46,996 nucleotides of DNA, taken from Bryobacteraceae bacterium CoA2 C42 (GTDB lineage Bacteria; Acidobacteriota; Terriglobia; Bryobacterales; Bryobacteraceae). Positions 1-46,996 of this stretch are shown one piece after another (the stretch's first letter is position 1; each line of letters opens with the position of its first letter). Position numbers and translations under genes: made by a program. The DNA is taken from NCBI GenBank assembly GCA_019931245.1, contig JAINDL010000010.1, positions 1-46,996 on the forward strand, given 5' to 3'. The notes below the pieces were generated by a model. The model made no database searches. It was not told the origin of the DNA and saw nothing but the letters and a program-made list of their open reading frames with translations.

Positions 1-944
1 ATGACGGAGTAGGGATGGACGAGAACCTCGTCGGCGAGGGTGGCGTTCGCGAGGATGGAACCGGCGCCGAGGCGGCAGTCCGCGCCGATCGTGGTCTGGC
101 CGAGGAGTCGGACGCCGGATTCGACTATCGTATCGGCGCCGATGGTGACGTCGACATCGACGGTGATGGTCTCGGGCTTCTCGAGGGTGACGCCGCCGAG
201 CATGAGTTCGGTGGTTTTGCGGGCGCGGAAGACGGCGTCGACTTTGGCGAGTTCGACGCGGGTGTTGATGCCGAGGAGTTCGTCGGGGTCGGCGAGGATG
301 CGGGCCCGGGTGAGGTGGCCGGCGGCGCGGAGCAGTTCGACGATGTCGGTGAGGTAGAATTCGCCGGCGGGGTTGTTGGTGCTGATGGCATCGATGTGCG
401 CCCAGAGCTTTTCGGCGCGGAAGCAGTAAATGCCGGAGTTGATTTCGCGGATCTCGCGCTGGGCGGGGGTGGCGGCTTTGTGCTCGACGATGCCGGCGAC
501 GTGGCCCGCCGGGTCGCGGAGGATGCGGCCGTAGCCGGTGGGGTCGTCGAGGATGGCCGTGAGGACGGTGGCGGTCTCCGGGCGGTCGTCGACGAGGGTG
601 GCGAGCGTGGCGGCGGTAAGCAGCGGCGCATCGCCGTAGAGCACGACGAGGTGGCCGTGGGCGGGGGCGGCGGCGCGGGCGCAGCGGACGGCGTGGCCGG
701 TGCCAAGCTGTTCGGTCTGTTCGGCGGTGCGTACGCCGTACGGGGCGAGCACGGCGCGGACCGCATCGGCGCCGTGGCCGACCACGACGACGATATTCTC
801 CGGCTCGGCGACCGTGCGGGCGAGGCGGACGACGTGTTCGATGAGGGTAAGGCCGCCGGCGCGGTGGAGTACCTTGGGGGTTTTCGAGCGCATGCGGGTG
901 CCCATGCCGGCGGCGAGGATCACGACGGATACAGGGGAGTTCAT
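1..944 (-). CDS. glmU: GlmU, UDP-N-acetylglucosamine pyrophosphorylase (partial, cut by window edge)
   Basis: Only the first ~314 codons are present; the gene runs off the left edge. GlmU converts glucosamine-1-phosphate to GlcNAc-1-phosphate and then to UDP-GlcNAc, the cytosolic precursor of peptidoglycan and lipopolysaccharide. The visible part is the N-terminal uridylyltransferase domain: the signature LAAGMGTRMRSKTPKVLH lies at residues 10-27, followed by the uridine-binding QLGTGHA and LYGDAPLL segments. From about residue 255 the hexapeptide-repeat pattern of a left-handed beta-helix begins (IGADTIVESG, IGADCRLGAG), so the acetyltransferase domain probably follows outside the window. 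The ATG overlaps the stop of the upstream yvcK gene in an ATGA junction, so the two are translationally coupled at the end of a long housekeeping operon. Whether the C-terminal domain is complete cannot be seen. Confidence 0.93.
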   Translation of the reverse strand, partial: MNSPVSVVILAAGMGTRMRSKTPKVLHRAGGLTLIEHVVRLARTVAEPENIVVVVGHGADAVRAVLAPYGVRTAEQTEQLGTGHAVRCARAAAPAHGHLVVLYGDAPLLTAATLATLVDDRPETATVLTAILDDPTGYGRILRDPAGHVAGIVEHKAATPAQREIREINSGIYCFRAEKLWAHIDAISTNNPAGEFYLTDIVELLRAAGHLTRARILADPDELLGINTRVELAKVDAVFRARKTTELMLGGVTLEKPETITVDVDVTIGADTIVESGVRLLGQTTIGADCRLGAGSILANATLADEVLVHPYSV

Positions 945-2008
945 AGGGATTTGCGGGCTCCTTCAATTTGGCGGCGGCGCCGTCCGAGGCGGGCCAGTTT
1001 CAGTACGATGGCGGCCGTGGCCGCGGGATCGTGGCGGATCTTTTCGCCCTCGCAGAGCAGGTCGGCCTTGAGAATCTCGAGGCCCATTTCGCGCAGGGCG
1101 GCCGTATCGTTTTCCACCGGCAGCGCCTGCTTGGCGGCGTAGCGACCGAGTTGGCGCGGATGGATGCCCTGCGAGTTCAGTACGACGTAGTGGAGAAACT
1201 GCGACCGCGCCTGGCCGGTGAGGCCCGTGTGGCGGATCATGGCGCGGATGTGGTCCGAGGCGGTGAAGTTGACGGTCTCACCGGGCTGCCACATCAGGTT
1301 GCCGATTGAGACCTTGAGCGCGGGGCTGGCGGCGATCGCCTGGGGAATCCCGGCGACGAGCAGATTGGGGATGATGCTCGTGAACAGCGACCCGGGGCCG
1401 AGGGTGATGAGGTCGGCGCTGGCGATGGCGGCCAGGGCTTCGGGCAGCGGTTGGGGGCGCCGCGGCAGGATGCGGATTTCGCGGATGGGCGAGCGGGTTT
1501 TCGAGATGTTGCTTTCTCCGCTGACCAGGGTGCCATCGTGGAGCTTGGCCGTGATGACGACGTTTTCGGCCGTCGACGGGATGATCTCGCCGCAGGAGGC
1601 CAGCACGCCGCTGGCAAAGCGTACCGCGCTGGCGAAGTCGCCGGTGAGGTGGGTGAGCGCCGTGAGGAACAGGTTGCCGAAGCTGTGGCCTTTGAGGCCG
1701 CGGCCGCCGGTGAACCGGTATTGGAAGAGTTGGCTGAGCAGCGCCTCCTCTTCTGCCAGGGCGACCAGGCAGTTACGGACGTCTCCCGGGGGGAGCACGG
1801 CAAAGTCGCGGCGGAGGCGACCGGAGCTGCCGCCATCGTCGGTGACGGTGACCACGGCCGTCAGGGAGATCACCGGATCTTCGACCGAGGCGTGTTTCTT
1901 CAGCCCCTTGAGCAGGGAGGACAAGCCGGTACCGCCGCCGATGGTGACGATGCGGAGCGGCCCCCGCGGACCGGACTTAGCGTCCGGCGATTTTTTCGCT
2001 GTAGACAA
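941..2008 (-). CDS. yvcK: YvcK/CofD-like gluconeogenesis factor
   Basis: Member of the YvcK/CofD family. In Bacillus the relative is needed for growth on gluconeogenic carbon sources and for cell shape, and binds UDP-GlcNAc; the neighbouring glmU makes that ligand. Family motifs are clear: GGGTGLSSLLKGLK close to the N-terminus, then TVTDDGGSSGRLR, GDVRNCL and GHSFGNLFLTAL. The frame is open to 2161, but the first ~50 codons of that extension lie inside the upstream TPR gene and are low-complexity Ser/Pro-rich. No ATG lies near the conserved start. I chose the TTG at 2008, giving 355 residues; the core begins about 17 residues later, and the 32-nt overlap with the TPR gene suggests translational coupling. 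The start remains uncertain. The stop overlaps the glmU ATG. Confidence 0.88.
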   Translation of the reverse strand: MSTAKKSPDAKSGPRGPLRIVTIGGGTGLSSLLKGLKKHASVEDPVISLTAVVTVTDDGGSSGRLRRDFAVLPPGDVRNCLVALAEEEALLSQLFQYRFTGGRGLKGHSFGNLFLTALTHLTGDFASAVRFASGVLASCGEIIPSTAENVVITAKLHDGTLVSGESNISKTRSPIREIRILPRRPQPLPEALAAIASADLITLGPGSLFTSIIPNLLVAGIPQAIAASPALKVSIGNLMWQPGETVNFTASDHIRAMIRHTGLTGQARSQFLHYVVLNSQGIHPRQLGRYAAKQALPVENDTAALREMGLEILKADLLCEGEKIRHDPAATAAIVLKLARLGRRRRQIEGARKSL

Positions 2009-2519
2009 GTTCGCGGAGGGGGGAGTGCTGGAGCGCTTCGTGGAAATCGGCATCCGCGCGGGCGGCGGAGCGATTGGCGGGCTGGAGTTCGATTGCGCGG
2101 AAGAGGCTTTCGGCGGCGCCACGGTAGTTGTTCTGCAATCCACGGGCCAGCGCCAGTGCATAGTGGATGTGGTCGGCGCCCGGCGCCAAGTCGGTGGCCG
2201 TCAACAAGGCTTTTTCCGCCTCGGCCAGTTTGCGCTGGTTGGTAAGAGCGAGTCCGTAACTGTAATAGTCCTCGGCTGTGGCAAGTGACGGCTGGGGCAT
2301 AGTACCCAGGCGCTGTTGACACATCCGCGCATGCAAGTGAGCGGTCTGTCCAATATCCAGATTCGACCCTTTGGCGGCTTCGGCAAACAGCGGCATCGCG
2401 GCCGCGAACTCTCTGTTGTGAAACAAGTGCACTGCCTGTTCGAAGGCCGCCATCTGGGGATCAATCGCCTTGGTCAGCCCATCAGCAGGCGCTTTCTTGC
2501 CTGGTCCCGTTTTTGACAT
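1977..2519 (-). CDS. TPR-repeat protein of unknown function
   Basis: A 180-residue, probably cytosolic protein with no signal peptide or membrane segment. Residues ~20-165 read as tetratricopeptide-like helical pairs, for example YYSYGLALTNQRKLAEAEKA followed by HYALALARGLQNNYRGAAES and an AIELQPANRSAA turn. Such repeats normally serve as protein-protein scaffolds; no catalytic motif is visible. It starts 15 nt after the preceding unknown gene and its 3' end overlaps the likely start of yvcK by 32 nt, so it is part of the valS-to-glmU operon. Context would allow a role near cell-envelope precursor control, but that is only inference. Confidence 0.8.
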   Translation of the reverse strand: MSKTGPGKKAPADGLTKAIDPQMAAFEQAVHLFHNREFAAAMPLFAEAAKGSNLDIGQTAHLHARMCQQRLGTMPQPSLATAEDYYSYGLALTNQRKLAEAEKALLTATDLAPGADHIHYALALARGLQNNYRGAAESLFRAIELQPANRSAARADADFHEALQHSPLRELVYSEKIAGR

Positions 2520-2534
2520 GATTACCCTTAGCTT

Positions 2535-3197
2535 CTAGTATAGAAAGAATAAGCTCAGTCTGGGGACGGCGAGTTTCTCAAACAGCTGCCGGTCGAGAAA
2601 GCTCTTTTCGAGCAGCGCGAGTTCGGCCGTGCCCATGCGACTGCGATGGGGTTTGAGCTGGGCTTCGAGATCCTGGCGGAGGGCGACTAAGTCAGCCTCG
2701 GTCAACTGCAGCCGCGCCCGCGCCAGCACACGCTCTTCGAGCGCCGTGAGCCGCTGTTCGAGCGCCTCGAGGTCGGTGTGCGCCGCGTCGATTCCGGCGG
2801 CCAGAGTGGCAAGCGAAGCGGCCTCTTCGGCGAATCCCCGCGTCCGCAGCGCTTCGCTGTTGGCGGCCAGATAGGCCTGCACGCGGTCCTGCGGCAGGCT
2901 GTCTTCGTTAGTGGGCGCGGCTTTGGCCGGCCGGTTGCGCGCCATATCATCGGCCGCTTTCTTGATGGCTTGGCTGCAGTAACTGAGGGAGTTGACCTGC
3001 TGGAACTTGGGACGCTTGCGGGAGAAGGCATCGTCGATGCCGCGCAACACCGCTTCAAGCGGGACGCCGGCGGCCTTCCAGCTTTCGACGAGCGCCCAGT
3101 CGATGGGCGACAGGAGAAACAGGCTGGTGCCGCGGGCTTTCTGAAAGTGCTCTTCGACTTCCGTGAAGTAATTGAAATAGTTCAGTTCCTCTCCCAT
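2535..3197 (-). CDS. conserved-looking hypothetical protein in coaX-yvcK operon
   Basis: A 220-residue protein that I do not recognise as a named family. It is soluble: there is no signal peptide or hydrophobic segment. The N-terminal ~85 residues look globular (aromatic-rich start MGEELNYFNYFTEVEEHF, then a Trp-containing helix pair). A short linker rich in Ala/Pro follows, and residues ~120-200 are strongly helical with heptad-like spacing (DLEALEQRLTALEERVLARA), suggesting a coiled coil. Its ATG lies 13 nt inside the end of coaX, giving a 16-nt overlap, so it is co-translated with pantothenate kinase. Real coding is supported by this overlap and by the ordered operon; function is unknown. 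Confidence 0.75.
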   Translation of the reverse strand: MGEELNYFNYFTEVEEHFQKARGTSLFLLSPIDWALVESWKAAGVPLEAVLRGIDDAFSRKRPKFQQVNSLSYCSQAIKKAADDMARNRPAKAAPTNEDSLPQDRVQAYLAANSEALRTRGFAEEAASLATLAAGIDAAHTDLEALEQRLTALEERVLARARLQLTEADLVALRQDLEAQLKPHRSRMGTAELALLEKSFLDRQLFEKLAVPRLSLFFLY

Positions 3198-3943
3198 AGC
3201 AGGCGCAATCCTTTGAGGGTGAGGTCTTCGTCAAGATACTGCACGAGACGCGAGCCGGCGCGAATGAGCGGCGCCTGGCCGCCGGTGGCGATCACGCGCG
3301 GCTCGCCGCCGAGTTCGCCGGCGAGCCGCGCAATCAGACCGTCGACCATCCCCATGGTCCCGTAATAGAGACCGCTCTGGATGGAGCCGACCGTATTGGT
3401 GCCGATGAGCTTCGACGGCTGTTCGAAATTCACCTGCGGCAGCAGCGCCGTCTTGGCGAACAGGCCGGAGAGCGAGATGCCGATGCCGGGGTAGATGAGG
3501 CCGCCGAGGTAGGCCGCATCGGCCGAGATCACATCGAACGTGATGGCCGTGCCGAGGTCAATGACGATGGCCGGGCCGCCATAGAGGGAGTAGGCCGCCA
3601 CGCCGTTGACGATGCGGTCGGCGCCCACCTCGCGCGGATTGTCATAGCGGATGGTGAGGCCGAGATTCATCTCCGTGGAGACGAACACGGCCTGCCGGTC
3701 GAAGTACTTCGCCACCATCTCGGACAGGGTGCCGTTGATGACGGGCACGACCGAGGAGATGATGATGCCGCGGACGTCAGCCAGGTTGAGGTTCGAGAGC
3801 GCGAAGACGTTGCGGAGCAGGATGCCCCATTCGTCGGCCGTCTGTTCGCGAATGGTGCGGAGCCGCCAGCGGCCGATGAGCAGTTCGCCGCGGAAGGCGC
3901 CGATGGTGATGTTCGTATTGCCAACGTCGAGAGCTAGGAGCAT
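3182..3943 (-). CDS. coaX: type III pantothenate kinase
   Basis: Phosphorylates pantothenate to 4'-phosphopantothenate, the first step of coenzyme A synthesis, in the cytosol. The 253-residue length matches the CoaX (type III) family. The protein opens with the ASKHA phosphate-1 motif LDVGNTNITIGAF, has the family GADRIVN segment around residue 110, and carries the second phosphate motif IDLGTAITFDVIS around residues 128-140. Type III enzymes are typically not feedback-inhibited by CoA. The gene starts 10 nt inside the end of birA and its own end overlaps the next gene by 16 nt. The birA-coaX pairing is a common bacterial arrangement, which supports both calls. Confidence 0.95.
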   Translation of the reverse strand: MLLALDVGNTNITIGAFRGELLIGRWRLRTIREQTADEWGILLRNVFALSNLNLADVRGIIISSVVPVINGTLSEMVAKYFDRQAVFVSTEMNLGLTIRYDNPREVGADRIVNGVAAYSLYGGPAIVIDLGTAITFDVISADAAYLGGLIYPGIGISLSGLFAKTALLPQVNFEQPSKLIGTNTVGSIQSGLYYGTMGMVDGLIARLAGELGGEPRVIATGGQAPLIRAGSRLVQYLDEDLTLKGLRLLWERN

Positions 3944-4656
3944 GGACGGACGCCTCCGGCGAGAATGGTGTGGCGGCGGCCCTGGTCGTCATCGAGCAGG
4001 AGGTAGCCGTGCGGGTCGAGTCCGGCGGTGACGCCGCGGACCTCTGTCCCGTTGAGTTCGACGGCGACACGGCGGCCGCGGACGTAACTGGATTGCTGGG
4101 TAAAGGCCCCGAGCACCGCTTCGACCGGTAACTGGAGGAAGGGCGTGAGGCGGTGGAGAATTTCAATCAGCAGCGCCTCGCGCGCCCAGGCGCGGCCGGT
4201 GGCCAGGCGCAGGCTGGTGGCGATTCCGGCCAGCTCCGGCGGGAACGCTTCGTGGTTGACGTTGATGCCGATGCCGGCCAGCACGCGGTCGTCATGGCCC
4301 TGGGTCAGGATGCCGCAGCACTTGCGGTCTCCGGCGAGCAGGTCGTTCGGCCAGCGGATGTCGCACTGCAGTCCGGTGCAGCGGGCGATGGCCTCCTGCA
4401 CGGCGAGGCCGATGGCCATGGTCAAGGCCGGCAGTGGTTTGGTGCGCAGCACGACGGTGCAATAGAGGCCGTCGCCCGGGGCCGAGTGCCACGGGCGGCT
4501 GTAGCGGCCGACGCCGTGCGACTGGGCATCGGCGATGACAACGGCGCCGTCTTCTTCGATGGCGGCGGCGGCCGCCATGGTCGAGCCGATGGTGGGGTAG
4601 AAGTCGATGCGTCGTTCGGGGAAGGCGGCGCGGACCAGGGCGGGATCGAAGGGCAT
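3934..4656 (-). CDS. birA: biotin--[acetyl-CoA-carboxylase] ligase (monofunctional BirA)
   Basis: Activates biotin to biotinyl-AMP and transfers it to the lysine of biotin carrier domains; the biotin carrier of the urea/guanidine carboxylase at the other end of this window is a potential client. At 240 residues it has only the catalytic and C-terminal domains and no N-terminal helix-turn-helix, so it should not act as a biotin-operon repressor. Visible motifs are the biotinyl-AMP loop GVGRYSRPWHS (family form GRGRxGRxWxS, slightly divergent), IRWPNDLL, the KCCGIL segment and GIGINVNH. The ATG overlaps the nadC stop by one base (TGATG). Confidence 0.93.
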   Translation of the reverse strand: MPFDPALVRAAFPERRIDFYPTIGSTMAAAAAIEEDGAVVIADAQSHGVGRYSRPWHSAPGDGLYCTVVLRTKPLPALTMAIGLAVQEAIARCTGLQCDIRWPNDLLAGDRKCCGILTQGHDDRVLAGIGINVNHEAFPPELAGIATSLRLATGRAWAREALLIEILHRLTPFLQLPVEAVLGAFTQQSSYVRGRRVAVELNGTEVRGVTAGLDPHGYLLLDDDQGRRHTILAGGVRPCS

Positions 4657-5513
4657 CAGGCTTCGAGGTGCAGCCGGAAGTTGATATCGACGGCAACGGC
4701 TGAGTGCGTGAGGGCGCCGACGGAGATGAAATCGGGTCCGGCGAGGGCGTAGTCGCGAAGTTTTTCAAGCCGCATGCCGCCTGACAGTTCGACGGTGGCG
4801 CGCTTGTTGATGACGCGGATCCAGTCGGCGGCCTCGGCCGGGGTGAGGTTATCGAGCAGCAGATGCTCGGCGCCGAAGGTGAGCGCCTCGTCGAGTTCGC
4901 CGCGGGTGCGGACTTCTATCTCGATGCGGAGGCCGGGCGGCAGTCCGGCGGCGCGGACGGCGGCGATGGCCTGCTCGACGCCGCCGGCGGCGGTGATGTG
5001 GTTGTTTTTGATCAGTACGGCGTCGAACAGCCCGAGACGATGGTTGACGGCGCCGCCGGCCGCGGTGGCGATCTTTTCAAGGCGCCGGAGCCCGGGTGTG
5101 GTTTTGCGCGTATCGAGGATACGGCAGCCGGTACCGGCGACCGCCTCGACGTGCCGGCGGGTGTAGGTGGCAATGCCCGACAGGCGCTGCATGAAGTTGA
5201 GCGCCACCCGTTCGGCCGTCAGCAGCCTGCGGGCGGGGCCGCGGACCGTGGCGAGCACATCGCCGTCGGCGGCGCGGTCGCCGCTGGCCACGTGGAGCCC
5301 CAGGAAGTCGACGCCGCCGAGTTCGGCGTAGATCACCGGCAGGAGTTCGACGCCGGCGACGACCATATCCTGCCGGGCGTGGAAGCGGCCGGTGGCCTGG
5401 CGGCCGGCGGCGACCGTGGAGTTGGTGGTGAGGTCGCCGGGGCCGATGTCTTCGGCCAGGGCGCGGCGGACGGCATCGAGAATTTCGGGATGGTCGAAGT
5501 CGGGTTGGGTCAT
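4656..5513 (-). CDS. nadC: nicotinate-nucleotide pyrophosphorylase (carboxylating)
   Basis: Quinolinate phosphoribosyltransferase of de novo NAD synthesis: quinolinate plus PRPP gives nicotinate mononucleotide and CO2. The 285-residue length is normal for NadC. Motifs include EDIGPGDLTT near the N-terminus, ERVALNFMQRLSGIAT, the catalytic DTRKTTPGLR, HRLGLFDAVLIKNNHI and the C-terminal ELSGGM and ISVGALTHS segments. It sits one base after the valS stop and overlaps birA by one base. No nadA or nadB lies in the window, so quinolinate must be made from genes elsewhere. Confidence 0.96.
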   Translation of the reverse strand: MTQPDFDHPEILDAVRRALAEDIGPGDLTTNSTVAAGRQATGRFHARQDMVVAGVELLPVIYAELGGVDFLGLHVASGDRAADGDVLATVRGPARRLLTAERVALNFMQRLSGIATYTRRHVEAVAGTGCRILDTRKTTPGLRRLEKIATAAGGAVNHRLGLFDAVLIKNNHITAAGGVEQAIAAVRAAGLPPGLRIEIEVRTRGELDEALTFGAEHLLLDNLTPAEAADWIRVINKRATVELSGGMRLEKLRDYALAGPDFISVGALTHSAVAVDINFRLHLEA

Positions 5514-5514
5514 G

Positions 5515-8169
<2,655 letters not shown>

Positions 8170-8219
8170 TCGTGAATCCACCAGTTTACCAACTCCACCG
8201 GGCACGCTAGCATGGGAAG

Positions 8220-9503
8220 GTGCACGAACTATCCCATTTTCGGGCGAATGTCGAGGCGATTGCGGCCCGCCTGGCCACCCGCGGATTCGCTTTCGACGTT
8301 GAGCAGTGGAAGGTGTTGGACGCCGAGCGCCGCTCGGCCGTCACCGAAGCCGAGCAGTTGAAGGCGCGGCGGAACGCGCAGAGCCTGGAGATTGGCAAGC
8401 TCAAAAAGGCCGGGGAGGATACCTCCGCCGTCCAGGCCGAGGTGCGCGCCATGGGCGACCGGATCGCCGACCTGGACACGAAGGTCCAGGCGGTCGATGA
8501 GCGCTTCCGCGACCTGCTCACCGCGATTCCGAACCTGCCGCACGAGTCGGTGCCCGTGGGCGCTTCGGCCGACGACAACGCCGAGATCCATCGCCACGGC
8601 ACGCCGCGGAGCTTTGAGTTCGCGCCCAAGGCGCACTGGGACCTGGGGGTCGAACTCGGCATTCTCGACTTCGAACGCGCCGCCAAGATTACCGGGGCGA
8701 GGTTTGCCGTCTACTACGGCCTGGGGGCGCGTCTCGAGCGGGCGCTGATGAACTTCATGCTGGACGTGCACACGCGCGACCACGGCTACACCGAAGTGTT
8801 TCCGCCGTTTCTGGTCAACTCGGCCAGCCTGTTCGGCACCGGCAATCTGCCCAAGTTCGGCGCCGACCTGTTCAAGATTGAAAACTCCGACTACTGGCTC
8901 GCGCCTACGGCCGAAGTGCCGGTGACGAACCTGTTCCGCGACGAGACGCTCGAGCCGGAGCAGTTGCCCATTCATTTCTGCTCCTATACCTCGTGCTTCC
9001 GCAGCGAGGCAGGCAGCCACGGCCGGGACGTGCGCGGCATCATCCGGCAGCACCAGTTTCAGAAAGTGGAGTTGGTCAAGTTCACCACCGCCGAACAGAG
9101 CCATGCCGAACACGAGCAGCTGACGCGGGACGCCGAGGATATCCTCGAGCGGCTCGGCCTGCCGTACCGCCGCATGCTGCTCTGCACGGGCGATATGGGC
9201 TTCTCCTCGGCCAAAACGTATGACCTCGAAGTCTGGCTCCCCGGCCAGGAGACGTACAAAGAGATCAGCTCCTGCAGTAACTTTGAAGCCTTCCAGGCCC
9301 GTCGGGCGGGCATTCGCGTGCGCGCGGGCAAGGGCAAGGCGGAGTATGCGCATACGATCAACGGCAGCGGCCTGGCCGTAGGCCGGACCTGGGTGGCGAT
9401 TGTCGAAAACTACCAGCAGGCCGATGGCTCGGTGGGGGTACCCCCGGCGCTGCAGTCTTACCTGCAGGCCGAGGTGATCACCAAGGCCGGGATTTTGCGG
9501 TAG
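8220..9503 (+). CDS. serS: seryl-tRNA synthetase
   Basis: Class II synthetase charging tRNA-Ser (and tRNA-Sec where present). The 427-residue protein has the N-terminal coiled-coil arm (about residues 30-105, Lys/Glu-rich) that binds the long variable arm of tRNA-Ser. Motif 2 appears in [20 protein letters not shown] and motif 3 in [18 protein letters not shown]. The start is a GTG giving [14 protein letters not shown], consistent with the family N-terminus; GGGAAG lies immediately before it, too close for an ordinary Shine-Dalgarno, so initiation may be leaderless or weak. Transcribed divergently from valS. Confidence 0.96.
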
Positions 9504-9812
9504 CGTCGTCCGGGTAAGGGTTGGCGCTGGTCCCGGGCGAGGGCAACGCCTTGGGGCTTCTGCCGCCGCGGTGCCGGCGGAGTTGCCGGTCTGTCTGGGG
9601 TGTTGCCGGTCTGTCTGGGGTACGGTCTGGGGTGCGGCATGGGTCCGCTCGCAGGACGCACAGCAGTGGCTGGAGGCCGGGCTCGGGGGGGCTGCGCCAA
9701 CGAACTATCGTTAGCGGGTGGAACTGCCAGGGAGGAACGGGTTGCGGCAAGGCCCGCTCTCCGCGGCGGCAGGGTCGCGGGGCGAGCGGGCCGGAACAGC
9801 GGCGATTCCCCG
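9504..9812. other. 309-bp gap with no recognised gene
   Basis: Lies between the convergent ends of serS and the enolase-family gene. Open frames cross it on both strands but none resembles a known protein and none has a convincing start, so I treat it as non-coding. It contains a 20-bp perfect tandem repeat (9582-9621) with a degenerate third partial copy, and a small inverted repeat (AACGA / TCGTT around 9699-9712). No clear intrinsic terminator with a T-run is present. Confidence 0.55.
9582..9621. repeat. 20-bp direct tandem repeat, two perfect copies
   Basis: The unit GTTGCCGGTCTGTCTGGGGT occurs at 9582-9601 and again at 9602-9621 without spacer. A shortened related stretch, CGGTCTGGGGTGCGG, follows directly. 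It sits in the gap downstream of serS. The origin could be replication slippage; no function is evident. Confidence 0.9.
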
Positions 9813-10928
9813 CTAAAGGGCGTACTTCTTGAGCTTGGCGTCGTCGAGGGCGACGCCAAGGCCCGGGCGGTCGGAGGCCCGGACGCGGCCGCGGGCGTAC
9901 TCGATGGGCTCTTCGACGACATCGTCGAGATAAGAGACCGGCCCGAGGATATCGCACGGGAACTCTTCGGCGCCGATGCCCGGCGAGGCCATCGCCAGGT
10001 GGGCCATGGCGGCGCTGGCCACGCCGAGTTCGAGGTTGCTGCCGACGGTGCAGGTGAGTCCGGCGGCTTCGGCAATGATGGTGATCTTCCGCGCGGCGCC
10101 GAGGCCGCCGCCCTTGCTCACGTAGACCGAAAGAATATCGGCCGCTCCGGCGCGGATGAGCGCGGTGGCGTCCTGCGGGGTATTGCAGCTCTCGTCGGCC
10201 ATCACCGGCACCGGGACGGCCTGCCGCACGTCCACCAGCCACTGCATATCGAGCGCGGCCACGGGCTGTTCGGCGAAGAGGATGTTGCAGGTCTCGTGGA
10301 TCTGGCGGATGCACTGAATCGCCACGCGCGGGCTCCAGCCGCCGTTGGCGTCGATGCCGACGGGGAAGTCAAGACCGACGGCGGCGCGCACCGCCTGCAC
10401 GCGGGCGATGTCGGCCTTGGGCTCAATGCCGGTCTTCACCTTCAACGCCCGGATGCCGATGCTCATGGCCCATTCGGCGCGCTTGGCGGCGGGGCCGGGT
10501 TCGACGCCGGAGACCGACATCTTAATCGGTACCCATTCGCGGACGGCGCCGCCGAGAAGACGGTAGACCGGCAGGCCGGTGGCCTTGCCAAGAATATCCC
10601 ACAGCGCCATTTCAAGGCCCGCTTTCGTGAAGAAGTGCCCGAAAACGGCGCGCTTCATCTTGCCGGTCAGTCGTTCGATGTCGCGCGGGTCTTCGCCGAG
10701 CAGGGCGGGCACGAGAAACTTCTCGAGAACGTAGACCGCCGTGACGGCGTCCTCGCCGCTCCAGACGGCGGTGGAAGAAACCTCGCCCACGCCGGTGATG
10801 CCTTCGTCGGTGCGCACCTTCAGCAGGACAAACGTCGATTGGTCATGGATGCCGAGGCTGCCCCGGATGACCATCTCGGGCCGGATGGGAACCAGGACCG
10901 GAAAGGTTTCAACGCTCGTGATCTTCAT
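9813..10928 (-). CDS. mandelate racemase / muconate lactonizing enzyme family protein
   Basis: Enolase-superfamily enzyme, 371 residues, in the muconate-lactonizing subgroup. These enzymes abstract a proton alpha to a carboxylate with Mg2+ help. All expected catalytic positions are visible: the KxK pair K163/K165 (ALKVKTG), metal ligands D193 (GIDANGG), E220 (FAEQPV) and D245 (MADES), and the second-face lysine K272 (YVSKGGG). The N-terminal capping domain covers about residues 1-125. The substrate cannot be told from sequence: cycloisomerase, dipeptide epimerase, o-succinylbenzoate synthase or sugar-acid dehydratase are all possible. Its ATG overlaps the stop of the RraA-like gene (ATGA), so the two are probably steps of one catabolic route. 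Confidence 0.88.
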   Translation of the reverse strand: MKITSVETFPVLVPIRPEMVIRGSLGIHDQSTFVLLKVRTDEGITGVGEVSSTAVWSGEDAVTAVYVLEKFLVPALLGEDPRDIERLTGKMKRAVFGHFFTKAGLEMALWDILGKATGLPVYRLLGGAVREWVPIKMSVSGVEPGPAAKRAEWAMSIGIRALKVKTGIEPKADIARVQAVRAAVGLDFPVGIDANGGWSPRVAIQCIRQIHETCNILFAEQPVAALDMQWLVDVRQAVPVPVMADESCNTPQDATALIRAGAADILSVYVSKGGGLGAARKITIIAEAAGLTCTVGSNLELGVASAAMAHLAMASPGIGAEEFPCDILGPVSYLDDVVEEPIEYARGRVRASDRPGLGVALDDAKLKKYAL

Positions 10929-11593
10929 AGCACGCCGTACTTGGCGAACACATCGCGGAGATAGGCGCCGTTTTGCAGTTCGGCGCGGGAGTGGTTCTCG
11001 CGACGGACCTTATCGGCGGCGATGCCGAGGACCTCTTCGACGAGGGCCGCGGGAATGACGATGATGCCATCGTGATCGCCGAAGACGAAGTCGCCGGGGT
11101 TGACGATCACCTCGCCGCATTCGACCGGCACGTTGTAGCCGGTGACGATGCCGCGGCCCATCGAATCGACGGGCTTAATGCCGGCGGCAAAGACCGGGAA
11201 AGAGATCTCTTCAATCTTGCGAATATCGCGCACGAGACCGTCGACTACCGCGCCGCGGGCGCCGCGGGCCTTCGAGGCGGTCGACAGCAGTTCGCCCCAC
11301 GGGGCATTGCGGGTGGATTTCTGGGTGCCGACTACGCAGATCTCGCCCGGCTGCAGGCTATCGATGGCTTCGATTTCGAGGCCGTACGGATCCTCCGGGA
11401 TGTGATAAATGTCCGAGCACGTGACGGTGCGGGCCCAGCCGGCCATAACGCACCCCGGGTGCACCGGACGGAGGTACTCCCGCATCGCCTGATGGCGCAC
11501 TCCCAACTGGTCTAACGCGTCCGACACAACGGCCGTGTAGAGCTCCCTTTCTGCCATCTCGGCGAGTTCGATCTGCTTGGATAACTCGATCAT
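10925..11593 (-). CDS. RraA-like protein (HMG-aldolase/oxaloacetate-decarboxylase type fold)
   Basis: A 222-residue member of the RraA / former 'demethylmenaquinone methyltransferase' family, which includes class II 4-hydroxy-4-methyl-2-oxoglutarate aldolases and a regulator of RNase E. The family core is visible: VSDALDQLG near the N-terminus, WGELLSTASKARG, then GARGAVVDGLVRD. In the metal-binding aldolases the Arg-Asp pair is followed by two residues and an acid (RDx2E/D); here the sequence is R-D-I-R-K, so that acid is replaced by lysine. The pairing with an enolase-superfamily enzyme argues for a role in carboxylate or sugar-acid breakdown rather than RNase regulation, but the residue change makes the activity uncertain. 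Starts at ATG 11593. Confidence 0.82.
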   Translation of the reverse strand: MIELSKQIELAEMAERELYTAVVSDALDQLGVRHQAMREYLRPVHPGCVMAGWARTVTCSDIYHIPEDPYGLEIEAIDSLQPGEICVVGTQKSTRNAPWGELLSTASKARGARGAVVDGLVRDIRKIEEISFPVFAAGIKPVDSMGRGIVTGYNVPVECGEVIVNPGDFVFGDHDGIIVIPAALVEEVLGIAADKVRRENHSRAELQNGAYLRDVFAKYGVL

Positions 11594-11711
11594 TCCGTAC
11601 TATCTTAACGGGAATCGGCCGGAGCTTGTCCGGGGCGTCCAGAATGCAGATCAGAAATCAGCAATCGTTGCCAAGCGGGGGGATGCCTGTGCTAATCTAG
11701 CCTCTAGCGCG

Positions 11712-11787
11712 GTGCCCTTAGCTCAGCCGGTAGAGCGTCGGATTGTGGTTCCGAATGTCGCGGGTTCGATCCCCGTAGGGCACCCCA
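11712..11787 (+). tRNA. tRNA-His (anticodon GTG)
   Basis: A complete cloverleaf can be drawn. The acceptor stem GTGCCCT pairs with AGGGCAC, the D stem is GCTC/GAGC, and the anticodon stem TCGGA/TCCGA holds loop TTGTGGT with anticodon GTG at 11745-11747. The variable loop is ATGTC, and the T stem GCGGG/CCCGT holds loop TTCGATC. Two tRNA-His identity features are present: a G encoded at position -1 (11711) and discriminator C73 (11784). The CCA tail is encoded (11785-11787). The gene stands alone between the RraA-like gene and the kinase. Confidence 0.97.
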
Positions 11788-11854
11788 CTTTCGCCCGTTA
11801 GGGGCCGTCTGATTGGACGAGCGGTATAGTAGGGGAGAGTAGGGTGTTTTCCCC

Positions 11855-14221
11855 ATGCTTCTCAGCGCAGATACCCACATTCACGAGTTTCGCGTCGTAC
11901 GACTGCTCGGGAAAGGGGGCATGGGCGAAGTCTACCTGGCGGAGGATACCAAACTCGGGCGCCAGGTGGCGCTCAAGGTGCTGCGCGCGGAGTTCGTTGA
12001 TTCCCCCGCCCGCACAAAACGGTTCCTGCAGGAGGCTAAAGCCGCCTCCCGCCTGAATCATCCCAACGCCGCGCACGTATATTCTTTCGGCGAGTGGGAG
12101 GGCGGTGCCTTCCTGGCGATCGAGTACATCGCCGGCGAAACGCTCAGCGCCAGGATTCAACAGGGAACGTTCGCGTGGGAAGAGGTGGCCCGGGTGGGCG
12201 TGCAGACGGCGGAGGTGCTGCAGGCGGCGCACGATCTGGGCATTGTGCATCGGGAGATCAAAAGCCAGAACATCATGCTGGGCCCGAATGGCATCGTGAA
12301 GCTGCTCGATTTCGGCCTGGCCAAGCTGGCGGCGGAGCCAGCCGGGCCGGCGGTCGCCGAGACCGAGACCCAGTTGACGGCCGAAAACGCGGTGGTTGGC
12401 TCGCTGGGGTATATGAGCCCGGAACAGGCCTTGGGCAAGCCTCTCGATCGCCGAAGCGATCTGTTTTCCTTTGGCATTGTGCTCTATGAAATGGCCACGG
12501 GGCGGCGGCCGTTTCAGGGGACCAACCCGGTGGAGATCCTGTCCAAGGTCATCTCGTCGGCCCCCGATCCGGTCTCCAAATGGAACTACGCCACGCCCGA
12601 GGAGATGGACCGGATCATCCGGAAGTGCCTTGAGAAGAATCGGGACGACCGGTATCAATCGGCGCGGGAGATTGGGATCGACCTGCGGGCGTGGCTGAGC
12701 CTGCGCTCCTCGCGCGGTTCGGTGACGCAAGCGTCGCTCGCCCCGGCCGCCCCGGCGTCCCCGATCTCCCGGCGCCGGATCGGTTTGGCCGTTGCCGGGA
12801 CGGCCGCCGTGGGCGCCTCGGGTTGGGGCCTATACCGGTTCCTACGGCCCGCCGGGCCGGCTTCGATCGCCGTGCTCCCGTTCGAGAACAGCTCGGGAGC
12901 CGAAGATGCGCCGTTGAGTGACGGGCTGACGGAGGCGCTGATCAATTTGATTGCGACCGCCGGCGACGTGCGCGTGATCTCGCGAAGCGCTGTTTTCCGC
13001 TTCAAGAAGATGGATGATCCGCTGGCGGTGGCGCGTCAGTTGAAGGCGGCGGTGATGATGGTGGGGCGGCTGCGGCGGGCGCAGAACGGCATCCACATCT
13101 CCTTCGAAGTGGTGGATGTGGCGACGGCGCAGCAGCTGTTAAGCCGTCAGCTTTCCACCTCGCTCAGTGGGTTTCAGGAGTTGGCGCAACAGATCGCTGA
13201 TTTAGTGATGAGTTCGCTGGGCATTCGCCGGCGTAGGGCCGAGCCGTTGAAGGTTCACGTTGCCGACGGCGATGCCCACCTGCTGTATTTGAAGGGCCGC
13301 CATGCGCTGAACCGCCGCGTTCCGGATGCGTTTGCCAAGGCCCAGGATCTGTTTCAGCAGGCTATTGAAGCCGACCCTTCTTACGCTCTGCCCTACGCCG
13401 GATTAGCGGACGTCTATTCGTTGCAGAGCGGCAACCGCCCGCCGAACGAAGTCTGTCCGAAGGCCAAGGCCGCGGCGCTGCGGTCGATTGAACTCGATCC
13501 CTCGCTCGGCGAAGGCCACACGACGCTGGGTTTCGTGCAAATGCACTATGACTTTGCGTGGGCCGCGGCGGAAGCGTCCTTTCAGCAGGCTCTGGCTCTC
13601 AACCCGAGCTACGCGCCGGCGCATTCTTACTACGCCCGGCTACTCACCGCGCTGAAGCGGTTCTCGGAAGCCGAAGACCGGCAGAAGCGCGCGATGGAAC
13701 TCGATCCGCTCTCGCCGGCGCTGGCGACGGCGCTGGCGGTGACTTACTATCATTCCCGGCGGTACCCCGAAGCGGAAAAGACGTTGTTGTCTGTTCTGGC
13801 GGACCAGCCGCGGTTCATTCAGGCGCAGTCGATGCTCGGCACGGTGCGGATGGCCATGCGCCGATTCGCGGCGGCCATCGCCGATTTCGAAAAATGCCTG
13901 GAGATGATCGGAGAAGATGATTACGGCGTGGTGAGCGACTGGGGATTGGCGCAGGCTTTAAACGGGAATCGGGAGAAGGCGCGGGACGCCATCCGGCGGA
14001 TTGAGGCGCTCGCGGCGAGTTCGTATGTGGCGCCCTGCTTCTGGGCCGGACCCTACATCGGCCTCGGCGAGACCGCCCGCGCGCTCGATCTGCTCGAACA
14101 ATCTGTCGACCCGGATCACTCCTGGCCGGTTTATTACTACGGGGTCGAACCCAAGCTCGACCCCGTAAGGAGGGAGCCGCGTTTTCAGAAACTGATCACG
14201 CGGCTGGCCCTGCCTACCTGA
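11855..14221 (+). CDS. Ser/Thr protein kinase-like protein with TolB/FlgO-like module and TPRs; HRD Asp replaced by Glu
   Basis: A 788-residue signalling protein of the type abundant in Acidobacteria. Residues ~12-275 form a Hanks-type kinase domain: glycine loop GKGGMG at 19-24, ATP lysine K41, catalytic loop at 132-139, DFG at 152-154 and GYMSPEQ in the activation segment. One membrane-spanning helix (about 309-329) follows, then an SIAVLPFENSSG segment typical of TolB/FlgO-like modules in these kinases, then TPR repeats from about residue 470 to the end, probably outside the membrane. The catalytic loop reads HREIKSQN: codon GAG at 12254-12256 encodes Glu134 where active kinases have Asp. 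All other key residues are kept, so it may be weakly active, altered or a pseudokinase. The 3' end overlaps the convergent downstream gene by 8 nt. Confidence 0.9.
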   Translation: MLLSADTHIHEFRVVRLLGKGGMGEVYLAEDTKLGRQVALKVLRAEFVDSPARTKRFLQEAKAASRLNHPNAAHVYSFGEWEGGAFLAIEYIAGETLSARIQQGTFAWEEVARVGVQTAEVLQAAHDLGIVHREIKSQNIMLGPNGIVKLLDFGLAKLAAEPAGPAVAETETQLTAENAVVGSLGYMSPEQALGKPLDRRSDLFSFGIVLYEMATGRRPFQGTNPVEILSKVISSAPDPVSKWNYATPEEMDRIIRKCLEKNRDDRYQSAREIGIDLRAWLSLRSSRGSVTQASLAPAAPASPISRRRIGLAVAGTAAVGASGWGLYRFLRPAGPASIAVLPFENSSGAEDAPLSDGLTEALINLIATAGDVRVISRSAVFRFKKMDDPLAVARQLKAAVMMVGRLRRAQNGIHISFEVVDVATAQQLLSRQLSTSLSGFQELAQQIADLVMSSLGIRRRRAEPLKVHVADGDAHLLYLKGRHALNRRVPDAFAKAQDLFQQAIEADPSYALPYAGLADVYSLQSGNRPPNEVCPKAKAAALRSIELDPSLGEGHTTLGFVQMHYDFAWAAAEASFQQALALNPSYAPAHSYYARLLTALKRFSEAEDRQKRAMELDPLSPALATALAVTYYHSRRYPEAEKTLLSVLADQPRFIQAQSMLGTVRMAMRRFAAAIADFEKCLEMIGEDDYGVVSDWGLAQALNGNREKARDAIRRIEALAASSYVAPCFWAGPYIGLGETARALDLLEQSVDPDHSWPVYYYGVEPKLDPVRREPRFQKLITRLALPT

Positions 14222-16136
14222 CCGCGAGCGCGACCGCTTGCGCGGCTCGCGGAAACACCCGGCCGTTGTCGAACGTGGCGAAGACGGAAACCGGTTGGTT
14301 GCCGGGCGCCAGGCCCGTGGGAACGGTAGCCCGGAGCACCCAGGCGCCGGGTCCGGACGGCTGCGGCACAACCGATGCGGCTGCCTGGTCGCCGATCCGG
14401 ACCGTGTACCGAATATCCGGCCGGAGGGTGATGCCCGTACAGTAGATGTCCAGCAAGTCCCCGGCCCCGGCCGGGCTTTCCGGAAGAACGGGGCGTCGCG
14501 ATCCTGCAAAGAAGATGGACGGGCGGTTGAAAATGAATGGCTCGACAACGTCGACCGTAAGGGTCGCCCGGGCCGTGGTGGCCTCAGGCAGGTTGACGAG
14601 TAAGAGTGTCCTCAGCAGCGAGGGGCTGGGGGCGGGGGTGGTAGTTGTCGTTAATCCTGTGGGTAGCCGCAGGTTGAGCTGGGTCGGGCTGGCGTAGAGG
14701 ATTTCGACGGGTAAGCCTTCCAGGGAGACCGTGGCCTGCGCTGCCTGAGCCGGCAAGGAGCGGCCAAACAGGCTGACAATGGAGCCGGGCGTCGACACCG
14801 CCGGAAGGACTTGCGTAATCGCCATCGCGGGGGGGGAGAGTTCCGGCTGCGGCCCCACCGCGGTGAGGGTCATCACGCCCTGCGCATCGATGGTCGTGTT
14901 CAGGCGCGCCCGGAACAGGCCGGGCTTCAGCAAATAGGCCAATAGCGGGTCGTCGCCGAGGAGCGGGTAGTCCTGATAGACGACCGTATCGCCGGTGGCG
15001 TTGAAGCGCGTGTCGTTCAGGTCCGGTTGCAGGGGCAGCACCCGCGCCGGCGGTCCCTCCACGGTGAAGCCGGTCAGCACGGCGCCGGGCCGCGTGAAGC
15101 CGCGGGCGGCCAGGCTGATGTTGGCCAGACCGGCCAGCACCGTACCCGCCTCGTTGCGGAGCGTGTGGATGGTGACCAGGCCCCCGGTGGACGCCGTCTC
15201 CGGGGTCGAGGAGGTGAGGATCCGTTCGCCGCGGACCTCGTAGGTCAAGCTTTCCGGCGTGCGCAGCAGGGCGCCGCCATTACCGGCGGCGGTGCGGAGC
15301 TGAACGTAGAGGGACGACGGGTTCTGCAGCATGGCCTCCAGTCCCGCCATGGCCGCGGCGTTGGTGGGGTCGAGAATCTGCCGGAAGGTGATGGTGCCGG
15401 AGGTGCCCGCCGTGGCGACGGTGTTCGGGATGGGCGCTTCGATCACGGTGGGACCAAAGGCGGCGACGCTGCGCAGGGCCAATCCCGCGATGACGGCGGC
15501 GCTGTTGCCGGCGCGGTAGCGCACCTGATACTGCAATTCGGCCGCGGTGATGGGCGAGCCGGGAGTGCGGCGCAGGTAGGTGGCGCGGATGGCCACTGCG
15601 GCGCCTTCGAGGTCCCGCGGCGGAGTCAAGTGCGCGAGGGCGATGGCCTCGGCGCCTTCGAGAGTGAACGCGGGGTTCAGGGAGTAGCCCTCGGCGCGCT
15701 CTTCGGTCTGCACGAAGAGCGTCCAGCCGGCCTCGCCCGCCGTGGTTTCGAGCGTGGAGCCGCGCAGGACAACGGTGCTGCGGCCGGCGGGAAGCACGAG
15801 CGGATTCGCCGCCGTGATCCCGAAGGTGAGCTGCGCCTGGGGTCGCCGGAGCGCTATCTCCGTGAGGCGCACCGGGCGGTCCATGACCGCATCGAGCAGA
15901 AGCTCCGAGACGGCGAAGTAGCGGGTTTGGCCGCCGTCGACGCTGAGCCGGTCGATGCGGAGTTGGGCCTGGATCGTTCCGAGACCATCGGGAAGGATCA
16001 GCGGCAGTTGGGGGCGGTAAGAGGTGCGGGGCGGTCCCGGCGGGTTGCCCCCGCCATCGGGTCCGCACCGACCACATTGTGCATTTGCCGGACCGGACGC
16101 TAACGTAACGCAAAAAAGAGCAGTTCCGAGTTTCAT
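14214..16136 (-). CDS. secreted protein with Solibacter-type C-terminal domain (TIGR03437)
   Basis: An exported protein of 640 residues from ATG 16136; an upstream in-frame ATG at 16172 would add 12 residues before the signal peptide. The N-terminus (MKLGTALFCVTLASGPANA, then QC) is a signal peptide. The middle is beta-rich, Thr/Ala/Gly-rich and unassigned. From about residue 450 it matches the TIGR03437 'Solibacter' C-terminal domain: a STPGSIVSLFGRSL-like opening, VSLEGLPVEILYASPTQLN, and a beta-sandwich end. The role of the domain is not known; it is found in large numbers of secreted proteins of this group. The adjacent metalloprotease on the same strand (45 nt upstream) is also exported. 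It converges on the kinase gene with an 8-nt overlap. This protein is the main taxonomic clue in the window. Confidence 0.85.
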   Translation of the reverse strand: MKLGTALFCVTLASGPANAQCGRCGPDGGGNPPGPPRTSYRPQLPLILPDGLGTIQAQLRIDRLSVDGGQTRYFAVSELLLDAVMDRPVRLTEIALRRPQAQLTFGITAANPLVLPAGRSTVVLRGSTLETTAGEAGWTLFVQTEERAEGYSLNPAFTLEGAEAIALAHLTPPRDLEGAAVAIRATYLRRTPGSPITAAELQYQVRYRAGNSAAVIAGLALRSVAAFGPTVIEAPIPNTVATAGTSGTITFRQILDPTNAAAMAGLEAMLQNPSSLYVQLRTAAGNGGALLRTPESLTYEVRGERILTSSTPETASTGGLVTIHTLRNEAGTVLAGLANISLAARGFTRPGAVLTGFTVEGPPARVLPLQPDLNDTRFNATGDTVVYQDYPLLGDDPLLAYLLKPGLFRARLNTTIDAQGVMTLTAVGPQPELSPPAMAITQVLPAVSTPGSIVSLFGRSLPAQAAQATVSLEGLPVEILYASPTQLNLRLPTGLTTTTTPAPSPSLLRTLLLVNLPEATTARATLTVDVVEPFIFNRPSIFFAGSRRPVLPESPAGAGDLLDIYCTGITLRPDIRYTVRIGDQAAASVVPQPSGPGAWVLRATVPTGLAPGNQPVSVFATFDNGRVFPRAAQAVALAVR

Positions 16137-16181
16137 GGCACCTGGAGCATACTCCTTTGCCGGCCCGAGCACAATGAGGGG

Positions 16182-18116
16182 TCAGCGGCCGGCGTAGACC
16201 ACCGTGGTCCGGGTGGTATGGGAGAGTCCGTTCTGCGCCGTGACGGTGAGGTCGAAGCGGTACTCGCCGGGCCCGCCGCCGAACTGCACCGTTACCTTGG
16301 GGCGGTCTGCGTGGTTCAGCGCGGCGGGGAGCCCCGCGACGCGCCACTGGTAGCCCACAATCTGGCCGCCGCCGGGCACGGTGGAGGAGGAGCCGTCGAG
16401 TTCCACTTCGCGGACGAGGACAGGGCCGGGGATGGGCTGAACGCTGGCAGCAGGCCGATAAGTGAGCTTGGCGGCTTCTTCGGCGGCCTGCCGCGGAGAC
16501 TGCTCCACCAGGTCCGGTTCGCGGTAGACCGCGCCGAAGCGGAGCGCGTTGTTCTGGAAGGAATAGACGAGATTCGCCCAGTCGTCGTGGCCGCGTAGGA
16601 CGGTCCCTTCGCCGCCGTTGAGGTCTGCGGTGACGAAGCGGTCGCCCCGGTTGCCATCGCAGTTCCAATCGAGCCCAAAGCCGTCGGTAATCGATTCGAC
16701 GACGACGGCGGAACGGCAGTTGTAGGCAAGGGCCGGGAGTTCGGTTCGCTCCTCAATGGTACGGTTGGGCAGCGCGACGCGGACGCGGGCGGGCAGGCTG
16801 GCGACAGGATAAAAGGGCGCGGCTTCGTTCAACGCTGATTCGTCGAGGGTGGGGAGTTCGAGACGGGAGAAGTCGTAGCGATAGACGATTTCGTCGGGTT
16901 CCGCGCGGAGCGAACTCGAATTGGCGCTGCCGGTGAATCGCTGCAGTTGGGCGGGGACGCCGCGGAACTGGTGGCGGTAGTTCATGACGCTGCGGTAGTT
17001 CGGCTTGTTATTCACGTCGTCCCCTCCGCCGTGGCGGAGACCGAGGCTGTGGCCGAGTTCGTGCATCAGCGTACCGGCGATGGCGCCGGCATCGTTGTTC
17101 GGGAGAGTGACCATCAGATCGTCGCCCGGCGTTTCGCTGATGCCGGAGCTGGTGTTATCCGCTTCGTACTGATGGCCGAAGATGGCGTAGCGAAAGGCGA
17201 AGCGCCGGGGATTGCTTTTGCCGAAGTTGGTTGCATCGGCCTTGATCCCGGCGAACGGCTCACCGAAGAGCAGGACATCCTGGTGGCGGATTTCGTTGCT
17301 GAGGTCGATGTGCAGGGTGATGCCGGTCTTGCCATCGGGATTCTGCACCGGGGCTTTCGCAAAGGCTTCGATGACGATTTGCAGCGCTTCGGCCGGCGGC
17401 TTGTGGCTGTGGCCATCGCCAGCTTTGCCCATGTAGTCGATTTCGAGAAAGACGTCCCTGTGGAGCGGGTTGGCGCCGAGCGCGGGGAGGTCGAGGTCGA
17501 TTTCGCCATCGCCGTTGGTGTCGACGCCGAAGGTCTCCCAATCGTCCCAGAGACCGTCGCCATCGGTGTCGCGCTCGACGCGCAAGTAGAGAACGGTATC
17601 GTTGAAGTCCTGGTCGCCGTTGTTGCGGGTATCTTCCCAGCCGAGGTAGAGCAGCGTGCCCTGGTATTTGCCGGGGTGGATCTCCCGTTCGACGAGATGG
17701 TCGGCGCCATCGGCGTTCTTGTCCTTGTTACTCGACCAGAAATCGTCGCAGACGCCCTGCCCGAGTTTGTCGACGCAGAGGCCGAGTTCGAAACTGGTGC
17801 CGGCGGGAAAGCCGTCGATTTGATTGGGGGTGCTCGGAACGCTGTCGAAGGTGACCCGGCAGCCGAAGGCCGCGAGTTTGTCGGTAACGAGCGGCAGCCC
17901 CAGTCCTATGCCGGGCTTTTCGGTCCGGCAACCGGAGGAGCCGAGGATGACTTCTTTTCCGCCCGGGTAGGTGGCGCGGACCAGGAATACCGTATTCCGG
18001 TACCCGGATTCCATGTTGACGAAGTCGAGCGAGACGCGCCCGGCCTCGCGGATAACAACGTCCCGGGCGGTCAGGATCGTTGCTATCCCAAACAGCAGCA
18101 GACACTTAGTGCTCAT
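16182..18116 (-). CDS. exported zinc metalloprotease-like protein with DUF4114-like, Ca-binding and PKD-like parts
   Basis: A 644-residue protein with an N-terminal signal sequence (about residues 1-17). Residues ~30-180 resemble a DUF4114-like beta domain ending in LGWEDTRNNGDQDFNDTVLY. Residues 183-207 hold two DxDGDG-type calcium-binding loops (DTDGDGLWDD and DTNGDGEIDLD). The metzincin zinc site HELGHSLGLRH is at 352-362, with a probable Met-turn SVMNY at 377-381, so it should be a Zn peptidase of the metzincin type. The last ~90 residues look like a PKD/immunoglobulin-like domain (ELDGSSS, GYQWRV, YRFDLTVTAQNG). Its substrate is unknown. It lies 45 nt upstream of the TIGR03437 protein gene and 21 nt downstream of the lipoprotein gene on the same strand, so the three exported proteins may be co-expressed. 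Confidence 0.85.
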   Translation of the reverse strand: MSTKCLLLFGIATILTARDVVIREAGRVSLDFVNMESGYRNTVFLVRATYPGGKEVILGSSGCRTEKPGIGLGLPLVTDKLAAFGCRVTFDSVPSTPNQIDGFPAGTSFELGLCVDKLGQGVCDDFWSSNKDKNADGADHLVEREIHPGKYQGTLLYLGWEDTRNNGDQDFNDTVLYLRVERDTDGDGLWDDWETFGVDTNGDGEIDLDLPALGANPLHRDVFLEIDYMGKAGDGHSHKPPAEALQIVIEAFAKAPVQNPDGKTGITLHIDLSNEIRHQDVLLFGEPFAGIKADATNFGKSNPRRFAFRYAIFGHQYEADNTSSGISETPGDDLMVTLPNNDAGAIAGTLMHELGHSLGLRHGGGDDVNNKPNYRSVMNYRHQFRGVPAQLQRFTGSANSSSLRAEPDEIVYRYDFSRLELPTLDESALNEAAPFYPVASLPARVRVALPNRTIEERTELPALAYNCRSAVVVESITDGFGLDWNCDGNRGDRFVTADLNGGEGTVLRGHDDWANLVYSFQNNALRFGAVYREPDLVEQSPRQAAEEAAKLTYRPAASVQPIPGPVLVREVELDGSSSTVPGGGQIVGYQWRVAGLPAALNHADRPKVTVQFGGGPGEYRFDLTVTAQNGLSHTTRTTVVYAGR

Positions 18117-18137
18117 GCCGCCGAGTATACACCCCGG

Positions 18138-18602
18138 TCAGTGGCTGGACGGGGTGGCTTCGAGGTTGACGTTCTTCCAGTCTCCCCGCATGATAGCCGT
18201 CCGAATTTCGGCCGCGGTGAACTTTTCCTCGTGGAGCTGCTTGGCGAGCAGCGCCTCTTTCATGCAGGTGCCGCAGTGTGAGCTGTGGTTATCGCGGAAG
18301 CAGTCGAGCAGGCCTTTGTGCCCGGCCGAGCGGTCGCAGTAGCAGTAGCAGGGCTGCTGGGCGAGGATTTCGGGGATCTCTTTAGCGACCTGGTAGGCTT
18401 TGCGGATGATGGGGTCGGTGAAGGATTTCGGGTCGAGGGTGGGGGGGAAGGGTTTGGCCGCGGCGGCGGTTTCGTGGAAGTAGGGCACCGGGGGCGTTGG
18501 GGGAATCTTCTTCGCGCTGGCAGCGGGCGCCGGGGTGGTGGGCGATTCGGTGGTGCAACCGGCGAGCAGCAGCAGGGGAAGGCAGAGAATGAGTGCGCGC
18601 AT
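18138..18602 (-). CDS. PCYCGC-type lipoprotein (variant PCYCYC)
   Basis: A 154-residue lipoprotein: hydrophobic signal ending in the lipobox LLAGC with Cys16 as the acylated residue, followed by a Pro/Thr/Ala-rich linker. The C-terminal half has the cysteine arrangement of the PCYCGC family: PCYCYC at residues 84-89, further Cys101, Cys110 and Cys113 (HCGTC). The family motif normally ends G-C; here Gly is Tyr. The spaced cysteines and the His residues suggest metal or redox binding, but no function is established as far as I know. It is the first of three minus-strand genes for exported proteins; its start is 40 bp from the divergent ABC permease. Confidence 0.82.
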   Translation of the reverse strand: MRALILCLPLLLLAGCTTESPTTPAPAASAKKIPPTPPVPYFHETAAAAKPFPPTLDPKSFTDPIIRKAYQVAKEIPEILAQQPCYCYCDRSAGHKGLLDCFRDNHSSHCGTCMKEALLAKQLHEEKFTAAEIRTAIMRGDWKNVNLEATPSSH

Positions 18603-18642
18603 CCCCTTATTCTAGCGGGTCCGCTAGACTGGGAGAGACTCC

Positions 18643-19449
18643 ATGGGGCTTCCCGGTACTCTGTTTCTGCGCAACCTGTTTGCGCGTCGTAACCTGCTGT
18701 TTCAGTTGATTGCCCGCGACTTCCGCCAACGCTACATCGGTTCGGCGGCGGGCTGGCTTTGGGGCCTCGTGCATCCCACGGTGCAGCTGGCGAGTTGGAC
18801 CTTCGTGTTCTCCTATTGCATGAAAACGCCGATGCCGCCGGGCGAGGCCACGGAAAACTACACGCTGTTTCTGCTGTGCGGCTATCTGCCGTGGATGCTT
18901 TTTCAGGAGACGGTGCAGCGAAGCGCCAACTGCATTCTCGAACACTCGAACCTGATCACCAAAACGGTGTTTCCGAGCGAGATGCTGCCGATCTCCGTCT
19001 TCTTTTCGTCGATGCTGAACCACCTGCTGGCGGTGTTGCTGGCCGTGGCGGCCGTCGCCTTCTGGGACCGGCATTTGCACTGGACGCTGCTGTTTCTGCC
19101 GCTCTACACGGGCTTGCTGGGGACGCTGGCCGTTGGCATCGGCTGGGTGTTTGCCAGTCTGCAGGTGTATCTGCGGGATACGGCGCAGGGGGTGATGGTG
19201 CTGCTGACGCTGTGGTTCTGGGTGACGCCGATCTTTATCAACGAAGAGCAGATTCCCGAGGGGATGCGGTTCCTGTTGCGGGGGAATCCGCTTTCCCTGT
19301 TCGTAAAAGCCTACCGGGCCCGGCTACTCTCTGCAGAGCTGCCGAACCCGGAGGAGTTGGCCGTGATGGCCGCCTGGAGTTGCGGGGCGTTCGTGGTGGG
19401 CGGCCTGTTTTTCCGCTACTTGAAACGCGGTTTTGCGGACGTGCTTTAG
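18643..19449 (+). CDS. ABC-2 type transport permease, polysaccharide-export (Wzm/TagG) type
   Basis: A 268-residue inner-membrane protein with about six hydrophobic helices. The N-terminal LIARDFRQRYIGSAAGWLWG segment and the later LRGNPLSLFVKAYR segment are typical of ABC-2 permeases exporting O-antigen, teichoic acid or capsule (Wzm, TagG, KpsM). A GGGAGAG Shine-Dalgarno lies 7 nt before the ATG. The partner ATPase (Wzt/TagH type) usually follows directly but is not in the window; the next gene is a convergent aminotransferase overlapping by 4 nt. The ATPase must be encoded elsewhere, or the gene has been separated from its operon. Confidence 0.85.
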   Translation: MGLPGTLFLRNLFARRNLLFQLIARDFRQRYIGSAAGWLWGLVHPTVQLASWTFVFSYCMKTPMPPGEATENYTLFLLCGYLPWMLFQETVQRSANCILEHSNLITKTVFPSEMLPISVFFSSMLNHLLAVLLAVAAVAFWDRHLHWTLLFLPLYTGLLGTLAVGIGWVFASLQVYLRDTAQGVMVLLTLWFWVTPIFINEEQIPEGMRFLLRGNPLSLFVKAYRARLLSAELPNPEELAVMAAWSCGAFVVGGLFFRYLKRGFADVL

Positions 19450-20558
19450 AGCGCCTCTTTGAGGGCGGACAGCAGCAGGTCGACGTGGGCCGCTTGCGAG
19501 CCTTCGCCCATCAGACCGATGCGGAAGACCTGCCCGGCTAGGGGCCCGAAGCCGCCGAGGATCTCGATGCCGTGCCGCTCCATCAGCTTCTTGCGGACTT
19601 CGAGGTCGCTCACGCCGGTGGGGACTTTCGGCGTGTGGAGCGCCCACATGCGGTTCTCGGCCGGGACGAGCATTTCGAGGCCAAGCGCCTCGAGGCCGGC
19701 CGTGAGCTTGGCGGCGTTCACCCGGTGGCGTTCGTAGCGGGCTTCGACGCCTTCATCGAGGATCAGCGCGATGCCTTCGCGCAGGGCGTAGAACATGGAG
19801 ATGGGCGCCGTGTGGTGGTAGCGGTGGGCGCCATCGTAGTACTCGCTGAGCAGCTTGAGATCGAGATACCAGGTGCGGATCGGGCTCTGCCGGGCGCGCA
19901 GGCGGTCCATGGCGCGGGGCGAGCAGGAGATGGGCGCGAGGCCAGGCGGGCAGCTCATGCCTTTCTGCGTGCAGCTGTAGGCGATGTCGATGCCGACCGC
20001 GTCCATGTTGATGGGCATGGTGCCGAGCGAGGTGACGCAGTCGGCGATGGTGAGCGCGTCGACTTCCCGGGAGGCCTGGGCGATGGCGTGGCCGGGCGTC
20101 GAGACGCCGGTGGAGGTTTCGCCGTGGACGAAGGCGACGACCTGCGGTTTCTCGCGATGGATGGCCTCGGCGGCCTCGGCGTCGCTCACCTTCTGGCCCC
20201 AGGGCTTTTCAATGCGGACAACGTTGGCCTGCTGGCGATTGCCCATTTCGGTGAGGCGGTCGCAGAAGTAGCCGTTGGCGAAGACGAGGAATTTCGACCC
20301 CGGTTCGACGAAGTTGGAAACGGCGGCCTCCATGCCGGCGCTGCCGGTGCCGGACAGGGCGAGCGTGAAGGGGTTGGCGGTGCCGAAGACCTGTTGGAGG
20401 CCGGCGCGGATCTCTTCGTTGACCTGGAAGAAGAACGGGTCGAGGTGACCGACGACCGGTTTGGCCATTGCCTCGTACACGCGGGGCGCCACCATGGACG
20501 GACCCGGTCCGAACAACAGGCGCTTGGGCGGTGATAGAGGAGCGAGTGGAGCAGACAT
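19446..20558 (-). CDS. alanine--glyoxylate / serine--pyruvate aminotransferase family protein
   Basis: A 370-residue PLP-dependent class V aminotransferase of the AGXT/SPT family, which transfers amino groups among alanine, serine, glyoxylate and pyruvate. The start is ATG 20558 (MSAPLAPLSPPKRLLFGPGP); a longer frame to 20588 adds 10 unlikely residues. Markers: FGPGPSMVAPRV at the N-terminus, SGTGSAGMEAAV, HGETSTGVSTPG, IADCVTSLG, and the PLP lysine in YSCTQKGMSCPPGLAP. The C-terminus contains GGFGPLAGQVFRIGLMG. It could serve photorespiration-like glyoxylate salvage or serine/glycine metabolism; sequence alone does not decide. It converges with the ABC permease (4-nt overlap) and starts 17 nt from the divergent hrpB. 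Confidence 0.9.
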   Translation of the reverse strand: MSAPLAPLSPPKRLLFGPGPSMVAPRVYEAMAKPVVGHLDPFFFQVNEEIRAGLQQVFGTANPFTLALSGTGSAGMEAAVSNFVEPGSKFLVFANGYFCDRLTEMGNRQQANVVRIEKPWGQKVSDAEAAEAIHREKPQVVAFVHGETSTGVSTPGHAIAQASREVDALTIADCVTSLGTMPINMDAVGIDIAYSCTQKGMSCPPGLAPISCSPRAMDRLRARQSPIRTWYLDLKLLSEYYDGAHRYHHTAPISMFYALREGIALILDEGVEARYERHRVNAAKLTAGLEALGLEMLVPAENRMWALHTPKVPTGVSDLEVRKKLMERHGIEILGGFGPLAGQVFRIGLMGEGSQAAHVDLLLSALKEAL

Positions 20559-20575
20559 GTCGATAGGATATCCTT

Positions 20576-22885
20576 TTGCGACTTCCAATTGACAGTCTGT
20601 TGCCGGAGATCGTGGCTTCGCTCGGCAAAACCCCTAATTTGGTGATTGAGGCCCCGCCCGGGGCGGGAAAGACGACGCGGGTGCCGGCGGCGCTGCTCGC
20701 GGCGGGGATGGGCGAGGTGCTGGTGCTCGAGCCGCGCCGGCTGGCCGCGCGCCTGGCGGCCCGGCGCGTGGCGGCCGAGTTGGGCGAACGGCTGGGCGAG
20801 ACCGTCGGCTATCAGGTCCGCTTCGAGGACGTGAGCGGACCGAAGACGCGGCTGCGCTTTCTGACCGAGGGGGTGCTGACGCGGCGTCTGCTGAGCGATG
20901 CGGCGCTGCGCGGGGTGCAGGTGGTGGTGCTCGATGAGTTCCACGAACGGCATCTCGATGGCGACCTGGCCCTGGCGCTGCTGCTCGACCTGCAGCGGCG
21001 CCAGCGGCCTGACCTGCGGCTGGTGGTGATGTCGGCCACGCTCGATGCGGCGCCGATTGCGGCGCATCTGGGCGGATGTCCCGTGTTGCGGAGCGAAGGC
21101 AAGCTTTATCCGATGGAGGTGGAGTACACGCCGCATTCGGCGGCGACGCTGGAGCAGTTGGTGGCCGGGGGCGTTGAGCGGTTGGCGCGGCAGGGCTTGA
21201 CCGGCGATGTGCTGGTTTTTTTGCCGGGCATCGCCGAGATGCGGCGGGCGCAGCGGCTGTTGGCTTCGTTTCGCACTTTCCTGCTGCACGGCGATATGAC
21301 GCCCGAGGAGCAGGACCTGGCGCTGGAATTGCGAAACGAACCCAAAGTCATTCTGGCGACCAACGTGGCCGAGAGTTCGATTACCATTCCCGGGGTGACG
21401 GCGGTGGTGGATAGCGGTCTGGCGCGGGTGGCGGTGGATTCGCCGTGGACGGGGATGCCGTCGGTGGAGGTGGCGCGGGTGAGCCAGGCATCGGCGACGC
21501 AGCGGGCGGGGCGGAGCGCGCGGACGGCGCCGGGGCGGGTGGTGCGGCTGTATTCGCGGGAGGAGTTTGTGCGGCGCCCGCTGCAGGACGCCCCGGAGAT
21601 TATGCGGCGGGAGCTGTCGCAGTTGCTCGTGAACCTGCACGGCTGCGGGGTGAAGGATCCGTTGGCCCTGCCGTGGTTGACGCCGCCGCCGGGGCCGGCG
21701 CTGGCGGCGGCCGAGACGCTGCTGGGCCGGCTGGGCGTGGTGGCGGACGGGGCGTTGACGCCGTTGGGCCGGCAAATTGCGCAGTTGCCGGTGCATCCGC
21801 GGCTGGGGCGGTTGATGGTGGACGGCGGGGAGGACGGCTGCCGGGCGGCGGCCGTGCTGTCGACAGGCGAGCGGTTGGAGGGCAAGCCGCCGCATCTGGT
21901 GGATTCGGATCTGTTTCTGCTGCTCGAGCGGCCGTGGGGGCCACAGACCGTGCGGACCTATGAGCAGCTGCGGCGGGCGGCGCGGCCCGCGCGGCGAGAC
22001 GACCAGGCGCTGCTCGTGGCGCTGACGGCGGCCTTCAGCGACCGGCTGGGCAAGCGGCGGCCGAACGGGGAGATATTGCTGGCGGCGGGCGGGCAGGCGG
22101 CGCTGGCCGAGAGCTCCGGGGTGCGGCAGGCGGAGCTGGTGGTGGCGATTGAGATGGAGAACCGGGGGACGCCGTTGATCCGGCTGGCGAGCAAGGTGGA
22201 GCCGGAGTGGCTGCTCGATCTGTTTCCGGAGCGGATGGAGAGCCGGGACGGCGTCGACTGGAACCGTACGGCCGAGCGCGTGGAGCGGGTGAGTGCGCTA
22301 CTGTTTGACGGGATGGTGATCGAGGAGACGCGCAGCGGCGGGCCGGAGGCGGGGGCGGCGGCCGAACTGCTGGCGGCCAAGGCGCTTGAGGCGGGCATGG
22401 AGCGGTTTGCCGACGTGTCGGGGCTGTTGGCGCGGTGGCGCTTCGCGGGTTTACCGGCGCCGGATTTGCAGCAGGCGATTAGCGGGGCCTGCTATGGGCT
22501 GCGCAGCTTCGCGGAGTTGAAGGGGTTGCTGGGCGACGGGGGCCTTGAGCGGATTTTGCTGGACGGCTTGGCGGACCGGGCGGTGCTGGAGGCCAAGGCT
22601 CCGGAGCGGGTGAAGCTGGCCAAGGGGCGGTCGGTGGCTGTGCACTACGTGGACGGGCAACCGCCGTGGGTGGCGTCGCGGCTGCAGGACTTTTTTGGGA
22701 TGCGGGAGACGCCGCGGGCGGGGCAGACGCCGGTGGTGGTGCATCTGCTCGCGCCGAATCAGCGACCGGTGCAGGTTACGCAGGACCTGGCGGGGTTTTG
22801 GGAGCGGCACTATCCGGCGCTGCGGCGGGAGTTGGGGCGGCGGTATCCGCGGCATGCGTGGCCGGAGGATCCGCTGGCGGGGTGA
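20576..22885 (+). CDS. hrpB: ATP-dependent helicase HrpB
   Basis: A DEAH-box helicase of 769 residues belonging to the bacterial HrpB family. Motif I appears as APPGAGKTT, motif II as DEFHERHLDGD, motif III as MSATLD, and the C-terminal helicase motifs as TNVAESSITIPGV and QRAGRSART. The ~230-residue HrpB-specific C-terminal region follows (ending in WPEDPLAG). Its physiological substrate is poorly defined; in other bacteria roles in RNA handling or cell-envelope phenotypes are reported. Initiation is at TTG 20576 giving MRLPIDSLLPEI, which fits the family N-terminus; AGGATA lies 6-11 nt upstream. Starts divergently from the aminotransferase gene. Confidence 0.93.
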   Translation: MRLPIDSLLPEIVASLGKTPNLVIEAPPGAGKTTRVPAALLAAGMGEVLVLEPRRLAARLAARRVAAELGERLGETVGYQVRFEDVSGPKTRLRFLTEGVLTRRLLSDAALRGVQVVVLDEFHERHLDGDLALALLLDLQRRQRPDLRLVVMSATLDAAPIAAHLGGCPVLRSEGKLYPMEVEYTPHSAATLEQLVAGGVERLARQGLTGDVLVFLPGIAEMRRAQRLLASFRTFLLHGDMTPEEQDLALELRNEPKVILATNVAESSITIPGVTAVVDSGLARVAVDSPWTGMPSVEVARVSQASATQRAGRSARTAPGRVVRLYSREEFVRRPLQDAPEIMRRELSQLLVNLHGCGVKDPLALPWLTPPPGPALAAAETLLGRLGVVADGALTPLGRQIAQLPVHPRLGRLMVDGGEDGCRAAAVLSTGERLEGKPPHLVDSDLFLLLERPWGPQTVRTYEQLRRAARPARRDDQALLVALTAAFSDRLGKRRPNGEILLAAGGQAALAESSGVRQAELVVAIEMENRGTPLIRLASKVEPEWLLDLFPERMESRDGVDWNRTAERVERVSALLFDGMVIEETRSGGPEAGAAAELLAAKALEAGMERFADVSGLLARWRFAGLPAPDLQQAISGACYGLRSFAELKGLLGDGGLERILLDGLADRAVLEAKAPERVKLAKGRSVAVHYVDGQPPWVASRLQDFFGMRETPRAGQTPVVVHLLAPNQRPVQVTQDLAGFWERHYPALRRELGRRYPRHAWPEDPLAG

Positions 22886-22954
22886 GGGGGCTGGATGAGG
22901 GCGGTTGGCCGCGGCGGTGGGGGGCTGGGTGGACCGCGCGGGGCTGCCTCGCAG

Positions 22955-24607
22955 CTATGGGACGGATGACGCGCCGCGCGCAGGGCCCGGAGGATCGGAT
23001 GACGGCGTGACGGTGAGGGGGCGGATCCAGAACGTCTGGCAGCAACCGCTAATGAGGTTCACCTTGGTCTTCAGGCGCGTCCAGCCGGTCGTATCGGCGT
23101 TTTCGGGGACCTCATGGGCGATGACGAAGCGGGCGCCGGCTTGGGCAAAGCCATCGTAGATCTTCTGCCGGACGGCGGAGGGGGCCTGCCAGAACCGCTC
23201 GAGATGCATCCGATCGAACAGGATGCCGCGGGAGGGGCCCGGGTCGCGGCCGTAGCGGAAGGGGATGTCGCCTACGATACGGAACTGGCCCTGGCGGGCC
23301 CATTCCGGCTGCAGCGTGAGCCCGATGAAGGCGACGGCAGTTCCGGGCGGGGCGCCGGCGGCTTGCATCTCGGCGGCGACCGCGGCGTGGGGGTTGGGGG
23401 TCACCCCGTCAACGAACAGCTCCTGCGCCGCGACCTTGACCTCGGCAGCGAGCAGGAAGAGGACGGCGGCCGAGGCGGCGATAGGGAACAGCCAGGAGGC
23501 GGGGCGGCCGGCGCGGGTGTAGGCGGCGCGCAGCGGGATGGTGCCGAGCAGGAACAGCTGCGGAGCAAGGTAGCGGGGTTCAAAAAACACCGCGGCGTAC
23601 ATGCCGGCCGTGGCGAGGGCGGGCACGAGCAAGAGCCAGCGACTGCGCACTTCGCTCCCGAGGCCCCGCCAGTCCCGGATACGGGGGCTCAACGCCAGGG
23701 CGGCCATGAAGCCCGGGGCGGCGATCCAGTACCAGAGGATGGGGGCGCCGTTTTCCCGGAACGCGCGCAGTTGATTGACCAGGGAGAAGGGCTGCTTTTC
23801 GAGGCCCGCGAACCAGTAGGAGGGGTCGTACCAGGGGGGATAGGTAACGGCGAACGGCGCGGGGTAGATGAAAGCATCGGGCTGCGCGGAGATCTGGCGC
23901 GTGGAGTGGACGCCGCCCTGGCCGTGATACCACCGGGTGAGGCCGTTCACCTCCCAGGCGTGGTTCAGCGCGCCGGAGTCCCCGATGGTCCAGCGGCCGG
24001 TATGCTGGTGGAGCGCAATCCACCAGGGCGCGCAGCAGACGCAGAGAATGGCGCCGGCCAGCAGGGCCCGGCGGCGTTCGACGAAGAACCAGCAACCGAG
24101 GAGGATCAGCGCGAACGGGAGCATGGCGGCTTTGGTCAGGTAGGCGGCGGCGAGGACCAGGCCCAGTAGAACGGGCCGGCGGTGAAGCACCAGGAGACAG
24201 GCCGCGAGGTAGAGGCAGACGGTGAGTCCGTCGGGCTGGACGAGACCGATGCTGGTGAGGTCGAACACCATCCACCAGGCCGCCAGCCAGCGCGTCAGGA
24301 GCCAGCCGCGATCTTCGACCGTCTCAGGAGATAGCTTTCGCCACAGCCGGTCGGCGAGCAGCACGGCGAGGAGGGCGAAGAGAGCTTGTAATCCGTGGAA
24401 GGCGGTCGCGGACCAGGCCAGCGGGACGAATCGGACCACCGGAATCAGAAGCCACGAGTAGAACGGACTCCAATAGGAGTTCAGCGCAAGGTGTTTGGCC
24501 ACGTCCAGATACGCGATACCGTCCGAACCCATGTAGAAACGGTTGTTCCAGAGCTGCAGCAGCGCGATGAGGAGGGTACCGATCCAGAGTATGCGCCGGG
24601 TTGCCAT
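22955..24607 (-). CDS. GT-C type membrane glycosyltransferase-like protein (family 39/PMT-like)
   Basis: A 550-residue polytopic membrane protein with roughly ten or more hydrophobic helices over residues ~5-370. The first extracytoplasmic loop carries the conserved-type acidic residue (FYMGSDGIAYLD, D29), as in GT-C polyprenyl-phosphate-sugar dependent transferases. The last ~150 residues are soluble and probably periplasmic. Such proteins usually move a sugar from a lipid carrier to protein, lipid or polysaccharide; acceptor and donor are unknown here. Isolated gene on the minus strand, 69 bp after the hrpB stop (convergent) and divergent from the oxidoreductase that follows. Confidence 0.75.
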   Translation of the reverse strand: MATRRILWIGTLLIALLQLWNNRFYMGSDGIAYLDVAKHLALNSYWSPFYSWLLIPVVRFVPLAWSATAFHGLQALFALLAVLLADRLWRKLSPETVEDRGWLLTRWLAAWWMVFDLTSIGLVQPDGLTVCLYLAACLLVLHRRPVLLGLVLAAAYLTKAAMLPFALILLGCWFFVERRRALLAGAILCVCCAPWWIALHQHTGRWTIGDSGALNHAWEVNGLTRWYHGQGGVHSTRQISAQPDAFIYPAPFAVTYPPWYDPSYWFAGLEKQPFSLVNQLRAFRENGAPILWYWIAAPGFMAALALSPRIRDWRGLGSEVRSRWLLLVPALATAGMYAAVFFEPRYLAPQLFLLGTIPLRAAYTRAGRPASWLFPIAASAAVLFLLAAEVKVAAQELFVDGVTPNPHAAVAAEMQAAGAPPGTAVAFIGLTLQPEWARQGQFRIVGDIPFRYGRDPGPSRGILFDRMHLERFWQAPSAVRQKIYDGFAQAGARFVIAHEVPENADTTGWTRLKTKVNLISGCCQTFWIRPLTVTPSSDPPGPARGASSVP

Positions 24608-24674
24608 TCGTCCTGCTTAGCTATCGGCCTTTGGGGGCCGCGTCTTTATGGCAAAATCAGGGTCGGTTATCTTT

Positions 24675-25718
24675 ATGACTCGAAGGGACGTATTGTTCAG
24701 TTTGGCGGCTCCGTTACGCTTGCCGCGGAAGCTGCGTTTGGCCGTGATCGGCACGGTGGGCCATATCGGCGACGTGCTGACGCCGCTGCCGAAGCTGCCG
24801 GACGTGGAACTGGTGGCGGTGGCCGAATCGGACCCGGACGGCTTGAAGATTGTGGCCGGCCGGCCGGCGCTGCGCAACGCCAAACATTACACCGATTACC
24901 GGAAGATGCTCGATGAGGTGAAGCCGGACGTGGTGGCGATCTGCAACGACAACGGCGGGCGGGCCGCGGCGGCGCTCGAGTGCGCCGAGCGCAAGCTGCC
25001 GATGATTGCCGAAAAGCCGCTGGCGATCGACCGGAAAGAGTACGAGCGGGTGAAACGGGCGATTGAGCGGTCCGGGCAGCCGGTGCAGTTGATTCTGCCG
25101 ATGCGCTACGAGCCGCATTATGCCAAGCTGCGCGAGATTGTCACGAGCGGGGTGATCGGCGAGGTGGGCCAGATCAGCAGCCAGAAGAGTTACAAGGCAG
25201 GGAACCGGGCGCAATGGTACCGGAATCAGAAGACGTATGGCTCGACGATTCTCTGGATTGGCATCCACATGTTCGACCTGATGCGGCACTGTTCGGGGCG
25301 GGAGTTCACCGAGGCGTTCTCGTATCAGTCGCAGGTGGGCGCCGGGGCGGGACTGGGGCAGATGGAGAATACGACGACGACGATTTTGAAGCTCGATAAC
25401 GGCGGGTCGGCGTCGCTGCACATGGACTACTACCGGCCGGACGAGGCGGCGACGCACGGGGATGACCGGGTGCGGATTGCCGGGTCGAAGGGCGTGGTGG
25501 AGTATATGGCGGCGACCGGGTTGACGTTAATGGAGCGGGGGAAGAAGCCGGTGGTGGTGAGCCCGCTGCCGGAGGCGGGGCAGGTGTTTGTCGACTTTCT
25601 GGGCTGGGCGTTCGCGGGGCAGAGGTGCACGATGCCGCTGAGCGACATCTGGGCGGTGAACGAGACGACGCTGGCGGCGCACGAGTCGGTGCGGGCGCAC
25701 CGGCCAGTGCGGATTTAG
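24675..25718 (+). CDS. Gfo/Idh/MocA family oxidoreductase, possible Tat substrate
   Basis: A 347-residue NAD(P)-dependent oxidoreductase of the Gfo/Idh/MocA family, acting on sugars, inositols or related compounds. The Rossmann domain (LAVIGTVGHIGDVL) has the family EKP motif in IAEKPLAID; the C-terminal alpha/beta domain has GSTILWIGIHMFD, placing the probable catalytic His in the usual GxHxxD-like position. I start at ATG 24675 (MTRRDVLFSLAAP); an ATG at 24648 would add nine residues. The MTRRDVL start followed by a hydrophobic stretch looks like a short twin-arginine signal, seen in many acidobacterial members, though the hydrophobic part is brief. Convergent with the methyltransferase gene, overlapping by 4 nt. 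Confidence 0.88.
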   Translation: MTRRDVLFSLAAPLRLPRKLRLAVIGTVGHIGDVLTPLPKLPDVELVAVAESDPDGLKIVAGRPALRNAKHYTDYRKMLDEVKPDVVAICNDNGGRAAAALECAERKLPMIAEKPLAIDRKEYERVKRAIERSGQPVQLILPMRYEPHYAKLREIVTSGVIGEVGQISSQKSYKAGNRAQWYRNQKTYGSTILWIGIHMFDLMRHCSGREFTEAFSYQSQVGAGAGLGQMENTTTTILKLDNGGSASLHMDYYRPDEAATHGDDRVRIAGSKGVVEYMAATGLTLMERGKKPVVVSPLPEAGQVFVDFLGWAFAGQRCTMPLSDIWAVNETTLAAHESVRAHRPVRI

Positions 25719-27127
25719 AGCCGGGTGCCGATGGCGGCGTAGTCGAGGCAGCCGAAGAAGGCCTCGCGGAACTCCGCGGGCAGGGCGGCGAGCGAGGGCA
25801 TGGAGTCGATGGCCGGGGCGAGGCGGCGGATTTCGAGCCGGCCGTAGCCGGCCTCTTCGAGGTAGTGGGCGGCGAGGGCGGGCGGGACGGGGCGCTGGTG
25901 GGTCGGGTCGAGATAGAAGTGCGAGGCGAAGATGGCGAGGCACTCCGGGTTCGGCGTTTCAAAGACGGCCACCGCGCCGGGGCGGGACTTGGCGGCGCAG
26001 AGGCTAAACAGGCGGGGGACGAGGGGTGGGGGCAGGTGTTCGATGACCTGGCCGCAGAAGACGCCGTCGAGGGAGTGATCGGGCTGGGCTTCGAGCCAGG
26101 CGAACAGATCGGCTTCGACGGCCGTTAAGCCCTTTGACAGGCAGATGCCGACCGATTCGGCGTCGCCGTCGACGCCGGTGGCGGTGAGGCCGTTTTCGCC
26201 GAGCAGGGCGAGGAACTCGCCGCGGCCGCAGCCGAGGTCGACGAGGTTTTGGCGGCCGGCGAACAGGGGGAGATAGGCGGCGTAGTTGGCGCGGACGTAG
26301 GCTTCGGGGCCGCGGAAGCGGTTGGCGAAGTGGATGAAGTCGTAGGCCGGGGGCTCCGGGGCGGCGGGGGGCGGGTGGGCGGCGGCGGCGAAGGCTTTCT
26401 GGCGGATGGTGCGGAGTTCGGCGTGAATGAGGCGTTCGTACTCTTGGCGAACCTTGGCGAAGTCGGCCCAGAAGCGGGCTTGGGTGGCTTCGTTCGAACG
26501 GGCGACGAGGCCTTCAAAGTCGCGGTGCTGGCGGGAGACGATGTCGCGGAAGTTGGCTTCGAGTTGGGCGGTGCGGTGCTGGTAGGCGCCGTTGAGGTCG
26601 GCGACGCTGCGGAGGAACTGCACCTCGTTGACGCTGAGTTTGCGTTCCCACTCCTGGCGCCATTCGTGCCAGTGGAGGCGGACGTCGGCGAGTTCGCGGG
26701 CCTGTTCGCGAAGGCCGTCGATGTTCGAGAAGGCGGACTCGACGGCGTCCAGGCGGCGGGCGTTTTCTTCGAGGGCGAGGGCGATGTCGCGCAGGGCGCG
26801 GTTGTGTTCGTTGAGAGCTTCGAGGGTGGCCTGGGTCGCGTTGACCGCGCCGCGATTGAACTCGACCTGTTCGCGGACGTGCCAGTCGAGGAGGCGGGCG
26901 AGGAGGCGCTTCCAGGATTGGATCAGCGAGTTTTTGAGGCCCGGCGGGCGGGGGTTGACCGTGCCGATGGCGGCCACTTTGGCTTCGGCCGCGTCGCGGG
27001 CGTGGAGCAGGGGCAGGAGGTCGGCGACGGGGATGGCGAAGCGGCCGTGGGCGCCCTGGGGGTGGCGCGCCTGGACGCGTTCGCGGATTTCGCGGACGGC
27101 CTGTTCGAGGGGGTGCTCAGCGTCCAC
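25715..27127 (-). CDS. SAM-dependent methyltransferase with long coiled-coil N-terminal region
   Basis: A 470-residue, probably cytosolic protein. Residues ~60-250 are highly helical and charged with heptad-like spacing (LEENARRLDAVESAF, DVRLHWHEWRQEWERKL), suggesting a long coiled coil. Residues ~275-470 are a class I methyltransferase: motif I LVDLGCGRGEFL, the acidic loop GVDGD, and HSLDGVFCGQVIEHL; the late VFETPNPECL and LDPTHQRPVPP segments resemble methyltransferases acting on polysaccharides or glycan termini. A coiled coil plus methyltransferase recalls chain-terminating enzymes of O-antigen synthesis (WbdD-like), but that is only an analogy. Its start overlaps queF by 11 nt, so it belongs to a three-gene minus-strand operon. 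Confidence 0.82.
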   Translation of the reverse strand: MDAEHPLEQAVREIRERVQARHPQGAHGRFAIPVADLLPLLHARDAAEAKVAAIGTVNPRPPGLKNSLIQSWKRLLARLLDWHVREQVEFNRGAVNATQATLEALNEHNRALRDIALALEENARRLDAVESAFSNIDGLREQARELADVRLHWHEWRQEWERKLSVNEVQFLRSVADLNGAYQHRTAQLEANFRDIVSRQHRDFEGLVARSNEATQARFWADFAKVRQEYERLIHAELRTIRQKAFAAAAHPPPAAPEPPAYDFIHFANRFRGPEAYVRANYAAYLPLFAGRQNLVDLGCGRGEFLALLGENGLTATGVDGDAESVGICLSKGLTAVEADLFAWLEAQPDHSLDGVFCGQVIEHLPPPLVPRLFSLCAAKSRPGAVAVFETPNPECLAIFASHFYLDPTHQRPVPPALAAHYLEEAGYGRLEIRRLAPAIDSMPSLAALPAEFREAFFGCLDYAAIGTRL

Positions 27128-27545
27128 GCTTGCTCTTCCTGACGTAGCGGGCGGTGATCTTCGACGGGATGCCGCCGCGGGGCATGAAGTCGCCGATGAC
27201 GGTGGCTTCGAGGGGCTGGGCGGCGCGGACGAGGTCGGCGAGGAAGCGGTTGACGACGTTTTCCTGGAAGATGCCGAGGTTGCGGTAGGCGAGCCAGTAC
27301 ATCTTGAGCGACTTGAGTTCGAGGCAGTGCTGGTCGGGGACGTAACGGAGGGTGAGGGTGCCGTGGTCGGGGAGGCCGGTTTTGGGGCAGACGCTGGTGA
27401 ACTCCGGGTTCACGATCTCGATTTCGTAGCCGGTGCGGAACTGGTTGGGCCAGGTTTCGATGTCGGGCAGGGGGGCGTCGAGGCCGGAGGCGGCGTGTTC
27501 GTCGGTGTAGGCGGGTTTTTTGTGCACGGATTTCGATTTACTCAT
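27117..27545 (-). CDS. queF: NADPH-dependent 7-cyano-7-deazaguanine reductase
   Basis: Reduces preQ0 to preQ1, the last free-base step before tRNA transfer in queuosine synthesis. At 142 residues it is the short unimodular type. The catalytic cysteine and aspartate are at Cys53 and Asp60 in [15 protein letters not shown], and the nucleotide/substrate segment LELKSLKMY follows, with the conserved Glu. No other queuosine genes (queC, queD, queE, tgt, queA) are in the window. It overlaps the TIGR00300 gene by 8 nt upstream and the methyltransferase by 11 nt downstream. Confidence 0.95.
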
Positions 27546-28755
27546 GACCGGGCACCAGTTTTTTGGCGAGGTGGTCGAGAAAGAGGCCGACGTCGGTGAC
27601 GACGCCGACGGCCTGGCCGGTGCCGCGGTCGCTGAGTTTGGTGGCGACGGCGGGGTTGATGTCGACGCAGACGGTTTTGACCCAGCCGGGCAGCATGTTG
27701 CCGGTGGCGATGGAGTGGAGCATGGAGCTGAGGCAGAGGACGAGGCCGGCGCCGTGGGCGTGTTCGTTGTAGGCGTCCTGGGCCTGGTTCATGTCGGTGA
27801 TGGTGTCGGGCAGGGGGCCGTCATCGCGGAGGCTGCCGGCGAGGACGAAGGGCACGTTGGCTTTGACGCATTCGTACAGGATGCCGCTTTGGAGGCGGCC
27901 CGATTCGACGGCGCCGCGGATGCCGCCGGCGTGATAGATGGCGTTGATGGCGCGCATGTGATTGCGGTGGCCGTGTTCTTCGAGGCGGCCGTCCTGCATG
28001 CGGACGCCGAGCGAGGTGCCGAGCAGGGCGGCTTCGATGTCGTGGACGGCGAGGGCGTTGCCGCACAGGAGGGCGTCGACGAAGCCCGCGCGGATGAGCG
28101 CGCCGAGGGGCTTGACGCCGCCGGTGTGGACGACGACGGGCCCGGCGACGACGACGACGGTTTTGCCTTCGGCGCGCATCTGGCGGATGAGGTTGGCCGT
28201 CTGGCTGACGGCGGTCTCCACCTGGCGCTCGGAGCTGATTTCGTTGCTCATGAAGGCGAAGCCGTGGCGGTCGCGTTCTTTCGATTCCGGGATGACGCGG
28301 ATGCCGCGCATGCCGACGACGACGGCATCGCCGGCTTTGACGTTGCGGAGTTTGCGGCAGGAGGCGGCGCCGTTTTCAACGACAATGCAGGCGTCCATGC
28401 GCTGCTTGTCGACGGTGAGCCAGGCGCCGCCGTGGCGGATTTCGGTGCGCTGGTTCGTGGTCGAGTAGAAGTCTTCGGGGGCGCAGCAGTCGCGTTCGAC
28501 GAGGCGGGTTTCGGCGTCGCGGGAGTCGACCGGGGTGCAGCCGAGGCCGAGGAGCTGGCCGAGCACCTTGTCCATGAGTTCGCCGGTGGGGGTTTCGATG
28601 CGGAGCCGGAGATGGGACGGTTCGCTATTGGTGCGCCCGATCTGAAAGACTTCAACTTCAAAGCGGCCCTGATACTCGACAACGGTATCGAAGATGCGCT
28701 CCATGATGTGACTGTCGATCAGGTGGCCCTGGGCTTCGACGGTTTCGTGATACAT
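27538..28755 (-). CDS. TIGR00300 / LOR-SDH domain protein, likely ornithine-cyclodeaminase-type
   Basis: A 405-residue protein recognised as the TIGR00300 family ('LOR/SDH bifunctional enzyme conserved domain'). The N-terminal ~110 residues contain the family segments [32 protein letters not shown] and TEIRHGG; the C-terminal part is a nucleotide-binding domain ([43 protein letters not shown]). Homologous domains occur at the C-terminus of cyanobacterial AgrE/ArgZ and in an archaeal ornithine cyclodeaminase that makes proline from ornithine, so that reaction is the best guess. It is distinct from the classical mu-crystallin ornithine cyclodeaminase. First gene of the queF operon; its ATG is 24 nt from the divergent acyl-CoA synthetase start. 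Confidence 0.82.
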
Positions 28756-28779
28756 GCGTCCTTACAGGATAATGGATTC

Positions 28780-30630
28780 ATGCCCGAAGCTATAGTCTGG
28801 CGGCCGGATGCGGCGACAATCGAGCGGGCGCAACTCACCCGGTTTCTTGCGCAAGTGAGTCTGGGGTCGTATGCCGAGCTCGAGGCGAAGGCGGCGGCGG
28901 ACCCGGCGTGGTTTACCGGGGAGTGGCTGCGGTTTCTCGATTTGCCGTGGGACCGGCCGTACACGCAGGTGATGGACTGTTCGCGCGGAATCGCCTGGAC
29001 GCGATGGTGCGTGGACGGGGAGATGAACATCGGGACGGCGTGCCTGGCCAAGGGGCCGGCGCGGCAGCCGGCGGTGGTGTGGGAGGGGGAAGAGGGCGTG
29101 ACGCGGTCCTGGAGCTACCGGGCGCTGCGGTTGGCGGTGGAGCGGTGCGCGGGCGGGTTGCGGGCGAGCGGCATCGGGAAGGGCGACGCGGTGGGGGTGC
29201 ATCTGCCGATGATGCCGGAGACGGTGGCGGTGATGGTGGCGCTGGCGCGGATCGGAGCGGTGGCAGTGCCGCTGTTTACGGGGTTTGGGCCGTCGGCGAT
29301 AGCGGCGCGGTTGCGGGATGTCGGCGCTAAAGCGGTGTTTACGTGCAACGCGTTTCCGCGGCGGGGCAAGATGGTGGAGGCCAAGCGGGCCGTGGACGAG
29401 GCGGACGCGGCCGAGTTGGTAATTGTCGTCGAGCGCGTCGAGGGGCATGCGGTGGCGATGCGCCCGGGGCGGGACATCGGCTGGCGGGAGTTTTGCGAGT
29501 TAGCGGGCGACGCGACGCCGGAGCGGGTATCGGCCGAGGATCCGCTGCTGCTGATCTATACGTCGGGGACGACGGGGGCGCCGAAGGGGATTCTACACAC
29601 GCACTGCGGCTTTCCGGTGAAGGGGACGCAGGACATGGCGTTCAACATGGACGTGGGGCCGGGGACGCGCGTGAGCTGGCTGACGGATATCGGCTGGATG
29701 ATGGGGCCGTGGCTGATTTACGGCAGCCTGCTGCTGGGGGCGACGATGGCGCTCTACGACGGCGGGCCGGAGCATCTGTGGGCGTTTACGGCGCGGCAGG
29801 GGGTGGAGGTGCTGGGGGTGTCGCCGACGCTGGTGCGGACGTTGATGGGGGCGCCGGTGCAGCAGGAGTTTCCGCGGCTGCGGCTGCTGGGTTCGACGGG
29901 GGAGCCGTGGACGCGGGATGCGTGGATGTGGCTGTTTGAGAAAGTGGGGCGGGGGAGGCTGCCGTTGATCAACTACTCGGGCGGGACGGAGGCGTCGGGC
30001 GGGATCCTGTGTTCGAACCCGCTGCTGCCGATTAAGCCGTGCGCGTTCTCGGCCCCTTGCCCGGGGATGGCCGCGGACATTGTGGACGCGGACGGGGAGG
30101 GGGTAGGGGAGTTGGTGGTGCGGCAGCCGTGGATCGGCATGGCGCGCGGTTTCTACAAAGATCCGGCGCGGTATGAAGAGACTTACTGGTCGCAGTTTCC
30201 GGGGGTGTGGCGGCACGGGGACTTCGCGGCGCGGGACGAAGACGGGTTCTGGTACATCCACGGCCGGAGCGACGATACGATCAAGATTGCGGGGAAACGG
30301 GTGGGGCCGGCCGAGGTGGAGACGATTGTGACCTCGCACGGGGCGGTGCGGGAGGCGGCGGCGATTGGGGTGCCGGATGCGTTGAAGGGTAGCGAGTTGA
30401 TCGTGTATTGCGTGCGGCAGGGGGAGGTGTCGGCGGCGGAGGTGGCGGACCTGGTGGCGCGGGAGTTGGGTAAGCCGCTGCGGCCGCGGGAGGTTAGCTT
30501 TGTTTCCGGGCTGCCGAAGACGCGCAACGGGAAGGTGATGCGGCGGCTGGTGCGGGCGGCGCGGCTGGGGCTGCCGCTGGGGGATACGAGTAATCTGGAG
30601 AATCCGGAAGTGTTGGAGGAGTTTCGATAA
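28780..30630 (+). CDS. AMP-forming short-chain acyl-CoA synthetase (AcsA-like)
   Basis: Activates a carboxylic acid to its CoA thioester via an acyl-adenylate. 616 residues from ATG 28780, with AGGA 10 nt upstream. The frame is open for another ~420 codons upstream, but that part is antisense to the TIGR00300 gene and has no protein character. Signature motifs: the P-loop [42 protein letters not shown] and the C-terminal acylation-regulated lysine region [13 protein letters not shown]-terminal architecture resembles acetyl-, propionyl- and acetoacetyl-CoA synthetases. The substrate is unknown; the next gene, 4 nt downstream, is a homogentisate-dioxygenase relative, so an aromatic-catabolism product such as acetoacetate is possible. 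A second, clearer acetyl-CoA synthetase lies at 37770. Confidence 0.88.
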
Positions 30631-30634
30631 CGAT

Positions 30635-31618
30635 ATGCCGATCTATCATCAGTTGGGGGTGGTGCCGCGGAAGCGGAACGCCACGTTTATGCGGGCCGAT
30701 GGCGGAGACCATTTCGTGGCGCTGGCCGGGAGCGGGGGCTACGGCGGGGCGTTGAGCCGGCTGTACCATGTCAACGACCCGGGGCGCGTGGTTTCGACGC
30801 GTCAGGCGTTTGAATTGGTTTGGAAGAGAGAGCCGGCGCAGCCGCTGCGTTACCGGCACTTCCGGACGCACCGGCTAGCGGCGGCCGACCGGATTCCGCT
30901 GCTGTGGAACGACGAGGTGGCGCTGCACACGTGGACGCCGCACAAGAGCGGCCTTTATCGGAATGCGCAGGCCGACGAGGTGCTGTTCGTGACGGAGGGT
31001 GCCGGGACGCTCGAGACCCAGATGGGGGAGATGGCCTATCAGGCGGGCGAGTTTCTGGTGATCCCGCGGGGGATTTTGCATCGGCTACGGATGAACCCGG
31101 TGCGGCACCGGTTTCTGGTGATCGAGAGCCGGGGCGCGGTGCGGATTCCGCGGGGGTATCGGAACGGGGCGGGGCAGCTGCGGGAGGATGCGCCGTACGG
31201 GGAGCGGGATATCCGGCGGCCGCAGACGCTGCCGGTGCATGAGGAGCGGGGGACGTTTTCGCTGGTGGTAAAGAAAGACAAGTGGCTGCACGAGGTGGTG
31301 ATGGAGCATCATCCGTTTGATGTGGCGGGCTGGGACGGCTACTACTATCCGTGGGCGTTGTCGCTGCAGGACTGCGCGGCGGGGGCGGGGAAGCTGCTGT
31401 CGGGCGATGGGTTTGCGGTGGGCGCCGGGGGGATGGGCGAGGAGGTGGTGTACTGCGTGAAGGCGGGCGGGCCGGAAGTTGAGAGCGGGTCGCTGCTGCT
31501 GCACCCGGAGGGTTTGGCGCGGCGGGCGGTGGCCGGCGAAGTGGCGGTGCGGCTGACGGTGGCGCGGCCGCTGGTGGTGGGCGACGGGGCGCTGCCGGTG
31601 GAAGCGAGCGGGTATTGA
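30635..31618 (+). CDS. homogentisate 1,2-dioxygenase-like cupin protein, C-terminal iron site apparently lost
   Basis: A 327-residue protein clearly related to homogentisate dioxygenase (HmgA) but about 50-100 residues shorter than typical members. The N-terminal cupin is kept: DEVLFVTEGAGTLET (114-128), the IPRGILHRL turn (His149) and HEVVMEHHPFDVAGWDGYYY from His219. In HmgA the C-terminal cupin then brings PPPVHQTFE, an HxN...DE segment and a GGIPHGPHPG turn that supply the Fe(II) ligands. Here the PPPVHQ stretch is missing, no His precedes GEEVVYCVKAG, and the last turn reads HPEGLARRAVAG (from His290), so at least two of three ligand histidines appear absent. It is therefore unlikely to be a normal dioxygenase. 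Tightly coupled to the preceding acyl-CoA synthetase (4-nt gap). Confidence 0.8.
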   Translation: MPIYHQLGVVPRKRNATFMRADGGDHFVALAGSGGYGGALSRLYHVNDPGRVVSTRQAFELVWKREPAQPLRYRHFRTHRLAAADRIPLLWNDEVALHTWTPHKSGLYRNAQADEVLFVTEGAGTLETQMGEMAYQAGEFLVIPRGILHRLRMNPVRHRFLVIESRGAVRIPRGYRNGAGQLREDAPYGERDIRRPQTLPVHEERGTFSLVVKKDKWLHEVVMEHHPFDVAGWDGYYYPWALSLQDCAAGAGKLLSGDGFAVGAGGMGEEVVYCVKAGGPEVESGSLLLHPEGLARRAVAGEVAVRLTVARPLVVGDGALPVEASGY

Positions 31619-31677
31619 GAAGCGCCGCCTGATAATGTTATATGCTACGATTCCGGCGGTAAGAGGATTGAGCGACC

Positions 31678-32376
31678 ATGGATACTACACGGGTTCTCGT
31701 TGTCGAGGACGAGAGACGGATTGCGGATTTTCTGAGCAGGGGTCTGGAGAGCGCCGGTTATGTCGTGTCGACGGTACACGACGGGACGAGTGCGCTCGAG
31801 GCGCTGCATAGCGCGGCGCATGATCTGGTGGTGTTGGACCTGAATCTGCCGGACATGGACGGGCTGAAGGTGCTTGAGAAGATCCGGAACCGGAAGGTAA
31901 GTCCGCCGGTGCTGATTCTGAGCGCGCGAAGCAACGTGGATGACCGGGTGAAGGGTCTGGAGTCTGGGGCCGACGATTACATCAGCAAGCCGTTTGCGGT
32001 GGTGGAGTTTTTGGCGCGGGTGAAGGCGCTGCTACGGCGCGGGGCGCCGCTGCTGGACCGGCTGCAGGTGGGCGATCTGACGCTCGATTGCATCCGGCGG
32101 AAGGTGGTGCGGGCGGGCGAGAGTATTGATCTGGCGCCGAAGGAGTTTAGCATTCTCGAATATCTGATGCGGAACCGGGGTCGTCCGCTGAGCCGGACGA
32201 TGATTGTCGAGCACGTCTGGGATATGGATTATGACGGGTTGACCAACATCGTGGATGTTTACATTCGGCACTTGCGGAGCAAGATTGATGACCGTTTCCC
32301 GGTGCGTCTGATCCATACGGTGCGGGGGATCGGCTACCTGATTGATGTTCCTGAAAAGGGCGGCGAGCAGGAGTAG
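31678..32376 (+). CDS. OmpR/PhoB-family response regulator
   Basis: A 232-residue two-component regulator. The receiver domain (1-120) has the acidic pair E10/D11, phospho-acceptor Asp54 (VLDLNLPDMDG) and the conserved Lys104 (ISKPF). The C-terminal winged-helix domain (about 130-225) is OmpR-type, with APKEFSILEYLMRNRGR, NIVDVYIRHLRSKID and IHTVRGIGYLI. It binds DNA as a phosphorylated dimer; targets are unknown. The histidine kinase gene starts 3 nt after its stop, so the pair is cognate. The gene leads a four-gene plus-strand cluster. Confidence 0.96.
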   Translation: MDTTRVLVVEDERRIADFLSRGLESAGYVVSTVHDGTSALEALHSAAHDLVVLDLNLPDMDGLKVLEKIRNRKVSPPVLILSARSNVDDRVKGLESGADDYISKPFAVVEFLARVKALLRRGAPLLDRLQVGDLTLDCIRRKVVRAGESIDLAPKEFSILEYLMRNRGRPLSRTMIVEHVWDMDYDGLTNIVDVYIRHLRSKIDDRFPVRLIHTVRGIGYLIDVPEKGGEQE

Positions 32377-32379
32377 GCC

Positions 32380-33876
32380 GTGCTGCAATCGTGGCTGCGC
32401 GAGACGGGTAAGATCGCCCGCGGTCTGCGGTTCCGGCTGACGATGAGCTATGTGGTGATACTGGCTGTTCTGCTGGTGGGGATTGGGGTGTACTTCCGGG
32501 TGAGTCTGGAGCGGTTGATTGAGGCGCGGACGCGGGAGTTGATCGAGGAAGAGTGGCGGGCGGTGCGGAGCTTCGTCCGGATTGAGCGGGGGCAGGTGAC
32601 GTGGACGTTTGACCCGCGGGAGTTGGATGATGCCTCCTACGTCGAGCGCCTGCGCCGGCTGTTATTGATCACAGACCGCGATGGGACGGTGCTAGAAGTT
32701 TCGAATGGATACCGGGCTTTTGGGGTGGAGACGGCGACCGAGATTGCGCAGATCCTGGCTAACCGGATGCCACAGTGGAAGCTGAAGAAGGACGGCAAGG
32801 GGTCGACGCTGTTGGTGCGCTATGGAGTGATCCGGTCGGCGAGTCAGCCGTATCTGCTGGTGGTGGGCCGGACGCTGACGGATAACGAGACGCTGCCGTC
32901 GCGGTTTGTGGGCGATTACTTTAGCGTGCTGCCGCTGCTGGTGGGGTTGACGCTGGTGCTGGGGTGGTTCATGGCGCGGCGGGGTCTCGAGCCGGTGAAC
33001 CGGGTGGCGGCGACGGCGCAGGAGGTGAGCAGTTCGACGCTGCACGTGCGGATTCCGGGGCGGGGCAGCGATGATGAGCTGGACCGGCTGATTGATGCGT
33101 TCAACAAAATGATGGACCGGTTGTCGGAGAGTTTTGAGCAGGTGCGGCGGTTCAGCACCGACGTTTCGCACGAGTTGCGGACGCCGTTGACGTCGATCCG
33201 GGGGCAGTTGGAGGTGGCGCTGTTTACGGCCAAGACGAAGGAGCAGTATCGGGACGCCATCGTGAACGCGCTGCAGGATGTGGACCGGTTGTCGAGCATT
33301 GTGCGGGCGCTGCTGCTGTTGTCGCAGTCCGAGGCCGGGCATCTGGTGTTGAAGTTTCTGCGGCTGAACCTGAGCGAGACGGTGAGGGAGATTGTAGACC
33401 AGTTTCAGATTCCGGCCGAGGATGCCGGGGTGACGCTCGACGCCGAACTGCCGGGGGAGGTGTGGGTGGATGCCGACCGGGTGCAGATGGAGCGGCTGGT
33501 GGCGAATCTGCTGTCGAACGCGGTGAAGTATACGCCGCGGGGCGGGAAGATTCGGGTGACGCTGCGGGCGCTGGCGGGAGAGCAGGGCGATACGGTGGAG
33601 ATGTGTTTTTCGGATACCGGGCAGGGGATTCCGGCCGAGAGCCTGCCGCATATTTTTGAGCGGTTTTATAAAGTTCCGGGGGGCGATCCGGAGAAGGGAT
33701 TGGGCTTGGGCTTGAGCTTTGTGGCCTGGATTGTGCGGGCGCACCACGGCAAGACAGAGGTGGAGAGCGAGTTGGGCGCGGGGACGCGATTCCGGGTGCT
33801 GTTGCCGGCGAGTCCGGAACCGGGCGCGGGGATGCCGTCGCTGGCCGGGATGGGAGTGGAGGAGAGGCGAGGATGA
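32380..33876 (+). CDS. membrane sensor histidine kinase
   Basis: A 498-residue sensor kinase starting at GTG 32380 with AGGAG 6-10 nt upstream. Two membrane helices (about 20-40 and 180-200) flank a ~140-residue periplasmic sensor region of no recognised family. A HAMP domain follows (RRGLEPVNRVAATAQEVS), then the HisKA dimerisation domain with phospho-acceptor His264 in STDVSHELRTPLTS. The ATPase domain has the N box NLLSNAVKY, G1 box DTGQGIP, F box and G2 box GLGLGLSFV. It is the partner of the preceding response regulator. Its stop overlaps the ATG of the STAS gene (ATGA), so the three proteins are made together. Confidence 0.95.
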   Translation: MLQSWLRETGKIARGLRFRLTMSYVVILAVLLVGIGVYFRVSLERLIEARTRELIEEEWRAVRSFVRIERGQVTWTFDPRELDDASYVERLRRLLLITDRDGTVLEVSNGYRAFGVETATEIAQILANRMPQWKLKKDGKGSTLLVRYGVIRSASQPYLLVVGRTLTDNETLPSRFVGDYFSVLPLLVGLTLVLGWFMARRGLEPVNRVAATAQEVSSSTLHVRIPGRGSDDELDRLIDAFNKMMDRLSESFEQVRRFSTDVSHELRTPLTSIRGQLEVALFTAKTKEQYRDAIVNALQDVDRLSSIVRALLLLSQSEAGHLVLKFLRLNLSETVREIVDQFQIPAEDAGVTLDAELPGEVWVDADRVQMERLVANLLSNAVKYTPRGGKIRVTLRALAGEQGDTVEMCFSDTGQGIPAESLPHIFERFYKVPGGDPEKGLGLGLSFVAWIVRAHHGKTEVESELGAGTRFRVLLPASPEPGAGMPSLAGMGVEERRG

Positions 33877-34277
33877 TCGAGATAACCGAGCGGGAAAAAG
33901 AAGGGATCGTGGTGCTCGACTGTGCCGGGCAGTTGGTGGCCGGCGAATCGACCGGGGCGTTGCGCGCGCGGCTGAGCGCGTTGATTGCCGCGGGCAAGAG
34001 CCAGTTGATTCTGAATCTGGCCGAGGTGAACTATATAGACTCGTCGGGTTTAGGGGCGCTGGTGATGTGTTTTTCGAGCGCGCGGCGGGCCGGGGGCATG
34101 ATGAAGCTGGTGCATCTGTCGCGGCGGACGGTGGAGTTGATCGTGCTGACGCGCCTGGAGACGGTGTTTGAGATCTTCGATGACGAGCAGTCGGCGGTGA
34201 ACAGTTTCTTTCCGGACCGGGAGATTCGGAAGTTCGACATTCTGAGCTTCTTGCAGCATCGCAAGAGCGAAGGGTAA
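33873..34277 (+). CDS. STAS-domain protein, anti-sigma-factor-antagonist type
   Basis: A 134-residue protein of the SpoIIAA/RsbV type. These proteins bind an anti-sigma kinase and are switched off by phosphorylation of a serine. The core VNYIDSSGLGALVM places D56-S57-S58 as in SpoIIAA, where Ser58 is phosphorylated. About 25 extra residues at the C-terminus (DREIRKFDILSF) go beyond the minimal STAS domain. No anti-sigma kinase or sigma factor lies in the window. Translational coupling with the histidine kinase suggests it works in, or is controlled by, the same signalling path. Confidence 0.9.
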   Translation: MIEITEREKEGIVVLDCAGQLVAGESTGALRARLSALIAAGKSQLILNLAEVNYIDSSGLGALVMCFSSARRAGGMMKLVHLSRRTVELIVLTRLETVFEIFDDEQSAVNSFFPDREIRKFDILSFLQHRKSEG

Positions 34278-34288
34278 CCTGAAAGGAG

Positions 34289-34792
34289 ATGGCAAACTCG
34301 ATCTCCGAGATTCTGGGCTCCGCGGCGGCAATCGCCAAGGGCATGAGCGTCACTTTGAAGGAGATGATGTCTCCGACGGTGACCGAGGATTATCCGGACG
34401 CTCCGCCGAAGTTTCAGGAGCGGTATCGCGGGGTGCACGTACTGCAGCGCGACGAGGCGGGCCTAGAGAAGTGCGTGGCCTGCTTTCTGTGCGCGGCGGC
34501 GTGCCCGTCGAACTGCATCTACATCGAAGCCGATGAGAACACGGAGCAGAAGCGGATCAGCGGCGGCGAGCGGTATGCGAGCGTGTACAACATCGACTAC
34601 AGCCGGTGCATCTTCTGCGGCTTCTGCGTGGAGGCCTGCCCGACGGATGCGATTACGCACGGCCACCAGTTTGAGATTGCCAGCTATAACACCTCGACGC
34701 TGATCTACCGGAAAGAGCAGATGCTCGTGAACATCAGTCCGCTGGCGAAGGCGCCGGCGGTGCCGGTGGAGACGGCGGGCGGCGGCCACTAA
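34289..34792 (+). CDS. nuoI: NADH-quinone oxidoreductase subunit I (NuoI-like)
   Basis: A 167-residue peripheral subunit of complex I that carries two [4Fe-4S] clusters (N6a/N6b) on the path to quinone. Both motifs are complete: Cys62, 65, 68 and 72 (CVACFLCAAACP) and Cys107, 110, 113 and 117 (CIFCGFCVEACP). Conserved flanks RGVHVLQRDEAGLEKC and YASVYNIDYSRC fit the family. It is an orphan here: no other nuo gene is present, and it follows the STAS gene by 11 nt in a signalling cluster. Complex I genes are often scattered in some phyla, so it may serve a complex encoded elsewhere. Confidence 0.9.
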   Translation: MANSISEILGSAAAIAKGMSVTLKEMMSPTVTEDYPDAPPKFQERYRGVHVLQRDEAGLEKCVACFLCAAACPSNCIYIEADENTEQKRISGGERYASVYNIDYSRCIFCGFCVEACPTDAITHGHQFEIASYNTSTLIYRKEQMLVNISPLAKAPAVPVETAGGGH

Positions 34793-34793
34793 G

Positions 34794-35822
34794 CTAGCGG
34801 ACGTTGCGGGCGGCCAGGCGGATGGTCTGGCGCGTGGCGTTGTTGGTGAGCACGAGATAGCCGTCGGCGTGGTGGACGTCGTCGACCTGGTCGAAGCCGG
34901 GGGGGATGGCGGCGTAGAACATGTGGAAGGTGGCGGCGATTTTTGATTTCGCCGGGAGCCAGCGGTAGGTGGGCTGGTCGAAGAGCTTGCCGAGGCTGAT
35001 GGCTTCCCGGCGGGAGACGTCAAAGGGCTGGGTGCCGAACTCGAGGCCGCGGGAGAGTTCGCCCGAGGCGGGGTAGTTGTGCCACTCCTGGAGCCAGGGG
35101 TAGTCGGCGCGGGGGAAGTAGTAGCCGAAGACGAGGCGTTTTTCGAGGTGCAGGGCGGTGACGAAGCCGTGCGTGCGGTTGGGGTCGATGGCGCAGCCGG
35201 TGTGGTCGAGCGAGTTGGCGCCGGGGGGGACGCTGCGGAGGCTGCGGGTGCCGCCGTTGCGCAGGGGGACGTGGGGATAGGTGAACTCGACGCCGGCGTT
35301 GAGGGTGGCCTTGGGGCCGCCTTTTTCGTCGGGGCGGGTGAGGCAGCGGCCGACGGAGGCGTCGACGACGGTTTGGCCGGGGGTGAGGAAGGGGGCGCCG
35401 ATGGTGCCGTGTTCGGCCCAGTTGAGGGGACGGTCGAAGGCGAGTTCGTTTTCGACGGTGGTTTCGACGGTGATGACCTGTTCGCCGGGCAGGAGGGTGA
35501 TGCGGCGGGTGACGGCTTCGTGGAGGAGGGGGAGGCGCGTCGAGAAGAGGCCGGGGGCGGATTGGGTCCAGGATTGGCGCACGGCTTCGCCGTGGCCGGG
35601 GAGGCCGGCGGCCTGCTCTTCTTTGGAAGTGGGGCCGAAGCCGTCGAGGCAGAGGAAGTGGCCCTGGTAGTTGCCGCTGCCTTTCCACATGGGATTGGTT
35701 TGGGCGGGGTCGGCGAGGAGGAGGAGTTTGGTGAAGGCGCCGCCCGGGTTTTGGACGGAGAGTTCGAGTTTGTCGTTCTTGATGAGGATGAGGTCGGCGA
35801 ACAGAAGCAGGAACGCGAGCAT
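34794..35822 (-). CDS. aldose 1-epimerase / galactose-mutarotase-like protein, probably exported
   Basis: A 342-residue protein from ATG 35822; the frame is open further upstream but that part is antisense to the neighbouring genes and low in complexity. The N-terminus (MLAFLLLFADLILIKNDKLE) looks like a short signal sequence. The rest is beta-rich and resembles the galactose mutarotase-like superfamily: VENELAFDRPLNWAEHGTIG, ATLNAGVEFTYPHVPLRNG and a late WLQEWHNYPASG, with scattered His and Glu as in the active site. The match is to the fold rather than to a specific enzyme, so sugar anomerisation is a guess. Ends 1 nt from the convergent nuoI; starts 26 nt from the small divergent ORF. Confidence 0.7.
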   Translation of the reverse strand: MLAFLLLFADLILIKNDKLELSVQNPGGAFTKLLLLADPAQTNPMWKGSGNYQGHFLCLDGFGPTSKEEQAAGLPGHGEAVRQSWTQSAPGLFSTRLPLLHEAVTRRITLLPGEQVITVETTVENELAFDRPLNWAEHGTIGAPFLTPGQTVVDASVGRCLTRPDEKGGPKATLNAGVEFTYPHVPLRNGGTRSLRSVPPGANSLDHTGCAIDPNRTHGFVTALHLEKRLVFGYYFPRADYPWLQEWHNYPASGELSRGLEFGTQPFDVSRREAISLGKLFDQPTYRWLPAKSKIAATFHMFYAAIPPGFDQVDDVHHADGYLVLTNNATRQTIRLAARNVR

Positions 35823-35848
35823 GCTGCATTCTACGTCAGAATAGAGAC

Positions 35849-36208
35849 ATGTGGGGAATCCTGTTGTTTGCGGTGATGACGGTGGCGCAGGTGGAAAAGC
35901 TGCTCGAGCAGGGGAGGAACCTGTCGGCGAATCCGCTGCAGCGGTTGGAGCAGCGGCTGAAGACGAACCCGGACGATGCGGCGGCGCGGATTCAGCTGCT
36001 GGCGTGGTATACGGAGAACGCGTCGACGGCGGGGGAGGCGACGGCGAAGGCGGCGCGGGTGGATCACATCCTGTGGTTTCTTGAAAACGATGCGAAGAAC
36101 CCGGTGTTGACGCATGCGTCGGGCGTCGGAAAGCTGAATTGCGAAACGAAGCCAACGAGCCGGGACGAGGAGCGGGCGTGTGAGCTTCAGGGGCGGGCGC
36201 GGAAGTAG
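35849..36208 (+). CDS. small exported ORF, probably a truncated helical-repeat protein
   Basis: A 119-codon ORF with a hydrophobic N-terminus (MWGILLFAVMTVA) and then a TPR-like helical segment: LEQRLKTNPDDAAARIQLLAWY, shortened here to its core NPDDAAARIQLLAWY, and VDHILWFLENDAKNP. I recall longer acidobacterial proteins with the same opening that continue with further repeats. From about residue 85 the sequence becomes unlike a repeat protein (HASGVGKLNCETKPTS), and the ORF stops soon after, so this may be a broken remnant. Its end overlaps the convergent small membrane protein gene by 22 nt, which also argues that one of the two is not intact. Function unknown. Confidence 0.5.
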   Translation: MWGILLFAVMTVAQVEKLLEQGRNLSANPLQRLEQRLKTNPDDAAARIQLLAWYTENASTAGEATAKAARVDHILWFLENDAKNPVLTHASGVGKLNCETKPTSRDEERACELQGRARK

Positions 36209-36474
36209 AGGAGCGTGGCGGCGCCGAGGATGACGGCGGCGACGAAGACGGCGTTGGCGGCCCAGATAAGCCAGTAGAAGACACGCCAGCGGCGGAAGAG
36301 GCGGTGGGTGGGGATGGTGGCGCGGCAGTGGTCGTAGAGAGGGCGGTCGGGGAGGAAGGGGTTGGTGGCGGGGAGCGCGGGGAAGCGGAGGCGCAGTTCG
36401 AAGCGGAGGAGGCTGTAGGGGATGCTGAGGGCGGCGGCGGCGCTGATCAGGATGAGGATGAGCGCCGCCGGCAT
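36187..36474 (-). CDS. small membrane protein of unknown function
   Basis: A 95-residue predicted membrane protein with two hydrophobic helices, about residues 3-20 and 65-90, and a basic, Arg-rich middle (RRWRVF). No family recognised. It starts 6 nt after the stop of the xylose-isomerase-like gene on the same strand, consistent with co-transcription. The 22-nt overlap with the convergent ORF lowers confidence in the exact end. Confidence 0.6.
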   Translation of the reverse strand: MPAALILILISAAAALSIPYSLLRFELRLRFPALPATNPFLPDRPLYDHCRATIPTHRLFRRWRVFYWLIWAANAVFVAAVILGAATLLYFRARP

Positions 36475-36480
36475 GGCGGG

Positions 36481-37722
36481 TTAGATCGAGAAGAGGCGGC
36501 CTTTGTTCTGGCCGACCAGGATCTGGAAGAGGCGATGGCCGATTAACTCGTGCAGGCTCCAGAGTTCGCGGTTGGCGGCGAACATGCCGGCCGAGTCCTG
36601 CGGGCTGGCAACGCGGGGGCCGGCCGTCTTGAGCGCTTCGGTGGCTTCCTTGATGATGGGGTCGGTGAGGACCTCGCCGGCCATCTCCCAGAGGGTGATG
36701 AAGCGGTCGACGGCGGTGGGGAAGCTGACGGCGAAGACGCCGTGCTGGCTCGTGGATCTTGGCGGCTTGTAGTCGAGGTTGAAGGGTCCGTTGAAGCCGT
36801 GGCTGCGGAGGAGAACTAAGACGTTGAGCCAGTCGAAGGGGTTGATGAGGCCGACGGCGATATCGACGTCGTGTTTGAGGCTGTAGCCGTCGTTGATGTC
36901 GAAGTGCCAGAGTTTGTTGGCGAAGAGCATGCGGGCGAGGGCGGCGCGGACGGCGGTGCCCCACATGCGTTCGTGGAGATACTCGGGGTTAAGGCCAACC
37001 ATGGCGGGGTACTTCAGTTTGCCCGAGTGGATGAAGGCGAGCATGGCGTCGCTGGTGGGGAGGAGGATTTCGGCGACGGGTTCAAAGGGCTTGGCCTCCA
37101 TGCAGTGCTTGAGGGTGGCGCGGCCGAATTTTTTGGCCAGGTCGATGTCGGCTTCGCAGGCGGCGTTGAGGGTGTCGGCGTACCACTGGAGGACTTCGGT
37201 TTCGTCGATGGCGCCCTGAATCCAGTAGCCGAGGGCGCCGGGCCAGTAGACGGCGAACTGGGCGCCGAGTTCGTGGCCGATTTTGACGGTATTGGCGACG
37301 CGCCAGGCGGCGTATTCGCGGATCTGGGCGGCTTCGGGCGCGGAGCTGGCGGCCCAGACGGGGTTATTGAAGGTCTCGGTGGTGACCATCGAGCACTGGA
37401 GGCCTTCCTTCTTCAGGGAGGCGCCGATGCGGCCGACGATTTCATCCTGCTGGGCCTGGCCGAGGCCGGCGGTGGGGATGACGTCGGTGTCGTGGGTGCA
37501 CCAGTAGCCGATGCCGATTTTGGCGTACTCTTCGATGATGCGTTCAAAACCGATGGCGGGGCGGGTCTTGTCCTGGAAGAGCGAGTTGCCTTCGTAGGCG
37601 GCGGCCCATTGGGGGCCGGTGATGAAGAATTTGCGCCGGGTTTCCGGGGAATAGGCGCCGCCGCAGGCCGCGGCGAGGCGCTCAACGAGAGCTTGTTGCT
37701 GGTTGGGTTCGAGAGCAGACAT
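36481..37722 (-). CDS. xylose-isomerase-family sugar isomerase
   Basis: A 413-residue TIM-barrel enzyme of the xylose isomerase (XylA) family, divergent overall but with the complete active site. By spacing I can align His77 and Asp80 (CTHDTD) with the ring-opening pair, Glu209 and Lys211 (MEAKP), Glu247 and His250 (NPEYLHE), Asp275 (HFDIND), Asp285 and Asp287 (HDVD), and Asp317 (LDYKPPR), the two-metal set of classical enzymes. The gaps between these residues are almost identical to those in Streptomyces xylose isomerase. Thus an aldose-ketose isomerase is likely; the sugar could be xylose, rhamnose-like or another. A small membrane protein follows it; no xylulokinase is nearby. Starts 47 nt from the divergent acs gene. 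Confidence 0.85.
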   Translation of the reverse strand: MSALEPNQQQALVERLAAACGGAYSPETRRKFFITGPQWAAAYEGNSLFQDKTRPAIGFERIIEEYAKIGIGYWCTHDTDVIPTAGLGQAQQDEIVGRIGASLKKEGLQCSMVTTETFNNPVWAASSAPEAAQIREYAAWRVANTVKIGHELGAQFAVYWPGALGYWIQGAIDETEVLQWYADTLNAACEADIDLAKKFGRATLKHCMEAKPFEPVAEILLPTSDAMLAFIHSGKLKYPAMVGLNPEYLHERMWGTAVRAALARMLFANKLWHFDINDGYSLKHDVDIAVGLINPFDWLNVLVLLRSHGFNGPFNLDYKPPRSTSQHGVFAVSFPTAVDRFITLWEMAGEVLTDPIIKEATEALKTAGPRVASPQDSAGMFAANRELWSLHELIGHRLFQILVGQNKGRLFSI

Positions 37723-37769
37723 AACGGAAGACGAGACACCATGATATCGCGGTTGATAGAATCGCCAGA

Positions 37770-39722
37770 ATGACGCAAGACGCTAAACCCGTATCGCTTC
37801 CGACCCTGGTGCCCCCGTCGGAGGAGTTTGTCCGGCAGGCCAACGTGAGTGGGATGGAGGCTTATCGCGCGCTCTACGCGCGGGCTTTGAACAACACCGA
37901 GGAGTTCTGGGGCCAGTTGGCCGAGCAGGAGCTCGCCTGGTTTGAGCGGTTTGAGAAGCCGCTTGAGTGGAACGCGCCGTTCGCCAAATGGTTTGTGGGC
38001 GGGAAGATCAACGTCTGCTACAACTGCGTGGACCGTCATGCGGAGAACGGGCGGGGCAACAAGGCGGCGATTATCTTTGAGGGCGAACCGGGCGACCAGC
38101 GGACGATTACGTATCGCGAACTGCAGCGGCTGGTGACGCGGTTTGCCAGTTCGCTGCTCGAGTTGGGTTTAAAGACCGGCGACCGGGCGGTGATCTACAT
38201 GCCGATGATTCCCGAGGCCGCGATTGCCATGCTGGGCTGCGCGCGGCTGGGCATTCCGCACTCGGTGGTGTTCGGCGGGTTTTCGGCCGAGGCGTTGAAG
38301 GCGCGGATTCAGGACCTGGAAGCGGCGGTGGTGATTACGGCCGATGGCGGGTGGCGGCGCGGCAAGGAGATCCGGCTGAAGGATGCCGTCGATGAGGCGT
38401 TGCGGGAGTGCCCGACGGTGCGGCATACGGTGGTGTACCAGCGCACCGGTTCAGAAGTGAAGATGGAGAAGGGCCGGGACCACTGGTGGCACGTGCTCGA
38501 TGAGGCGGCGAGCGAGAACGTGGCGCCGGTGCCGCTCGATAGCGAGCATCCGCTGTACGTACTGTACACGTCGGGGACGACGGGCAAGCCAAAGGGGATT
38601 CTGCATACCTCGGCCGGGTATCTGCTGCAGGCGACGATGACGTCGAAGTGGGTGTTCGACCTGAAGGAGCAGGACACGTACTGGTGCACGGCGGACGTGG
38701 GTTGGGTGACGGGGCACAGCTACGTGGTGTACGGCCCGCTGTCGTGCGGCGCGACGAACTTCATGTACGAAGGAGCGCCGGATACGCCGGCTTTTGACCG
38801 CTGGTGGCGGCTGATTGACAAATATAAAATTTCAGTTTTCTACACCTCGCCGACGGCGATCCGGGCGTTGATCCGGCAGGGCGACCATTGGCCGGAGCGG
38901 CATAATCTGGGTTCGCTGCGGTTGTTGGGTTCGGTGGGCGAACCGATCAACCCGGCCGCCTGGGACTGGTATTACCGGGTGATTGGCGGCAGCCGGTGCC
39001 CGATTGTGGATACGTGGTGGCAGACCGAGACGGGGGCGATTCTGATTTCGCCGATGCCGGGGGCGACGCCGCTCAAGCCGGGTTCGGGGACGATGCCGAT
39101 GCCGGGGATTGTGCCGGAGATTGTGGACCACAACGGGCACGCGGTGGAGGACGGCAAAGAGGGCTTCCTGATTATGCGCAAGCCATGGCCGAGCATGCTG
39201 CGGACGATTTGGGGGGATGCCGAGCGGTACAAGGAGCAATACTGGTCGCGCTTTCCGGGCTACTACTTCACGGGGGACGCGGCGCGGAAGGATAAAGACG
39301 GCTACTTCTGGATTCTCGGCCGGGTGGATGACGTGATGAACGTCAGCGGCCACCGGCTGAGCACGATGGAGATTGAGTCGGCGCTCGTGAAGCATCCGGC
39401 GGTGGCCGAGGCGGCGGTGGTGGGTAAGCCGCACGAGATTACGGGGCAGGCGGTGTGCTGCTTTGTGACCTTGAAGAAGAACGCCAAGGATGTGGACACG
39501 CTGGGCAAGGAGTTGCGGCAGTGGGTGGCGCACGAGATTGGACCGTTTGCGCGGCCGGAGGAGATTCGGTTTACCGAGTCTTTGCCGAAGACGCGGAGCG
39601 GGAAGATCATGCGGCGGCTGTTGCGGGAGATTGTGACGTCGAATACGGTGGCGGGTGATGTGACCACGCTCGAAGACATGAACGTGTTGACGTCGCTGGC
39701 GTCGCAGCACGATGAGGATTAG
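37770..39722 (+). CDS. acs: acetyl-CoA synthetase
   Basis: AMP-forming acetate--CoA ligase, 650 residues as usual for Acs. Markers: [17 protein letters not shown], the P-loop [40 protein letters not shown] (acetyl-binding Trp) and the C-terminal [11 protein letters not shown], whose lysine is the target of acetylation control in Salmonella. It makes acetyl-CoA from acetate for biosynthesis or the glyoxylate cycle. The gene ends 232 bp before the guanidine operon; an intrinsic terminator at 39899-39919 might end its transcripts too, though it is 177 bp beyond the stop. Confidence 0.96.
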
Positions 39723-39756
39723 TTTTTTGAATCAAGGGTAGTTGTATTTTTGTTAC

Positions 39757-39838
39757 GCGGCGGGGTAGGCAGCGTGCCATCCTATGGGCATGCAGCCCCC
39801 CGCCGCCAACCAAACCCGTGGAGAAGTTTCTCTCGCGG
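39757..39838 (+). promoter_or_regulatory. structured RNA leader upstream of the guanidine operon (candidate riboswitch/attenuator)
   Basis: Two strong stem-loops precede the UAAP1 gene. Hairpin A (39757-39806): arms GCGGCGGGG and CCCCGCCGC pair over 9 bp, then after a TA bulge GGC/GCC, then after an A/A mismatch GCGTGCC/GGCATGC, closing an 8-nt loop. Hairpin B (about 39816-39838): CCGTG-GAGA pairs with TCTC-CGCGG with one bulged T. A polypyrimidine tract (39877-39899) and the terminator follow. A weak -10-like TATTTT at 39745-39750 would place the transcription start at about hairpin A. The hallmark CTAGGGTTCC and CTGGTCCGAGAG sequences of guanidine-I (ykkC) are not seen, nor the ACGA loops of guanidine-II. 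Structure is seen directly; regulation is inferred. Confidence 0.5.
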
Positions 39839-39898
39839 TCATGCTGCGGTTGACGCGGATGGATGTTTGCTGCGGTCCTCCCTCCTTCCTTCCTTTCT

Positions 39899-39919
39899 CA
39901 GCGGTTCCCGCTGGTTTTT
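39899..39919 (+). terminator. intrinsic terminator in the leader of the guanidine operon
   Basis: Stem CAGCGG / CCGCTG with a 3-nt loop TTC, extended by a G-T wobble pair, followed by G and then five T residues (39915-39919). It lies 36 nt before the UAAP1 ATG, upstream of its AGGAG. Placed here it either ends acs transcripts or, together with the folded leader upstream, acts as a conditional terminator that gates the operon. Confidence 0.75.
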
Positions 39920-39954
39920 AAATCCCCGATTGCCATTTTAAGGAGTTGATTCCC

Positions 39955-40674
39955 ATGTCGACGGAAACGTCCGTACTTTGGGAAGAGTCCCTGCCTGGCG
40001 GTAGCATCTGGTCCCACGTATTCAAGCGCGGCACGGCGTTGCGCATTACGGATACGGAGGGCGGAGCGAACGTCTCGGTACTCTTCTATAACGCTGACAA
40101 TTTTGTGGAGCGTTACAACATGCCCGATACGCTGAAGTGTCAGCACACGGCGCATTTGACGGTGGGCCACTGCCTGTACTCGGATATGGGGCGGGTGATG
40201 GCCTCGATCACCCACGATGACCTGGGCTGGCATGATCCGCTGACCGGCTTTTCGAACAAGGCGATTGTGGAGCGGCAGTTCGGCGCCGGGTCGTATCAGC
40301 AGCTGCGGAACGGGTGGCATACGAATGCGCAGGACCTGATTCTGGTGGAGCTGGCCAAATACGGGATGAATGAGCGGGACTTCACGGCGAGCGTGAACCT
40401 GTTCAGCAAGGTGGTGGTGGAAGAGGACGGTTCGTTCCGGTATGTGGAGGGCCATTCGCCGGCGGGATCGACCGTGGAGCTGCGCAGCGATATGAACACG
40501 CTCATGATTTTATGTACCTGCCCGCATCCGATGGCGCCGGGCGGGGCATGGGCGCCGAAGCCGGTGGGGCTGACGGTGAAGCGGGTGCCGCTGGCGGGCG
40601 CGGAGGATCCTTGCTGGTTGTCGCGGCCGGAGAACGGGCGCGGGTTCACGTTGACCGAGAGGTATTTTCTATGA
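39955..40674 (+). CDS. urea amidolyase-associated protein 1 (DUF1989), carboxyguanidine deiminase subunit CgdA/B type
   Basis: A 239-residue DUF1989 protein of the UAAP1 (TIGR03425) type. The family is known from operons with urea carboxylase; two such proteins were shown in Pseudomonas to form carboxyguanidine deiminase (CgdAB), which turns carboxyguanidine into allophanate and ammonia. Markers: [54 protein letters not shown] and [16 protein letters not shown], where Cys residues near the end may bind metal. A good AGGAG lies 9 nt before ATG 39955; the in-frame TTG at 39946 is less likely. Its stop overlaps the ATG of the next gene (ATGA). Confidence 0.9.
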
Positions 40675-41312
40675 GCTTAGTCGAGAGCCAGTTGACGCCG
40701 GAGACGGCGGTGTACCGGCAGGTGGTGCCGGCGGGGGATGGTTGGATTCACGAAGTCAAGCAGGGGCAGATCTTCCGGATTGTCGATCTCGAAGGCAATC
40801 AGGCGGCGGATACGCTGTTTTTCAATGCCCACGACTACAGCGACCGGTACAGCGCCGTGGACACGATTCGGGAGCAGGGCAGCCTGTACCTGACGACGGG
40901 TTCGGAGTTGAAGACGATTCACGGCCATACGCTGATGACGATCGTCGCCGATACGTGCGGGCGGCACGATACGGTGGGCGGGGCTTGCGCGATGGAATCG
41001 AACATGGTGCGGTACGCCATTGAGAAGCGCTCGATGCACGCCTGCCGGCAGACGTTCGTGCGGTTGGCGCTCGAGTGGGGCGGGGGCCTCGAAAAGCGCG
41101 ACATCACACACAACGTGAACTTCTTCATGAATGTGCCGGTGACGCCGGCGGGGAAGTTGACGTTTGAAGATGGCGTGAGCGCGCCGGGCAAGTACGTGGA
41201 GATGCGGGCGGAGATGGATACGCTCGTGCTGATTTCGAACTGCCCGCAGTTGAATAACCCCTGCAACGCGTATAACCCGACTCCTGTTGAGGTCATGATC
41301 TGGGATGTTTAA
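40671..41312 (+). CDS. urea amidolyase-associated protein 2 (DUF1989), carboxyguanidine deiminase subunit CgdA/B type
   Basis: A 213-residue paralogue of the preceding gene, of the UAAP2 (TIGR03424) type; together they would form the heteromeric carboxyguanidine deiminase. Markers: [70 protein letters not shown] and [20 protein letters not shown]. Conserved Cys and His residues in these segments fit a metal-dependent deiminase. ATG 40671 overlaps the UAAP1 stop; the frame is open upstream but that portion lies inside UAAP1. Its end overlaps the carboxylase start by 8 nt. The three genes are thus translated as a unit. Confidence 0.9.
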
Positions 41313-44300
41313 GAAAGTACTCATAGCCAACCGGGGAGCGATTGCCTGCCGGGTGATCCGGACGCTGCGGCGGATGGGCATTGCTTCGGTGGCCGTATAT
41401 TCCGAGGCGGACACGGGTTCGCTGCACGTGGCGCAGGCCGATGAGGCGGTGCTGCTAGGGCCGTCTTTGGCGGCGGAGAGTTATCTCGACACCGCGAAAG
41501 TGCTGGCGGCGGCGAAGGCCACGGGGGCGGAGGCGATCCACCCGGGCTATGGGTTCTTGAGCGAAAACGCGGGCTTTGCCGAGGCGTGCCGGGCGGCGGG
41601 GATTGCGTTTATCGGCCCGGCGCCGGAGCACCTGCGGGCATTTGGTTTGAAGCATACGGCACGCGAGTTGGCGGCGGCGAACGCGGTGCCGCTGGCGCCG
41701 GGTTCGGGTCTGGTGGGCTCGCTCGAAGACGCGCAGGCGGAGGCGGCGCGGATTGGCTATCCGGTGATGCTGAAGAGTACGGCCGGGGGCGGGGGCATCG
41801 GGATGCAGGTGTGTCACCGGGCCGAGGATCTGGCCGGCGCCTATGAGACGGTGGCGCGGTTGAGCCAGGCGAACTTCAAGGACGGGGGCATGTTCCTCGA
41901 GAAGTTCGTGGCGCGGGCGCGGCATATTGAAGTGCAGATTTTCGGGGACGGGAAGGGCGAGGTGATTGCGCTGGGGGAGCGCGACTGTTCGCTGCAGCGG
42001 CGGAACCAGAAAGTGGTAGAGGAGACGCCGGCGCCGGACCTGCCGGAGGAGATTCGGCAGGCGCTGTTTGGCGCGGCGGAGCGATTGGGGCGGGCGGTGC
42101 AGTACGCCAACGCGGGGACGGTGGAGTTTCTGTACGACGCCGATACGCGGGAGTTTTACTTCCTTGAAGTGAACACGCGGCTGCAGGTGGAGCACGGGGT
42201 GACGGAGCAGGTGACGGGGGTGGACCTCGTCGAATGGATGGTGCGGCAGGCGGCGGGCGAGTTGGAGTTGCAGCGGCCCGCGGTGTGCGGCGCCTCGATT
42301 CAGGTGCGGGTGTACGCCGAAGATCCGGGGCAGAACTTCCGGCCGTCTTCGGGACAGTTGACGGCGGCGAGTTTTCCGGCCGGGGCGCGCGTCGAGACCT
42401 GGGTGGAGCGGGGCAGCGAAATTACGCCGTTCTATGACCCGATGATTGCGAAGGTGATTGTGACGGGCGCCAACCGGGGGGAGGCGATCGGGAAGCTGCG
42501 GGAGGCGCTCGAGGAGACGCAGGTGGCCGGGATTGCCACCAACGTGGAGTATCTGCGGCAGGTGGTGGCGTCGGAGGTGTTCCGGGGAGCGTCGATGACG
42601 ACGGCGTATTTGAACGCGTTTCAGTATGTCTCGCATGCGGTGGACGTGCTGGACGGCGGGACGCAGACGACGGTGCAGGACTACCCGGGGCGGCTGGGTT
42701 ATTGGGAAGTGGGCGTGCCGCCGTCGGGACCGATGGACGCGCTTGCGTTCCGCCTCGCGAACCGGCTGGTGGGGAACGGGGAGGGCGCGGCGGGGCTGGA
42801 ATGCACCGTGACGGGTCCGACGCTTCAGTTTCGCTGCGATGCCGTGATTGCCTTGACGGGCGCGGACATGGAGGCGAAGCTCGACGGCAAGCGGGTGCCG
42901 CGGTGGGAGGCGATGGCCGTGCGGGCCGGGCAGACGCTGCGGATGAACCAGGTGGTGGGCGCGGGGATCCGGGCCTACGTGGCGGTGCGCGGGGGATTCG
43001 ACGTGCCGGAGTATCTGGGGAGCCGGGCCACGTTTGCGCTGGGTAAGTTTGGCGGGCACGGGGGCAGGGTGCTGCGGGCCGGGGACGTGCTGCCGGTGCG
43101 CGAATTGACGGCGGGGGCGGCGGAGCGGACGGAGCATGCACCGGAGTACGGGAACCGGTGGGAGATCGGGGTGTTGTACGGGCCGTACGGGGCGCCGGAC
43201 TACATGACGGATGGCGACATCGCCCTGTTCTTCTCCACCGACTGGAAGGTGCACTACAACTCCGATCGAACCGGGGTGCGGCTGATTGGGCCGAAGCCGG
43301 AGTGGGCGCGGAAGGACGGGGGCGAGGCGGGCCTGCATCCTTCGAACGTGCACGACAACGCCTATGCCGTGGGCACGGTGGACTTCACGGGAGACATGCC
43401 GATTATCCTGGGGCCGGACGGGCCGAGCCTGGGGGGATTTGTTTGTCCGGCGACGATTGTGTCGGCGGAGCTGTGGAAGATGGGGCAGTTGAAGGCCGGC
43501 GACACCGTGCGGTTCCGGCGGATGACGAATCAGCAGGCGGTGCAGCTGGAGTGGGAGCTGGACCGGGCCATTGCGGGGCTGACGCGGCTGCCCGGGCTGT
43601 TTGCCGGGGTGGGAGAGGAGCCGGCCATTGTGATGGCGCACGGGGATACGCTCTACCGGACGGCCGGGGATAAGTATCTGCTGGTGGAGTTCGGCGAGCC
43701 GGTGCTGGACATGAGGCTGCGCTTCCGGGTGCAGGCGATGGCGCACTGGCTGGGGCAGCAGCAGATTCCGGGGGTGATCGACATTACGCCGGGCATCCGG
43801 ACGCTGCAGGTGCACTACGACAGTAGGCAGCTCTCGCGGACGGAGTTGCTGGAGATTCTGGCGCAGTCCGAGGGGCGAACGGAGGAGGAGGTGCCGTCGC
43901 GGATTGTGCATCTGCCGTTGAGCTGGGAGGATCCGCAGACGCTGCTGGCGATTCAGAAGTACATGCAGAGCGTGCGGCCGGATGCGCCGTGGTGCCCTTC
44001 GAACATTGAGTTTATCCGGCGGATTAATGGGCTCGATTCGGTGGAGGACGTCAAGCGCATCGTGTTTGACGCCAGCTACCTGGTGATGGGCCTGGGTGAC
44101 GTTTACCTGGGTGCGCCGGTGGCGACGCCGACCGATCCGCGGCACCGGCTGGTGACGACCAAGTACAATCCGGCGCGGACGTGGACGCCGGAGAACGCGG
44201 TGGGGATCGGCGGGGCTTACCTGTGCGTGTACGGCATGGAGGGGCCGGGCGGCTATCAGTTTGTGGGTCGGACGATTCAGATGTGGAACACCTACAAGAG

Positions 44301-44832
44301 CACGGAGGCTTTTGAGCCGGGCAAACCGTGGCTGCTGCGGGGGTTCGACCAGATTCGCTTCTTCCCGGTGGGCGCGGAGGAGCTGCTCGAGTACCGGAAG
44401 GCGTTTCCGCTGGGTAGATATCCGGTAAAGATTGAGCCGGCGACCTACCGGCTGGCGCCGCCGCCGCCGGGGACGGCGGAGTTCAAGGCGCGGCAGCAGG
44501 CGGCGTTTGAAGCCGAGCGGGAGCGGTGGGGCAAGAACGCGGCGGTGGCCGAGGTGTTTGAAGAGGCGCCGCCGGCGCCGGAACTGGACGTGCCGCCCGG
44601 GTGCCGGGCGCTGCGGGCGCCGACGACGGCGAGCGTGTGGAGCGTGGAGATTGCCGTGGGGCAGATGGTGAGCGAGGGGGGCCGGCTGGTGATTCTGGAG
44701 GCGATGAAGATGGAGGTGGCGGTGTGTTCGCCGGTGAATGGATTGGTGCGGCAGGTGCTGGTGGCGCAGGGCGGGGTGGTGCAGGCGGGTCAGGCGTTGT
44801 TGATTGTCGAGGAGGCTCCCGATGCTGAGTGA
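41305..44832 (+). CDS. biotin-dependent urea/guanidine carboxylase
   Basis: An 1175-residue enzyme that carboxylates urea to allophanate or guanidine to carboxyguanidine with ATP and bicarbonate. Residues 1-450 are the biotin carboxylase with ATP-grasp motifs ([35 protein letters not shown]). Residues ~455-1060 are the carboxyltransferase, related to KipI/KipA allophanate hydrolase subunits ([47 protein letters not shown]). Residues ~1095-1175 are the biotin carrier with biotinylated Lys1135 in EAMKMEV. Linked UAAP1/UAAP2 genes favour guanidine as the true substrate, as in characterised guanidine carboxylases; the residue that separates the two specificities was not assigned here. BirA for biotinylation is encoded at 3934. 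Its stop overlaps the allophanate hydrolase start. Confidence 0.93.
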
Positions 44833-46612
44833 GTTGAGCTTTGATCTCGAGACGCTGCGGAGCGGGTACCTGGCCGGGCGGTTTACGCCGGCCGAGGTGG
44901 TGGCGGAGGCGCGGCGGCGGGCGGGGGGCGGCCGGCCGGTGTGGATCGCGATGACGGACAACGCGCCGGCGGCGACGTTTGATGCGGCCAAGCCGCTGTC
45001 GGGCATTCCGTTTGCGGTGAAGGACAACATTGACGTCGCCGGGATGGAGACAACGGCGGGCTGCCCGGCCTACGCCTACCGGGCGGAGCGGACGGCGGTG
45101 GCGGTGCAGCGGTTGCTGGAGGCGGGGGCGGTGCTGATCGGCAAGACGAACCTGGACCAGTTTGCGACGGGACTGGTGGGGGTGCGGTCGCCGTACGGGG
45201 CGTGCGGGAGCGTGTTTGACGAGACGTACGTGTCGGGCGGGTCGAGTTCGGGTTCGGCGGTGGCGGTGGGGAAGGGGATGGTGACGTTTGCGCTGGGGAC
45301 GGATACGGCGGGGAGCGGGCGGGTTCCGGCGGCGTTCAATAATCTGGTGGGATTGAAGGCGACCAAGGGGGTGGTGCCGGCGAGCGGGGTGGTGCCGGCG
45401 TGCCGGACGCTGGACTGCGTTACGGTGTTTGCGCTGACGTGCGGGGACGCGGCGGCGGTGTTGGAGGTGGCAGGCGGCTTTGACGAGACGGACGCGTACT
45501 CGCGGCCGAGGCGCGTGGCGGCGCAGCCGTGGGCGGTGGGGGCATTCCGGTTCGGGGTGCCGCAGAGGGAGCTGCTGCAGTTCTTTGGGGACGCCGAGGC
45601 GGAGGCGCTGTACTGGCGGGCGGTGGCGCAGTTGGAGGCGTTGGGGGGGACGCGGGTGGAGATTGATTTTCAGGGTTTCCGGGAGAGCGCGGAACTGCTG
45701 TACGCGGGGCCGTGGGTGAGCGAGCGGCTGGCGGCGATCTCGTCGTTCGTGGCGGCGCAGGCCGAGGCGATGCACCCGGTGGTGCGGCAGATTATTCAGG
45801 GGGCGAGCCGGTATTCGGCGCAGGATGGGTTTGAAGCCGAGTATAAGCTGGCGGCGCTGCGGCGGCGGACGGAGGCCGAGTGGCGGAAGATGGACGTGAT
45901 GCTGCTGCCGACGACGGGGACGATCTACAAGATTGCTGCCGTGGAGGCGGATCCGATCCGGCTGAATACGAATCTGGGCTACTACACGAACTTTGTGAAC
46001 TTGCTCGATTTGGCCGCGGTGGCGGTGCCGGCGGGATTCCGGGGCAACGGGTTGCCGTTTGGCGTGACGCTGATGGGGCCGGCGTTTTGCGAGCAGGGGC
46101 TGCTCGAGATGGGCGACCGGCTGCACCGGGCGCAGGGGCGGCACCTGGGCGGGACGATGGCGCGGCTGAGCGAGACGCCGGCGATGGCGGCCGCGGCCGT
46201 GCCGCCGGGCTGCGTGGCGGTGGCCGTGGTGGGGGCGCATTTGAGCGGCATGCCGCTGAACGGGCAGTTGACCGAGCGGGGGGCGAAGCTGCTGCGGACG
46301 ACGCGGACGGCGGGGCACTACCGGTTTTACGCGCTGCCCGGGACGACGCCGCCTAAGCCGGGGCTGGTGCGGACGGAGGGGGCCGTGGGGCAGGGCATCG
46401 AGGTCGAGGTGTGGGCGATGCCGGTGGAACACTACGGCAGTTTTGTGGCGCTGGTGCCGGCGCCGCTGTCGATCGGGTCGCTGGTGCTGGAGGACGGGTC
46501 GACGGTGCAGGGCTTCTTGTGTGAGCCGTATGCGGCGGCGGGGGCGACGGAGATTACGGCGCTGGGCGGATGGCGGAGCTACATGGCGACGCTGGCGAAG
46601 CCTGCGCGGTAG
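44822..46612 (+). CDS. atzF: allophanate hydrolase
   Basis: Hydrolyses allophanate to CO2 and two ammonia, the final step after carboxylation and deimination. 596 residues from ATG 44822, with AGGAGG 8 nt upstream; it overlaps the carboxylase end by 11 nt. The N-terminal ~440 residues are an amidase-signature domain with a complete triad: Lys67 (AVKDNID), cis-Ser141 (GGSSSGSA) and nucleophile Ser165 (TDTAGSGR). The 74- and 24-residue spacings match those reported for AtzF (Lys91, Ser165, Ser189). Residues ~460-596 form the C-terminal domain (GAHLSGMPLNGQL, YRFYALPGTTPPKPGL), which may act on an intermediate. The last ~40 codons are the first copy of a 166-bp tandem repeat. Confidence 0.94.
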   Translation: MLSELSFDLETLRSGYLAGRFTPAEVVAEARRRAGGGRPVWIAMTDNAPAATFDAAKPLSGIPFAVKDNIDVAGMETTAGCPAYAYRAERTAVAVQRLLEAGAVLIGKTNLDQFATGLVGVRSPYGACGSVFDETYVSGGSSSGSAVAVGKGMVTFALGTDTAGSGRVPAAFNNLVGLKATKGVVPASGVVPACRTLDCVTVFALTCGDAAAVLEVAGGFDETDAYSRPRRVAAQPWAVGAFRFGVPQRELLQFFGDAEAEALYWRAVAQLEALGGTRVEIDFQGFRESAELLYAGPWVSERLAAISSFVAAQAEAMHPVVRQIIQGASRYSAQDGFEAEYKLAALRRRTEAEWRKMDVMLLPTTGTIYKIAAVEADPIRLNTNLGYYTNFVNLLDLAAVAVPAGFRGNGLPFGVTLMGPAFCEQGLLEMGDRLHRAQGRHLGGTMARLSETPAMAAAAVPPGCVAVAVVGAHLSGMPLNGQLTERGAKLLRTTRTAGHYRFYALPGTTPPKPGLVRTEGAVGQGIEVEVWAMPVEHYGSFVALVPAPLSIGSLVLEDGSTVQGFLCEPYAAAGATEITALGGWRSYMATLAKPAR

Positions 46613-46662
46613 AGGACGCAGCGGCCGCTGATCTTGACGCGGTCGCTAGTGCCTGGAGGACG
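46579..46662 (-). other. short minus-strand frame, possible 3' end of a convergent gene embedded in the repeat
   Basis: On the minus strand the repeat unit spells RPPGTSDRVKISGRCVLY, then RAGFASVAM and a stop. The same frame recurs at 46745-46828 (copy 1/2 junction), and at the copy 2/3 junction with S to T and M to I changes next to the stop. Base differences within the RPPGT...RAGFA part (AAG/AAA, ACT/ACC) are synonymous in this frame. This suggests the original arrangement was atzF overlapping the end of a convergent gene, whose body would lie beyond the window; here the frame is blocked upstream by a stop at about 46722. Its product is not recognised. Confidence 0.4.
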
Positions 46663-46996
46663 GGTCGACCGGGCAGGGATTTTGGTGTGAGCCGGATGCG
46701 GCTGCGGGGGCGACGGAGATTACGGCGCTGGGCGGCTGGCGGAGCTACATGGCGACGCTGGCGAAGCCTGCGCGGTAGAGGACGCAGCGGCCGCTGATTT
46801 TGACGCGGTCGCTGGTGCCTGGAGGACGGGTCGACCGGGCAGGGATTTTGGTGTGAGCCGGATGCGGCGGCGGGGGCGACCGAGATCACGGCGCTGGGCG
46901 GCTGGCGGAACTATATGGCGACGGTGGCGAAGCCTGCGCGGTAGAGGACGCAGCGGCCGCTGATTTTGACGCGGTCGCTGGTGCCTGGAGGACGGG
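46613..46996. other. 384-bp non-coding end region made of atzF-derived repeats
   Basis: After the atzF stop no intact gene is visible. The region consists of repeat copies 1, 2 and part of 3. Short open frames on both strands here are by-products of the duplication; none has a start with a ribosome-binding site. Confidence 0.75.

Follow-up and report, generated by a model that had tools for sequence, protein, structure and literature searches.

A conserved short open reading frame ahead of predicted guanidine-degradation operons in Acidobacteriota, a candidate regulatory leader peptide

The closest described systems are summarized here as far as excerpts of the cited reports describe them. 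In other bacteria, guanidine carboxylase operons are controlled by guanidine-I and guanidine-II riboswitches (PMC12186494). CruR (DUF2946) is a copper-responsive upstream ORF (uORF) of Bordetella, in which Rho-dependent termination within a stretch with C>G is coupled to a Cys pair and a Pro-Pro motif (PMC9426467). In RAPP-class stalls, the P-site holds the third residue of the motif and the A-site the fourth, and the Arg is needed (PMC12992588, PMC10951233); arrest peptides of this class cannot lose it (PMC12992588). ORFs with RAPP or RGPP are more often secretory than controls (PMC12992588, PMC10951233). Mycobacterial leaderless ORFs with contiguous Cys codons respond to cysteine (PMC9031893, PMC4633059).

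The locus to be compared with these systems lies in a window of 46,996 nucleotides, the whole stretch of DNA that was analyzed, from Bryobacteraceae bacterium CoA2 C42. To our knowledge, gene regulation in Acidobacteriota is little studied. The leader in question (39723-39954) separates acs from four genes of a predicted operon, with the following features.

Stop codon at 39722, acs (acetate-CoA ligase), the 5' neighbour of the leader
39757-39806, + strand, hairpin I, an interrupted inverted repeat of 19 pairs that spans the predicted -10 box and the start of the short ORF (from the fold and the genus comparison)
39775-39783, + strand, predicted extended -10 promoter element (TGC plus CATCCT), 6 nt before the short-ORF start codon
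39790-39921, + strand, conserved short ORF (candidate leader peptide) of 43 aa, MQPPAANQTRGEVSLAVMLRLTRMDVCCGPPSFLPFSAVPAGF, with ATG at 39790 and stop codon TAA at 39919-39921
39816-39838, + strand, hairpin II, nine pairs, inside the short ORF (from the fold; no two-sided changes seen in seven genus leaders)
39844-39882, + strand, peptide core LRLTRMDVCCGPP, with Cys-Cys codons at 39868-39873 and Pro-Pro codons at 39877-39882
39898-39919, + strand, terminator-like hairpin (39898-39914) with a T run to 39919, overlapping the short-ORF stop codon (present in three of seven genus leaders)
39940-39945, + strand, Shine-Dalgarno-like AAGGAG of UAAP1, read from the sequence
39955-40674, + strand, UAAP1, carboxyguanidine deiminase subunit family (TIGR03425, DUF1989)
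40671-41312, + strand, UAAP2 (TIGR03424, DUF1989), its start codon overlapping the UAAP1 stop
41305-44832, + strand, urea carboxylase family (TIGR02712), predicted guanidine carboxylase
44822-46612, + strand, allophanate hydrolase (TIGR02713), start codon approximate

In an alignment to K. lactis urea amidolyase (5i8i) with hand-counted positions, the operon carboxylase has Asp opposite N1330 and Asp at D1584. Positions 1330 and 1584 of the K. lactis enzyme serve as the criterion for calling guanidine carboxylases in the part of the source consulted (PMC11410670). With Asp at both, the UAAP1-UAAP2-carboxylase-allophanate hydrolase operon is therefore predicted to degrade guanidine.

The short ORF fills most of the leader and was overlooked in the sequence-only reading. 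When the 232-nt leader was searched against 121 family genomes, seven had matches, and in the four lying outside the genus only query positions 105-168 (39827-39890) were matched, because that part is protein code. A core of L-R-x-T-x-M-D-V-C-C-G-P-P is invariant in fifteen peptides; its T varies in a wider set of 23, and among the 71 loci described below this position holds T in 65, N in three and I in three. A profile built from the fifteen peptides, every row of which carries MDVCCGPP, matched 54 places in 53 of 237 family genomes, with the exact MDVCCGPP in 53 of the 54. The sole inexact match (L091) is a decayed relative reading MNVCCRPP, with no UAAP gene in the neighbouring ORFs that were read. 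Of 297 genomes in a phylum-wide sample, the profile matched the window's own only. A later codon scan for MDVCCGPP, covering 84,980 species with a single genome apiece, did recover relatives from other orders; these had been missed by the first profile or through its candidate limit. The scan returned 72 stretches, of which 70 belong to Acidobacteriota according to their record titles, some of which name the order Bryobacterales; Terracidiphilus, Silvibacterium and Acidicapsa are taken by us to belong to the order Terriglobales. The remaining two, L159 (Chloroflexi) and L167 (Thermoplasmatota), are chance matches with the motif in an unrelated ORF or frame and no UAAP gene, and were excluded from all counts.

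The scan set together with the window copy and L054 gave 71 distinct loci after identical copies had been merged (L161 with L145, and loci recovered under a genome handle with their named records). The invariance of MDVCCGPP among the scan loci is built in by the pattern, and more independent support comes from the profile matches and the 12 codons before M. Peptides are 28-43 aa long, typically about 35. In the window's own genome, codons for CCGPP occur at chance level (12 matches versus 13 in the reversed control), and only the window copy scores with the peptide profile (2e-16; next best E 1.45). No match to the short ORF was found on plasmids, and the window peptide had no hit to DUF2946 or any other Pfam family up to E=10. 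A RiPP precursor was considered and dismissed, the single NCBIfam hit being weak (cittilin, E=0.15, with 12.5 bits where the cut-off is 34). No earlier description of the ORF or its motif was found in open-licence PMC papers.

The substitution pattern indicates purifying selection in the ORF frame only, ending at the second proline. Over the 12 codons before M, which are free of the scan pattern, pN/pS is 0.57 in frame versus 0.91 and 1.92 in the other frames, and the profile-found set gives 0.27 (51 distinct sequences, 20 codons). After Pro-Pro it rises to 1.03 over four codons, some of which lie past the stop, or to 0.96-1.07 with coding tail codons alone. The stop codon comes early and in frame: within 12 codons after Pro-Pro in 67 of the 70 loci counted, versus 8 and 14 of 70 for the other frames. 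One to 12 residues follow the Pro-Pro in all 71 loci, never none, which sets the Pro-Pro close to the C-terminal end of the small ORF product, as in RAPP/RGPP-type peptides. Within genus g1, that of the window, a 4-nt length difference directly after GPP alters the tail and shifts the stop codon into the T run of the terminator-like site, leaving the core intact. The leader thus holds what is expected of a leader peptide or uORF, that is, a same-strand short ORF under protein-level selection immediately 5' of an operon.

The genomic setting ties the ORF to the same pathway. The next gene is UAAP1 in 60 of the 71 loci, UAAP2 in four, allophanate hydrolase in three and the carboxylase in one; it is scored as none in three, two of which are contig ends (L149, L187) and the third is L158. 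At L158 (3953-4100), a copy of the ORF stands ahead of a TonB-type-receptor-like gene, and UAAP1 has no match in the corresponding genome (G201). In two class-level samples of 250 genomes, drawn alike and with agreeing genome handles, 26 carried UAAP1 over the cut-off, 15 carried the ORF and 14 carried both, that is, the ORF is present in 14 of 26 genomes with UAAP1 versus 1 of 224 others (Fisher p 5e-15, with relatedness ignored). In the family sample, 15 of 25 UAAP1 genomes have the ORF, one has a truncated form (L006) and nine are without it; the two members of genus g53 are L006 and L003, the latter without the ORF.

In the 12 UAAP1 genomes of the class sample without the ORF, a different gene lies upstream of UAAP1, either a beta-propeller gene (nine) or a GAF-ANTAR gene (three). 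The beta-propeller gene resembles virginiamycin B lyase (Pfam run on L012 only) and is seen upstream of ORF-less UAAP1 at L012, L015, L016, L023-L026, L202, L203 and L205-L208, where L203 displays the same DNA as L202. At the seven correctly measured loci the distance from this gene to the UAAP1 match downstream is 11 to 176 nt, the gene at L207 having been read from the DNA. At L194, L197 and L201, the ORF-less UAAP1 operon stands directly behind the GAF-ANTAR gene (Pfam run on L201 only). GAF-ANTAR proteins are of the RNA-binding antiterminator type, and the gene perhaps provides an alternative control of the UAAP1 operon at these three loci.

Three isolates carry several copies of the ORF, namely RYN_19 (L152, L170), JOPF035 (L124, L135, L179) and JOPF067 (L142, L150). 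In RYN_19, the copy at L152 precedes UAAP1-UAAP2-allophanate hydrolase and that at L170 precedes the carboxylase. A broken UAAP1 gene start lies between ORF and carboxylase at L170, and this unit may be a decayed second operon copy rather than a clean split. The four loci at which the ORF heads a lone UAAP2 unit hint at a signal common to DUF1989 genes and not tied to the carboxylase.

The absence of guanidine-I hallmarks from the leader, as noted in the sequence-only reading, was borne out by an Rfam covariance-model search. No Rfam family matched the leader at the gathering score, the sole hit in the window being a tRNA at 11712-11784, and none of the three hits that 39690-39990 gives up to E=10 belongs to the guanidine-I, -II, -III or -IV families. 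With strict filters, no guanidine-I riboswitch reached the cut-off in any of 237 family genomes. One sub-threshold guanidine-I hit (L192) precedes an EamA-like transporter, named by appearance, on a different contig from that genome's UAAP1. Among the relatives' loci, cmscan gave no hit in 25, and 17 further loci gave only four fluoride riboswitches (RF01734), away from the ORF. These lie in four Terriglobales-type loci in which the short ORF precedes a lone UAAP2-like gene (L124, L142, L160, L179), at 1.0-1.5 kb from the ORF in three and about 5 kb in L160, and adjoin genes resembling enolase, pyrophosphatase or small membrane proteins. We therefore reject a riboswitch, on the basis of the scans of the leader and of these relatives' loci and of a distant conservation confined to code, and ligand sensing by the leader RNA is not supported. 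The proposal of an unrecognized control element holds insofar as the leader sits ahead of a guanidine operon without a guanidine riboswitch; its form as an RNA switch does not hold, since what is conserved at a distance is protein code.

In 51 of the 71 loci, a hexamer resembling a -10 box precedes the chosen start codon by 6-7 nt, from which it is predicted that the mRNA of the short ORF may be leaderless. Compared with shuffles having an equal number of candidates, -10 scores of at least 4 occur in 69 of 71 loci versus 52% of shuffles, and scores of at least 5 in 43 of 71 versus 26%. The score favours A2 and T6, so that their conservation (base table from 70 of the 71 loci) is partly built in; a TG two bases before the hexamer is also enriched, though it was not used in the selection. 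Further upstream, many loci, for example L144 and L154, show enrichment of an A/T block (GATAGAAACTTTTTG-like, its T run lying 27-30 nt ahead of the -10 hexamer), which and may be a regulator site or a -35 element.

The alternatives to a leader peptide that act through nucleic acid draw on the hairpins. An RNA-level switch or attenuator could use hairpins I and II together with the intrinsic terminator. The leader indeed folds better than shuffled sequences (z -3.68; one of 200 shuffles was equally good), and the 19-bp-class interrupted hairpin and the second hairpin described from the letters both appear in the computed fold, as the polypyrimidine tract does in the sequence. In an alignment of seven same-genus leaders, hairpin I keeps 89.5% of its pair cells, with four pairs changed on both sides, whereas the terminator stem keeps only 71%. 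A terminator-like hairpin is present ahead of UAAP1 where the sequence-only reading had placed it, with its T run ending 35 nt before the UAAP1 ATG (39955), but it is not a conserved feature: besides its patchy presence within the genus, such sites between the motif and the next gene occur at chance level (7 of 65 loci versus 5.7 expected), and 39400-40100 holds one where 1.1 are expected by chance. A loss of the terminator position among close relatives had been named beforehand as evidence against a switch acting by transcription termination, and the terminator is indeed not conserved, being kept in three of the seven genus leaders. Beyond the genus, no DNA match among the 121 genomes reaches the hairpins except at the edge of hairpin II, and within the matched segment the constraint is on amino acids. 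With the leader also lacking an Rfam match, we regard an RNA-level switch as very improbable. Hairpin I covers the predicted -10 box together with the start codon of the ORF, so that a transcript from that promoter would lack its 5' arm. The repeat could be a DNA operator for a repressor of the genus, besides or instead of the peptide. The centring of the inverted repeat on the predicted -10 and start, and its partial covariation within the genus, are in keeping with this reading; however, the comparison covers genus g1 alone, and we give this candidate operator little probability.

Two further alternatives accept that the ORF is translated. As a small protein acting in trans, perhaps by binding metals or thiols or by assisting the DUF1989 enzymes, it would account for the strong amino-acid conservation, including Cys-Cys and Asp, and for a DUF1989-type gene (UAAP1 or UAAP2) being next in 64 of 71 loci. 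Against this stand its place right before the unit that it would serve, in 68 of 71 loci, and its two or three copies in three isolates, each heading its own unit; moreover, allophanate hydrolase or the carboxylase is directly next in four loci, the 12 ORF-less genomes of the class sample manage their UAAP1 without it, and the constraint stops at Pro-Pro and leaves the tail free. We consider this reading unlikely. Alternatively, the ORF could gauge the supply of cysteine (or proline) by the speed of the ribosome over the Cys-Cys (or Pro-Pro) codons, and a pair of neighbouring Cys codons towards the end of an ORF that may be leaderless recalls the cysteine-responsive leaderless ORFs described in the excerpts cited (PMC9031893, PMC4633059). 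Such codon-based attenuation leaves the conservation of L, R, T (65 of 71), M, D, V, G, P and P beyond the Cys codons unexplained, the operon yields ammonia from guanidine rather than cysteine, and neither a conserved terminator nor Shine-Dalgarno pairing was found in 65 loci. It is in our view improbable.

We therefore favour, at somewhat better than even confidence, a cis-acting leader-peptide ORF that probably encodes a nascent-chain arrest peptide not belonging to the RAPP/RGPP class. A function of the short ORF in cis is likely from the comparative evidence, arrest of the nascent chain is plausible, and attenuation through the peptide is possible. The extended -10 promoter would start the mRNA at or beside the ORF start codon, and ribosomes would translate the peptide of 28-43 aa from this probably leaderless mRNA. 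With LRxTxMDVCCGPP in the exit tunnel, the ribosome would pause or arrest as it reaches Gly-Pro-Pro, just before the early stop codon, and pausing or not pausing would decide, in cis, the expression of the downstream guanidine-degradation genes. A core near the C-terminus, a free tail and at least one sense codon after Pro-Pro suit a nascent-chain arrest peptide. From the linked genes, guanidine or an intermediate of the pathway is the natural guess for the signal.

The read-out would perhaps be access of Rho in the C-rich spacer, as in CruR. Spacer analyses, which covered the 65 of 71 loci with a script-found start codon, showed C>G after CCGPP in 59 loci versus 11 in the next gene; the 60 nt of ORF sequence ahead of MDV also have C>G in 50 of the 65, and the stretch of strongest excess after CCGPP spans about 36 nt. 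The C>G spacer is thus compatible with a Rho-access feature, weakly so. Pairing that hides the downstream Shine-Dalgarno sequence is not supported as a read-out, the mean unpaired probability being 0.33 versus 0.34 once the upstream sequence is shuffled; in 13 of 65 loci, stalling of a ribosome was computed to free this site by more than 0.2. Against the leader-peptide reading stand the absence of the Arg that is essential in the RAPP class according to the excerpt (PMC12992588), the UAAP1 genomes without the ORF (12 of 26, and L003, with L006 truncated), the copy before a TonB-type receptor gene at L158, the unsupported Shine-Dalgarno hiding, the C>G excess before MDV and the bias of the -10 score towards A2 and T6.

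A bolder version of the leader-peptide reading, possible though doubtful, is that LRxTxMDVCCGPP in the tunnel directly recognizes guanidine or carboxyguanidine, making it a new family of nascent-peptide sensors with a Pro-Pro arrest core that lacks the RAPP-class Arg. Within this version, the pairing partner of the guanidinium group could be the invariant Asp. If so, a peptide would do what four guanidine riboswitch classes do with RNA.

Compared with the described systems, as far as the excerpts go, the short ORF shares with CruR its place as the first ORF of an operon, a conserved Cys pair and a C>G stretch at the ORF end. CruR, however, has 145 residues, is predicted to be exported, carries its CXXC 45 residues before RAPP and is linked to copper genes, whereas the short ORF encodes 28-43 aa with CC directly before GPP and no Arg, ahead of a guanidine operon; the window peptide's lack of any Pfam hit up to E=10 likewise sets it apart from the DUF2946 family. 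With RAPP/RGPP peptides and SecM it has in common a Pro-containing core close to the C-terminal end and a place in a small ORF that precedes other genes. Instead of Arg-Ala/Gly-Pro-Pro, however, Cys-Gly-Pro-Pro is present in all 71 loci, where it is mostly fixed by the scan, and in 53 of 54 profile matches, and the linked genes are metabolic; with Cys in place of the irreplaceable Arg, the short ORF is no member of the RAPP/RGPP class, though it may work similarly, and the element would add a Pro-Pro leader motif outside that class. Adjacent Cys codons, a position at the operon head and possibly leaderless transcription are shared with the mycobacterial polycysteine ORFs, which answer to cysteine, whereas the short ORF keeps the whole LRxTxMDVCCGPP core and heads a predicted guanidine-degrading operon. 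Unlike the guanidine-I to -IV riboswitches, the leader is without an Rfam match and is conserved as protein code, and control by a peptide would give guanidine sensing a second solution, alongside the riboswitches of other bacteria.
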